Shown here: piece by piece, positions 1-64,000 of the stretch
Numbering within the stretch: the first letter of the stretch is position 1
How the letters are laid out: each line of letters starts with the position of its first letter
Source: Pseudomonas guangdongensis
Lineage (GTDB): Bacteria > Pseudomonadota > Gammaproteobacteria > Pseudomonadales > Pseudomonadaceae
Direction of reading: 5' to 3'
NCBI RefSeq assembly: GCF_900105885.1
Contig: NZ_LT629780.1
Span: 1,736,001 to 1,800,000, forward strand
Length of the DNA: 64,000 nucleotides
The notes under the pieces: model-generated
Seen by the model: only the letters and a program-made list of their open reading frames with translations
What the model was told of the DNA's origin: nothing
Databases searched by the model: none
Made by a program: the position numbers and the translations under genes

Positions 1-2
1 TC

Positions 3-1304
3 AAGGTCGAGCAGATCGAGGACCGCCCGGGCGGCGCCGCCAACGTTGCGCTGAACATCGCCGCCCTCGGCGCGCCGGCCTGGCTGGTCGGCGTCACCGG
101 CCGCGACGAGGCCGCCGACAGCCTCGCCGAGCGCCTGCAGGCCGCCGGCGTCGACGCCCGTTTCCAGCGCCTGGAAAATCAGCCGACCATCGTCAAGCTG
201 CGGGTGATGAGCCGTCACCAGCAACTGCTGCGCCTGGACTTCGAGGAGCCCTTCGCCACCGACCAGGCGGCGCTGCTCGCCGAGGTGGAAGGCCTGCTGG
301 AGCGGGTCAAGGTGCTGATCCTCTCCGACTACGGCAAGGGCGCACTGCTGAACCACGCGGCGCTGATCGCCGCCGCCCGCGCGCGCGGCGTCCCGGTGCT
401 GGCCGATCCCAAGGGGCGCGACTTCTCCATCTACCGCGGCGCCAGCCTGATCACCCCCAACCTTGCCGAGTTCGAAGCGGTGGTCGGCCGCTGCGCCGAC
501 GAGGCCGAGCTGGTCGCCAAGGGCCTCGAGCTACTCGCCGAACTGGAGCTGGGTGCGCTGCTGGTGACCCGCGGCGAGCACGGCATGACCCTGCTGCGTC
601 AGGGCCATCCGGCCCTGCACCTGCCGGCCCGCGCCCGCGAGGTGTTCGACGTGACCGGCGCCGGCGACACGGTGATCTCCACCCTGGCCGGTGCGCTGGC
701 CGCCGGCGCGGAGCTGCCGCAGGCCGTGGCCTTGGCCAACCTGGCCGCCAGCATCGTGGTCGGCAAGCTCGGTACCGCCACCGTCAGCGCCCCCGAGCTG
801 CGCCGCGCGGTGCAGCGCGAGCAGGGAGCCGGGCGCGGGGTGATGAGCCTCGACCAGTTGCTGCCGGCCCTCGACGACGCGCGGGCCCACGGCGAGCGCA
901 TCGTCTTCACCAACGGCTGCTTCGACATCCTCCACGCCGGCCACGTCGCCTACCTGGAGCAGGCCCGCGCCCTCGGCGACCGCTTGGTGGTGGCGATCAA
1001 CGACGACGCTTCGGTAACCCGCCTCAAGGGCCCGGGCCGGCCGATCAACAGCGTCGACCGGCGCATGGCGGTGCTCGCCGGCCTCGGCGCGGTGGACTGG
1101 GTGGTCAGCTTCAGCGAGGATACCCCCGAAACGCTGCTCCGCAAGGTGCGGCCGGATGTACTGGTCAAGGGCGGCGACTACGGTCTGGACGGCGTGGTCG
1201 GCGCCGACATCGTGCAGGCCTATGGCGGCGAAGTGCGGGTGCTGAGCTTCGTCGACAGCTGCTCCACCACGGCCATCGTCGAGAAGATTCGCGATACGCA
1301 CTGA
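3..1304 (+). CDS. hldE: Bifunctional heptose-7-phosphate kinase / heptose-1-phosphate adenylyltransferase HldE, 5' truncated by window edge
   Basis: The enzyme makes ADP-heptose for the LPS inner core: the N-terminal PfkB-type kinase phosphorylates D-glycero-D-manno-heptose 7-phosphate at C1, and the C-terminal nucleotidyltransferase adds AMP. The reading frame is open from base 3, giving 433 visible residues; the family is about 470, so roughly 40 N-terminal residues lie outside. The kinase signature VTGAGD is at visible residues 217-222, with Asp222 as probable catalytic base. The cytidylyltransferase-like motif [12 protein letters not shown], containing HxGH, is near residues 303-314. The C-terminus [13 protein letters not shown] is typical of the family. 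An rfaH-like gene follows after 16 bases, suggesting shared transcription. Both domains are intact apart from the missing start. Confidence 0.96.
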
Positions 1305-1320
1305 GGCGTGAGGAGTGGCG

Positions 1321-1818
1321 ATGGACAGCGAGGCTGAGAGCAACTGGTATCTGGTGCAGTGCAAGCCGCGCCAGGATGCCCGTGCGCAGGAGCATCTGGA
1401 GCGCCAGGGCGTGTGTTGCTATCGCCCGCAACACAAGCGCGAGCGCTTGCTGAAGGGACAGCGCCAGGTGGTCGAAGAGTCGTTGTTTCCCGGCTACCTG
1501 TTCATCCGTATGAGCAGCCAGGACAACTGGATGCCGCTGCGTTCTACGCGGGGTGTGGCGCGCATCGTGTCTTTCGGCGGAGTGCCGTTGCCGGTGGCCG
1601 ATTCGTTGATCCGGCAGTTGCAGGCACGCGAGACGAGCGTCTCTGTGGCCAGTGCCCTGAGTCCGGGTGATGCGGTGCGGCTGGAGGGCGGCGCTCTGGA
1701 TGGTCTGGAAGCGATCTTTGTGTGTATGGACGGGGTGGAGCGCGTTGTGCTGCTATTGCGGCTGCTGCAGCAGGAGCGACAGGTACGGGCTCCGCTGCAT
1801 ATGGTGCGTAAAAGCTGA
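1321..1818 (+). CDS. rfaH: RfaH-like transcription antitermination factor (NusG paralogue)
   Basis: A 165-residue NusG-family protein. The N-terminal NGN domain begins WYLVQCKPRQDARAQEHL and contains ESLFPGYLFIRM near residues 53-64, the segment typical of RfaH and NusG. The C-terminal KOW region starts at SPGDAVRLEGG. Known RfaH proteins bind RNA polymerase paused at an ops DNA element and suppress termination in long LPS, capsule or secretion operons. ATG at 1321 is preferred because AGGAG lies 5 bases upstream; a GTG at 1315 is too close to that site. Placement 16 bases after hldE fits a role in surface polysaccharide expression. Codon use looks less GC-biased than in neighbours. A general NusG is unlikely given the sequence type and context; the specific target operon is unknown. 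Confidence 0.85.
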   Translation: MDSEAESNWYLVQCKPRQDARAQEHLERQGVCCYRPQHKRERLLKGQRQVVEESLFPGYLFIRMSSQDNWMPLRSTRGVARIVSFGGVPLPVADSLIRQLQARETSVSVASALSPGDAVRLEGGALDGLEAIFVCMDGVERVVLLLRLLQQERQVRAPLHMVRKS

Positions 1819-1890
1819 GTGCCGCCGGGTGAAGGGCTGCATGCCCGCTAGCGGTCGCGTCTGCAGGGGCGACGCGTCATAATCAAGCGG

Positions 1891-1910
1891 GTCCATGCCA
1901 CTCCATGGAC
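1891..1910. repeat. Perfect 7-bp inverted repeat between rfaH and the KAS III gene
   Basis: GTCCATG (1891-1897) and CATGGAC (1904-1910) are perfect complements around a 6-base loop. No T-run follows, so it is not a classic intrinsic terminator. It lies just downstream of a CATAAT hexamer (1878-1883) that could be a -10 box, so an operator or a leader hairpin are both possible. Function unknown. Confidence 0.4.
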
Positions 1911-1957
1911 GGCATGTCGGCAAATGTGACTGCCGCATTGCCGGGGCAGTCAATTGA

Positions 1958-1969
1958 GGCTGTAGGGTG
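1958..1969 (+). promoter_or_regulatory. Candidate ops-like (RfaH recruitment) element
   Basis: GGCTGTAGGGTG matches the E. coli ops consensus GGCGGTAGCGTG at 10 of 12 positions, including the G5-T6 bases that RfaH contacts. It lies on the coding strand in the leader of the KAS III-like gene, 42 bases before its ATG and directly downstream of an rfaH-like gene. The mismatch at position 9 removes one pair of the small hairpin formed by classical ops, so this may be a variant or a chance match. Confidence 0.3.
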
Positions 1970-2010
1970 TCCGCTGGCCGGGCACGGTGTTCGATTTCAG
2001 GGTCAGGCAC

Positions 2011-2946
2011 ATGAATATAGGAATAAAAAGTATCGCCAGCTACATTCCGTCAGGGAGGATCAACAATATTGCCCAGGCGGCATATTTTGACCGTGACGAG
2101 GCTTTCGTACACGCCAAGATCGGCACGGCCACCCTGTCGGTCAAGGGCGCCAACGAGGAGACCTCGGATCTGGCGGCCCAGGCTGTGCAGAATCTGCTGG
2201 ATAAAACGCCCGAGCTGCGTCTCGAAGACATCGATGCACTGGTAGTGGTGACCCAGAACGGCGATGGCGAGGGTCTGCCGCATACCTCGGCGATCGTCCA
2301 GCACAAGATCGGCCTGCGCAGCGACGTGGCCTGTTTCGACGTTTCCCTCGGCTGCTCCGGTTTCGTCTACGGCCTCTACGTGATCAAGGGTTTCATGGAA
2401 ACCATGGGCTACCGCAATGGCCTGCTGATCACCGCTGACCCCTACTCGAAGATCATGAACCGCCAGGACCGGGTGACCACCCTGCTGTTCGGCGATGCGG
2501 CCACCGCCACCTGGATCGGCGAGGATCCGGTCTGGGCCATGGGCCCGGCGCGCTTCGGCACTGACGGCGGCGGCGCCGAGCATCTGGTGGTCAAGGACGG
2601 GCATTTCCACATGAATGGCCGTCAGGTGTTCAACTTCGCCAGCCACAAGATCGTGCCGCACATGGAGTCGGTGCTGGCCGAGGCCGGGCTGAGCCTCGAC
2701 AGCGTCGATGCCTACTGCCTGCACCAGGGCAGCGGGGTGATCGTCGACGCCCTGGCCAAGAAGCTGGGCGAGAACGGCGAACGGGTGATCAAGGACCTGT
2801 TCGGCATCGGCAACACCGTTTCCTCGACCATCCCGCTGCTGATGGAGCGCTATGCCTTCAACAGCGACTGGAAGAACCTGGTGATGAGCGGCTTCGGCGT
2901 CGGCCTGTCCTGGGGTTCGGCGGTGCTGACCCGTCAGCGTCCGTAA
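2011..2946 (+). CDS. Ketoacyl-ACP synthase III (FabH-like) family protein
   Basis: A 311-residue thiolase-fold condensing enzyme. The catalytic triad of KAS III enzymes is present: Cys115 in SLGCSGFVYG, His238 in LHQGSG and Asn268 in GIGNTVSSTIP. The usual FabH motif HQANxRI, involved in acyl carrier protein contact, is replaced by HQGSGVI, so this is probably not the housekeeping fatty-acid initiator but an acyl transferase or condensing enzyme of a specialised pathway. Similar proteins are known in LPS and flagellin-glycan gene clusters, which fits the hldE-rfaH neighbourhood. ATG at 2011 gives the typical MNIGIKSI start; an in-frame GTG at 1987 would add eight residues. The gene stands alone without glycosyltransferases. 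Its stop overlaps the convergent neighbour by 13 bases. Substrate unknown. Confidence 0.88.
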   Translation: MNIGIKSIASYIPSGRINNIAQAAYFDRDEAFVHAKIGTATLSVKGANEETSDLAAQAVQNLLDKTPELRLEDIDALVVVTQNGDGEGLPHTSAIVQHKIGLRSDVACFDVSLGCSGFVYGLYVIKGFMETMGYRNGLLITADPYSKIMNRQDRVTTLLFGDAATATWIGEDPVWAMGPARFGTDGGGAEHLVVKDGHFHMNGRQVFNFASHKIVPHMESVLAEAGLSLDSVDAYCLHQGSGVIVDALAKKLGENGERVIKDLFGIGNTVSSTIPLLMERYAFNSDWKNLVMSGFGVGLSWGSAVLTRQRP

Positions 2947-3878
2947 TCTTCCGTGTGGGCCGACCCCGAGGGTCGGCCTGCTGCGTTCCGGGCGTAGCGT
3001 TTGCAGCCCGTCTTCCGCCGGGCGTCCGCCCATTCGGCAAGCCTCACCCGCTCCTCCGTCACCACCCAGCCCTCCTGCGCTGCGAAACCTTCCGACAGCC
3101 ATAGCCCGTCGCTCGGGCAGGCATGCAGGCGGCCGTCCTGCAGGGTGAACAGCCCATCCTCGGCCGGCTCGACCGGCAGCAGGTACAGCTCCGGACTGGC
3201 GGTGTCCAGGCGGGCCACTAGGTGCTGCTCCTCCAGCGCCTCGTCGGCATGCAGCAGGCTGACTTCCCGGCAGTCGTCGGGCAGGCTCAGGCGCATGTCG
3301 TAGACCAGCTGCAGCGAGGCGGTGGGCAGGTGCACGTAGGCCTGCGGGCGTTCCAGCAGCGGCAGGTGGCCGGCCAGCACCGGGCGCGCGGCGCCGCTCA
3401 GCGGCGTCAGGTGGAAATGGGCCTCCTCGTGATAGTCGAGCGCCGTGGCATAGGGTTGTGTCAGCCAGTGCTGGCCATAGCGCCCGCCCAGCCAGCGGTC
3501 GCCGATCCGCACCAGGCATTCCTCGGCGACTTCCTGCAGCGCCGTGTGCAGCGGCAGGTGCAGTTCGTGGGCCGGCACATAGCCGGAAATCAGCTTGAGG
3601 ACGCAGTCGCCGCGATCCGCGCGGCGCTGGCGCACCAGCAGCCAGTAGTCGCGGCCCTGCCAGTCGAGGGTCAGGCGCACCGAAACCCCCAGGTTGGCCA
3701 GCTCCAGGACGAAGCGCTGGTGGTCGTCGAGCGCCAGCGGCCGGCGCCGCTCGAGCACCTGGGCGAAGTTCAGCGGCGTGCCCACCGTCTGGTAGCTCAG
3801 GCCCCGTTCGTTCGCCTCGACATGCAGCGGCAGGGTCTTGAAGGTCTCCGGGCTCTTGCGGGCGAGAATGCGGTGCAT
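2934..3878 (-). CDS. Conserved Pseudomonas protein of unknown function (sometimes labelled metal ABC transporter ATPase)
   Basis: A 314-residue soluble protein beginning MHRILARKSPETFKTLPL. I recognise it as a Pseudomonas family often annotated as a metal ABC transporter ATPase, but no Walker A, Walker B or ABC signature is visible, so that label is not supported here. There is no signal peptide and no transmembrane segment. ATG at 3878 is chosen because GAGGAGCC lies just upstream; an upstream in-frame start would add 11 residues. The last 15 or so codons run through a perfect 9-bp hairpin (2958-2978) and overlap the 3' end of the convergent KAS III gene by 13 bases, which suggests a C-terminal extension, perhaps after loss of an earlier stop. 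No function can be inferred. Confidence 0.8.
   Translation of the reverse strand: MHRILARKSPETFKTLPLHVEANERGLSYQTVGTPLNFAQVLERRRPLALDDHQRFVLELANLGVSVRLTLDWQGRDYWLLVRQRRADRGDCVLKLISGYVPAHELHLPLHTALQEVAEECLVRIGDRWLGGRYGQHWLTQPYATALDYHEEAHFHLTPLSGAARPVLAGHLPLLERPQAYVHLPTASLQLVYDMRLSLPDDCREVSLLHADEALEEQHLVARLDTASPELYLLPVEPAEDGLFTLQDGRLHACPSDGLWLSEGFAAQEGWVVTEERVRLAEWADARRKTGCKRYARNAAGRPSGSAHTEDYGR
2958..2978. terminator. Perfect 9-bp hairpin at the KAS III gene end, inside the convergent gene
   Basis: GGCCGACCC and GGGTCGGCC flank a CGA loop, 11 bases after the KAS III stop codon. No T-run follows. It codes for part of the C-terminal tail of the minus-strand gene. Confidence 0.45.
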
Positions 3879-3970
3879 GGCGGCTCCTCGGCGGAGTGGG
3901 CGGGAAGCCACACGCTAGGCGCGATCACCGGACGATGCAAGCCGGCGCGCCCGCTCTGGCGCCGCTGTGC

Positions 3971-4189
3971 TCAGGGTGCCTGGTCCCGTTCTGCGCGCAC
4001 CAGATAAGCCTGCTTGTGTCCGCGCGCCTCAAAGATGCGCATGGCGGCTTCCGCGTCTGCGCGGCGGGCGAAGCGCCGCATTGTCACCTCGTTGCCGTTG
4101 TCGTCTATGCGGTAGAGCAGCCAGGCGAGCGGGGCGCCGGGCGGTGTCGTGCGGCCCGGCGACGGGGCCGCTATGGTTGAGTGGTGCAT
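3971..4189 (-). CDS. Small conserved hypothetical protein (72 aa)
   Basis: A 72-residue protein with a proline-rich first 20 residues and a core [18 protein letters not shown] followed by [21 protein letters not shown]. The core resembles small Pseudomonas proteins with a beta-alpha-beta pattern and the conserved words DNGNE and FEARGHKQ. No signal peptide, membrane segment or metal motif is seen. The ATG at 4189 is only 27 bases from the divergent start of the flavin-reductase-like gene. Upstream, towards 3878, the 92-base gap to the next minus gene shows nothing recognisable. Function unknown; confidence comes from family resemblance rather than from coding statistics. Confidence 0.7.
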
Positions 4190-4216
4190 CGCTGCGTTCG
4201 CCTCCGGGAGCTGCCG

Positions 4217-4750
4217 ATGAAGACCGAACTGCCACTGGCCGAAGTCTACGCTATCCTCGAACCCGGTCCGGTGCTGCTGTTGTCCACCGCGCAGGCGGGA
4301 CGGGCCAATCTGATGGCGCTGTCCTGGCACTGCATGCTGGATTTCGAGCCGCCCCTGGTCGGCTGCGTGGTCAGCGCCGCCAACTGCTCCTTCGCCGCCC
4401 TCGATGCCACCGGCGAATGCGTGCTCAACGTGCCGGAAGCCGGCCTGGCCCGGGCGCTGGTCGGCTGCGGCAATACGCACGGCGATGCCGTCGACAAGTT
4501 CGCCGCCTTCGGCCTCAGCGCGGTGCCGTCCACTCGGGTGGCGGTGCCGCGGGTGGAGGAGTGCTATGCCAATCTCGAATGCCGGGTAGCGGACCGGCAA
4601 CTGGTCGGCCGCTACGACTTCTTCGTGCTCGAGGTGCTGCGCGCCTGGCACGATCCAGCGGTGATCGCGCCGCGCACCCTGCATCACCGTGGCTACGGAC
4701 GTTTCATGCTGGCCGGCGAGGAAATCCTGCTGGGCTCGGCGATGCGCTGA
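4217..4750 (+). CDS. Flavin reductase-like (FMN-binding split-barrel) protein
   Basis: A 177-residue protein with the flavin-reductase split-barrel fold: an N-terminal strand segment [38 protein letters not shown], then [18 protein letters not shown], both typical of the family that binds FMN and in some members reduces it with NAD(P)H. ATG at 4217 follows GGGAG after six bases; an upstream GTG at 4181 would overlap the divergent small gene and lacks a ribosome-binding site. It is monocistronic or followed by arfB after 68 bases. Whether it acts as a reductase, a monooxygenase partner or a flavin carrier cannot be told from sequence. Confidence 0.85.
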
Positions 4751-4818
4751 GCGCGCCGTCTGCAGCCCTGCGGCGCAGCGGGTATCCTGCGCCACCGCCT
4801 ACATCCTGCGAGCCCGCC

Positions 4819-5232
4819 ATGCTGGAAATCTCCAATGCCGTCCATCTGCCCGATCACGAGATCGAGCTGCACGCGATCCGCGCCCAGGGCGCCGGCGGAC
4901 AGAACGTCAACAAGGTGTTCAGCGCGGTGCACCTGCGCTTCGACATCCCGGCCTCCAGCCTGCCGGCGTTCTACAAGGAGCGCCTGCTGGCGCTGCGCGA
5001 CAGCCGGATCAGCTCCGAGGGGGTGATCGTGATCAAGGCCCAGCAGTACCGCACCCAGGAGCAGAACCGCGCCGATGCGCTGGCGCGCCTGGTCGAGATG
5101 ATCCGCAGCGTGACCCGGGTGGAGAAGGCACGGCGGCCGACTAAGCCGACGCGGGGGTCGAAGCTGCGCCGCCTGGAGGGCAAGAGCCAGCGCGGGGCGA
5201 TCAAGGCCGGGCGCGGCAAGGTGGATTACTGA
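4819..5232 (+). CDS. arfB: Alternative ribosome-rescue factor ArfB (peptidyl-tRNA hydrolase, YaeJ)
   Basis: A 137-residue release-factor-like protein. The catalytic GGQ is at residues 26-28 within [11 protein letters not shown], the site that hydrolyses peptidyl-tRNA. It lacks the codon-recognition domains of RF1 and RF2 and instead ends in a basic tail (about residues 103-137, rich in Arg and Lys) that in E. coli YaeJ enters the empty mRNA channel of stalled ribosomes. Length and domain order match the family. ATG at 4819 gives the standard MLEISNAV start. It precedes guaB by 175 bases, but guaB has its own promoter. Confidence 0.95.
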
Positions 5233-5284
5233 GCGCCCGGCGCGCGGCCCGGCCCGGTGATGAGGCGGGGCGCCGCTCGGCTGA

Positions 5285-6877
<1,593 letters not shown>

Positions 6878-6897
6878 TTCCCGAGTTTCTGAACTGG

Positions 6898-6930
6898 CGA
6901 CATGGGGCTGTCTGATGCAGCCCCATGTCG
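6898..6930 (+). terminator. 13-bp perfect hairpin between guaB and guaA (terminator or attenuator)
   Basis: Bases 6898-6910 and 6918-6930 are perfect complements (CGACATGGGGCTG and its reverse complement) around a 7-base loop, followed by TTTGTG. It sits 21 bases after guaB and 28 before guaA. The weak T-run suggests partial termination, which would lower guaA expression relative to guaB, or an RNA-processing site. Confidence 0.6.
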
Positions 6931-6958
6931 TTTGTGCATTCCGCTACGAGAGACGGCC

Positions 6959-8539
<1,581 letters not shown>

Positions 8540-8565
8540 TCCGCTCGCCGGATTGATGCAGCGAA

Positions 8566-8593
8566 CACAGGGGCAGCTTCGGCTGCCCCTGTG
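8566..8593. terminator. 12-bp perfect hairpin with UUCG tetraloop after guaA
   Basis: CACAGGGGCAGC and its complement close a TTCG loop, a C(UUCG)G cap that is exceptionally stable in RNA. No T-run follows, so it may define or protect the 3' end rather than act as a classical intrinsic terminator. Confidence 0.6.
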
Positions 8594-8671
8594 CCGTCCG
8601 GAGTATGCTGGATGCAGTCGTCCGTGCGCCGTCGCCATCGCCCGGCGGCGGCCTCTGCTGGGAGTGCCGCC

Positions 8672-9949
8672 ATGTCGCCCGCCCGTGCGCCGCTGGCGCG
8701 AATGAAAATCCTCGCCCTGGGGTTGTTGCTGCTGGCGGCGCTGCTGTACTGTCTGGCCACCTGGATGGGCGCGGCGCATCCGGCCTGGGGCTATCTGGCG
8801 GCATTCGCCGAGGCGGCCATGGTCGGCGCGATCGCCGACTGGTTCGCCGTCACCGCCCTGTTCCGTCATCCGCTGGGGCTGCCGATTCCGCACACCGCGA
8901 TCATCCCGCGCAAGAAGGCGCGGCTCGGTGGCAACCTCTCCGATTTCATCTGTACCCACTTCCTCGCCACCCCTCAGATCATGGCCAAACTCCAGCACTT
9001 CGATGCCGCCGAGCGCCTGGCCGCCTGGCTGTGCCAGCCGCACAACGCCCGCGCGCTGGCCGAGGGCGGCGGCGCCGTGGTCGACTTCCTCCTGCGCGCG
9101 CTGCGCGAGGAGGCGGTGCAGCAGTTCATCCGCCATACCCTGCTGGCGCGCCTGGCCCGGCTGGACCTGGCCTGTCTGGCCGGCGACGCCCTGGCCGCGC
9201 TGGTCCGCGACGGCCGCCATCAGGCGGCGCTCGACGAGCTGCTGCGCTGGGCCGACCGTCTGCTGCGCGACGAGGCGACCCAGCGGCGCCTGGCCACAGC
9301 GCTGTCCGCCGAGTTCGGCGGGCTGCGCGTGCGGCTGTTCGGCAAGGAGCTGGGGCTCGACGACAAGGCCGGCCGCTGGTCGGCCGAGCGCGTGGTAGCG
9401 CGGCTCTCCGTGCTGCTCGGCGAGGTGGCCGGCGATCCCCGCCACGAGCTGCGCGGACAGTTCGCCGCCTGCCTGGACGAGCTGGTGCAGCGCCTGCGCA
9501 GCGACCCGCGCTACCGCCTCAAGGGCGAGACGCTGCGCGCCGAGCTGCTCGCCCATCCGGCGCTGGCCGGCTACCTGGACGATCTCTGGCAGGCGCTGCT
9601 CGACGATCTGGGCAACGACCTCGCGCGCGGCGCCGACTCGCGCCTGCGCGGCCGTCTGGCTGGGCTGCTGCAGCGCCTCGGCAGCGAGCTGGCGGCCGAC
9701 GCCGAGCTGCGCGGCTGGATCGACCGCCGCCTGCGCGAAGGCGTGCCGCCGCTGCTGGAGCGCTACCGCGAGGCCATCGGCCGCTACATCGCCGCCCGCG
9801 TCGAGGCCTGGGACGACCGCGAACTGGTCGAGCTGCTGGAGCGCCAGGTCGGCCGCGACCTGCAGTTCATCCGCATCAACGGCACCTTGGTCGGCGGCTG
9901 CGTCGGCCTGCTGCTGCATGCCCTCACCGCGCTGGCTGCGACGCTCTGA
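8672..9949 (+). CDS. DUF445 family inner-membrane protein (YjiN-like)
   Basis: A 425-residue protein of the DUF445 family. One hydrophobic segment lies near residues 11-31 (ILALGLLLLAALLYCLATW) and a second near the C-terminus (LVGGCVGLLLHALTALAA). Between them is a conserved block EAAMVGAIADWFAVTALFRHPLG and a long, charged, mostly helical region. The topology suggests a large domain held between two membrane anchors. ATG at 8672 has GGGAG upstream; a start at 8591 would add 27 low-complexity residues and run into the guaA terminator. The biochemical role of the family is not established. It appears to be a single-gene unit between guaA and the multicopper oxidase. Confidence 0.85.
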   Translation: MSPARAPLARMKILALGLLLLAALLYCLATWMGAAHPAWGYLAAFAEAAMVGAIADWFAVTALFRHPLGLPIPHTAIIPRKKARLGGNLSDFICTHFLATPQIMAKLQHFDAAERLAAWLCQPHNARALAEGGGAVVDFLLRALREEAVQQFIRHTLLARLARLDLACLAGDALAALVRDGRHQAALDELLRWADRLLRDEATQRRLATALSAEFGGLRVRLFGKELGLDDKAGRWSAERVVARLSVLLGEVAGDPRHELRGQFAACLDELVQRLRSDPRYRLKGETLRAELLAHPALAGYLDDLWQALLDDLGNDLARGADSRLRGRLAGLLQRLGSELAADAELRGWIDRRLREGVPPLLERYREAIGRYIAARVEAWDDRELVELLERQVGRDLQFIRINGTLVGGCVGLLLHALTALAATL

Positions 9950-10029
9950 CCCGCAGATCCGGCTCGCCTTGCCGTCGCGCAGATGAGAAGATCTGTCATC
10001 TTCCAACCGTGATCCAGGAGCGCGACGGG

Positions 10030-11406
10030 ATGAGCTTCACCCGCAGACAGATCCTCGCCGGGCTGGCCGGCCTGACCGTGGTCGGCCTCGGCGCCGGCGG
10101 CGCCCGCTACTGGCTGGGCCGGCCGGGCGATACCGCCAGCCACGACTACGAACTGATCGCCGCGCCGCTGGACGTCGAACTGATGCCCGGCCACGCCACC
10201 CGCGTCTGGGCCTACGGCGGCCAGGCGCCGGGGCTGGAGCTGCGCGCCCGTCAGGGCGAGCTGCTGCGGGTGCGCTTCGTCAACCGGCTGCCCGAGCCGA
10301 GCACCATCCACTGGCACGGCATCCGCCTGCCGCTGGAGATGGACGGCGTGCCCTATGTCTCGCAGCTGCCGGTGCTGCCCGGCGAGTACTTCGACTACGT
10401 GTTCCGCGTGCCCGACGCCGGCAGCTTCTGGTATCACCCGCACACCGCCAGCGGCGCACAGCTCGGCCGCGGCCTGGTCGGCCCGCTGATCGTCGAGGAG
10501 CGCGAGCCGACGGGCTTTCGCCACGAGCGCACGCTGAGCCTGAAAAGCTGGCATGTGGACGGCGCGGGCGCCTTCACCGACTTCAGCGTGCCGCGCGAGG
10601 CGGCGCGCGGCGGCACGCCGGGGCGGCTGTCGACGGTCAACGGCGTGCATGCGCCGAGCGTCGAGCTGCCGGCCGGACAGATCGTCCGCCTGCGCATCCT
10701 CAATCTCGACAACACCCTGACCTACCGCCTCAACCTGCCCGGCGCCGAGGCGCGTATCTATGCCCTGGACGGCAACCCGGTGACTCCGCGTCCGCTGGGC
10801 CGGGACTACTGGCTGGGGCCGGGGATGCGCATCGAGCTGGCCCTGCGGGTGCCGGAGGCCGGCGCCGAGCTGGCGCTGCGCAACGGCCCGCTGCGTCTGG
10901 CGACCCTGAAGAGCGTGGCCAGCCAGGACGCGCTGGCCGGCGACTGGCCGCCGGCGCTGCCGGCCAACCCGGTGGCCGAGCCGGACCTGGCCGCCGCCGA
11001 GACCCTGCGCTTCAACTTCGAGTGGGCCGGCGTGGTGTCGGCCAACCTGGCGCAGGGCGCGGCGCACAGCTTCTGGCAGATCAACGGCCAGGCCTGGGAC
11101 ATCGACGACAAGAGCTGCGCCGAGCGGCCGATCGCCACCCTGCGGCAGGGGCGCAGCTATGTCTTCGAGCTGCGCAACGTCAGCCAGTACCAGCACCCGA
11201 TCCACCTGCATGGCATGACCTTCAAGGTGCTCGCCTCGAACCGCCGGCGCATCGAGGCGCCCTGGTTCACCGACACCTACCTGCTGGGCAAGAACGAGAC
11301 GGCGAAGATCGCCCTGGTCGCCGACAATCCGGGGATGTGGATGTTCCACTGCCATGTGGTCGACCACATGGAGACCGGGCTGATGGCGGCCATCGCGGTG
11401 GTCTGA
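10030..11406 (+). CDS. Periplasmic multicopper oxidase with Tat signal
   Basis: A 458-residue three-cupredoxin oxidase. All four copper-binding clusters are present in order: HWHG, WYHPH, HPIHLHG and MFHCHVVDHMETGL. The last carries the Cys-His pathway and a leucine at the axial position. The N-terminus MSFTRRQILAGLAGLTVVG has a twin-arginine motif and hydrophobic stretch, so the folded, copper-loaded enzyme is probably exported by Tat. The family includes CueO, CotA and CopA; here there is no methionine-rich copper insert, so a cuprous-oxidase role is not specially supported. No copper-resistance genes lie nearby. Substrate unknown. GAGCGCGACGGG upstream is a weak ribosome-binding region. 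Confidence 0.92.
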   Translation: MSFTRRQILAGLAGLTVVGLGAGGARYWLGRPGDTASHDYELIAAPLDVELMPGHATRVWAYGGQAPGLELRARQGELLRVRFVNRLPEPSTIHWHGIRLPLEMDGVPYVSQLPVLPGEYFDYVFRVPDAGSFWYHPHTASGAQLGRGLVGPLIVEEREPTGFRHERTLSLKSWHVDGAGAFTDFSVPREAARGGTPGRLSTVNGVHAPSVELPAGQIVRLRILNLDNTLTYRLNLPGAEARIYALDGNPVTPRPLGRDYWLGPGMRIELALRVPEAGAELALRNGPLRLATLKSVASQDALAGDWPPALPANPVAEPDLAAAETLRFNFEWAGVVSANLAQGAAHSFWQINGQAWDIDDKSCAERPIATLRQGRSYVFELRNVSQYQHPIHLHGMTFKVLASNRRRIEAPWFTDTYLLGKNETAKIALVADNPGMWMFHCHVVDHMETGLMAAIAVV

Positions 11407-11477
11407 ACGGAGCGGGCGGGCAGGGCATTGGGGTAGCTCGCGCAGCGATTGCCCGCGGAGCGGCGCCGCCGTGGCCT

Positions 11478-11513
11478 GCGCTTATCGCCGGAAAGGCGCT
11501 GCGCGGGTTTTTT
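11478..11513 (+). terminator. Probable intrinsic terminator after the multicopper oxidase gene
   Basis: Two short stem blocks, GCGC/GCGC outside and CGCC/GGCG inside with an asymmetric internal loop, precede GGG and a run of six T. It lies about 70 bases after the multicopper oxidase stop and 92 before tadA. Confidence 0.45.
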
Positions 11514-11604
11514 ACCCGGTGGTTCCTTGAGGTGGCGCGGGCTTGACTCCGCGCCGGCTTTTCCCAAACTGGCGGGCCTTTCCTTTACCGCCAGCCGAAC
11601 GCCC

Positions 11605-12129
11605 ATGAAAAGACCCGCGATCATCGACCGCAGCCAGGACGAGCGCTTCATGCGCGAGGCGCTGGCGCTCGCCGCCGAGGGTGCCGCGCGCGGCGAGGTG
11701 CCGGTGGGCGCGGTGCTGGTGGTCGACGGCGAGATCGTCGGACGCGGCTTCAACTGCCCGATTTCCGGCCACGACCCCAGCGCCCACGCCGAGATGGTGG
11801 CGATCCGCGACGCGGCGCGACATCTTGCGAACTACCGGCTGGTCGGCAGCACCCTCTACGTGACCCTGGAGCCGTGCAGCATGTGCGCCGGGCTGATCGT
11901 CCATTCGCGGGTCGGCCGGCTGGTCTACGGCGCCAGCGAGCCCAAGGCCGGGGTGGTGCAGAGTCGCGGGCGGTTCTTCGAGCAGGACTTCCTCAACCAC
12001 CGCCTGGCGGTGGAGGGCGGGGTGCTGGCCGAGGCCTGCGGGACCATCCTCAGCGACTTCTTCCGCGCCCGGCGCCGCAAGGCGACCCCGGACGCGGCGC
12101 CGCCCGCGGCGGATAGCGCGGGCGGCTGA
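11605..12129 (+). CDS. tadA: tRNA-specific adenosine deaminase TadA
   Basis: It deaminates adenosine 34 of tRNA-Arg(ACG) to inosine, an essential wobble modification. The zinc deaminase signature is complete: His61-Ala-Glu63, the proton shuttle glutamate, and PCSMC with Cys91 and Cys94. The length is 174 residues, with an alanine-rich tail after residue 155 (family core about 155-165). ATG at 11605 gives the usual short N-terminus; no strong ribosome-binding site is visible, and upstream in-frame starts would overlap the terminator region. The stop is only five bases from the convergent chemoreceptor stop, with no room for a terminator between them. Confidence 0.95.
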   Translation: MKRPAIIDRSQDERFMREALALAAEGAARGEVPVGAVLVVDGEIVGRGFNCPISGHDPSAHAEMVAIRDAARHLANYRLVGSTLYVTLEPCSMCAGLIVHSRVGRLVYGASEPKAGVVQSRGRFFEQDFLNHRLAVEGGVLAEACGTILSDFFRARRRKATPDAAPPAADSAGG

Positions 12130-12134
12130 GCGGC

Positions 12135-13832
12135 TCAGAAGGTTTCCCAGGCGTCGTCGTCGGCCAGCGCCCGAGGCTGCGCGGCTGGCGTCGTCCTGGC
12201 CGGGCCTTGGCTGGCGCGCGGCGCGGCGGCAGGCGCTGTGCTGGTGCGGCGGGCCGGCTGCGCCGCGGGCGGCAGGCGGAAGATCGCCACCGCATCCTCC
12301 AGACGGTGAGCCTGGTCGGCCAGGGCGCTGGAGGCCGCCGAGGCTTCCTGCACCAGCCCGGCATTCTGCTGGGTGACCTGATCCATCTGGGTCACTGCGG
12401 TGTTGACCTGGCCGATGCCCTCGCTCTGCTCCTGGGAGGCGGCGGAGATCTCGTCGACGATGTCGGCGACCCGGCGCACCGCGCCGACCACCTCGCCCAT
12501 GGTCTGGCCGGCGCGCTCGACCAGTTTCGAGCCGTCGTCGACCCGGCGGGTGGATTCGTCGATCAGGGTCTTGATCTCCTGGGCCGCCTGGGCGCTGCGG
12601 CTGGCCAGGTTGCGCACCTCGCTGGCCACCACGGTGAAGCCGCGACCCTGTTCGCCGGCCCGCGCCGCTTCCACCGAGGCGTTGAGCGCGAGGATGTTGG
12701 TCTGGAAGGCGATCGAGTCGATGACGTCGATGATCCGCGCGATGCGCTGCGAGCTGTCGGTGATGCCCTGCATGGTCTCGACCACCTGATGCACCACCTC
12801 GCGGCCCTGGTCGGCGGTCGCCGAAGCATCGTTGGCCAGCGCGCTGGCCTGGCGGGCGTTGTCAGCGTTCTGCTTCACCGTGGCGGTCAGCTCCTCCATG
12901 CTCGCTGCGGTTTCTTCAAGGGAAGCGGCTTGCTGCTCGGTGCGCGAGGACAGGTCGGCGTTGCCGGCGGCGATCTCGCGGGTGCCGCCGAGGATCGCGC
13001 TGCTGCCCTCGCGCACGGTGGCGACGATGCCGCCGAGGCTCTGCTGCATGTCGCGCATGGCGGCGAGCAGCTGGCCTACCTCGTTGCGCGAGGTGACGTG
13101 GATGGTCTGCGCCAGATCGGCCTTGGCCAGGTGCTGCAGGTGATCGACGGCGACCTCCAGCGGGCGCACCACCATGGCGGTCAGTGCCTGGCGGGTCAGC
13201 AGCAGGGCGAGCAGGGCGATCAGCAGGGCGCCGCCGCCGAAGTAGGCGAAGCGGCCGATGGCCGACTGGTAGTCCTCCTGGCGCGCCAGGTAGTCGCGCT
13301 CCGAGTGGGCGTAGAAGGCGTCCAGCGCCTGGCGGGTGGCCGGGCCGTGCTGGCTGAGCAGCTCCTCCTTGAGGCTGTCGAAGGTGTAGATGTCGTGATC
13401 GCGCAGCGCCTTGAGCAGCTGCTCCTGGATCTGCAGCGCGGCGTCGAAGGTGCGCTCGAAGTCGTCGGCCAGTGCCTTGAAGGCGGCGTCTTCCAGTGGC
13501 GGCGCCTGGCGATAGGTGTCGAAGCGCTGGCGGGCCTGGCGGACCAGATCCTCGGCTTCGGCCAGCACGCCGGCCGCCTCGGCGCCACGGCCCTGGCTGT
13601 ACTGTTCGGCGTAGCGCTCCATGCGCAGGAAGGCGTTGAGGCGCAGGATGTAGGCGCGGTTCATCGAGTCGACCATCTGGATGTCGACGTTCTCGATCTG
13701 CTGGATGCGCTGGCCGGCCATCCGGGTGCTGGTCAGGCCGAGGGCGGCGATGGCCAGGATCAGGACGGCGAACAGCGCCAGGGCGATGTTCAGGGTCGAG
13801 CGGATGCTGAGTCGGTTGATCAGGGCGTGCAT
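12135..13832 (-). CDS. Methyl-accepting chemotaxis protein with C-terminal CheR/CheB-binding pentapeptide
   Basis: A 565-residue transmembrane chemoreceptor. TM1 is about residues 13-33, a periplasmic mostly helical sensor about 34-195, TM2 about 196-213, HAMP to about 270, then the coiled-coil signalling domain with its hairpin tip around AFQTNILALNASVEAARAGE and EVRNLASRSAQAAQEIKTLI (residues 375-424). The sensor looks like a Tar-type four-helix bundle, so the ligand cannot be named. After a Pro/Ala-rich linker (about 521-560) the protein ends in AWETF, close to the NWETF tether of E. coli Tar and Tsr. ATG at 13832 has GGAGAC upstream. No other chemotaxis gene is nearby, so this is an orphan receptor using a distant pathway. 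Confidence 0.95.
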   Translation of the reverse strand: MHALINRLSIRSTLNIALALFAVLILAIAALGLTSTRMAGQRIQQIENVDIQMVDSMNRAYILRLNAFLRMERYAEQYSQGRGAEAAGVLAEAEDLVRQARQRFDTYRQAPPLEDAAFKALADDFERTFDAALQIQEQLLKALRDHDIYTFDSLKEELLSQHGPATRQALDAFYAHSERDYLARQEDYQSAIGRFAYFGGGALLIALLALLLTRQALTAMVVRPLEVAVDHLQHLAKADLAQTIHVTSRNEVGQLLAAMRDMQQSLGGIVATVREGSSAILGGTREIAAGNADLSSRTEQQAASLEETAASMEELTATVKQNADNARQASALANDASATADQGREVVHQVVETMQGITDSSQRIARIIDVIDSIAFQTNILALNASVEAARAGEQGRGFTVVASEVRNLASRSAQAAQEIKTLIDESTRRVDDGSKLVERAGQTMGEVVGAVRRVADIVDEISAASQEQSEGIGQVNTAVTQMDQVTQQNAGLVQEASAASSALADQAHRLEDAVAIFRLPPAAQPARRTSTAPAAAPRASQGPARTTPAAQPRALADDDAWETF

Positions 13833-14259
13833 GATGTCTCCGGGCCTTCGGGCCCGATGCTGTCGGGTGTGCGTTCGAGCGCGCGTGGCGCTACCGCGCC
13901 GCGGTATGGGGCGGGGCAGCCTGCGCGTGGCTCGCAAGGAATGTGGGTGTGGGTTGCCGGGCGGTCCGTCAGGGCACGGTCTGTGCCGGTCGGTGCGGTC
14001 CGCTCAGGCGGGGAGGGGCGTGGCGCTGTGGGACGATCTGGAAGGGGGAGGCAAGGGCATGTCGCGGCGCGGATGGGCTGTCCATGGTGTTCCGATGGGC
14101 TGGGTTGGGTGGCCGGAAACCGCTTCTTCGTTATTGTGCGCCTTTATGGGGAGGCGGCGTTCCGAATGGTCTGAGCGTCAAGCGCGCCATTTTGGCATGA
14201 CTCCCGTTTCGACACTATGACGGCGCCGTTTAATTGTCGCGGGGCGGTGGCGCTGCCGA
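13833..14259. other. 427-base gene-free stretch between mltF and the chemoreceptor gene
   Basis: This is the upstream region of the minus-strand chemoreceptor gene and the downstream region of mltF. I find no credible gene, RNA or clear promoter: no FliA-type box (TAAA-N15-GCCGATAA) and no sigma54 GG/GC pair at the right spacing on the minus strand. Open frames here are shadows caused by base composition. The chemoreceptor promoter must lie in it, but I cannot place it. Confidence 0.6.
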
Positions 14260-20022
<5,763 letters not shown>

Positions 20023-20038
20023 TCAGGAGAAATCGTCC

Positions 20039-20350
20039 ATGTACAAACTGTGCTTCTTCGTGCCCGCCAGCCATCTGCAGCCGGTCAAGGAGGCGTTGTT
20101 CGCCGCCGGCGCCGGGCGCATCGGCGACTACGACCAGTGCTGCTGGCAGGTGGAAGGCATCGGCCAGTTCCGCCCGCTGCCGGGCAGCCAGCCGTTCATC
20201 GGCGCCCAGGGGCAGGTCGAGCAGGTGGCGGAATGGAAGGTGGAGATGGTGGTGGCCGACGCGCTGCTCCAGGCGGCGCTGGCGGCGCTCAAGGCCGCCC
20301 ATCCCTACGAGACGCCGGCCTACGAGGTGTGGCGGCTGGAGGCGTGCTGA
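20039..20350 (+). CDS. NIF3/YqfO-like small protein
   Basis: A 103-residue protein, MYKLCFFVPASHLQPVKEALFAAGAGRIGDYDQC and onwards, ending AALKAAHPYETPAYEVWRLE. This matches the CutA-like insert domain of YqfO/NIF3 proteins as a stand-alone unit, common in Pseudomonas. In larger NIF3 proteins this domain sits within a dinuclear-metal scaffold; the metal-binding halves are absent here. AGGAGA lies eight bases before the ATG. The gene follows the purL terminator and converges on the L,D-transpeptidase gene. Biochemical function unknown. Confidence 0.85.
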   Translation: MYKLCFFVPASHLQPVKEALFAAGAGRIGDYDQCCWQVEGIGQFRPLPGSQPFIGAQGQVEQVAEWKVEMVVADALLQAALAALKAAHPYETPAYEVWRLEAC

Positions 20351-20368
20351 GCGATCTGCGCTCCGGGT

Positions 20369-20391
20369 GCCGGCCGGGCTTTCCGGCCGGC
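20369..20391. terminator. 9-bp hairpin between convergent NIF3-like and L,D-transpeptidase genes
   Basis: GCCGGCCGG (20369-20377) pairs with CCGGCCGGC (20383-20391) around GCTTT, in the 49 bases between the two stop codons. No T-run on either side, so termination efficiency is uncertain. Confidence 0.45.
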
Positions 20392-20399
20392 CGGCGAAC

Positions 20400-20903
20400 T
20401 CAGGGGCGGATCTCGATCAGTGTGCCGTCGCGCACCAGTTGCCAGACCTCGCGCATGTCGTCGTTCTTCATGGCGATGCAGCCCTCGGTCCAGTCGAGGG
20501 TGTGGAAGAACCACTCGGGGTACTCCTCGTCGCGCGGCGTGCCGTGGATCATGATCATGTCGCCGGCCGGCCGGCCCTGCTGCGCGGCGTACTGGCGATC
20601 GCGCTCGTTGGGGTAGGAGATGTGCATCGACAGGTTGTATTTTTCGCTGATCTTGCGCCAGTTGATCCAGTAGAAGCCTTCCGGAGTGCGCTTGTCGCCC
20701 TCGAAGCGTTTCGGACCGTTGGGCTGCTTGCCCAGCGAGACCCGGTAGCTCCTGACGATTTCGCCGCGGCTGAGCAGATGCAGCTTGCGCTCGGACTTGA
20801 GCACCAGCACCTTGTCGACCGCCTCGGCATCGAGGCTCGGGGCCGCCATGGCGTGGCTGAGGGAGGCGAACAGCAAACAGCAAATAACGAACAGCCAGCG
20901 CAT
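20400..20903 (-). CDS. L,D-transpeptidase (YkuD domain), secreted
   Basis: A 167-residue protein with a cleavable signal peptide (MRWLFVICCLLFASLSHAMA, cut near Ala20-Ala21). The YkuD catalytic domain carries His120 in MIMIHGTP and the nucleophile Cys142 in DWTEGCIAM. The usual SHGC motif is TEGC, a variant seen in a subgroup of murein L,D-transpeptidases and in DpaA/YafK-type proteins, so it may cross-link peptidoglycan or attach or detach Lpp rather than act as a classic Ldt. There is no LysM or other binding domain. The ATG at 20903 is upstream of a typical signal sequence; longer starts are not supported. It is divergent from the Nudix gene. Confidence 0.9.
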   Translation of the reverse strand: MRWLFVICCLLFASLSHAMAAPSLDAEAVDKVLVLKSERKLHLLSRGEIVRSYRVSLGKQPNGPKRFEGDKRTPEGFYWINWRKISEKYNLSMHISYPNERDRQYAAQQGRPAGDMIMIHGTPRDEEYPEWFFHTLDWTEGCIAMKNDDMREVWQLVRDGTLIEIRP

Positions 20904-21043
20904 TGCGGTGGATTCCAGTCGAAGGTCGGTAGTGGCGTGCATGCAACGCTCGCAGCCCGGCAGGGCGATTGGCGCGTGTCGTACGGACGGTCTGAGCGGC
21001 ATTCTAGGAGAGCCGCGGCGGCGCGGCAAAGGGCCGGCAGGCT

Positions 21044-21073
21044 TTGGCAGGCCCGGCGCTTTCATGCCATGAT
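21044..21073 (+). promoter_or_regulatory. Possible promoter of the Nudix hydrolase gene
   Basis: TTGGCA (21044-21049), an 18-base spacer and CATGAT (21068-21073), 33 bases before the ATG at 21106. Each hexamer differs from consensus, so this is only a candidate. Confidence 0.35.
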
Positions 21074-21105
21074 GCGGAGCGCCAAGCCGATCACGAGAAC
21101 CTCCC

Positions 21106-21708
21106 ATGCTGGACGAGCTGCGTCGCCGCGTACAGGCCCACAGTCCCCTTGCCCTGCCCAGCGACCGGCCTTTCCCCGAGGCGGCGGTGCTGATGCCGAT
21201 CACCCGCAGCGACGAGCCGCAGCTGGTGCTGACCCTGCGTGCCAGCGGGCTGTCCACCCACGGCGGCGAGGTGGCCTTCCCCGGCGGGCGGCGCGACCCG
21301 GAGGACGCGTCCCTGGTGTTCACCGCGCTGCGCGAGGCTCACGAGGAAGTCGGCCTGTCACCCGGCCTGGTCGAGGTGGTCGGCCCGCTCAGCACCCAGG
21401 TGTCGCGCCACGGCATCAAGGTCACGCCCTATGTCGGCTTCATTCCCGACTATGTCGAATTCAAGGCCAACGACGGCGAGATCGCCGCGGTGTTCTCGGT
21501 ACCGCTGGCGTTCTTCCGCGACGACCCGCGGGAAATCACCCACCGCATCGACTACCTCGGCTACAGCTGGTACGTGCCCAGCTACCGCTACGGCGGCTTC
21601 AAGATCTGGGGGCTGACCGCGATCATGATCGTCGAACTGGTCAACCTGATCTACGACGCCGGCATCGAACTGCAGCGCCCGCCGCAGGCCTTCGACGCCT
21701 GCCGCTGA
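21106..21708 (+). CDS. Nudix hydrolase, CoA pyrophosphatase type
   Basis: A 200-residue Nudix protein. The Nudix box runs from about residue 60 to 83, beginning [11 protein letters not shown] and ending REAHEEVGL, with the metal-binding glutamates intact. Immediately before it, [20 protein letters not shown] matches the extra motif of CoA and CoA-ester pyrophosphatases (NudL/YeaB type), which cleave CoA to 3',5'-ADP and phosphopantetheine. Substrate is inferred from this motif only. It is followed by the gamma-carbonic-anhydrase gene after 28 bases, so the two may be co-transcribed. Confidence 0.9.
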
Positions 21709-21736
21709 CCTTCCCCGCTCCACGAGGACGACTCCG

Positions 21737-22261
21737 ATGAAATACCGCCTGGGCGATGCCCGTGTAGAAACCCATCCCGACAGCTGGGTGGCCCCCGATG
21801 CCAGCCTGATCGGCAAGGTGCGCCTGGACGCCGGTGCCAGCGTGTGGTTCGGCGCCGTGCTGCGCGGCGACAACGAGCTGATCCACGTCGGCGAGGGCAG
21901 CAACGTGCAGGACGGCAGCGTGCTGCATACCGACATGGGCTGGCCGCTGAGCATCGGCAAGGGCGTGACCATCGGCCACAAGGTCACCCTGCACGGCTGC
22001 AGCATCGGCGATCACAGCCTGGTCGGCATCGGCGCCGTGGTGCTCAACGGCGCGAAGATCGGCCGCAACTGCCTGATCGGCGCCGGTGCGCTGATCCCCG
22101 AGGGCCGGGAAATTCCCGACGGCAGCCTGGTGATGGGGGTGCCCGGCAAGGTGGTGCGCCCGCTCAGCGAGGAGCAGATCGAGGGCCTCAAACGCAACGC
22201 CGCCCATTACGTGGACAACGCCCGCCGCTATGCCCGCGAACTGGCCGGGCAGGACGACTGA
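21737..22261 (+). CDS. Gamma-class carbonic anhydrase family protein (YrdA-like)
   Basis: A 174-residue left-handed beta-helix protein with hexapeptide repeats such as [27 protein letters not shown]. Three histidines in VLHTD and IGHKVTLHG occupy the positions that bind zinc or iron in gamma carbonic anhydrases. Related YrdA proteins often lack measurable activity, so CO2 hydration is not certain. GAGGACGA precedes the ATG. The stop codon shares bases with the start of the DUF1289 gene (TGATG), indicating translational coupling. Confidence 0.9.
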
Positions 22262-22488
22262 TGGATGCCGGACGGGACGCGTCGGTCGCCTCGCCCTGCG
22301 TGTACGTCTGCGCCCTGGACGATGACGATATCTGCCTCGGCTGCCAGCGCAGCGGCGAGGAAATCACCCGCTGGGGCCGCATGGACAACACCGAGCGGCG
22401 CGCCGTACTGGCGCGCTGCACCGCCCGGGCTCTGGCGGCCGGACAGTTTCTGGTAAAACCCACCCCCTCTGAAGGAAGCATTCCGTGA
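22261..22488 (+). CDS. DUF1289 cysteine-motif small protein
   Basis: A 75-residue protein with four cysteines, Cys13, Cys17, Cys25 and Cys28 (spacing C-x3-C-x7-C-x2-C), in [20 protein letters not shown], followed by [10 protein letters not shown]. This is the DUF1289 pattern. The arrangement suggests a bound metal, zinc or iron, but none has been shown for this sequence. It overlaps the upstream gene by one base and the purT GTG by four, so all three genes are probably translated in a coupled way. Function unknown. Confidence 0.88.
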
Positions 22489-23666
22489 CCATGATCGGAA
22501 CCCCGCTGTCGCCGAGCGCGACCCGTGTTCTTCTCTGCGGCTCTGGCGAGCTGGGCAAGGAAGTGGCCATCGAGCTGCAGCGCCTGGGCTGCGAGGTGAT
22601 CGCCGTCGACCGCTACGCCAACGCCCCGGCCATGCAGGTGGCGCACCGCAGCCACGTGATCAGCATGCTCGACGGCGCCGCGTTGCGCGCGGTGATCGAG
22701 CTGGAGCAGCCGCACTACATCGTCCCCGAGATCGAGGCGATCGCCACCGACACCCTGGTCGAGCTGGAAGCCGAGGGCTTCACCGTGGTGCCCACCGCCC
22801 GCGCCGCGCAGCTGACCATGAACCGCGAGGGCATCCGCCGTCTGGCCGCCGAGGAGTTGGGCCTGCCGACCTCGCCGTACCGCTTCGCCGACTCCTTTGA
22901 GGACTACGCCGCGGCGGTCGCCGCGCTGGGCTTCCCCTGCGTGGTCAAGCCGATCATGAGTTCCTCCGGCAAGGGCCAGAGCCTGCTGCGCGGCGAGGCC
23001 GACGTGCGCAAGGCCTGGGATTACGCCCAGGAAGGCGGCCGCGCCGGCAAGGGCCGGGTGATCGTCGAGGGCTTCGTCGATTTCGACTACGAGATCACCC
23101 TGCTCACCGTACGCCATACCGGCGGCACCACCTTCTGCGCGCCGGTCGGCCACCGTCAGGAGCGGGGCGACTATCAGGAGTCCTGGCAGCCCCAGGCGAT
23201 GAGTGCGCTCGCGCTGGCCGAGTCCGAGCGTATCGCGCGGGCGGTCACCGAGGCCCTCGGCGGCCGCGGCCTGTTCGGCGTCGAACTGTTCATCAAGGGC
23301 GATCAGGTGTGGTTCAGCGAGGTGTCGCCGCGCCCCCACGACACCGGTCTGGTCACGCTGATTTCCCAGGACCTCTCCGAGTTCGCCCTGCACGCGCGGG
23401 CAATCCTTGGCCTGCCGATCCCGGCGATCCGCCAGGTCGGCCCGTCCGCCTCGGCGGTGATTCTGGTCGAGGGCGAGTCGCAGAGCGTACGTTTCGGCAA
23501 TCTGCAGGCGGCGCTGGCCGAAGCCGACACCGCACTGCGTCTGTTCGGCAAGCCCGAGGTCAGCGGCCAGCGGCGCATGGGCGTGGCGCTGGCCCGCGAC
23601 GAGTCGGTCGAGGCGGCGCGCGCCAAGGCGCTGCGTGCGGCGCAGGCGGTTCGTGTCGAACTCTGA
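22485..23666 (+). CDS. purT: Formate-dependent phosphoribosylglycinamide formyltransferase PurT
   Basis: It makes FGAR from GAR, formate and ATP, an alternative to folate-dependent PurN at step three of purine synthesis. The 393-residue ATP-grasp enzyme has an N-terminal Rossmann-like domain ([18 protein letters not shown]), then the ATP-grasp domain with [14 protein letters not shown] and [14 protein letters not shown], then a C-terminal barrel-sandwich region. GTG at 22485 is chosen: GAAGGA is eight bases upstream and the N-terminus [10 protein letters not shown] matches the family; an ATG at 22491 is the alternative. The start overlaps the DUF1289 stop. Its product feeds PurL, encoded 3 kb upstream. 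Confidence 0.97.
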
Positions 23667-23681
23667 GATGCCAAGGCTGGG

Positions 23682-23717
23682 CGACAAGGCCGATCCATGG
23701 GATCGGCCTTGTCGTTT
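23682..23717. terminator. Bidirectional 15-bp hairpin between convergent purT and the CorC-like gene
   Basis: Bases 23682-23696 and 23700-23714 are perfect complements with a three-base ATG loop, followed by TTT on the plus side. The hairpin lies 15 bases after the purT stop and ends just before the minus-strand stop at 23717. Confidence 0.8.
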
Positions 23718-25009
23718 CAGGCAGTGCTGGCGTCGTCCTGCGCCTCGGCCGGCTTGCCGATCTGCCAGGCGCGCAGGCGGGTGACACGGTTGCCCTCCGC
23801 CTGGAGGATCTCCAGGCGGTAGGGGCCGATCTTCAGGCACACGCCGCTGTCGGGGATGCTCTCCAGCGCCTCGGTGACCAGGCCGTTGAGGGTCTTGGGG
23901 CCGTCGCAGGGCAGGTGCCAGCCGAGTTTGCGGTTGACGTCGCGGATGTTGGCGCTGGCATCGATCAGGTAGCGGCCGCCATCCTCGGCCTGCACTTCCT
24001 GGCCGTCGCCGGTGGGCTGGCTGGTGAACTCGCCGACGATCTCCTCGAGCAGGTCCTCCAGGGTCACCAGGCCGATTACCTCGCCGTACTCGTCGACGAC
24101 GATGCCCATGCGGCGCTTTTCCTTCTGGAAGTTGATCAGCTGGGTCGACAGCGGAGTGCTTTCCGGGACGAAGTAGGGCTGCGTGCAGGTGGCCAGCAGG
24201 CTTTCCTTGGTCAGGGTGTTGTGGGTCAGTAGGCGGGCGATCTGGCGCATGTGGATCACCCCCTCGACCTGGTTGAAGTCGTGGCGGAACACCGGCAGGC
24301 GGGTGTAGGTGGTGGCGTACAGCTGGGCAACGATCTGCTCCAGGTCGTCGTCCAGGTCGATTCCGGTCACCTCGTTGCGCGGCACCATGATGTCGTTGAC
24401 CGTGACCTTCTCCAGGTCGAGGATGCCCAGCAGCATGTCCTGGCGGTTGCTCGGCAGGGACTGGCCCGACTCGCGCACCACGGTGCGCAGCTCCTCGGCG
24501 GACAGGCTGTCGGAATGGCGATGCTGCGGGTCGACGCCGAGCAGGCGCAGCAGCAGGTTGCTGATCGCGCCGGTGATCCACACCACCGGGTAGAGCAGGC
24601 GCATCAGCAGCAGCAGGACGTGGCTGGCAGGAAAGGCGATCTGCTCGGGGCGCAGGGCGGCCAGGGTCTTGGGCGTGATCTCGCCGAAGATCAGCACCAC
24701 GATGGTCAGCAGCACGGTGGAGATGGCGATGCCGGCCTCGCCCCAGATGTCCACGGCGATCACCGTGGCGATCGACGCGGCGAGGATGTTGACGATGTTG
24801 TTGCCGACCAGGATGGTGCCGAGCAGGCGGTCCGGGCGGCCGAGCAGCTCGCTGGCGCGGCGCGCGCCCTTGTGGCCCTCGCGGGCCATGTGCCGCAGGC
24901 GGTAGCGGTTGAGGCTGAGCATGCCGGTCTCGGAGCTGGAGAAGAACGCTGAACAGACGATCAGGAAGACCAGCAGGCCGAACAGGAAGCTTGAATGGAT
25001 GTCGCCCAC
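23717..25009 (-). CDS. HlyC/CorC (CNNM) family membrane protein with CBS pair
   Basis: A 430-residue protein: an N-terminal DUF21/CNNM membrane domain (about 1-185, three to four hydrophobic segments, with FFSSSETGMLSLNRYRL and FGEITPKTLAALRPE typical of the family), two CBS domains (about 205-330, including RLPVFRHDFNQVEGVIHMR and GIVVDEYGEVIGLVTLEDLLEEIVGE) and a C-terminal CorC_HlyC domain. Family members are linked to Mg2+ or Co2+ homeostasis; the older haemolysin label is not supported. The start is GTG at 25009, since no ATG occurs before residue 30. It begins 13 bases after the CcsA-like stop, so the two form an operon. Confidence 0.92.
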   Translation of the reverse strand: MGDIHSSFLFGLLVFLIVCSAFFSSSETGMLSLNRYRLRHMAREGHKGARRASELLGRPDRLLGTILVGNNIVNILAASIATVIAVDIWGEAGIAISTVLLTIVVLIFGEITPKTLAALRPEQIAFPASHVLLLLMRLLYPVVWITGAISNLLLRLLGVDPQHRHSDSLSAEELRTVVRESGQSLPSNRQDMLLGILDLEKVTVNDIMVPRNEVTGIDLDDDLEQIVAQLYATTYTRLPVFRHDFNQVEGVIHMRQIARLLTHNTLTKESLLATCTQPYFVPESTPLSTQLINFQKEKRRMGIVVDEYGEVIGLVTLEDLLEEIVGEFTSQPTGDGQEVQAEDGGRYLIDASANIRDVNRKLGWHLPCDGPKTLNGLVTEALESIPDSGVCLKIGPYRLEILQAEGNRVTRLRAWQIGKPAEAQDDASTA

Positions 25010-25022
25010 GGCGTCGGGTGCC

Positions 25023-25823
25023 TTAGATGTGCAGGATGAATTCGCGGACCAGCTTGCTGCCGAAGTAGGCCAGCATCAGCAGGAGGAAGCCGGCCAGGGT
25101 CCAGCGGATCGCCTTGCCGCCGCGCCAGCCGAGCTGGTGACGGCCCCACAGCAGCACGCCGAACACCACCCAGGCCAGGCAGGCGAGCAGGGTCTTGTGC
25201 ACCAGGTGCTGGGCGAACAGGTCGTCGAGGAACAGGGCGCCGGACAGCAGCGACAGCGAGAGCAGCGACCAGCCGCCCCACAGGAAGCCGAACAGCAGGC
25301 TTTCCATGGTCTGCAGTGGCGGGAAGGTGCGGATGATGCCGGAGGGATGCTTGTGCTTGAGCTGATGGTTCTGCAGCAGCAGCAGCAGCGCCTGGAGCAC
25401 GGCGATGGTCAGCAGGCCGTAGGCGAGGATCGACAGCAGGATATGGGCGAGGATGCCGGGCTCCTCGCGGATCGGCAGGGTGGTACCGGCCGGAGCGAAC
25501 AGCGCCAGCAGGGCGGTCAGCGCGCCGAGCGGAAACAGCAGCACCAGCAGGTTGTGTACCGGCACGCGCAGGCTGGTCAGCAGGGTCAGGGCGATCACCG
25601 CCGCGGCCAGCAGGCTGGCGGCATTGAAGAAGTCGAGCAGCAGGGCATCGCCGTCGAGCAGCAGTCCGTGCAGGGCGATCAGGTGCATCAGCAGGGCCAG
25701 CGCGCCGAGGCCGCCAAGCAGGCGCTTGTCCGCGGTGGCGCGGCGGGAAAGCAGCAGTGCCTGGTAGAGGGCGGTGCCGGCGTACAGGCCGGCCGCAGCC
25801 AGGCTGGGCAGCAAAGGCGTCAT
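25023..25823 (-). CDS. CcsA-like cytochrome c assembly family membrane protein (YpjD)
   Basis: A 266-residue polytopic protein with about eight hydrophobic helices. It has the family histidines in GILAHILLSILAYG and HLVHKTLLACLAWV, and a tryptophan-containing loop FLWGGWSLLSLSLLSG reminiscent of the haem-handling WWD region. YpjD-type proteins resemble CcsA/CcmC but their role in haem delivery is unproven. ATG at 25823 is preferred over an upstream start that adds 14 polar residues. It is the first gene of a two-gene minus-strand unit with the CorC-like gene and is divergent from ffh; in several gammaproteobacteria the same pair lies beside ffh. Confidence 0.9.
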   Translation of the reverse strand: MTPLLPSLAAAGLYAGTALYQALLLSRRATADKRLLGGLGALALLMHLIALHGLLLDGDALLLDFFNAASLLAAAVIALTLLTSLRVPVHNLLVLLFPLGALTALLALFAPAGTTLPIREEPGILAHILLSILAYGLLTIAVLQALLLLLQNHQLKHKHPSGIIRTFPPLQTMESLLFGFLWGGWSLLSLSLLSGALFLDDLFAQHLVHKTLLACLAWVVFGVLLWGRHQLGWRGGKAIRWTLAGFLLLMLAYFGSKLVREFILHI

Positions 25824-25920
25824 AAGTCCTTGTGGAAGAGGCCTGAAGTCTGCCGAGTTTGGCACAGAACCGATGGTCTTCGAAAGTCTGAGGCCGGTGT
25901 CGGTAAGCGTCGCACTCGGC

Positions 25921-25926
25921 TATAAT
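25921..25926 (+). promoter_or_regulatory. -10 element of the ffh promoter
   Basis: A perfect TATAAT 40 bases before the ffh ATG. No good -35 match lies 16-18 bases upstream, so the promoter may depend on an activator or on other contacts. Confidence 0.6.
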
Positions 25927-25966
25927 CCGCGACCTTGCCGCAAGCTCCATCCTCAAAGGACCGTGC

Positions 25967-27340
25967 ATGTTCGAGAATCTGACTGACCGCCTGTCGCAGA
26001 CGCTGCGCAATGTCACCGGTCGCGCCAAGCTGACCGAAGACAACATCAAGGACACCCTGCGCGAGGTGCGCATGGCCCTGCTTGAGGCCGACGTTGCCCT
26101 GCCGGTGGTCAAGGACTTCGTCAACAAGGTCAAGGAGCGCGCGGTCGGCACCGAGGTGTCGAAGAGTCTGACCCCGGGCCAGGTGTTCGTGAAGATCGTC
26201 CGTGCCGAGCTGGAAGCGCTGATGGGCGCGGCCAACGAGGACCTGGCGCTGAATGCCGCGCCCCCGGCGGTGATCCTGATGGCCGGTCTGCAAGGCGCGG
26301 GCAAGACCACCACGGTCGGCAAGCTGGCGCGCTTCCTCAAGGAGCGCAAGAAGAAGTCGGTGCTGGTGGTGTCCGCCGACGTCTATCGCCCGGCGGCGAT
26401 CAAGCAGCTGGAAACCCTCGCCGGCGAAGTCGGCGTGACCTTCTTCCCCTCCGATCTGAGCCAGAAGCCGGTGGATATCGCGCGTGCGGCGATCGCCGAG
26501 GCGAAGCTCAAGTTCATCGACGTGGTGATCGTCGATACCGCCGGTCGTCTGCACATCGACGCGGAGATGATGGCGGAGATCCAGCAGGTCCACGCGGCGA
26601 TCAATCCGGTCGAGACTCTGTTCGTGGTCGATGCCATGACCGGTCAGGATGCCGCCAACACCGCCAAGGCCTTCAACGACGCCCTGCCGCTGACCGGCGT
26701 GGTGCTGACCAAGGTCGACGGCGATGCGCGTGGCGGTGCCGCGCTGTCGGTGCGCGCCATCACCGGCAAGCCGATCAAGTTCCTCGGCATGGGCGAGAAG
26801 AGCGAGGCGCTCGATCCGTTCCATCCCGATCGCGTGGCCTCGCGGATTCTCGGCATGGGCGATGTGCTCAGTCTGATCGAGCAGGCCGAGCAGACCATGG
26901 ATCGCGAGAAGGCCGAGAAGCTCACCAAGAAGCTGAAGAAGGGCAAGGGCTTCGATCTCGAAGACTTCCGCGATCAATTGCAGCAGATGAAGAACATGGG
27001 CGGCCTGGGCAGCCTGATGGACAAGCTGCCGATGCTCGGCGGGATGAATCTCGGTCAGATGGGCAGCGCCCAGAGTGCGGCGGAGAAGCAGTTCCGGCAG
27101 ATGGAGGCGATCATCAACTCGATGACCCCTGCCGAGCGTCGCGATCCCGAGCTGATCAGTGGCTCGCGCAAGCGCCGTATCGCGCTGGGCTCCGGCACCC
27201 AGGTGCAGGATGTCGGCCGGCTGATCAAGCAGCACAAGCAGATGCAGAAGATGATGAAGAAGGTCACCGCCAAGGGCGGCATGGCGCGGATGATGCGCGG
27301 CATGAGCGGCCTTCTGCCGGGCGGCATGCCCAAGCTTTGA
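25967..27340 (+). CDS. ffh: Signal recognition particle protein Ffh
   Basis: The SRP GTPase that binds signal sequences and 4.5S RNA and delivers ribosomes to FtsY at the inner membrane. The 457 residues comprise the N domain (about 1-95), the G domain with P-loop GLQGAGKTTT at 107-116, DTAGRL and TKVDGDARGG, and the methionine-rich M domain from about 300 to the C-terminus, including SGSRKRRIALGSGT, part of the RNA-binding helix-turn-helix. Complete and of normal length. It is followed by a 265-base gap that holds the rpsP promoter. Confidence 0.98.
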   Translation: MFENLTDRLSQTLRNVTGRAKLTEDNIKDTLREVRMALLEADVALPVVKDFVNKVKERAVGTEVSKSLTPGQVFVKIVRAELEALMGAANEDLALNAAPPAVILMAGLQGAGKTTTVGKLARFLKERKKKSVLVVSADVYRPAAIKQLETLAGEVGVTFFPSDLSQKPVDIARAAIAEAKLKFIDVVIVDTAGRLHIDAEMMAEIQQVHAAINPVETLFVVDAMTGQDAANTAKAFNDALPLTGVVLTKVDGDARGGAALSVRAITGKPIKFLGMGEKSEALDPFHPDRVASRILGMGDVLSLIEQAEQTMDREKAEKLTKKLKKGKGFDLEDFRDQLQQMKNMGGLGSLMDKLPMLGGMNLGQMGSAQSAAEKQFRQMEAIINSMTPAERRDPELISGSRKRRIALGSGTQVQDVGRLIKQHKQMQKMMKKVTAKGGMARMMRGMSGLLPGGMPKL

Positions 27341-27503
27341 TGAATGGATGGCGGTGACGGTCTGCGCCGTCGTCGCTGTTCGCCCGGTGCCGACACTCTT
27401 GGCGCCGGGCAGTAATGAGGAGGCTCCGGGGATTGCGATACCGTGGCAGGCAGCAGGCGGGCGATCCGATCGCTGGGCCGGTTGCCGCGCAGGCGGAAAA
27501 AGA

Positions 27504-27532
27504 TTGGCAAATAACCGGATAATCCTTAAGAT
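27504..27532 (+). promoter_or_regulatory. Promoter of the rpsP-rimM-trmD-rplS operon
   Basis: TTGGCA (27504-27509), a 17-base spacer and TAAGAT (27527-27532). Transcription would start near 27539, giving a leader of about 67 bases that includes a short GGCC-TTTCG-GGCC hairpin before the rpsP start. Confidence 0.6.
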
Positions 27533-27605
27533 ATGCGGCCTTTCGGGCCGTGGGCCCTAGTGTGCATACAGCTTTTGCAAGCACCTACTACAGGAACGAA
27601 GTTCA

Positions 27606-27851
27606 ATGGTAACCATCCGTCTTGCTCGTGGCGGCTCCAAGAAGCGCCCTTTCTACCACCTGACCGTGACCAACAGCCGCTCTGCTCGTGACGGCCGTTT
27701 TGTCGAGCGCATCGGTTTCTTCAACCCGGTCGCTACCGGTGGTGAAGTGCGTCTGTCCGTGAACGCCGAGCGTGCCCAGTACTGGCTGAGCCAGGGCGCC
27801 CAGCCGTCCGAGCGCGCTGCCCAGTTGCTCAAGGAAGCGGCGCAAGCCTGA
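27606..27851 (+). CDS. rpsP: 30S ribosomal protein S16
   Basis: An 81-residue protein beginning [19 protein letters not shown], the standard S16 N-terminus, with [14 protein letters not shown] in the middle. S16 stabilises the 5' domain of 16S rRNA during 30S assembly. The reading frame is intact and of normal length. It is first in an operon with rimM, trmD and rplS. Ribosome-binding sequence CAGGAACGAAG lies before the ATG. Confidence 0.98.
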
Positions 27852-27861
27852 GTCCTTGATC

Positions 27862-28398
27862 ATGCAGAATTCGCCGACACCCGCCGAGGATCTGGTCGTC
27901 CTTGGCAAGATAGTCTCGGTGTACGGCATACGCGGTGAGGTCAAGATCTACTCTTATACCGATCCGCTGGACAACCTGCTGGACTACCGTCACTGGACAC
28001 TCAAGCGTGATGGCGAAATCCGTCAAGCCGAGCTGGTCAGTGGACGTCTGCACAACAAGGTGCTGACCGCCAAGATCAAGGGGCTCGACGATCGCGAAGA
28101 GGCCCGCGGCTATGCCGGATTCCTCATCTGTGTGCCACGCAGCCAGCTGCCGGCGCTGCAGGATGACGAGTACTACTGGTACCAGCTGCAAGGTCTGAGG
28201 GTCATCAACCAGGGCGGGCAATGGCTCGGCATGGTCGATCACCTGTTGGAAACCGGCGCCAACGACGTGCTGGTGGTGAAGCCCTGTGCGGGCAGTCTGG
28301 ATGATCGCGAGCGCCTGTTGCCCTATACGAAGCAGTGCGTGCAGCGTGTCGATCTGGCTGCCGGCGAAATGCAGGTGGACTGGGATGCGGATTTCTAA
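27862..28398 (+). CDS. rimM: 16S rRNA processing/ribosome maturation factor RimM
   Basis: A 178-residue factor for 30S head maturation that binds S19. The N-terminal RimM barrel starts DLVVLGKIVSVYGIRGEVKIYSYTD; the C-terminal PRC-barrel domain has DEYYWYQLQGLRV and GANDVLVVKP. ATG at 27862 is the natural start (a TTG two codons upstream is unlikely). No clear Shine-Dalgarno precedes it, and the gap to the rpsP stop is ten bases, so translation may depend on coupling to rpsP. trmD follows after three bases. Confidence 0.96.
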   Translation: MQNSPTPAEDLVVLGKIVSVYGIRGEVKIYSYTDPLDNLLDYRHWTLKRDGEIRQAELVSGRLHNKVLTAKIKGLDDREEARGYAGFLICVPRSQLPALQDDEYYWYQLQGLRVINQGGQWLGMVDHLLETGANDVLVVKPCAGSLDDRERLLPYTKQCVQRVDLAAGEMQVDWDADF

Positions 28399-28401
28399 CC
28401 C

Positions 28402-29145
28402 ATGCGGGTAGATGTTCTCAGCCTGTTCCCCGAGATGTTCGCCGCCATCGGCGAGTACGGCATCACCAGTCGCGCAGTCAGGCAGGGGCTCCTGCAGCTG
28501 CACTGCTGGAATCCGCGGGATTACACCGAAGATCGCCATCATACGGTGGATGATCGGCCTTTCGGTGGCGGCCCGGGGATGGTGATGAAGATCAAGCCGC
28601 TGGAGCTGGCCCTGGCATCGGCCAAGTCGGCTGCAGGCGGAGTGGCGAAGGTAATTTACCTGTCGCCGCAGGGGCGTCGTCTTGACCAGGCGGCGATCCG
28701 TGAGCTGGCGAGCGAGGAGTGTCTGATCCTCATCGCTGGGCGTTATGAAGGCATCGACGAGCGTTTCATCGAGGCGCACGTGGATGAGGAATGGTCGATC
28801 GGCGATTACGTCCTGTCCGGCGGTGAGCTGCCGGCCATGGTGCTGATCGATGCAGTCACGCGGTTGCTGCCCGGAGCGTTGGGGCATGCAGATTCCGCCG
28901 AGGAGGACTCGTTCACCGACGGCCTGCTCGATTGCCCGCACTACACTCGACCCGAGGTGTACGAGGGTAGAAGTGTTCCGGCGGTGCTGCTCAGCGGCAA
29001 CCACGAACACATCCGGCGCTGGCGTTTGCAGCAGTCCCTAGGGCGTACCTGGGAACGCCGAGCCGATCTTCTGGATAGTCGCTCGCTTTCTGGAGAAGAG
29101 AAGAAGCTGCTGGACGACTATATCCGTCAGCAGAACGATAGTTAA
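28402..29145 (+). CDS. trmD: tRNA (guanine-37-N1)-methyltransferase
   Basis: It methylates G37 of tRNAs with CCN, CUN and CGG-type anticodons, preventing frameshifting. The 247-residue SPOUT-fold protein has the trefoil-knot segments [26 protein letters not shown] and [21 protein letters not shown], which form the S-adenosylmethionine site. The C-terminal helical domain includes [15 protein letters not shown]. Complete and of usual length. It begins three bases after rimM, the usual gene order. Notably, tRNA-Leu(CAG), one of its substrates, is encoded about 0.7 kb away. Confidence 0.98.
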
Positions 29146-29185
29146 CGTATCGATGACAAACTGCGGTTTGTCTTTGGAGCGCAAC

Positions 29186-29542
29186 ATGAGCAACAAGAAC
29201 CTGATCATTCAGCAGATCGAAGCTGAGCAGATGAACAAAGAGATCCCGGCCTTCGCCCCTGGCGATACCGTGATCGTGCAAGTCAAGGTGAAGGAAGGCG
29301 ACCGTCAGCGTCTGCAGGCCTTCGAAGGTGTGGTGATCGGCAAGCGTAGCCGCGGCCTGAACAGCGCCTTTACCGTGCGCAAGATCTCCAACGGCGTCGG
29401 TGTGGAGCGTACTTTCCAGACCTACAGCCCGCTGGTCGACAGCATCAGCGTCAAGCGTCGCGGCGATGTGCGCAAGGCCAAGCTGTACTACCTTCGCGCG
29501 CTGTCCGGCAAGGCTGCCCGTATCAAGGAGAAGCTGGTCTAA
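29186..29542 (+). CDS. rplS: 50S ribosomal protein L19
   Basis: A 118-residue L19 beginning [21 protein letters not shown], with the conserved [26 protein letters not shown] and [14 protein letters not shown]19 sits at the 30S-50S interface. ATG at 29186 is preceded by TTTGGAGC; an earlier ATG at 29153 would add 11 residues foreign to the family. It is the last gene of the operon and is followed by a strong intrinsic terminator. Confidence 0.98.
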
Positions 29543-29605
29543 GGACTGCTTCGGCGCGTGCGTGGTGGGATGGGTGGCTGAGTCCTCATTTTGCTGCGTG
29601 TGTCA

Positions 29606-29640
29606 GAAAAATCCGATGCCTTGCGGCGTCGGATTTTTTT
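29606..29640 (+). terminator. Intrinsic terminator of the rpsP-rplS operon
   Basis: A 14-bp stem with one G-T pair (AAAAATCCGATGCC with GGCGTCGGATTTTT) around TTGC, ending in seven T. It lies 64 bases after the rplS stop. Confidence 0.9.
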
Positions 29641-29792
29641 ATGCGCGCTTTTTGTATGTTGGGCGAGGTTGCTGGTGTGCGGGTCTGGCGAGGTGCGCCA
29701 GCGTGAGCGGCAGTGGTGGTGGGGGGGCTGGTCGGTGCTTCGCGTACTGCCCGGCGTGTGGTCGGGTTGCTGGATTTGGCTTTCTGGGGGCG

Positions 29793-29824
29793 AAAAAAAA
29801 CCGGATCATAAGATCCGGTTTTTT
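29793..29824 (-). terminator. Intrinsic terminator of the tRNA-Leu genes (bidirectional)
   Basis: CCGGATC and GATCCGG pair around ATAA, flanked by eight A on one side and six T on the other, so it has a U-run in either direction. On the minus strand it begins seven bases after the tRNA 3' end. Confidence 0.9.
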
Positions 29825-29830
29825 CTGAAT

Positions 29831-29917
29831 TGGTGCCCAGGAGAAGACTCGAACTTCCACGGTGTTGCCACCACTGATACCTGAAACCAGCGCGTCTACC
29901 AATTCCGCCACCTGGGC
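29831..29917 (-). tRNA. tRNA-Leu (anticodon CAG), copy 1
   Basis: An 87-base class II tRNA. The acceptor arms GCCCAGG and CCTGGGC pair perfectly, with discriminator A and an encoded CCA. The anticodon arm CTGGT-TT-CAG-GT-ATCAG exposes CAG, which reads CUG codons, the dominant leucine codon in this GC-rich genome. The long variable arm is a GGTG/CACC stem capped by GCAA. It lies 94 bases downstream of the second copy and differs from it by one base (plus-strand G at 29867). Both share a promoter and terminator. Confidence 0.97.
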
Positions 29918-29922
29918 ATGAC

Positions 29923-29936
29923 GATCGCATGCGATC
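29923..29936. repeat. 14-bp perfect palindrome between the tRNA-Leu copies
   Basis: GATCGCATGCGATC lies five bases upstream of the 5' end of tRNA copy 1, in the spacer of the tandem transcript. It contains two GATC sites. It could guide processing of the precursor or be incidental. Confidence 0.5.
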
Positions 29937-30011
29937 ATCTGTTACTGCAACAGCATCTTGCGTTTTTACTGCAGCTCAATCGCCTGCAAGGGGTGCGATC
30001 AAGCTTTGAAT

Positions 30012-30098
30012 TGGTGCCCAGGAGAAGACTCGAACTTCCACGGTGTTACCACCACTGATACCTGAAACCAGCGCGTCTACCAATTCCGCCACCTGGGC
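30012..30098 (-). tRNA. tRNA-Leu (anticodon CAG), copy 2
   Basis: An 87-base class II tRNA-Leu with the same arms, anticodon CAG and encoded CCA as copy 1. The single difference is in the variable-arm loop, GTAA instead of GCAA (plus-strand A at 30048); both are GNRA tetraloops. It is the promoter-proximal copy on the minus strand, 64 bases from the -10 box. Confidence 0.97.
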
Positions 30099-30161
30099 AA
30101 ATAGTGCGATGATCGCTCATCTGCTCTATCGTCACAGCGTTCACTGCTGCTGTGGGCGCAA

Positions 30162-30190
30162 ACTATACGGGGGGCTCGAAGGCTTGTAAA
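30162..30190 (-). promoter_or_regulatory. Promoter of the tandem tRNA-Leu genes
   Basis: On the minus strand, TTTACA (30190-30185), a 17-base spacer and TATAGT (30167-30162). Each hexamer is one base from consensus. The start point would be near 30155, about 57 bases before the first tRNA. It is back to back with the rnr promoter region. Confidence 0.8.
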
Positions 30191-30301
30191 CCCCTGATGT
30201 GAAAAAATTTTATTGTTCTGGCAAGGCTGCGCGAAGCGCCGCTTTCGCGCTTCAATATAGGCATGACCATGAGCAAGACAACCAAGGGTGAAAACCGACA
30301 T

Positions 30302-32923
30302 ATGGCCGATTGGCAAACCCTCGACCCCGAGGCCGCCCGCGAGGCGGAGAAGTACGACAACCCGATTCCTAGCCGCGAACTGATCCTCGCGCATTTGGCC
30401 GAGCGCGGTGCGCCGGCGTCCCGCGCCCAGCTGTTCGAAGAGCTGGGCCTGGCTGGCGAGGAGGCCGAAGAGGCGCTGCGCCGCCGGCTGCGCGCGATGG
30501 AGCGCGATGGCCAGCTGATTTACACCCGCCGGGGCGCCTATGCCCCGGTCGACAAGCTCGATCTGATCCGTGGCCGTGTCAGTGGGCACCGCGACGGTTT
30601 CGGCTTCCTGATTCCCGACGACGGCAGCGACGACCTGTTCCTCAGTCCGGCGCAGATGCGCCTGGTGTTCGATGGCGACCGCGCGCTGGCGCGGGTTTCC
30701 GGCCTGGATCGGCGCGGACGTCGCGAGGGCGCCCTGGTCGAGGTGCTGACCCGCGCCCATGAAACCCTGGTCGGGCGCTTTTTCGAGGAGAGCGGCATTG
30801 CCATGGTGGTGGCCGACAATCCGAAGATCCAGCAGCAGGTGCTGGTGCAGCCGGGCAAGCAGGGCAGGGCGCGTCACGGTCAGTTCGTCCAGGTGCGCAT
30901 CGATCTGTGGCCTACCGCCTTCCGTCAGGCGCAGGGCGAGGTGGTCGAGGTGCTGGGCGACTACATGGCGCCGGGCATGGAGATCGAGGTTGCCATGCGC
31001 AGCTACGATCTGCCGCACGAGTGGCCCGAGGCGGTGCTGCGCGAAGCGAAGAAGCTCAAGCCCGAAGTGTCGGAGAAGGACAAGGAGAAGCGTCTGGATC
31101 TGCGCGAGCTGCCCTTCGTCACCATCGATGGCGAGGATGCCCGCGACTTCGACGATGCGGTGTATGCCGAAGCGATCAAGGGCGGCGGCTGGCGCCTGTT
31201 CGTGGCCATCGCCGACGTTTCCCACTATGTGAAGGTCGGTTCGGCGCTGGACGAGGAGGCTGTCAAGCGCGGCAACTCGGTGTATTTCCCCGAGCGGGTG
31301 ATCCCGATGCTGCCCGAAGAGCTGTCCAACGGGCTGTGCTCGCTGAACCCGCTGGTAGATCGCCTGGCCATGGTCTGCGAGATGACGGTTTCCAAGGCTG
31401 GCAAGTTGGTCGACTACCAGTTCTACGAAGCAGTGATCCACTCCCATGCGCGCCTGACCTACACCAAGGTCAGCCAGCTGCTGGAGAAGCCCAACTCCAC
31501 CGAGGCCAAGTACCAGCGCCAGCAGATGCCCCATCTGGTGCCGCACCTGCGTCAGCTGTATGCGCTGTACAAGGCGTTGCTGGCGGCCCGCCAGGAGCGT
31601 GGCGCCATCGATTTCGAAACCCAGGAGACGCGCATCGTCTTCGGCGCCGATCGCAAGATTACCGAGATCCGCCCGACCCAGCGCAACGATGCGCACCGGC
31701 TGATCGAGGAGTGCATGCTGTGCGCCAACGTCGCCACCGCGCGCTTCCTCGCCGAGCACGAGCTGCCGGCGCTGTACCGCGTCCACGATGGGCCGCCAGC
31801 GGAGAAGCTGGAGAAGCTGCGTGGCTTCCTTGGCGAGCTGGGCCTGACGCTGTATCGCGGCAAGGGCGAGCCGACGCCCAAGGACTACCTCAACCTGCTG
31901 GAGTCGGTGCGCGGTCGTCCCGACTATCACCTGATCCAGACGGTGATGCTGCGCTCGCTGAGTCAGGCCCTGTACAGTCCGGACAATGCTGGCCACTTCG
32001 GTCTCAACTACGAGAGCTATACCCACTTCACCTCGCCGATTCGTCGCTATCCGGACCTGCTGGTGCATCGGGCGATCCGCAGCGTGGTGCGCTCCAAGCG
32101 CGCCACCGAACGGGTGCGCCGCGTCGGTGCGGCAAGCTTGCCCAAGGCGCGGATCTACCCCTATGACGAGGCGCGTCTGGAGCAGCTGGGCGAGCACTGC
32201 TCGCTGACCGAGCGGCGTGCCGACGAGGCGACCCGCGATGTGGTCAACTGGCTCAAGTGCGAATACATGCGCGAGCGGGTCGGCGAGTGCTTCCCCGGCG
32301 TGGTGACGGCAGTAACCGGCTTCGGCCTGTTCGTCGAGCTGACCGACATCTATGTGGAGGGTCTGGTGCACATCACCGCGCTGCCGGGCGATTACTACCA
32401 CTTCGACCCGATGCACCATCGCCTGAGCGGCGAACGTTCCGGTCGCACCTACCGACTGGGCGACAGCATCGAGGTGCTAGTGGCGCGGGTCGACCTGGAC
32501 GAGCGCAAGATCGACTTCGAGCTGGCGGAGGGTTCGCCGTCGACGGTTTCGGCGCGCGAGCCGCGCGGTGCGCGCCAGGATTCCGTCAAGGCGCCGCGCA
32601 AGCGTTCGACAGGCGTGTCGGGCGGCGGTCGCGGCGGGCGAGCCGGTCGCGTGCAGGCGCTGCCCGAGGTGGCGCCGGAGCTGCTGGAGCAGGCCGATAT
32701 CCTGCTCGGCAACAGCGATGTGCCGAAAAGTCGTGCGCTCAAGCGCAAGCTGCTCGATGAGTCGGCAGCTCAGGGCAAGGGTTCCGGCAAGGCGAAGGTC
32801 GATGCCAAAGGGGGCGGCAAGTCCAAACCGGCCGGCAAGGGCGGTAAGCCCCGCTCCCGCAATAAGGCCGCCGCTCCGCAGGGTGGCGAGTCGGCCGTTC
32901 GTACACGCAAGGTCAAGCAATGA
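30302..32923 (+). CDS. rnr: Ribonuclease R
   Basis: A processive 3'-5' exoribonuclease that degrades structured RNA and takes part in rRNA and tmRNA quality control. The 873-residue protein has an N-terminal helix-turn-helix (about 25-80), cold-shock domains, the RNB catalytic domain with the metal-binding acidic cluster [15 protein letters not shown] (about residue 280), [15 protein letters not shown] and [18 protein letters not shown], an S1 domain near 660-740, and a long Lys/Arg/Gly-rich tail. ATG at 30302 gives [12 protein letters not shown], the Pseudomonas N-terminus; ATGs at 30263 and 30269 would add 13 or 11 residues. A weak promoter candidate is TTGTAA (30184) with TTTTAT (30208). 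The stop overlaps the rlmB start by four bases. Confidence 0.97.
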
Positions 32924-33672
32924 GTCAGTGGGAAAAGATTTACGGCGTTCACGCCGTCGAGGCGCTGCTGCGCCATCACCCCAAGCGGGTCAAGCAGTTG
33001 TGGCTGGCCGAGGGGCGTCAGGATCCCCGCGTGCAGGCGCTGGTGCAACTGGCCGGCGAGGCGCGGGTGCCGGTCGGTCAGCGCGAGCGGCGCGAACTGG
33101 ACGAGTGGGCCGAGGGCGTCCATCAGGGGGTGGTCGCTGAGGTCAGCCCCAGTCAGGTATGGGGCGAGAACTTCCTTGACGAGCTGCTGGCGCGCAACGA
33201 ATCGGTACCGCTGCTGCTGGTGCTCGACGGGGTGACCGATCCGCACAATCTCGGCGCCTGCCTGCGCACCGCCGATGCTGCCGGAGTGCAGGCGGTGATC
33301 GTGCCCAAGGACAAGTCGGCGACCCTCAACGCCACGGTGCGCAAGGTCGCCTGCGGCGCTGCCGAAGTGGTGCCGCTGGTGGCGGTGACCAACCTGGCGC
33401 GCACGCTGGAGAAGCTGCAGCGGCAGGGGTTGTGGATCGTCGGTACCGCCGGCGAGGCGACCCAGGAGATCTTTGATCTCGACCTGCGCGGGCCGAGCGT
33501 GCTGGTGATGGGCGCCGAGGGCAAGGGCATGCGCCGGCTGACCCGCGAGCATTGCGACTATCTGGCCAAGCTGCCGATGGGCGGCAGCGTCAGCAGCCTG
33601 AACGTCTCGGTGGCCGCGGGGGTCTGTCTGTTCGAGGCGGTGCGTCAGCGCCGGCCATCCACCGGCGCCTGA
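32920..33672 (+). CDS. rlmB: 23S rRNA (guanosine-2251-2'-O)-methyltransferase RlmB
   Basis: It methylates the 2'-OH of G2251 in the peptidyl-transferase P loop. The 250-residue SpoU/TrmH-type protein has an N-terminal substrate-binding domain (about 1-75) and a SPOUT domain with [36 protein letters not shown] and [18 protein letters not shown], the three family motifs. The ATG overlaps the rnr stop as ATGA, so the genes are translationally coupled. A hairpin lies just after the stop and the rpsF promoter overlaps it. Confidence 0.97.
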
Positions 33673-33676
33673 ATTG

Positions 33677-33699
33677 CGCCCCGCATTGCTTGCGGGGCG
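33677..33699 (+). terminator. 9-bp hairpin after rlmB, overlapping the rpsF promoter
   Basis: CGCCCCGCA and TGCGGGGCG flank TTGCT. No T-run follows. The 3' arm overlaps the proposed -35 of the rpsF promoter (33690-33695), so read-through and initiation may interfere. Confidence 0.5.
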
Positions 33700-33718
33700 G
33701 CACGGCCGTCCGTACAAT
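33690..33718 (+). promoter_or_regulatory. Promoter of the rpsF operon
   Basis: TTGCGG (33690-33695), a 17-base spacer and TACAAT (33713-33718). The start point near 33725 gives a leader of about 110 bases that holds the S6:S18-type structure. Confidence 0.55.
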
Positions 33719-33784
33719 GCCACCCCTTGTCGTTCTGGCAGGCGTGTCCGCGCCCGCAGCCGGCAAGCACATACGAAACATTCA

Positions 33785-33830
33785 CTCCTTGCCTGACCGC
33801 CCTGGCGGCAGGCTGCATAACCGTAAGGAG
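33785..33830 (+). promoter_or_regulatory. S6:S18-type ribosomal leader with sequestered Shine-Dalgarno
   Basis: CTCCTT (33785-33790) is the exact complement of the rpsF ribosome-binding site AAGGAG (33825-33830). Inside, GCCTG-A-CCGC pairs with GCGG-CAGGC around CCTG (33791-33813), and the 3' internal loop TGCATAACCGT carries an unpaired CCG (33821-33823) directly before the ribosome-binding site. A CCG in such a loop is the hallmark of the known leader bound by the S6-S18 complex, which mimics their 16S rRNA site. Binding would hold the start site closed and repress rpsF and rpsR. Confidence 0.75.
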
Positions 33831-33835
33831 CATTT

Positions 33836-34246
33836 ATGCGTCATTACGAAATCGTCTTCCTGGTTCACCCGGATCAGAGTGAGCAGGTTGGCGGTATGGT
33901 CGAGCGTTACACCAAGACCATCGAAGAAGACGGCGGCAAGGTCCACCGTCTGGAAGACTGGGGTCGTCGTCAGCTGGCCTACGCCATCGACAACGTCCAC
34001 AAGGCTCACTACGTGCTGATGAACGTCGAGTGCAGCGGCGCTGCCCTGGCCGAGCTGGAAGACAACTTCCGCTACAACGACGCCGTGATCCGCAACCTGG
34101 TCATCCGTCGCGACGAAGCCGTGACCGAGCAGTCCGAGATGCTCAAGGCCGAAGAAAGCCGCAACGAGCGCCGCGAGCGTCGTGACCGCAGCGACAGCGT
34201 CGAAGGCGCCGCTGAAGGCAGCGACGGCGACAGCGCCGACGAGTAA
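33836..34246 (+). CDS. rpsF: 30S ribosomal protein S6
   Basis: A 136-residue S6: [18 protein letters not shown] at the N-terminus, then [19 protein letters not shown], which is conserved. The C-terminal acidic and Arg-rich tail after residue 100 is longer than in minimal S6 proteins; in E. coli the tail is glutamylated, and here it is Glu/Ser/Gly-rich. S6 binds S18 on the 30S platform. AAGGAG is five bases before the ATG and is the sequence sequestered by the leader. First gene of rpsF-rpsR-DUF2232-rplI. Confidence 0.98.
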
Positions 34247-34277
34247 TCTTCGTAACCAGTTTTGAGGAGCCACTTTC

Positions 34278-34508
34278 ATGGCACGTTTCTTCCGTCGTCG
34301 CAAGTTCTGCCGTTTCACCGCTGAAGGTGTTCTGGAGATCGATTACAAGGATCTCAACACCCTGAAGGCCTATGTCTCCGAAACCGGCAAGATCGTTCCG
34401 AGCCGTATCACCGGCACCAAAGCCAAGTATCAGCGTCAGCTGGCGACCGCTATCAAGCGCGCCCGCTACCTGGCCCTGCTGCCCTACACCGACAGCCACG
34501 GCCGTTAA
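34278..34508 (+). CDS. rpsR: 30S ribosomal protein S18
   Basis: A 76-residue basic protein beginning [18 protein letters not shown] and ending PYTDSHGR, complete S18. With S6 it forms the dimer that binds the central domain of 16S rRNA and, by homology, the leader of this operon. GAGGAGCC precedes the ATG. One cysteine (Cys11) is retained; no zinc motif is present. Confidence 0.98.
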
Positions 34509-34542
34509 GGTCCGGCAGTCGACAGGCTAACGGACTAGACGC

Positions 34543-35436
34543 ATGCGGGCACTGGCCGATTTCGTCATGCGCGGGCGCAAGCAGGCCACCCTCGTGGTGG
34601 TGCTGGGTACCGCCCTGCCGCTGGCTTTCTGGATCGGTGCTGCCGCCGCAGCGCTCGTGCTGCTGCGGCGCGGCCTCAGCGATGCCTTGGGTATTGCGGT
34701 CTGGGCCCTGCTGCCGGCTCTGCTCTGGTGGTACTACGGCGAGCCCAGGCCGCTGCTGGTGCTGCTGGGAACCCTGAGTCTGGCTGCCGTGCTGCGCAAC
34801 ACTGCCTCCTGGAGGCCTGTGCTGCTGCTCAGTCTGCCGCTGGGCGTACTGTTCGGTGTGATCATCGGCGGTGTGTTCGGCGAGTCGGTGCAGCGCACCA
34901 GCCAGGAGTTGCAGGAGCTGATGCCGCAGATGCTGGGTGAGGTCTACCAGCAGATGCCGGACAGCGAGCGTGCGCGCATCGGCGAGCTGGTAGCGCCGGT
35001 ACTGACCGGACTGATGGCTGCGCTGCTGCAGCTGCTGTGCCTGCTCGGTCTGTTGCTGGGGCGCTACTGGCAGTCGCTGCTGTACAACCCGGGTGGCTTT
35101 GCCCGTGAGTTCCAGGCTCTGCGCCTGCCGGCTCCGCTGGCCATCGCCCTGCTGCTGGGAGTCTTCCTGCTGCCGGGCCTGGGGAGTCAGCTGGCGATGC
35201 TGACGCCGCTGTGCAGCATCCCGCTGGGATTTGCCGGCATGGCCCTGCTGCACGGGCTGGTGGCACAGAAACGCATGGCGGGGTTCTGGCTGGTCGGGTT
35301 CTACATCGCGCTGGTGTTCTTCATGCAGGTGATGTTCCCGCTGCTGGTCGTGTTGGCCGTTGTCGACAGTCTGTTTGATTTTCGTGGGCGTTCCGCGCGC
35401 AATGGCGCCAGCGGCCCCACGGACGGTGAAGGTTAA
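34543..35436 (+). CDS. DUF2232-like polytopic membrane protein in the rpsR-rplI interval
   Basis: A 297-residue protein with about eight hydrophobic segments, for example ATLVVVLGTALPLAFWIGAA, LGIAVWALLPALLWW, VLLLSLPLGVLFGVII and LVGFYIALVFFMQVMFPLLV, and one longer soluble loop near residues 108-150 rich in Glu and Gln (SVQRTSQELQELMPQM). It resembles DUF2232 (YybS-type) proteins. It lies 34 bases after rpsR and 20 before rplI, the position it holds in Pseudomonas as I recall. No signal peptide is separate from the first helix. Function unknown; its location in a ribosomal operon may only mean growth-coupled expression. Confidence 0.85.
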   Translation: MRALADFVMRGRKQATLVVVLGTALPLAFWIGAAAAALVLLRRGLSDALGIAVWALLPALLWWYYGEPRPLLVLLGTLSLAAVLRNTASWRPVLLLSLPLGVLFGVIIGGVFGESVQRTSQELQELMPQMLGEVYQQMPDSERARIGELVAPVLTGLMAALLQLLCLLGLLLGRYWQSLLYNPGGFAREFQALRLPAPLAIALLLGVFLLPGLGSQLAMLTPLCSIPLGFAGMALLHGLVAQKRMAGFWLVGFYIALVFFMQVMFPLLVVLAVVDSLFDFRGRSARNGASGPTDGEG

Positions 35437-35456
35437 AAGTCAAGAGGTTCTAGAGC

Positions 35457-35903
35457 ATGGAAATCATCCTGCTGGAAAAAATCACCAACCTGGGCAACCT
35501 GGGTGACAAGGTGAGTGTCAAGAGCGGCTATGCCCGCAACTTCCTGCTGCCGCAGGGCAAGGCCACCCGCGCCACCGCCGAGAACGTCGCTGCGTTCGAA
35601 GCGCGCCGCGCCGAGCTGGAGAAGCTGGCTGCCGAGAAGAAGGCTTACGCCGAATCCCGCGCTGCCGAGCTGGCCGAGCTGGAAGTCACCATCACCGCCA
35701 CTGCTGGCGATGAAGGCAAGCTGTTCGGTTCCATCGGTACCCACGACATCGCCGACGCCCTGACCGCCTCCGGCGTGGAAGTGGCCAAGAGCGAAGTCCG
35801 CCTGCCCAACGGTACCATCCGTCAGGTCGGCGAATACGACGTGGCCGTGCACCTGCACACCGACGTCGAAGCCACCGTTCGCGTGGTGGTGGTGGCTGCC
35901 TAA
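35457..35903 (+). CDS. rplI: 50S ribosomal protein L9
   Basis: A 148-residue L9: the N-terminal RNA-binding domain [19 protein letters not shown] and [13 protein letters not shown], a long connecting helix (about residues 40-75) and the C-terminal domain with [15 protein letters not shown]9 reaches across the L1 stalk base and affects frame maintenance. Complete. It is the last gene of the rpsF operon and ends at a strong terminator before dnaB. Confidence 0.98.
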
Positions 35904-35947
35904 GCGGGCATCCATCCGGGCTCATGTCTGTGGCATGGGTTAACATC

Positions 35948-35983
35948 GGGCACGCTCTGCCATCGGCAGGCGTGCCCTTTGTC
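35948..35983 (+). terminator. Intrinsic terminator between rplI and dnaB
   Basis: A 13-bp stem with one bulged T (GGGCACGC plus CTGCC with GGCAG plus GCGTGCCC) around ATC, followed by TTTGTCTTT. It lies 45 bases after the rplI stop. Confidence 0.8.
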
Positions 35984-36015
35984 TTTCTGCAGTACGCAAC
36001 ACACGGTAGCCAAGC

Positions 36016-37410
36016 ATGAACGAGATCGGCGTCCCCGAGCAGTACGATCTGGAGACCGCGGCCCTCAAGGTGCCGCCGCACTCCATCGAAGCCGAGCAGG
36101 CCGTGATCGGCGGCCTGATGCTCGACAACAACGCCTGGGAGCGGGTGCTGGACCTGGTGTCCGACGCCGACTTCTATCGCCATGACCACCGGCTGATCTT
36201 CCGCGCGATCTACAAGCTGGCCGAGCGCAACCAGCCGTTCGACGTGGTCACCCTCTCCGAGCAACTGGACAAGGAAGGTCAGCTGGCCCAGGTCGGCGGC
36301 CTGGCCTATCTGGGCGAACTGGCCAAGAACACCCCGTCGGTGGCCAACATCAAGGCCTACGCGCAGATCATTCGCGAGCGCGCCACCCTGCGCAAACTGA
36401 TCGGCATCAGCAACGAGATCGGCGACAGCGCCTACAACCCGCAGGGCCGCGGCGCCGAGGAGATCCTCGACGAAGCCGAGCGCAAGATCTTCCAGATCGC
36501 CGAGTCGCGGCCCAAGAGCGGCGGCCCGGTGGGCCTCAACGAACTGCTGACCAAGGCCATCGACCGCATCGACACCCTGTTCAACAGTCACGAGGCGATC
36601 ACCGGCATTTCCACCGGCTTCACCGACCTGGACGAGAAGACCAGCGGCCTGCAGCCGGGCGACCTGATCATCGTCGCCGGCCGTCCGTCGATGGGCAAGA
36701 CCACCTTCGCCATGAACCTGGTGGAGAACGCCGTGCTGCGCAGCGACAAGGCGGTGATGGTGTACTCGCTGGAGATGCCCGGCGAATCGCTGGTGATGCG
36801 TATGCTGTCCTCACTGGGGCGCATCGACCAGACCAAGGTGCGCTCCGGGCGTCTCGACGACGACGACTGGCCGCGGCTTACCTCGGCGGTCAACCTGCTC
36901 AACGAGCGCAAGCTGTTCATCGACGACACCGCCGGCATCACCCCCTCGGAAATGCGTGCGCGCACCCGCCGCCTGGTGCGCGAGCACGGCGAACTGGCGC
37001 TGATCATGGTCGACTACCTGCAGCTGATGCAGGTCGGCGGCAGCGGCGGCGAGAACCGCACCAACGAGATCTCCGAGATCTCACGCTCGCTGAAGGGCCT
37101 GGCCAAGGAATTCAACTGCCCGGTGATCGCCCTGTCGCAGCTCAACCGCTCGCTGGAGCAGCGGCCCAACAAGCGGCCGATCAACTCCGACCTGCGCGAG
37201 TCGGGCGCCATCGAGCAGGACGCCGACGTGATCATGTTCGTCTACCGCGACGAGGTGTATCACCCGGAGACCGAGCACAAGGGCGTCGCCGAGATCATCA
37301 TCGGCAAGCAGCGGAACGGCCCGATCGGTACCGTGCGCCTGGCCTTCCTCGGCAAGTACACGCGCTTCGAGAACCTCGCTCCGGGCATGTACGGCTTCGA
37401 AGACGAGTAA
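36016..37410 (+). CDS. dnaB: Replicative DNA helicase DnaB
   Basis: The hexameric 5'-3' helicase of the replication fork. The 464 residues start with the primase-interacting N-terminal domain (PHSIEAEQAVIGGLMLDN), a linker, and the RecA-like motor domain with Walker A GRPSMGKTT near residues 222-230, Walker B-region LIMVDYLQLM and ALSQLNRSLEQR. No intein is present. ATG at 36016 matches the family. The 112-base gap to rplI holds a terminator, so dnaB probably has its own promoter, which I could not place. Confidence 0.98.
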   Translation: MNEIGVPEQYDLETAALKVPPHSIEAEQAVIGGLMLDNNAWERVLDLVSDADFYRHDHRLIFRAIYKLAERNQPFDVVTLSEQLDKEGQLAQVGGLAYLGELAKNTPSVANIKAYAQIIRERATLRKLIGISNEIGDSAYNPQGRGAEEILDEAERKIFQIAESRPKSGGPVGLNELLTKAIDRIDTLFNSHEAITGISTGFTDLDEKTSGLQPGDLIIVAGRPSMGKTTFAMNLVENAVLRSDKAVMVYSLEMPGESLVMRMLSSLGRIDQTKVRSGRLDDDDWPRLTSAVNLLNERKLFIDDTAGITPSEMRARTRRLVREHGELALIMVDYLQLMQVGGSGGENRTNEISEISRSLKGLAKEFNCPVIALSQLNRSLEQRPNKRPINSDLRESGAIEQDADVIMFVYRDEVYHPETEHKGVAEIIIGKQRNGPIGTVRLAFLGKYTRFENLAPGMYGFEDE

Positions 37411-37497
37411 GCCCTGCCGGCGAGGCTCTGGCGCACGGCATTCGCCGGATATCGGGAGTAAGATGGCGGCCCCGTTTGCCGTTCTGCGAGTCTTCCG

Positions 37498-38571
37498 ATG
37501 CGTCCTCTCCTCGCCACCGTCGATCTCTCCGCGATCCGTCACAACCATGCGCTGGTTCGCGCCCGGGCCGCCGGCCAGCCGAGCTTCGCGGTGGTCAAGG
37601 CCAATGCCTACGGGCACGGGGTGCGCGAGGTGGTCTGTGCTCTGGAGGAGGCCGACGGTTTCGCCGTCGCCTGTCTGGAGGAGGCCGGCGAGGTGCGCGG
37701 TCTCAACGCGCGTGCGCGGATCCTGGTGCTGCAGGGCTGCCTGTCCGCCGACGAGTATCCGCTGGCGGCGCAACTGGACCTGGATGTGGTGGTGCAGAGC
37801 GCCGAGCAGGCCGAGGCCCTGCTGGCCACGCGGCTGCGCCAGCCCCTGCGGGTCTGGCTGAAGCTGGACAGCGGCATGCACCGCCTGGGCTTCGCCGCCG
37901 CCGAGCTGCGCCGCTGGCATGCGCGGCTGAGCGGCGCGGCGCAGGTCGGCGAGCTCAACCTGATCAGCCATTTCGCCTGCGCCGACCTGCCCGGCCATCC
38001 GCTCACCGCGCAGCAGATCGGGGCGTTCCGCAGCCTCGACGACGTGCCCTTCGCCCAGCGCTCGCTGGCCAATTCGGCGGCGATCCTCGCGCTGCCCGAG
38101 GCGCGACTGGGCTGGTTGCGGCCGGGGATCATGCTCTACGGCGCCAGCCCGTTCGCCGACGGCGCTGCGGCCGCGCTGGGCGTGCGGCCGGCGATGAGCC
38201 TGTCCGGCGCGCTGATCGCGGTGCGCGAGGTGGCGGCCGGGGACAGCGTCGGTTACGGCGCCGGCTGGGTGGCGCCGCGGCCGACGCGTATCGGCACCCT
38301 CAGTTGCGGCTATGCCGACGGCTATCCGCGCAGCGCTCCGCCGGGGACGCCGCTGCTGATCGACGGCCAGCGCGTGCCGCTGGTCGGTCGGGTGTCCATG
38401 GACATGCTCACCGTCGACCTGTCGGCGGTGCCGCAGGCCCGGGTCGGCACGCCCGTGGAACTGTGGGGCGCCGGCCTGCCGGTCGACGAGGTGGCCGCCG
38501 CCTGCGGCACCATCGGTTACGAGCTGCTCAGCCAACTGGCCGCCCGGGTGCCGCGCCGCCACCGCTACTGA
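37498..38571 (+). CDS. alr: Alanine racemase
   Basis: A PLP enzyme that makes D-alanine for peptidoglycan. The 357-residue protein has the PLP-binding Lys34 in FAVVKANAYGHG and the opposite-face catalytic Tyr253 in GYGAGW, and HFACAD and RPGIMLYG are conserved. The N-terminal barrel and C-terminal beta domain are complete. There is no signal peptide, so it is cytoplasmic; this argues against a periplasmic broad-specificity racemase. It follows dnaB by 87 bases, the recalled Pseudomonas order. A paralogous catabolic DadX cannot be excluded, but context supports Alr. Confidence 0.96.
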   Translation: MRPLLATVDLSAIRHNHALVRARAAGQPSFAVVKANAYGHGVREVVCALEEADGFAVACLEEAGEVRGLNARARILVLQGCLSADEYPLAAQLDLDVVVQSAEQAEALLATRLRQPLRVWLKLDSGMHRLGFAAAELRRWHARLSGAAQVGELNLISHFACADLPGHPLTAQQIGAFRSLDDVPFAQRSLANSAAILALPEARLGWLRPGIMLYGASPFADGAAAALGVRPAMSLSGALIAVREVAAGDSVGYGAGWVAPRPTRIGTLSCGYADGYPRSAPPGTPLLIDGQRVPLVGRVSMDMLTVDLSAVPQARVGTPVELWGAGLPVDEVAAACGTIGYELLSQLAARVPRRHRY

Positions 38572-38674
38572 GAGGCCGCCCTCCGCGGTGCGCCGGCAGA
38601 CAGGGGATGCAACTTGCCGACGCCTGGCGGATAATGCGCGCTATGTATATCCATACAGCCAAAAGACCCCGCCG

Positions 38675-39259
38675 ATGACGCCGCCGCCGACCCTGATCTA
38701 CATCCACGGTTTCAACAGCTCGCCCGCTTCGCACAAGGCGCGCGAGCTGCTCGCCGCTGCGACGCGGCTGGGGCTGGCCGGGCAGCTGCGGGTGCCGGCG
38801 CTGCACCACGATCCGCGCCGCGCCATCGACCAACTGCAGGCGCTGCTCGCCGAGGCGGCGTGCCCGGTGCTGGTCGGCAGTTCCCTCGGCGGCTACTATG
38901 CGACCTTTCTCGCCGAGCGCCACGGCCTCAAGGCCCTGCTGATCAACCCGGCGGTGCGCGTACAGCGCTACTTCGAGCGCTATCTCGGCGCGCAGCGCAA
39001 CTTCTACAGCGGCGAGTGCTGGGAGCTGACCGCCGAGCACGTCGCCGCGCTGGCGGCGCTGGAAGTGCCGCCGCCTCGTGACCTCGCGCGCTTCGTGGTG
39101 TGGCTGCAGACCGGCGACGAGACCCTCGACTACCGCGATGCCGCCGACTACTACCGGCACTGCACGGTGCAGATTGAGGACGGCGGCGACCACGGCTACC
39201 AGGGCTTCGCCGCGCGCATTCCGGAGCTGCTGGCCTTTGCCGGCCTGACCCACGCCTGA
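38675..39259 (+). CDS. YqiA/YcfP-like alpha/beta-hydrolase esterase
   Basis: A 194-residue small alpha/beta-hydrolase. It begins MTPPPTLIYIHGFNSSP, and the nucleophile elbow GSSLGGYYATFLAE contains the catalytic serine. Asp in GDETLDY and His in GGDHGYQGF complete a triad. In E. coli the homologue yqiA lies next to parE, as here, and has esterase activity on acyl esters. ATG at 38675 is the first start close to the fold; an upstream ATG at 38588 adds 29 atypical residues. A palindromic hairpin follows before parE. Confidence 0.9.
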   Translation: MTPPPTLIYIHGFNSSPASHKARELLAAATRLGLAGQLRVPALHHDPRRAIDQLQALLAEAACPVLVGSSLGGYYATFLAERHGLKALLINPAVRVQRYFERYLGAQRNFYSGECWELTAEHVAALAALEVPPPRDLARFVVWLQTGDETLDYRDAADYYRHCTVQIEDGGDHGYQGFAARIPELLAFAGLTHA

Positions 39260-39265
39260 ATTCCG

Positions 39266-39285
39266 GCCCGCGGCGCGCCGCGGGC
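39266..39285. terminator. 20-bp perfect palindrome (hairpin) between the esterase gene and parE
   Basis: GCCCGCGGCGCGCCGCGGGC can fold into an 8-bp stem with a CGCG loop, seven bases after the esterase stop and 28 before parE. No T-run follows closely. Confidence 0.45.
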
Positions 39286-39313
39286 GACCCTTTCGCCAGA
39301 CAGACATCCAGCC

Positions 39314-41209
39314 ATGGCCAATACCTCCTATACCGCCGAAGCCATCGAGGTCCTCTCCGGCCTCGACCCGGTGCGCAAGCGCCCGGGCATGTACACCGAC
39401 ACCAGCCGCCCCAACCACCTGGCCCAGGAAGTCATCGACAACAGCGTCGACGAGGCGCTGGCCGGGCACGCCCGCAGCCTGCAGGTGATCCTGCATGGCG
39501 ACAACTCGCTGCAGGTGATCGACGACGGTCGCGGCATGCCGGTGGACATCCACCCGGAGGAGGGCGTCAGCGGCGTCGAGCTGATCCTCACCAAGCTGCA
39601 CGCCGGCGGCAAGTTCTCCAACAAGAACTACCAGTTCTCCGGCGGCCTGCACGGCGTCGGCATCTCGGTGGTCAACGCCCTGTCGACCCGCGTCGAGGTG
39701 CGCGTGCGCCGCGACGGTAACGAGTACGCCATGGCCTTCGAGCACGGCTTCAAGGTCAGCGAGCTGGAAGTGGTCGGCACGGTCGGCAAGCGCAACACCG
39801 GCACCAGCGTGCAGTTCTGGCCCGATGCCCGCTACTTCGACGCCGCGAAGTTCTCCATCGCCCGTCTCAAGCACGTGCTCAAGGCCAAGGCGGTGCTCTG
39901 CCCGGGCCTGGCGGTGTCCTTCGAGGACAAGGCCGGCGGCGAGAAGGTCGAGTGGCACTACGAGGACGGCCTGCGTTCCTACCTCAGCGATGCGGTCAGC
40001 GACTTCGCCCGCCTGCCGGAGACGCCGTTCGTCGGCAGCCTGGCCGGCAACAAGGAGGCGGTCGACTGGGCGCTGCTGTGGCTGCCCGAGGGCGGCGAGA
40101 GCGTGCAGGAAAGCTACGTCAACCTGATCCCCACCGCTCAGGGCGGCACCCACGTCAACGGCCTGCGCCAGGGCCTGCTGGACGCCATGCGCGAGTTCTG
40201 CGAGTTCAGAAGCCTGTTGCCGCGCGGCGTCAAGCTGGCGCCGGAGGACGTCTGGGAGCGCATCGCCTTCGTGCTGTCGATGAAGATGCAGGAGCCGCAG
40301 TTTTCTGGACAGACCAAGGAGCGGCTGTCCTCGCGCGAGGCGGCGGCCTTCGTCTCCGGGGTGGTCAAGGACGCCTTCAGCCTGTGGCTCAACGAGCATC
40401 CCGAACTGGGCCTGGCACTGGCCGAGCTGGCGATCAGCAACGCCGGGCGGCGCCTCAAGGCCAGCAAGAAGGTCGAGCGCAAGCGCGTCACCCAGGGGCC
40501 GGCGCTGCCCGGCAAGCTGGCCGACTGCGCCGGCGCCGACAGCAGCCGCTCCGAGCTGTTCCTGGTCGAGGGCGACTCGGCCGGCGGCAGCGCCAAGCAG
40601 GCGCGCGACAAGGAGTTCCAGGCGATCATGCCGCTGCGCGGCAAGATCCTGAACACCTGGGAGGTGGACGGCGGCGAGGTGCTGGCCAGCCAGGAGGTCC
40701 ACGACATCGCCGTGGCCATCGGCATCGACCCGGGCGCGACCGACCTGTCGCAGCTGCGCTACGGCAAGATCTGCATCCTCGCCGACGCCGACTCCGATGG
40801 CCTGCACATTGCCACCCTGCTGTGCGCGCTGTTCGTCCGCCACTTCCGCGCCCTGGTCGAGGCCGGCCACGTCTATGTGGCGATGCCGCCGCTGTACCGC
40901 ATCGACCTGGGCAAGGAGGTCTGGTACGCGCTGGACGAGGCCGAGCGCGACGGCATTCTTGACCGCCTGGTCGCCGAGAAGCGCCGCGGCAAGCCGCAGG
41001 TCACCCGCTTCAAGGGCCTCGGCGAGATGAACCCGCCGCAGCTGCGCGAAACCACCATGGACCCCAACACCCGCCGGCTGGTGCAGCTGACCCTCGACGA
41101 CCTGCAGGGCACCCACGAGATGATGGACATGCTGCTGGCCAAGAAGCGCGCCGGCGACCGCAAGAGCTGGCTGGAGAGCAAGGGCAACCTCGCCGAGGTG
41201 CTGGCGTGA
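39314..41209 (+). CDS. parE: DNA topoisomerase IV subunit B
   Basis: The ATPase subunit of topoisomerase IV, which unlinks daughter chromosomes. The 631 residues contain the GHKL ATPase domain (EVIDNSVDEALAG, VIDDGRGMPVDIHP, SGGLHGVGISVVNALS), the transducer domain and the TOPRIM domain with EGDSAGGSAKQARDKEFQAI and DADSDG. The C-terminal short form without the GyrB insert, and proximity to yqiA and parC, identify ParE rather than GyrB. The stop overlaps the GTG of the next gene by four bases. Confidence 0.97.
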   Translation: MANTSYTAEAIEVLSGLDPVRKRPGMYTDTSRPNHLAQEVIDNSVDEALAGHARSLQVILHGDNSLQVIDDGRGMPVDIHPEEGVSGVELILTKLHAGGKFSNKNYQFSGGLHGVGISVVNALSTRVEVRVRRDGNEYAMAFEHGFKVSELEVVGTVGKRNTGTSVQFWPDARYFDAAKFSIARLKHVLKAKAVLCPGLAVSFEDKAGGEKVEWHYEDGLRSYLSDAVSDFARLPETPFVGSLAGNKEAVDWALLWLPEGGESVQESYVNLIPTAQGGTHVNGLRQGLLDAMREFCEFRSLLPRGVKLAPEDVWERIAFVLSMKMQEPQFSGQTKERLSSREAAAFVSGVVKDAFSLWLNEHPELGLALAELAISNAGRRLKASKKVERKRVTQGPALPGKLADCAGADSSRSELFLVEGDSAGGSAKQARDKEFQAIMPLRGKILNTWEVDGGEVLASQEVHDIAVAIGIDPGATDLSQLRYGKICILADADSDGLHIATLLCALFVRHFRALVEAGHVYVAMPPLYRIDLGKEVWYALDEAERDGILDRLVAEKRRGKPQVTRFKGLGEMNPPQLRETTMDPNTRRLVQLTLDDLQGTHEMMDMLLAKKRAGDRKSWLESKGNLAEVLA

Positions 41210-42192
41210 GGCGACTGTGCGGCCTGCTGCTGGCGCTGCTCGGCGCCGTCCTGCCGCCGGCCGTCGCCGCGCCGCCGGCCGAGCTGCGCCTGCAGGCCGC
41301 GCTACCGGTCGAAGGCATGGCGGGTGGCAACCTGTCGGGGCTGGCGCGCTGCGCGGACGGGCGCTTCTGGGCGGTTTCCGACCGCGAGGACACGCGCCTC
41401 TACCGTCTGGAGCCGGGCCCTCGGGCCTGGCAGGCCGCCGGCGAAGTGCTGCGCGCGCCGCCGGCGCCGCCCAGCGGGCTGCCCTGGGCGCTGCGTAGCG
41501 GCAGCCGCCTGCTCACGCCGCTGCGCGGCGGTGCGCTGGACTTCGAGGGCCTGGCCTGCGATGCCGCCGGCGCCCGTTACCTGCTCAGCGAGAGCCAGCT
41601 GGCGGTGCTGCGCGTGCCGCCGGTCGGCGCGCCGCAGTGGCTGGCGTTACCACCCGGCTGGGTCGCCGCGGCGCGCGAGCGCGGCCTGTTGCGGCGCTTC
41701 AATGCGCTGCTCGAAGGGCTGGCGCTGACGCCCGACGGCAGCCGCCTGTGGCTGGCCGCCGAGCGCGAGGGCCGCGGACTGATCGCGCTGCGCCGCACGG
41801 GCGAGGGCTGGCAGTGCGCCGCCGGCTGCGTGCTGCTGGCCGAGCAGGCCAAGGGCCGCCATCCGCTGGCCAGCGCGGAGCAGCGCCATGCGCTGGATTT
41901 CGCCGCGCTGAGCTGGCACGCCGGCAAGCTGTACAGCCTGGAGCGCCTCGAACACAGGCTCTGCCGGCGCGATGCGGACAGCGGCGCGGTGGAGCGCTGC
42001 TGGTCGTTCGCCGCCGCCGCGCTGGCCCCGGAGCGGCGTTATGCCAGCCGCTACGGCCTGGCCGAGGCGCTGTGGCTGGACGAGCAGGGCGCCTGGATCG
42101 GGCTGGACAACGGCGGCAAGGCCAACGCCGCCGGCGAACGCCGCCCGCTGATCCTGCAGTTCGCCGCGCCCGCAGGCGGCTGGAACGGCTGA
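41206..42192 (+). CDS. Secreted esterase-like activity of phytase family protein
   Basis: A 328-residue protein with a signal peptide (MRRLCGLLLALLGAVLPPAVAA). The mature part resembles the Phytase-like family of beta-propeller proteins: LSGLARCADGRFWAVSDRED, FEGLACDAAGARYLLSE and ALLEGLALTPDGSRLWLAAERE are repeated propeller-blade segments, ending AEALWLDEQGAWIGLDNGG. The family name reflects weak similarity to beta-propeller phytases; activity is unproven. The GTG start at 41206 overlaps the parE stop by four bases, so it is translationally coupled to parE, and it ends 66 bases before parC. A periplasmic protein between two topoisomerase subunits has no obvious functional link. Confidence 0.85.
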   Translation: MRRLCGLLLALLGAVLPPAVAAPPAELRLQAALPVEGMAGGNLSGLARCADGRFWAVSDREDTRLYRLEPGPRAWQAAGEVLRAPPAPPSGLPWALRSGSRLLTPLRGGALDFEGLACDAAGARYLLSESQLAVLRVPPVGAPQWLALPPGWVAAARERGLLRRFNALLEGLALTPDGSRLWLAAEREGRGLIALRRTGEGWQCAAGCVLLAEQAKGRHPLASAEQRHALDFAALSWHAGKLYSLERLEHRLCRRDADSGAVERCWSFAAAALAPERRYASRYGLAEALWLDEQGAWIGLDNGGKANAAGERRPLILQFAAPAGGWNG

Positions 42193-42203
42193 TCCCCTTA
42201 TCC

Positions 42204-42230
42204 GGCGCGCCGGCCTGCGGCGGGCGCGCC
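42204..42230. terminator. 8-bp hairpin between the phytase-like gene and parC
   Basis: Two GGCGCGCC blocks (42204-42211 and 42223-42230), each self-complementary, can pair with each other around an 11-base loop that holds a further GCC/GGC pair. No T-run follows. Confidence 0.4.
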
Positions 42231-42258
42231 CCGAAACGAAGCATTGCTGAGGACGCAG

Positions 42259-44490
<2,232 letters not shown>

Positions 44491-44549
44491 CCGGCGAGCG
44501 GCGGGTAGCGGCGGGCGCGCCGTCCGCCGGCCCGCCGCTAGGGGACAAT

Positions 44550-44585
44550 CCCGACCTTGCGGGTCGGGCTTGTTCACTTTTTGTG
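44550..44585 (+). terminator. Probable terminator of parC
   Basis: CCCGACC and GGTCGGG form a 7-bp stem with a five-base loop, followed by the T-rich CTTGTTCACTTTTTG. It lies 60 bases after parC and about 50 before the YgiQ start; a TATCCT hexamer at 44587 may be part of the next promoter. Confidence 0.55.
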
Positions 44586-44634
44586 CTATCCTCCGCGCCC
44601 GCGTAAATCCCTCCGAGAGTTCCTGGTCATCGCC

Positions 44635-46887
<2,253 letters not shown>

Positions 46888-47019
46888 GCGGCGGCTCGCG
46901 CAGGCGACGGGCGTGGAGCGTGCGGGGACGTTACGGTGCGCTGCCCGGTTCGCCGGCGGGGCGCCATGCCGTGTGCTGCGACTGCCTGGGAGCCTGTCTT
47001 CTGCGGGAAGTGTGCGATG

Positions 47020-47052
47020 AAAAACGCCGTTGCCCTGTCGGGACAACGGCGT
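47020..47052 (-). terminator. Intrinsic terminator of the hemerythrin-like gene (minus strand)
   Basis: ACGCCGTTG (47024-47032) pairs with CAACGGCGT (47044-47052), with an inner CCC/GGG pair and a one-base bulge; on the minus strand it is followed by TTTTT. It lies 40 bases beyond the stop at 47093. Confidence 0.8.
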
Positions 47053-47092
47053 GGCAATGATGACGGGCGGCATGGCGCCCGGCGAACCCGGC

Positions 47093-47473
47093 TCAGTGCA
47101 GCAGGCGATCCTCGGCCCGGCAGTGCTCGTTCTGCCAGGCCTGCAGGCAGTGCAGCAGCTGCACGCCCACCGGCTCGCCCAGCTCGTGGCGGCGCAGCAG
47201 GTTGAGGATTTCCAGGCACAGCCCGTTGTGGGCGTCGATGTGGGCGGCGTCCAGCGCCAGGCCCAGTTCGCGGAAGGCTTCCTCCTCGCTGACCAGCGAC
47301 TGCAGCAGGCCGCTGAGCAGGCGCTCTAGGCACAGCCCCACGGCGCTGCGTGCGTCGCGGCGGTGCAGGCTGCCGCTGAGGTGTTCGGTCAGGGTGCCGA
47401 GCCAGCGGCGTTGCGCTTCGATCACGGCGATGCCGTGCAGGTCTTGGGCGTTCCAGGGGGTGAAGTGGGTCAT
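47093..47473 (-). CDS. Divergent bacteriohemerythrin-like protein lacking two iron-ligand histidines
   Basis: A 126-residue all-helical protein. WNAQDLHGIAVIEAQRRWL, SEEEAFRELG, AAHIDAHNGL and WQNEHCRAED align with the four hemerythrin helices at matching spacings. Of the seven ligands known for diiron hemerythrins, Glu63, His78, His82, His117 and Asp122 are retained. The histidines expected after Gln21 and four residues before Glu63 are Arg22 and Ser59, which removes both histidines of one iron. It may bind a single iron, another metal, or none. AAGGAG lies seven bases before the ATG at 47473, and an intrinsic terminator follows, so it is an expressed single gene. Oxygen binding is doubtful. 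Confidence 0.75.
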   Translation of the reverse strand: MTHFTPWNAQDLHGIAVIEAQRRWLGTLTEHLSGSLHRRDARSAVGLCLERLLSGLLQSLVSEEEAFRELGLALDAAHIDAHNGLCLEILNLLRRHELGEPVGVQLLHCLQAWQNEHCRAEDRLLH

Positions 47474-47615
47474 TTCGTGCTCCTTGCCGGGCATCCATCG
47501 GGCGAGCCCTGAGTCGCTCACCCTCCATGCGCCATGCAGCGTAACCTGCTGGTGTGACAGGACGGCGATCCGTGCTGTCGATGCGTTACCTTTCCACTCG
47601 CCGCGGGGGGCGGCG

Positions 47616-48260
47616 TCAGCGACCGAGGCGGCGCAGCTCGTCGGACTCGACGATGCGGATGCCGCGGCGCTCCTCCAGCGCCAGGCGCCAGAGCGCGCGG
47701 GCCAGGGTGCAGACGGAAATGGCGCGCCATTTTCCAAGCAACAGGCGTGCCAGCGGTGCGGCCAGCTGTTCGATCAGGCGCTGCTCGCGGCGCGGGCCGA
47801 GCAGCAGGGAGGGGCGGGCGATGGTCAGTTGCGGCCAGTCCTGGGCCTTGAGGGCTTCCTCCATCTCGCCCTTGATGCGGCTGTAGAGCACCCGCGAGCG
47901 CGGGTCGGCGCCGAGCGCGCTGACCACGATGAAATGCCGGGCGCCCAGCTCGCGGGCGCGCTGGGCGCAGGCGATCACCAGGTCGCGGTCGATGGCGCGG
48001 AAGGCGCCTTCCGAGCCGGCCTGGCGCAGGGTGGTGCCCAGGCAGCAGAACGCGATGTCGATCGGCCCCTGCAGTTGGGCGAGCACCTCCTGCAGGTTGC
48101 CTCGCGGATTGTCCAGATGGGGGTGCTCGGCCAGCGGGCGCCGGCTGGGGGCGAGCACGCGCTGCACGGTGGGCTCGTTGAGCACGCGGTCGAGCAAGTG
48201 CTCGCCGCTCAGGCCGCTGGCGCCGATGATGAGGATGTTGTGGGGATTGTGATGAGGCAT
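47616..48260 (-). CDS. NAD(P)-binding Rossmann-fold protein (atypical SDR)
   Basis: A 214-residue atypical short-chain dehydrogenase-like protein. The dinucleotide-binding motif is at the N-terminus, [16 protein letters not shown] (G-x-x-G-x-x-G type), followed by [21 protein letters not shown] and [31 protein letters not shown], typical of the HTATIP2/YwnB-like group. The Tyr-x-x-x-Lys of classical SDRs may be represented by YSRIK. It may be an oxidoreductase or a redox sensor; substrate unknown. It lies 142 bases upstream of the hemerythrin-like gene on the same strand and is divergent from lrgA. Confidence 0.85.
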
Positions 48261-48410
48261 GGCCGCTCGATTCTTTGTTATTTTCGCCAGCCCTGAGGCC
48301 GTTGCTGCAACGGCTCTAGATCAACATGTGCAGGATGGCCGGGTCAAGCCTGCCAAGGTGCAATCGAGGCGCCCCGCCGGTGGGGTGGCCGCTGCTGCGG
48401 AGAACGCGTG

Positions 48411-48773
48411 ATGTTGTTGCGAGGAATTACCTGGCTGGTGCTGTTCCAGCTGCTGGGCACCGGGTTGAACGTGCTGCTGTTGCCGATGCTGCCGGGGCCG
48501 ATCATCGGCCTGGTGCTGCTGTTCGCCTTCCTGGTGTGGAACGGCGAGGTGCCGGCGCCGGTCAGCGAGGCGGGCGGCGCGCTGCTGCGCTACCTGCCGC
48601 TGCTGCTGGTGCCGCCGGCGGTGGGGGTGATGGCCTATGCCGAGGCGATCGCCGCCGACTTCTGGGCGCTGAGCGCCACCCTGGTGCTGTCGCTGCTGCT
48701 GTCGCTGGCCTTCGCCGGCTGGCTGATGCAGAAACTGATCGATCGCCAGCAGCGCAAGGAGCCCAAGCCATGA
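48411..48773 (+). CDS. LrgA/CidA family holin-like membrane protein
   Basis: A 120-residue protein with four hydrophobic helices (LLRGITWLVLFQLLGTGLNVLLL, PGPIIGLVLLFAFLVW, YLPLLLVPPAVGVMAY and WALSATLVLSLLLSLAFAGWLM). LPGPIIGLVLLF is the CidA/LrgA signature. Partner proteins LrgA and LrgB modulate autolysis or transport of small metabolites such as pyruvate in other bacteria. ATG at 48411 has GGAGA seven bases upstream; GTG at 48408 is possible. The stop overlaps the lrgB-like start by four bases. Confidence 0.9.
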   Translation: MLLRGITWLVLFQLLGTGLNVLLLPMLPGPIIGLVLLFAFLVWNGEVPAPVSEAGGALLRYLPLLLVPPAVGVMAYAEAIAADFWALSATLVLSLLLSLAFAGWLMQKLIDRQQRKEPKP

Positions 48774-49486
48774 GCACGCAACTGGCCGTCGCCGCCCAGG
48801 CGATCCTCGACCATCCGCTGTTCGGCTTCGGCATCACCCTGGGCGCCTACCAGCTGGCCCTGGCGTTGTTCGAGCGCACCCGCTGGGTCTTCCTGCAGCC
48901 GGTGCTGCTGTCGATGACCCTGGTGGTCGGCGTGCTGCTGCTGTGCGGCATCGACTACGCCGAGTACCGGCAGAGCGTGAGCATGCTCAGCGTGTTCCTC
49001 GGCCCGGCCACCGTGGCCCTGGCGGTGCCCTTGTTCCTCAACCTCAAGCGCATCCGCCAGCTGCTCTGGCCGATCCTGATCACCCTCGGCGTGGCCGGCA
49101 GCCTGGCCACCGCGCTGGGTATTGGCCTGGGCTGGCTGCTGGGCGCCGACCATGTGATGCAGATGACCCTGTTGCCCAAGTCGGTGACCTCGCCGATCGC
49201 CATGCTGGTGGCCGAGCAGCTCGGCGGCATCGCCGCGCTGGCCGCGGTGTTCGTGCTGATCACCGGGGTGATCGGGGCGATCTGCGGGCCGGCGCTGCTC
49301 GGCCTGATCGGCGTGCGCAGCCCGGCGGCGCGCGGCCTGGCGCTGGGTCTGACTGCCCATGCGGTGGGCACCGCCCAGGCGCTGCAGGAGAGCGAGGAAA
49401 CCGGCGCCTTCGCGGCGCTGGCGATGAGCCTGATGGGTGTGGCCTCGGCCATTGGCGTGCCGCTGGTGATGCTGCTGGTGTTGTAG
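48770..49486 (+). CDS. LrgB/CidB family membrane protein
   Basis: A 238-residue LrgB-type protein with several hydrophobic helices. Conserved segments include FLGPATVALAVPLFLNLKRI, LPKSVTSPIAMLVAEQLGG and ARGLALGLTAHAVGTAQALQE. It is the usual partner of LrgA and is coupled to it by a four-base ATGA overlap. The pair has been linked to export of murein hydrolases and to overflow-metabolite transport; which applies here cannot be told. Its 3' end is 17 bases from the convergent DedA-PAP2 gene. Confidence 0.93.
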   Translation: MSTQLAVAAQAILDHPLFGFGITLGAYQLALALFERTRWVFLQPVLLSMTLVVGVLLLCGIDYAEYRQSVSMLSVFLGPATVALAVPLFLNLKRIRQLLWPILITLGVAGSLATALGIGLGWLLGADHVMQMTLLPKSVTSPIAMLVAEQLGGIAALAAVFVLITGVIGAICGPALLGLIGVRSPAARGLALGLTAHAVGTAQALQESEETGAFAALAMSLMGVASAIGVPLVMLLVL

Positions 49487-49503
49487 CGTCGCGCCGCCCC
49501 AGG

Positions 49504-50790
49504 TCAGCCGGGCGGCGGCAGCAGGACGAACAGCAGCCCGAGGGCGGGCAGCAGCGCGCGCCACAGCCGGGCTCCGGGGGCCGGGAGCGGGCTGTCGCGC
49601 TGCAGCAGCCCGAGGCTGGCGGCACACAGGCTGCCGGCCAGCAGTGCGCCGGCCAGCACGTCGGTCGGCCAGTGCGCGCCGAGATACAGTCGCGAGACGG
49701 CGATCGCCGCGGCCGGCAGGCTGGCAAGCAGCAGCCAGGCCAGGCGGATGCGCGCCGTGGCGCCGCGCCCGGCCAGCACGCCGAGCACCAGGCAGAAGGC
49801 GAAGGCCGCCGAGCTGTGCCCGCTGGGCAGGCTGAAGCTGTCCAGCGGCTGCAGGAGAAGTTCCGGGCGAGGGCGGGCGAACAGCAGCTTGAGTCCCCGG
49901 TTGGCCAGTGCGGTGCCGGCCAGGGTCAGGCCGGCGAACAGCAGGGCGCGCCACTGGCGCAGCAGCGCCAGCAGGGCGACCAGCAGCAGGCCGGCGCCCA
50001 GTTGCACGGCGAAGTCGCCGAGCCGGGTCAGACGCGCCATCCACTGGTCCAGCGCCGGCGTGCGTCCGCGTTGCGTCAGCTCCAGCAGCGCCCGGTCGAA
50101 GGCGGCGAAATGCTCCCAGCCGGCGAACAGGGCGAGCAGCAGCGTTGCGCTCAGCGCCGCGGCCAGCGGTGCCGCCGTGCGCCGCTCGCGCAGGCTGGCC
50201 TGGCCGGTCAGGGCGAGCAGCGCGAGCAGGCCGCCGGCCAGCACCCCGGCCTGCCACCAGAAGCCCGCTGGCAGTGGCAGGCGCAGGGCGGCGCCGGCCG
50301 CCCAGCCGGGCAGCAGGTAGGCCACCGCCCAGCCGGCCGCCGCCACCAGGCTGACAGCGGCGAAGCGCGGCAGCGGCATGTCGAGTATGCCGGCGACGGT
50401 CGGCAGCATCGGCCGCAGCGGGCCGATGAAGCGGCCGAGCAGCAGGCTGATCACCCCGTAGCGCTGGAAGTAGAACTCGGCCTGGGCCAGCCATTCCGGA
50501 TGGCGACGCAGCAGCGGCAGGCGGCGGATGTCCTGATGGCAGCGGCGGCCGATGGTGTAGGACAGCGCATCGCCGAGCAGGGCGCCGGCATAACCGAACA
50601 GCAGGGTCTGCCACAACGACAGCGCGCCGCTGCCGGCCAGGGCGGCGACGGCGAACAGCAGCACGGTGCCCGGCACCACGATGCCAACGATGGTCAGACA
50701 CTCGCTGCAGGCGATCAGCAGGATGGCCAGGCCCAGCCACTCGGGATGGGCGCCCAGCCAGGCGGTCAGGGCGTCGAACCAGGCACTCAT
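49504..50790 (-). CDS. DedA-PAP2 fusion membrane protein
   Basis: A 428-residue fusion. The N-terminal DedA/VTT domain (about 1-195) has [18 protein letters not shown], the conserved Arg/Pro motif of undecaprenyl-phosphate flippases. The C-terminal PAP2 phosphatase domain (about 215-410) carries the three motifs [15 protein letters not shown] and [12 protein letters not shown] in order with catalytic histidines. A joined protein could dephosphorylate undecaprenyl or phosphatidate pyrophosphate and translocate the product; this is inference from the domains. The ATG overlaps the mpg stop by four bases. Confidence 0.92.
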
Positions 50791-51506
50791 GGAGCGTGCG
50801 CTCCGGCGTCGAGCAGCCGGTAGTCCGCGCCTTCGCGCTGACCGCGGCGCAGCGGGTTGCGGGTGCAGTGGCGGGCCTGTTCGGCGTCGACGAAGCGGTA
50901 GGGCAGGTGCTCGTCGCGTCCGGCGGGGATGCCCAGGCGGGTGGTCTCGACGATCTGCCGGGGCGTGTGGCCGACGTCCTCGACGAACAGCCGCTGCCAG
51001 TCGAAGCGCTGCGCGTCCCAGGCCGGCACCTTCAGGCCCAGGGCGCGGCACAGCAGGGTCTGCCCGGCGCAGAGACGCTGCGGCGTTCGCGCTTGCCCGC
51101 GGCGGTCGGGATTGTTGGCCTGCATGCGCGCCAGCGAATCCGCACCGCTGACCGCGTCCAGCCAGGGCAGGGCGGACTTGATCAGCACCGCGTTGCCGGC
51201 GCCGTGGGCGCTGAAGTTCAGCGAGTCGCCGCCGCGCGCGTAGTACATGTAGATATGCCCGCCGTCCATGAACAGCGCGCGGCGCTTGTGGGTGTAGCCG
51301 AGCGAGGCGTGGCTGCCCTTCTCGTCGAGGTAGTAGGCCTCGGTCTCGATGATCCGCGCGCTCAGCCACAGACCGTCGACGCGGTGGCGGATCACCTTGC
51401 CGAGCAGCTCGCGCGCCAGCAGGCAGGCGTCGCGGTCGAAGAAGGCGTCGCCCAGCGGGCGGGCGCCGGGCCAGGGCAGGGCGCGGTGGGGCAGGGAGTT
51501 GCTCAT
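50787..51506 (-). CDS. mpg: 3-methyladenine DNA glycosylase (AAG/Mpg family)
   Basis: A 239-residue DNA-repair enzyme of the mammalian-type alkyladenine glycosylase family, which removes 3-methyladenine and related bases. Conserved blocks are [37 protein letters not shown] (with the catalytic glutamate), [18 protein letters not shown] and [13 protein letters not shown] at 51506 gives [12 protein letters not shown]; a longer in-frame start lies in the proA promoter region. The stop overlaps the DedA-PAP2 start, so the two are co-translated. It is divergent from proA. Confidence 0.92.
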
Positions 51507-51653
51507 GGGCGGGCGGCGGGCGGTGGATCGGGGGCCCATCATAGCAATGCCCGGCAATCATCGGGCGCCGCCGTCCGCCCGTTGCCGCTGGGCGCAGGGC
51601 GCCTGCGCCGCTATACTCATGCCCTTTTTTCCCGCCGCCGGAAAGCCGAGACC

Positions 51654-52915
<1,262 letters not shown>

Positions 52916-52916
<1 letters not shown>

Positions 52917-53572
52917 TGACCCGGCGCATCGGTCTGCTCGGCGGCACCTTCGACCCCATCCACATCGGCCACCTGCGCGCCGCCCTGGAGGTGGCCGAGC
53001 AGTTCGCCCTCGACGAGCTGCGGCTGATTCCCAGCGCCCGTCCGCCCCATCGCGGCGCGCCGCAGGTCAGCGCCGAGGCGCGTCTGGACATGGCGCGTCT
53101 GGCGGTGCAGGGCGTGGCACCGCTGACGGTCGACGACCGCGAGCTGCGCCGCGACCGGCCGTCGTGGACCATCGAGACCCTGGAGTCGCTGCGCGGCGAA
53201 CTGGGCGCCGAGGTGCGCCTGTTCCTGCTGCTCGGCTGGGACGCCTTCTGCGGCCTGCCGGGCTGGCATCGCTGGGAGGAACTGCTCGAACACTGCCACA
53301 TCCTGGTGCTGCAGCGCCCCGACGCCGACAGCGATGCGCCGGAAACCCTGCGCAACCTGCTGGCCGCGCGCAGCGTCGCCGATCCGCGCTCGCTGGACGG
53401 CCCGGCCGGGCAGATCGCCTTCGTCTGGCAGATGCCCCTCGCGGTTTCCGCCACCCAGCTGCGCGAGCGCCTGGCCGCCGGCCGTTCGATCCGTTTTCTG
53501 GTGCCCGATGCGGTGCTGGCCTACATCCATGCGCACGGCCTGTACCGTGCCACCCCTTCGACTCAAGAGTGA
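52916..53572 (+). CDS. nadD: Nicotinate-mononucleotide adenylyltransferase
   Basis: It makes deamido-NAD from nicotinate mononucleotide and ATP, an essential step. The 218-residue nucleotidyltransferase has the motif [15 protein letters not shown] with HxGH at the N-terminus and [13 protein letters not shown] with the ISSTxxR-type ATP signature near the C-terminus. The start overlaps the proA stop by one base, indicating coupling. rsfS follows after four bases. Length and motifs are normal. Confidence 0.97.
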
Positions 53573-53576
53573 ACCG

Positions 53577-53936
53577 ATGACAATGCAAGCAGAACAACTG
53601 GTCCAGCTGGTGATCGCCGCGCTGGAAGACCTCAAGGCCCAGGACATCCTGACCATCGACGTGCGCGGCAAGACCAGCATCACCGACTTCATGGTGATCG
53701 CCAGCGGTGCTTCCAGCCGCCAGGTCAAGGCGCTGGCCGACAACGTGCTGGAGAAGGCCAAGGAGCAGGGCGTGCGGCCGATCGGCAGCGAAGGCCTGGA
53801 AGGCGGCGAATGGGCGCTGATCGACCTCAGCAACGTGGTGGTCCACGTCATGCAGCCGGCCACCCGCCAGTTCTACGACCTCGAGCGCCTGTGGCAGGGC
53901 GCCGAGCAGAGCCGCGCCCAGCAGGCTCAGGAGTAA
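53577..53936 (+). CDS. rsfS: Ribosomal silencing factor RsfS
   Basis: A 119-residue protein that binds L14 and blocks 30S-50S joining when nutrients are short. [31 protein letters not shown] and [29 protein letters not shown] are the family blocks. ATG at 53577 starts [11 protein letters not shown] at 53583 is an alternative. It lies four bases after nadD and nine before rlmH, the usual order. Confidence 0.96.
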
Positions 53937-53945
53937 GGCGCCGGC

Positions 53946-54413
53946 ATGCGCATCCGACTGATCGCCGTCGGCTCGCGGATGCCGCGCTGGGTCGAGGACG
54001 GCTGGCAGGAGTACGTCAAGCGCCTGCCGCCGGAGCTGACCCTGGAGCTGGTGGAGATTCCGCTGCAGACCCGCGGCAAGAACGCCGACATCGCCCGCCT
54101 GATCCGTCAGGAAGGCGAGGCGATGCTGGCGCGGGTGCAGCCGGGGGAACGCATCGTCACCCTGGAGGTCCACGGCAAGCCGTGGAGCACCGAGCAGCTG
54201 GCCGTCGAACTGGACCGCTGGCGCCTCGACGCGCGCACCGTCAACCTGATGGTCGGCGGCCCCGAGGGGCTGGCGCCGGAGGTCTGCGCGCGCAGCGAGC
54301 AGCGCTGGTCGCTGTCGCCGCTGACCCTGCCGCACCCGCTGGTGCGGGTGCTGCTCGGCGAGCAGATCTACCGGGCCTGGACCGTGCTGTCCGGCCATCC
54401 GTACCACAAGTAG
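53946..54413 (+). CDS. rlmH: 23S rRNA (pseudouridine-1915-N3)-methyltransferase RlmH
   Basis: A 155-residue SPOUT methyltransferase that modifies pseudouridine 1915 in helix 69. Conserved parts are the N-terminal [28 protein letters not shown] and the C-terminal knot with [35 protein letters not shown] and the ending HPYHK. Complete. It lies nine bases after rsfS and nine before mrdA, linking ribosome maturation with the cell-wall genes of the same unit. Confidence 0.97.
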
Positions 54414-54422
54414 CCTTCGTCC

Positions 54423-56336
54423 ATGCCGCAGCCGATCCCGCTCAAGGACCACGAACACGATGCCCGTCTGGTTCGCCAGCGGGCCATTGTCGGCGCGGTG
54501 TTCGTGCTGCTGCTCACCGCGGTGCTGGTGGCGCGGATGGTCTACCTGCAGGTGATCCAGTACGAGCATCACTCGACGCTGGCGGAAAACAACCGCATCC
54601 ATGTGCAGCCGCTGCCGCCGACCCGCGGGCTGATCTACGACCGCAACGGGGTGATCATCGCCGACAACCGGCCGAGCTTCAGCCTGACGGTGACCCGCGA
54701 GCGTGCCGGCGACTGGCCGGCGGTGCTCGATGCCATCGTCGAGGTGCTGCAGCTGGGCGAGGAGGAGCGCGCGCTGTTCGAGCGCCGGGTGCGCCAGGGG
54801 CGCCGGCCGTTCGAGCCGGTGCCGGTGATGTTCGAGCTTTCCGAGGAGCAGATCGCGCGCATCGCGGTCAACCAGTTCCGCCTGCCCGGCGTCGACGTGG
54901 TGGCCCAGCTGGTGCGCCACTACCCGCAGGGCGAGCACTTCGCCCATTCGGTGGGCTATGTCGGGCGGATCAACGAGCAGGAACTCAAGCGCCTCGACGC
55001 GGTGAACTACAGTGGCACCCACCACATCGGCAAGACCGGCGCGGAGAAGTTCTACGAGGACGTGCTGCACGGCCAGGTCGGCTACGAGGAAGTCGAGACC
55101 AACGCCCGCGGCCGGGTGCTGCGGGTGCTCAAGCGCACCGACCCGACCTCCGGCAAGGACATCACCCTGCACCTCGACCTCAAGCTGCAGGAGGCCGCCG
55201 AGGCGGCCCTCGGCGGGCGGCGCGGCGCGGTGATCGCCATCGAGCCGGCGACCGGCGGGGTGCTGGCGATGGTCAGCCAGCCGAGCTTCAACCCCAACCT
55301 GTTCGTCACCGGGATCGGCTTCAAGGACTACGCCGAGCTGCGCGACTCCATCGACCGGCCGCTGTACAACCGCGTGCTGCGCGGCCTGTATCCGCCGGGC
55401 TCGACCATCAAGCCGCAGATGGCGCTGGCCGGGCTCGACGCCGGGGTGATCACCCCGGCCACCCGGGTGTTCGACCCCGGCTTCTACCAGTTGCCCGGCA
55501 ACACCCACAAGTATCGCAACTGGAACCGCAGCGGCGACGGCTGGGTGGACCTCAACCTGTCCCTGGCGCGCTCCAACGACACCTACTACTACGACCTGGC
55601 GATCAAGCTGGGCATCGACCGCCTGCACCAGTACATGAGCGCCTTCGGCCTCGGCCAGCGGGTGTCCATCGACCTGTTCGAGGAGGCGGCGGGGCTGATG
55701 CCGTCCCGCGAGTGGAAGCGTATCAACCGCCGCCAGTCCTGGTTCCCCGGCGAGACGGTGATCACCGGCATCGGCCAGGGCTACATGCTGACCACCCCGC
55801 TGCAGCTGGCCCAGGCCACCGCGCTGGTGGCCAACCATGGCCGCTGGGTGCGCCCGCGCCTGCTCAAGGACGCCGACGGCCTGAGTCCCGAGCAACTGAT
55901 GCAGAGCGGCCTGCTGGAGCCACGCGAGCCTCCGGACGACCTCAAGGTCAAGGACGATCGCTACTGGGAGCAGGTGACCCGCGGGATGGTCGAGGTGGTG
56001 CACGGCCCGCGCGGCACCGCCCGCAAGATCGGCGAACGCTCGCCCTACCTGATTGCCGGCAAGAGCGGTACGGCGCAGGTGGTGGCGATCCGCCAGGGCG
56101 AGAAGTACGACCGCAACAAGGTGCGCGAGCGGCACCGCGACCACGCCCTGTTCGTCGCCTTCGCCCCGGCCGACGCTCCGCGGATCGTCGTCGCGGTGAT
56201 GGTGGAGAACGGCGAATCCGGCTCCGGCGTCGCCGGCCCGGTGGCCAAGCAGGTGCTCGATGCCTGGCTGCTCGACGAACAGGGTCGTCTCAAGCCCGAA
56301 TTCAGCAGCGCGCCGCCCGCGCAGGAGGCCCCGTGA
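54423..56336 (+). CDS. mrdA: Penicillin-binding protein 2 (elongasome transpeptidase)
   Basis: The class B PBP that cross-links peptidoglycan for rod elongation. The 637 residues start with a cytoplasmic tail and a membrane anchor (GAVFVLLLTAVLVARMVYLQV, about 23-43), then the pedestal domain and the transpeptidase domain with SxxK at Ser327-Lys330 in PPGSTIKPQ, SxN in ARSNDTYYY and KSGTA at 547-551. No signal cleavage site. The stop overlaps the rodA GTG by four bases, as expected for partners that work as one complex. Confidence 0.97.
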   Translation: MPQPIPLKDHEHDARLVRQRAIVGAVFVLLLTAVLVARMVYLQVIQYEHHSTLAENNRIHVQPLPPTRGLIYDRNGVIIADNRPSFSLTVTRERAGDWPAVLDAIVEVLQLGEEERALFERRVRQGRRPFEPVPVMFELSEEQIARIAVNQFRLPGVDVVAQLVRHYPQGEHFAHSVGYVGRINEQELKRLDAVNYSGTHHIGKTGAEKFYEDVLHGQVGYEEVETNARGRVLRVLKRTDPTSGKDITLHLDLKLQEAAEAALGGRRGAVIAIEPATGGVLAMVSQPSFNPNLFVTGIGFKDYAELRDSIDRPLYNRVLRGLYPPGSTIKPQMALAGLDAGVITPATRVFDPGFYQLPGNTHKYRNWNRSGDGWVDLNLSLARSNDTYYYDLAIKLGIDRLHQYMSAFGLGQRVSIDLFEEAAGLMPSREWKRINRRQSWFPGETVITGIGQGYMLTTPLQLAQATALVANHGRWVRPRLLKDADGLSPEQLMQSGLLEPREPPDDLKVKDDRYWEQVTRGMVEVVHGPRGTARKIGERSPYLIAGKSGTAQVVAIRQGEKYDRNKVRERHRDHALFVAFAPADAPRIVVAVMVENGESGSGVAGPVAKQVLDAWLLDEQGRLKPEFSSAPPAQEAP

Positions 56337-57478
56337 ACGGCAGTTTCGACCGCACCCTGTCCGACGAGGACGTGCTGCGCCGCCGCGCCAGCCTGCTGCA
56401 GCGCCTGCACATCGACGGCCCGCTGCTGCTGCTGCTGGTGACCCTCGGCGCGGTCGGCCTGTTCGTGCTGTGGTCGGCCGGCGGCAAGCACTGGGAGCTG
56501 CTGCTCAAGCAGACCACCTCGTTCGGCATCGGCCTGGTGGCGATGTGCGTGATCGCCCAGATCGAGCCGCGTTTCATGGCGCGCTGGGCGCCGCTGGCCT
56601 ACGGCTTCGGCGTCAGCCTGCTGGTGGCGGTCGAGCTGTTCGGCTACACGGCGATGGGCGCCACGCGCTGGATCAACATTCCCGGGGTGATCCGCTTCCA
56701 GCCCTCGGAGTTCATGAAGCTGATCATGCCGGCGACCATCGCCTGTTACCTGGCCGGGCGCAGCCTGCCGCCGACCCTCAAGCACCTGGCGGTCAGCCTG
56801 GTGCTGATCGGCGTGCCCTTCGTGCTGATCCTCAAGCAGCCGGACCTGGGCACCGCGCTGATGGTGATGGTCCCCGGCGCCTTCGTGCTGTTCATCGCCG
56901 GGCTGCGCTGGCGCTGGATTCTCAGCGCGGTCGCCGCCGCGGTGCCGATCGCCGTGGCGATGTGGTACTTCGTGCTGCACGACTACCAGAAGCGCCGGGT
57001 GCTGACCTTCCTCGACCCCGAGCGCGACCCGCTGGGCAGCGGCTGGAACATCATCCAGTCCAAGGCCGCCATCGGTTCGGGCGGCGTGCTCGGCAAGGGC
57101 TGGCTGCAGGGCACCCAGTCGCACCTGGATTTTTTGCCGGAAAGCCACACGGACTTTATCATTGCGGTACTTGGCGAGGAGTTCGGCATGGTCGGCGTCT
57201 GCCTGCTGTTGGTGGTCTACCTGCTGCTGATCGCCCGTGGCCTGGTCATCACCGTGCAGGCCCAGACCCTGTTCGGCAAGCTGCTGGCCGGCAGCATCAC
57301 GCTGACCTTCTTCGTCTACGTATTCGTCAACATCGGCATGGTCAGCGGACTGCTGCCGGTGGTGGGCGTTCCCCTGCCGTTCATCAGTTACGGGGGAACC
57401 TCGTTGGTGACCCTGATGTCAGGGTTCGGGATTTTGATGGCGGTCCACACCCATCGTAAGTGGATCGCCCAGGCTTGA
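56333..57478 (+). CDS. rodA: Rod shape-determining protein RodA (SEDS glycosyltransferase)
   Basis: The SEDS-family peptidoglycan polymerase that partners PBP2. The 381-residue protein has about ten transmembrane helices; FQPSEFMKLIMP, KQPDLGTALMV (with the catalytic Asp), FLPESHTDFIIAVLGEEFG and PLPFISYGGTSLVTLM are hallmark SEDS motifs. The GTG start at 56333 has GGAGG five bases upstream and overlaps the mrdA stop. Complete. mltB begins eight bases after its stop. Confidence 0.97.
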   Translation: MNGSFDRTLSDEDVLRRRASLLQRLHIDGPLLLLLVTLGAVGLFVLWSAGGKHWELLLKQTTSFGIGLVAMCVIAQIEPRFMARWAPLAYGFGVSLLVAVELFGYTAMGATRWINIPGVIRFQPSEFMKLIMPATIACYLAGRSLPPTLKHLAVSLVLIGVPFVLILKQPDLGTALMVMVPGAFVLFIAGLRWRWILSAVAAAVPIAVAMWYFVLHDYQKRRVLTFLDPERDPLGSGWNIIQSKAAIGSGGVLGKGWLQGTQSHLDFLPESHTDFIIAVLGEEFGMVGVCLLLVVYLLLIARGLVITVQAQTLFGKLLAGSITLTFFVYVFVNIGMVSGLLPVVGVPLPFISYGGTSLVTLMSGFGILMAVHTHRKWIAQA

Positions 57479-57486
57479 GGCTTAGA

Positions 57487-58500
57487 GTGAACAACAGCAT
57501 GCATACACTGCGAAAGTGGGCGCGACTGGCCGCGGCCGGTCTGCTCGGTGCCCTGGCCGCCGCGCCGGGTGTGGCCGGCGCCTACGAGAATGCCGCCCAG
57601 GTCGACGCCTTCGTCGCCGAGATGAGCCGCGAGCACGGCTTCGCCGAGGCGCCGCTGCGGGCGATGTTCGCCACGGTCGAGCGCAAGCAGGCGATCCTCG
57701 ACGCCATCTCGCGCCCGGCCGAGCGGGTCAAGCCGTGGAAGGAGTACCGGCCGATCTTCATCACCGACGCGCGCATCGCCCAGGGCGTGGCGTTCTGGAA
57801 GCAGCACGCCGACACCCTGGCGCGCGCCGAGCGCGAGTACGGCGTGCCGGCCCAGGTGATCGTTGCGATCATCGGCGTGGAAACCTTCTTCGGCCGCAAC
57901 ACCGGCAACTGGCGGGTGATGGATGCCCTGGCGACGCTCGGCTTCGACTACCCGCCGCGCGCCGACTTCTTCCGCAAGGAGCTGCGCGAATTCCTCCTGC
58001 TGACCCGCGAGCAGCAGGTCGATCCGCTCAGCCTCAAGGGCTCCTACGCCGGCGCCATGGGCCTGCCGCAGTTCATGCCCAGCAGCTTCCGCGCCTACGC
58101 CGTGGACTTCGACCGCGACGGCCACATCGACATCTGGAACAACCCGGTGGACGCCATCGGCAGCGTGGCCAGCTACTTCCAGCGCCACGGCTGGGTCGCC
58201 GGCGATCCGGTGGTGACTCGCGCCGACGTCGCCGGCCTGCGTTTCGCCGAGGGCCTGACCCAGGGCCTGGAGCCGGTCAAGTCTGTGGGCGACCTGCGCC
58301 AGCTGGGCTGGACCCCGCAGGACGCGGTGGAGGACAACTACGCGGTCACCGCCTTCCGCCTGGAAGGCGCCCACGGCGACGAGTTCTGGATGGGCCTGCC
58401 CAACTTCTACGTGATCACCCGCTACAACCGCAGCGTGATGTACGCCATGGCCGTGCACCAGCTCTCCGAGGCGCTGCTGCTGCAGCGCGGCGGGCGTTGA
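57487..58500 (+). CDS. mltB: Lytic murein transglycosylase B
   Basis: A 337-residue lytic transglycosylase that cleaves glycan strands next to the elongation machinery. A signal peptide (up to about residue 32, ending GVAGA) has no lipobox, so this is a soluble periplasmic form (often called SltB). The catalytic Glu132 is in IIGVETFFGRNTG; PQFMPSSFRAYAVDFDRDG and YNRSVMYAMAVHQL are conserved. The GTG start at 57487 has GAGG seven bases upstream; ATG at 57499 is possible. It follows rodA by eight bases and precedes rlpA by two. Confidence 0.95.
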   Translation: MNNSMHTLRKWARLAAAGLLGALAAAPGVAGAYENAAQVDAFVAEMSREHGFAEAPLRAMFATVERKQAILDAISRPAERVKPWKEYRPIFITDARIAQGVAFWKQHADTLARAEREYGVPAQVIVAIIGVETFFGRNTGNWRVMDALATLGFDYPPRADFFRKELREFLLLTREQQVDPLSLKGSYAGAMGLPQFMPSSFRAYAVDFDRDGHIDIWNNPVDAIGSVASYFQRHGWVAGDPVVTRADVAGLRFAEGLTQGLEPVKSVGDLRQLGWTPQDAVEDNYAVTAFRLEGAHGDEFWMGLPNFYVITRYNRSVMYAMAVHQLSEALLLQRGGR

Positions 58501-58502
58501 GC

Positions 58503-59477
58503 ATGGCGCGCCGCGTGCTCGCGCCGCTGGCGCTGCTGCTCGGCGGCCTGCTGCTGGCCAGTTGCTCGACCCACCGCGCCCCAGCGCCGGGCGCCAGCAC
58601 GCCGGCCGCGCCGGGAGGCTACGTGCGCCCGCTCAAGGACGGTGCGCCCTGGTGGGACGTGGACGTCTCGCAGATTCCCGACGCCGTGCCGCGCCCGCAT
58701 TACGGCCCGGTCAAGGCCAGTCCCTACACGGTGCTCGGCAAGTCCTACTTCCCGATCCAGGATGCGCGCAACTACAACGTCACCGGCACCGCCTCCTGGT
58801 ACGGCACCAAGTTCCATGGCCAGGCCACCGCCAACGGCGAGGCCTACGACCTCTACGGGATGACCGCCGCGCACAAGACCCTGCCGCTGCCCAGCTATGT
58901 GCGGGTCACCAACCTCGACAACGGGCGCAGCGTGATCCTGCGGGTCAACGACCGCGGGCCGTTCTACTCCGACCGGATCATCGACCTGTCCTTCGCCGCC
59001 GCGAAGAAGCTCGGCTATGCCGAGAGCGGCACGGCGCGGGTGCGCGTCGAGGGCATCGACCCGCACCAGTGGCTGGCACAGAACGGCCAGCCGGTGCCGC
59101 CGCCGGACGCCGCGCCGCGGGCCGTGGCACAGCCGCTCGCCGCGCCGCTGGAAACCTACACTCCGCCGCCCAGCCAGCATGCCGGCGCGGTGCTGCCGGT
59201 CGAGCTGGCCGCGGCGCCCGCTGCGGCGCCGGACGCCGCCGGGCTGTACCTGCAGGTCGGCGCCTTCGCCAACCCGGACGCCGCCGAGCTGCTCAAGGCG
59301 CGTCTCAACGGCATGGTCGGTGCGGCGCCGGTGTTCATCAGCCCGGTGGTGCGCAACCAGCAGGTGCTGCATCGCGTGCGCCTGGGGCCGCTGAACAGCG
59401 AGGCCGAAGCCCGCCAGTTGCAGGACTCGCTGCGCCTGGCCAGCCTCGGCCAGCCGACGCTGGTGCGCCCGGACTGA
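58503..59477 (+). CDS. rlpA: Septal ring lytic transglycosylase RlpA (SPOR lipoprotein)
   Basis: A 324-residue lipoprotein that, in P. aeruginosa, cleaves glycan strands lacking stem peptides at the division site. The signal peptide ends LLASC (Cys21). The double-psi beta-barrel domain (about 95-185) has GTASWYGTKFHGQATANGE, TAAHKTLPLPSYVRVTN and VNDRGPFYSDRIIDLS, with the catalytic Glu and Asp. A Pro/Ala linker precedes the C-terminal SPOR domain (about 248-322) with LYLQVGAFANPDAAELL. Start ATG at 58503. A hairpin separates it from dacA. Confidence 0.96.
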   Translation: MARRVLAPLALLLGGLLLASCSTHRAPAPGASTPAAPGGYVRPLKDGAPWWDVDVSQIPDAVPRPHYGPVKASPYTVLGKSYFPIQDARNYNVTGTASWYGTKFHGQATANGEAYDLYGMTAAHKTLPLPSYVRVTNLDNGRSVILRVNDRGPFYSDRIIDLSFAAAKKLGYAESGTARVRVEGIDPHQWLAQNGQPVPPPDAAPRAVAQPLAAPLETYTPPPSQHAGAVLPVELAAAPAAAPDAAGLYLQVGAFANPDAAELLKARLNGMVGAAPVFISPVVRNQQVLHRVRLGPLNSEAEARQLQDSLRLASLGQPTLVRPD

Positions 59478-59497
59478 GTCCGGCGCCACCGCGAACC

Positions 59498-59523
59498 GGC
59501 CCCCGCGCTCCGGCGCGGGGGCC
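59498..59523. terminator. 11-bp perfect hairpin between rlpA and dacA
   Basis: GGCCCCCGCGC and its complement flank a TCCG loop, 20 bases after the rlpA stop. No T-run follows directly, so partial termination or an RNA 3'-end structure is likely. Confidence 0.55.
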
Positions 59524-59556
59524 TGTCCGATTCACCCTTCGTTTTTTGAGAGACCG

Positions 59557-60717
59557 ATGAACATCATCACCTTCGTGCAACGCTTGTTCCTGCTCGTGCT
59601 GATCGGCATCGCGCCTGCCACCTGGGCCGCCGAACAGGTGGTTCCCGCGCCGCCGCAACTGGCCGCCAGCGCCTGGCTGCTGATGGACGCCAGCAGCGGC
59701 CGCGTGCTGGTCGAGCACAATGCCGACGAGCGCCTGCCGCCGGCCAGCCTGACCAAGCTGATGACCGCCTACATCGCCACCCTGGAGATCAACCGCGGCC
59801 AGATCAAGGAGAGCGACCTGGTGCGCATCAGCGAGCGCGCCTGGCGTACCGGCGGTTCGCGGATGTTCGTCGAGGTGGGCAAGGAAGTCTCGGTGGACGA
59901 CCTGCTGCACGGGGTGATCATCCAGTCCGGCAACGACGCCAGCGTGGCCCTCGCCGAGCACATCGCCGGCAGTGAGGACGCCTTCGCCGACATGATGAAC
60001 AGCACCGCCGCGCGCCTCGGCCTGGTCAACTCGCACTTCATGAACGCCACCGGCCTGCCGCATCCCGAGCACCACTCCTCGGCCCGCGACATGGCCCTGC
60101 TGGCCCGCGCGATCATCCGCGAGGACCAGGCCCACTACGCCATCTACGCGCAGAAGGAATTCCTCTGGAACGGCATCAAGCAGCCCAACCGCAACCTGCT
60201 GCTGTGGCGCGACAAGACCGTCGACGGCCTGAAGACCGGCCACACCGACGAAGCCGGCTACTGCCTGGTGGCCAGCGCGGTGCGCGAGGACATGCGTCTG
60301 ATCGCCGTGGTGTTCGGCACCGTCAGCGAGCAGGCACGCGCCGCCGAGGTGCAGAAGCTGCTGACCTACGGCTTCCGCTTCTTCGAGACCCGCCGCTTCT
60401 ACCAGCAGGGCACCGAACTGGCCCAGGCGCCGGTATGGAAGGGCGCCGCCCGTCAGGTCAAGGCCGGCCTGGCCGAGGACCTGACCCTGACCCTGCCGCG
60501 CGGCCAGCTGGACAAGCTGCAGGCCAGCATGACCCTGCTGCCGCGCATCGAGGCGCCGGTCGCCGCCGGTCAGGAGATCGGCAAGGTCGAGGTCAAGCTC
60601 GGCGAGGAAGTCATCCACAGCGCGCCGCTGGTGGCCATCGAAGCGGTCGAGGAGGGTGGTTTCCTGCGCCGTCTGTGGGATAGTATCCGACTGTTTTTCT
60701 CTGGTTTGTTCGACTGA
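59557..60717 (+). CDS. dacA: D-alanyl-D-alanine carboxypeptidase (PBP5/6 type)
   Basis: It trims the terminal D-Ala of pentapeptides. The 386-residue protein has a signal peptide (to about residue 23), SxxK at Ser64-Leu-Thr-Lys67, SGN at 124-126 and KTG at 226-228, then a C-terminal beta domain and an amphipathic C-terminal helix (SIRLFFSGLFD) that anchors such enzymes to the inner membrane. The P. aeruginosa counterpart is called dacC, so the symbol is by function. It is followed by DUF493, lipB and lipA. Confidence 0.96.
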   Translation: MNIITFVQRLFLLVLIGIAPATWAAEQVVPAPPQLAASAWLLMDASSGRVLVEHNADERLPPASLTKLMTAYIATLEINRGQIKESDLVRISERAWRTGGSRMFVEVGKEVSVDDLLHGVIIQSGNDASVALAEHIAGSEDAFADMMNSTAARLGLVNSHFMNATGLPHPEHHSSARDMALLARAIIREDQAHYAIYAQKEFLWNGIKQPNRNLLLWRDKTVDGLKTGHTDEAGYCLVASAVREDMRLIAVVFGTVSEQARAAEVQKLLTYGFRFFETRRFYQQGTELAQAPVWKGAARQVKAGLAEDLTLTLPRGQLDKLQASMTLLPRIEAPVAAGQEIGKVEVKLGEEVIHSAPLVAIEAVEEGGFLRRLWDSIRLFFSGLFD

Positions 60718-60791
60718 ACCCCTGAACCCGCGGCGGGCGTCCCGATCCGGGGCGTCCGCCGTGCCGGCCACAAGCCTGCCGTGACGACGCC

Positions 60792-61070
60792 ATGACCGCT
60801 ACCGAACCCCAAGCTCCGAAAATCGAATTCCCCTGCGACGGCTACCCGATCAAGGTGATCGGCACCGCCGGCGACGGCTTCTCCGACCTGGTGATCGAGG
60901 TGGTGCAGCGCCACGCCCCCGACCTCGACGTCACCACCCTGCGCCTGCGCGACAGCAGCAACGGCCGCTTCGTCGCCGTGCAGCTGGCGATCCGCGCCAC
61001 CGGCATCGAGCAGCTGCAGGCCATCCACCTCGACCTGCGCGCCACCGGCCGCGTCCACATGGTGCTCTGA
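60792..61070 (+). CDS. ybeD: DUF493 (YbeD-like) protein
   Basis: A 92-residue protein of the YbeD/DUF493 family with an ACT-like ferredoxin fold: [28 protein letters not shown], then [38 protein letters not shown]. The family is almost always between dacA and lipB, as here, and its role in lipoate metabolism or regulation has not been shown. The stop shares a base with the lipB ATG (TGATG). Confidence 0.95.
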
Positions 61071-61720
61071 TGGCCGCGCTGACCGTGCGTCAGCTCGGCC
61101 TGCTGCCCTACCAGCCGGTCTGGCAGGCCATGCAGCGTTTCACCAACGAGCGCGGTCCCGAGGCCGCCGACGAGATCTGGCTGCTCGAACATCGGCCGGT
61201 GTTCACCCAGGGCCAGGCCGGCAAGCCCGAGCATCTGCTGCTGCCCGGCGACATCCCGGTGGTGCAGGCCGACCGCGGCGGCCAGGTGACCTACCATGGC
61301 CCCGGCCAACTGATCGCCTACCTGCTGCTCGACGTGCGCCGCTCGGGCCTGGGCGTGCGCGAGCTGGTCAGCCGCATGGAGCAGGCACTGGTCGCGCTGC
61401 TCGCCGAGTACGGCGTCGAGGCCCATGCACGGGCGGATGCGCCGGGCGTCTACGTCGGCGCGGCGAAGATCGCCTCGCTGGGCCTGCGCATCCGCCATGG
61501 CCGCTCCTTCCATGGCCTGGCGCTGAACGTCGACATGGACCTGGAGCCGTTCCGGCGCATCAACCCCTGCGGCTACGCCGGCCTGGCGATGACCCAGCTG
61601 CGCGACCTGGTCGGCCCCATCGATTTCGCCGAGGTGCGCGAGCGGCTGCAGCGTCAGCTCGTCCAGCAACTCGGCTATGCCCAATACCAGACCCTCACGG
61701 GAGGGGTAGAACTGACATGA
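61070..61720 (+). CDS. lipB: Octanoyl-[ACP]:protein N-octanoyltransferase
   Basis: It transfers octanoate from ACP to the lipoyl domains of 2-oxoacid dehydrogenases and GcvH. The 216-residue protein has the catalytic pair Lys133 (AAKIASLGL) and Cys167 (NPCGYAG), with [21 protein letters not shown] conserved in the substrate tunnel. Start and stop overlap the neighbouring genes (DUF493 by one base, lipA by four), so the three form a tight unit. Confidence 0.97.
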
Positions 61721-62694
61721 GTACCGTGGACAACACCAGCAAGGGTCCGACCAAGGTCGAGGCCGGGGTCAAGCTGCGCGGCGCCGAGAAGGTCGCGCGC
61801 ATTCCGGTGAAGATCATTCCCACCGAGGAGCTGCCGCGCAAGCCGGACTGGATCCGCGTGCGCATCCCGGTCACCCCCGAGGTCGAGCGGATCAAGCAGC
61901 TGCTGCGCCAGCACAAGCTGCACAGCGTCTGCGAGGAAGCCTCCTGCCCGAACCTCGGCGAGTGCTTCAGCGGCGGCACCGCCACCTTCATGATCATGGG
62001 CGACATCTGCACCCGCCGCTGCCCGTTCTGCGACGTCGGCCACGGCCGGCCCAACGCGCTGGATCCGGACGAGCCGAAGAACCTCGCCCTGGCCATCGCC
62101 GACCTGCGCCTAAAGTACGTGGTGATCACCTCGGTGGACCGCGACGACCTGCGCGACGGCGGTGCCCAGCACTTCGCCGACTGCCTGCGCGAGATCCGCG
62201 CGCTGTCGCCCAGCGTGCAGCTGGAGACCCTGGTGCCGGACTACCGCGGGCGCATGGAGATCGCCCTGGACATCACCGCGACCGAGCCGCCGGACGTGTT
62301 CAACCACAACCTGGAAACCGTGCCGCGGCTGTATCGCTCCTCGCGCCCCGGCTCGGACTTCGAGTGGTCGCTGGACCTGCTGCAGGAGTTCAAGAAGCGC
62401 GTCCCCGGCGTACCGACCAAGTCCGGGCTGATGCTCGGCCTCGGCGAGACCGACGAGGAAGTCATCGAGGTGATGCAGCGCATGCGCGAGCACGACATCG
62501 ACATGCTGACCCTCGGCCAGTACCTGCAGCCCTCGCGCAACCACCTGCCGGTGCAGCGCTTCGTGCATCCGGACACCTTCGCCTGGTTCGCCGAGCAGGG
62601 CGAGGCGATGGGCTTCAAGAACGTCGCCTCCGGGCCGCTGGTGCGCTCCTCCTATCACGCCGACCAGCAGGCGCACGGCGGCAAGATCGGTTGA
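61717..62694 (+). CDS. lipA: Lipoyl synthase
   Basis: A radical SAM enzyme that inserts two sulfurs into octanoyl groups. The 325-residue protein has both cluster motifs: the auxiliary cluster in [13 protein letters not shown] (about residue 72) and the radical SAM CxxxCxxC in [15 protein letters not shown]. The C-terminal [12 protein letters not shown] with the RSSY motif supplies the serine ligand of the auxiliary cluster. Complete. ATG overlaps the lipB stop. A strong terminator follows. Confidence 0.98.
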
Positions 62695-62700
62695 GTGCGC

Positions 62701-62719
62701 GCCGGGGCGCTGCCCCGGC
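62701..62719. repeat. 8-bp GC-rich hairpin just after lipA
   Basis: GCCGGGGC and GCCCCGGC flank a GCT loop, six bases after the lipA stop and 11 bases before the main terminator stem. It may stabilise the mRNA end or be part of a tandem terminator. Confidence 0.5.
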
Positions 62720-62730
62720 TGGCGAGCGAA

Positions 62731-62764
62731 AAACAGCCCGAGCTGCGTGCGGCTCGGGCTGTTT
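62731..62764 (+). terminator. Intrinsic terminator after lipA
   Basis: A 13-bp perfect stem (62731-62743 with 62752-62764) with an eight-base loop, A-rich before and ending in TTT after, so it may act in both directions. Confidence 0.85.
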
Positions 62765-62834
62765 CGTCGTGCCCGGACGGTTGTTGCCGGCGCCGCGAGG
62801 GTGTCTGCCGGTGCCCCTGCGGTATGTGCTAAGT

Positions 62835-62861
62835 TGTTGAAAAATCAACAGAAATTTTCTG
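62835..62861. repeat. Two adjacent inverted repeats in an AT-rich block
   Basis: TGTTGA and TCAACA flank AAAA (62835-62850), and CAGAAA with TTTCTG (62849-62861) overlap its right end. Both are perfect. They form the core of the AT-rich block upstream of the DnaA-box group. Confidence 0.5.
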
Positions 62862-62938
62862 GTCAAAAAACGTCCAGTTTGTCTGCAGGCCCCGTGGGGC
62901 GTGGCGTCGGCGGCTCTGCCCGACTGTTGTCCACTCAG

Positions 62939-62959
62939 TTATCCACAGTAATTGTGGAT
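62939..62959. promoter_or_regulatory. DnaA box with an adjoining inverted copy
   Basis: TTATCCACA (62939-62947) is a perfect consensus DnaA box. An inverted TGTGGATTG follows after five bases with two mismatches, so ATCCACA and TGTGGAT form an inverted repeat. A third partial box TTGTCCACT lies just upstream (62927-62935). No replication gene is adjacent, so this may regulate rmuC or titrate DnaA rather than be an origin. Confidence 0.45.
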
Positions 62960-63046
62960 TGAACGCGCCAGCCTGCGCGGCAGAGGGCTGCCGGCGAACT
63001 CCGCCGTCTGCCGGCGGCGTCCTTTCCCCATCGATGGAGGGTTTCC

Positions 63047-64000
63047 ATGCCCATGCAAGCGACCGATCTGCTGCTGGGTGGCCTGGCGGTCGGCCTGCCG
63101 GCCCTGGTGCTGCTGTACCTGCTGGCGCAGCGCGGCAGCCGTGGCGCGGCGCAGCTCGCCCTGCTCGCGGAGCGCCTGGCCACCAGTGAGCAGGCCCGCC
63201 AGCAGCTGCAGGCGCCCCTGCAGCAGGCCCAGGGCGAGGTACAGCGCCAGCAGCGCCTGCTGGCCGAGCTGCAGGCCGACAACGCGGCGCTGCGCCGCGA
63301 GGTGCAGCTGCTCGGCGCCGAGCGTCAGGAGGCGGCGCGCGCGGCGCTGCGCCATGCCGAGGAACGTCGCGAGCTGGAGGGCGAGCTGCGCGAGCTGGAA
63401 GGCGAGCGCGCCGCCCTGCAGGCCGCCCTGCGCGAACAGCAGCAGGGCCACCGTCAGCGCCTGGAGGACATGCAGGCGGCCCGCGACGAGCTGCGCGCGC
63501 AGTTCGCCGAGCTGGCCGGACGGATCTTCGAGGAGCGCGAGCAGCGTTTCGCCGAGAACAGCCAGCAGCGCCTCGGCCAGTTGCTCGACCCGCTGCGCGA
63601 GCGCATCCACAGCTTCGAGCAGCGCGTCGAGCAGAGCTACCAGCAGGAGGCCCGCGAGCGCTTCTCGCTGGGCAAGGAGCTGGAGCGCCTGCAGCAGCTC
63701 AACCAGCGCCTCGGCGAGGAGGCGCACAACCTCAGCCGCGCGCTGCAGGGGCAGAAGACCCAGGGCAACTGGGGCGAGCTGGTGCTGGAACGGGTGCTCG
63801 AACACGCCGGCCTGCAGAAGGGCCGCGAGTACGACACCCAGGTCAGCCTGCGCGGCGCCGGCGGCGAGCGCTTCCAGCCCGACGTGCTGATCCGCCTGCC
63901 CGGCGAGCGCCAGGTGGTGGTGGATGCCAAGGTCAGCCTGAGCGCCTGGCAGCAGCATGTCGCCGCCGAGGACGAGGCGACCCGCAGCCAGGCGCTGCGC
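63047..64000 (+). CDS. rmuC: DNA recombination protein RmuC, 3' truncated by window edge
   Basis: The first 318 codons of an RmuC protein. A membrane segment near the N-terminus (about residues 6-24, LLLGGLAVGLPALVLLYLL) is followed by a long coiled coil rich in Gln, Glu, Arg and Ala (about 30-210), then the start of the nuclease-like core with GQKTQGNWGELVLERVLEHAGL, REYDTQVSLR and FQPDVLIRLPGERQVVVDAKVSLSAW, in which the last segment holds the predicted catalytic DxK. RmuC limits DNA inversion at short repeats in E. coli. GGAGG lies six bases before the ATG at 63047. Confidence 0.93.
   Translation, partial: MPMQATDLLLGGLAVGLPALVLLYLLAQRGSRGAAQLALLAERLATSEQARQQLQAPLQQAQGEVQRQQRLLAELQADNAALRREVQLLGAERQEAARAALRHAEERRELEGELRELEGERAALQAALREQQQGHRQRLEDMQAARDELRAQFAELAGRIFEEREQRFAENSQQRLGQLLDPLRERIHSFEQRVEQSYQQEARERFSLGKELERLQQLNQRLGEEAHNLSRALQGQKTQGNWGELVLERVLEHAGLQKGREYDTQVSLRGAGGERFQPDVLIRLPGERQVVVDAKVSLSAWQQHVAAEDEATRSQALR

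Follow-up and report, generated by a model that had tools for sequence, protein, structure and literature searches.

Hemerythrins hold two irons in a four-helix protein: three histidines bind Fe1, two bind Fe2, carboxylates bridge the pair and O2 binds at Fe2, as set out in PMC9388753. The same source describes hemerythrin-like domains of P1B-5-ATPases with the motif H-HxxxE-HxE-HxxxxD, in which HxxxH has become HxE and which are nevertheless credited with a diiron centre that has met and oxy forms. Ligand variation has also been reported in 106 single-domain hemerythrins in PMC4919030, where it is left open whether function was lost, a new one gained or iron bound in some other manner.

Here we describe hemX (a name coined here), a bacteriohemerythrin-like gene in the window, by which we mean the whole stretch of 64,000 nucleotides analysed. 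Both Fe2 histidines are present in bacteriohemerythrins (the NF033749 family; the solved structures 4xpw, 4xpx and 4xpy, and DcrH-Hr, 2avk and 2awc), whereas hemX lacks both. With a probability of roughly 0.5, we propose that hemX is a pseudo-hemerythrin, in which the O2 site was removed early, the fold was kept and the remaining metal ligands are no longer required.

hemX is a divergent relative of the bacteriohemerythrins

The coordinates of hemX, of its ligand codons and of its neighbours are collected in Table 1. The reading frame has a strong coding signature (GC1/GC2/GC3 = 0.78/0.40/0.92). A ribosome-binding site and a terminator of its own, both claimed in the original prediction, were found as AAGGAG 6 nt before the ATG and as a terminator-like 12-pair stem with a T-run after the stop, the scan of positions 46500-48000 giving two terminator-like sites against 0.9 expected from shuffled sequences.

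Residues 6-123 of hemX align with positions 3-122 of 129 in the NCBIfam bacteriohemerythrin profile NF033749 (E = 2e-10), but the score of 40.9 bits is below the curated cut-off of 84 bits. hemX is therefore a divergent relative of bacteriohemerythrin, and not a member by the rule of the NF033749 curators. A Pfam scan of hemX returned no family at E ≤ 1, and phmmer gave a weak match to solved bacteriohemerythrins over residues 39-124 (E = 0.21-0.36). An hhalign comparison of a profile of the eight hemX orthologues with five canonical hemerythrin sequences gave a probability of 99 (E = 3e-19), and a profile search of the PDB, with a query profile that included six canonical relatives, recovered 4xpx at E = 5.1e-21. 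The NF033749, hhalign and PDB comparisons show common ancestry of hemX and the hemerythrins.

The AF2 model of the window protein has the four-helix bundle with an N-terminal loop that was looked for (pLDDT 90.5), and four helices are still predicted for the most ligand-depleted copy that we folded, from the congener G002 (pLDDT 83.2). hemX differs from the bacteriohemerythrins in its shorter C-terminus, and a pocket segment that reads YTMNHF in close canonical relatives is GLLQSL in hemX.

In both the MAFFT and the hhalign alignments, Arg22 and Ser59 stand in for the Fe2 histidines, as originally predicted, and the phmmer match agrees for Ser59. Glu63, His78, His82 and His117 are in register with canonical ligands by MAFFT, by phmmer over residues 39-124 and by hhalign; Asp122, which lies beyond the end of the hhalign alignment, is in register by the other two methods. 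The prediction that hemX aligns with bacteriohemerythrins at matching spacing is thus borne out by all three methods (weakly by phmmer), as is the claim that the window protein keeps every Fe1 histidine and the two carboxylates that bridge the irons. The resulting pattern is R-SxxxE-HxxxH-HxxxxD in the window, with fewer ligands in five of the eight orthologues. Arg and Ser do not normally bind iron. We looked for substitutes among the other histidines, of which His13, His31 and His37 had been named beforehand as examples, and none of H3, H13, H31, H37, H96, H108 and H126 aligns with the missing Fe2 positions; five of them (H3, H13, H31, H37 and H108) are variable even within the six species whose site is fuller.

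Table 1. Features of the hemX locus, with positions in the window
Feature	Position	Strand	Basis
hemX, bacteriohemerythrin-like, 126 aa	47093..47473	-	translation
Shine-Dalgarno AAGGAG, 6 nt 5' of the hemX ATG	47480..47485	-	read from sequence
Intrinsic-terminator-like hairpin, 12 pairs then TTTTT, 3' of the hemX stop	47024..47052	-	terminator scan
Arg22 codon CGC, canonical Fe2 His	47408..47410	-	MAFFT and hhalign; Arg in 7/8, His (CAC) in 1/8
Ser59 codon TCG, canonical Fe2 His, in invariant SGLLQSLVS	47297..47299	-	Ser in 8/8 orthologues
Glu63 codon, bridging carboxylate	47285..47287	-	kept in window; Ala in 2/8 orthologues
His78 codon, Fe1 ligand	47240..47242	-	kept in window; gap or Leu by alignment in 2/8
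His82 codon, Fe1 ligand	47228..47230	-	kept in 8/8 orthologues
His117 codon, Fe1 ligand	47123..47125	-	kept in window; Arg/Tyr in 2/8 orthologues
Asp122 codon, bridging carboxylate	47108..47110	-	kept in only 3/8 orthologues
NADox, NAD(P)-binding oxidoreductase/epimerase-like gene	47616..48260	-	PF13460, E = 1.3e-7; synteny
lrgA, presumed CidA/LrgA-like gene	48408..48773	+	conserved hemX neighbour by synteny
lrgB, presumed LrgB-like gene	48770..49486	+	conserved hemX neighbour by synteny
ygiQ, presumed YgiQ-like radical SAM gene	44557..46887	+	convergent neighbour of hemX; synteny comparison

hemX and its neighbourhood within the genus

Orthologues of hemX were found in all eight genomes of the genus, scoring 101.5-272.6 bits. 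The seven congeners (G001 to G007) include Pseudomonas linyingensis, P. sagittaria (Geopseudomonas sagittaria in the NCBI taxonomy), P. oryzagri, P. sp. A-1 and a strain labelled Stutzerimonas stutzeri K1. Among 390 genomes sampled from other genera of the family, 28 had a match at E ≤ 1e-10, none above 75.1 bits. We read 22 of these 28 as loci (the remaining six are outside this count): canonical ligands were present in all 22. At the place equivalent to that of hemX, no hemerythrin is present in any of 22 loci read from other genera. A search of the order with the orthologue profile (390 genomes) gave 86.0 bits as the best match besides the window gene, and the rows extracted from it carry canonical ligands.

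NADox is the upstream same-strand neighbour of hemX in all eight genomes and the sole constant one, its stop lying about 100-145 nt upstream. Both genes are accompanied in every genome by lrgA, lrgB and pap2, the last of which we take to be of PAP2/DedA type. A presumed alkyl-purine-glycosylase-type gene, mpg, is also nearby except in G005, where the contig ends. ygiQ has a long match in three of the seven congeners and a 59-aa piece in a fourth (G001), and no match within the stretch compared in the other three. Relative to the window copy, hemX orthologues are 50-63% identical. The range is 76-94% for NADox, lrgA, lrgB, mpg and those three long matches to ygiQ; the figure is 65-82% for pap2, from partial alignments, and 58% for the G001 ygiQ piece. 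Each of the eight genomes also carries one or more hemerythrins with the complete set of seven ligands, which makes hemX an extra copy.

Loss of both Fe2 histidines is unusual

All seven ligands (HHEHHHD) are kept in 40 of 40 canonical rows drawn from the searches of the window's own genome, the genus, the family and the order; identical copies count as a single row, one protein (L065) supplies three rows through its separate domains, and a weak match below the profile threshold (L004) was left out. We then consider a class-wide survey of 229 genomes, 85 of which had a match. Sixty proteins among the matches listed were fetched: 30 from above the cut-off and, of the 32 listed below it, the 30 that have no internal stop. 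All seven ligands are kept in 52 of the 60 and seven carry one or two substitutions, while one (L126) was merely split in two by the search; loss of both Fe2 histidines was seen in none of these 60. On these alignments, a loss like that in hemX is unusual. By simple arithmetic, a random loss of two of seven ligands hits exactly the two Fe2 histidines once in 21 times, so the ligand pattern alone is modest evidence against random loss.

The survey also contained ligand variants of other kinds. Three hemerythrin-like proteins from other genomes of the class (L109, L111 and L123; G869:C25, G834:C29 and G859:C51) have His at the Asp122 position and have also lost one His of the HxxxH pair, to Tyr or Ser; the two changes coincide in 3/3 such cases among the 60, as if the ligand had moved. 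Two others (L106 and L112; G905:C13 and G802:C1) share a LIDD(I/V)L.GD motif in which the helix-D histidine ligand is Asp, and in one (L100; G782:C10) the Fe2 histidine of HxxxE is Asp with all other ligands kept.

Ligands were probably lost in steps along the orthologue tree

Position 59 is Ser in all eight orthologues and position 22 is Arg (CGC or CGT) in seven, the exception being His in G002. This sharing, which the original prediction had proposed to check, indicates that the Fe2 loss is old; with frame and position also kept, it is not a private accident of one genome. The other ligands have fared differently. Glu63, His78 and His117 are each kept in six orthologues, and in G002 and G003 they give way to Ala in both, to a gap or Leu depending on the alignment (with an adjacent codon deleted), and to Arg in G002 and Tyr in G003, respectively. 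Asp122 is kept only in the window, G005 and G006, and His82 is kept in all eight, even where the rest of the site is gone. The claim that only one iron's site had been lost therefore does not extend to the family, and loss of the remaining ligands among orthologues, which had been named in advance as evidence against it, has occurred in part: Asp122 is gone in five of the eight and Glu63, His78 and His117 in two.

A tree of three neighbour proteins, rooted on other genera, has the form (window,((G007,(G005,G006)),((G001,G004),(G002,G003)))), with support of 88/87 at the fork joining (G001,G004) and (G002,G003) and an outgroup that has one of the three proteins. The hemX tree has the same internal branching, with supports of 89/26 and 89/72 at two weak forks, and unites the orthologues in a single clade (100/100), whose stem is very long at 3.98 changes per column. 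Absence of the Fe2 histidines with all else kept is seen in the deepest branch, the window, and in G005 and G006, and is the simplest ancestral state for that reason. On the simplest history, both Fe2 histidines would have been lost before the genus radiated, Asp122 twice (in G007, and in the ancestor of G001, G004, G002 and G003), and the rest of the iron site except His82 in G002/G003. The His22 codon (CAC) of G002 (L011 1501-1866) occurs in a copy whose site has mostly vanished, and is most simply explained as a chance reversal of Arg.

These patterns bear on the best rival to the pseudo-hemerythrin reading, a mononuclear Fe1-type site in six species. Here His78, His82, His117 and Glu63, with Asp122 optional, would bind a single Fe, Mn or Zn, Arg22 and Ser59 would replace the second metal, and the G002/G003 lineage would have lost the site later. 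Outside G002/G003, in six species that include the deepest branch, four of the five retained ligands are invariant (chance P = 0.19), and the three ligand histidines are all invariant there, compared with two of seven other histidines (P = 0.083, arithmetic), which hints at residual metal binding; Arg22 and Ser59, moreover, are near-fixed replacements and not noise. However, that P of 0.19 does not clearly set the retained ligands above other residues in conservation, and across all eight orthologues one of the five is invariant, compared with 47 of 126 positions overall. Because His82 persists even in copies that have lost the site, its conservation is not necessarily a sign of metal, and the losses of Asp122, Glu63, His78 and His117 count against this reading too. 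We regard the mononuclear site as possible, if tentatively so. Put as a natural one-metal hemerythrin, whose ancestor would have given up the O2-binding iron but retained the Fe1 half-site (three His and Glu, with Asp in some) with Arg22 replacing the second metal, and which would be used in six of the eight species and dispensed with in two, the proposal seems to us doubtful. The mononuclear metal protein of the original prediction is thus possible for six species, but it is not the reading we prefer across the whole family.

hemX evolves fast under weak constraint

None of the eight hemX copies contains an in-frame stop, and their lengths differ only by whole codons. At least 154 amino-acid changes have occurred among them in 121 gap-free columns, a number that should have brought some 7-9 stops if there were no selection (arithmetic, taking 4.3-5.4% of replacement-type changes as nonsense). 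The 47 invariant positions include the whole SGLLQSLVS segment that carries Ser59, and, of the 33 such positions as far as residue 71, 19 are encoded by two or more codons.

By a counting method, omega for hemX is below 1 in all 28 pairs: 0.10 in a near-identical pair with four changes, then 0.26 and 0.47, and 0.55-0.94 in the remaining 25, absolute values that are inflated because the method probably underestimates dS in GC-rich genes. The neighbours give 0-0.31 (NADox) and 0-0.42 (lrgB) over 28 pairs each, and the canonical hemerythrin paralogue 0.05-0.37 over 21 pairs from seven genomes; with omega probably overestimated in GC3-rich genes, the contrast between hemX and its neighbours is the result. 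hemX is under protein-level selection, with weaker constraint than on its neighbours, and is fast-evolving.

The higher omega values in 25 of 28 pairs, the stepwise ligand loss and the low identity of hemX relative to NADox, lrgA, lrgB, mpg and the long ygiQ matches are also what a gene being lost would show, that is, a duplicate under nearly relaxed selection with little function left in any species. Against this, hemX is in frame and of similar length in all eight species despite the many amino-acid changes, SGLLQSLVS and the other invariant positions have been held, and the omega values are themselves probably overestimates. We consider gene loss unlikely.

Discussion

The pseudo-hemerythrin reading would make hemX a genus-specific, fast-evolving bacteriohemerythrin paralogue. 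Arg22 and Ser59 would have taken the place of the Fe2 histidines in the genus ancestor, and the pocket would have been rebuilt there as the invariant SGLLQSLVS. By hemerythrin chemistry, removal of the O2-binding iron would abolish reversible O2 binding, and O2 handling would be left to the intact bacteriohemerythrins elsewhere in the same genomes. Arg22 may partly offset the charge of the missing iron by pairing with Glu63/Asp122. The four-helix bundle would be retained as a small scaffold that most likely acts through binding to itself or to a partner protein, with no diiron centre, and the leftover Fe1 ligands would be relics, or weakly useful, disappearing lineage by lineage.

Some observations weigh against the pseudo-hemerythrin reading. 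Glu63, His78, His82 and His117 are all kept in six of the eight species, the gap between NADox and hemX means that a joint function is not established, and a scan of positions 46500-48000 returned no sigma-70-type promoter-like site. The full-ligand hemerythrins of all eight genomes would also suit a regulatory or mixed-oligomer subunit, with hemX pairing with and tuning the canonical bacteriohemerythrin of the same cell, but hemX is not co-localised with canonical hemerythrin genes and the single-domain hemerythrins of bacteria are usually regarded as monomeric, which makes this very improbable. Nothing points to the sensor that had been suggested: 126 residues leave no room for an extra domain, and none of the compared neighbours, most of which carry presumed labels, resembles a signalling gene.

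As a kind of protein, ligand-variant hemerythrins are already in print (PMC4919030). The clades that this work names as showing variation most evidently do not include the Gammaproteobacteria, to which the host of hemX belongs. In the literature searched, we found no report of this graded, syntenic series of ligand loss. The P1B-5-ATPase domains described in PMC9388753 resemble hemX in having a hemerythrin-like fold with an altered ligand set; unlike them, hemX replaces both histidines of one iron by Arg and Ser. hemX is a compact case of a diiron protein dismantled stepwise while its gene is kept, the histidines of the O2-binding iron going first, then a bridging carboxylate, then most ligands of the other iron. 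Across the syntenic copies of the eight genomes, the site runs from a complete half-site down to hardly any ligand. Such a natural series would allow the question raised in PMC4919030, whether function is lost, new or served by a different mode of iron binding, to be tested on a few purified proteins.
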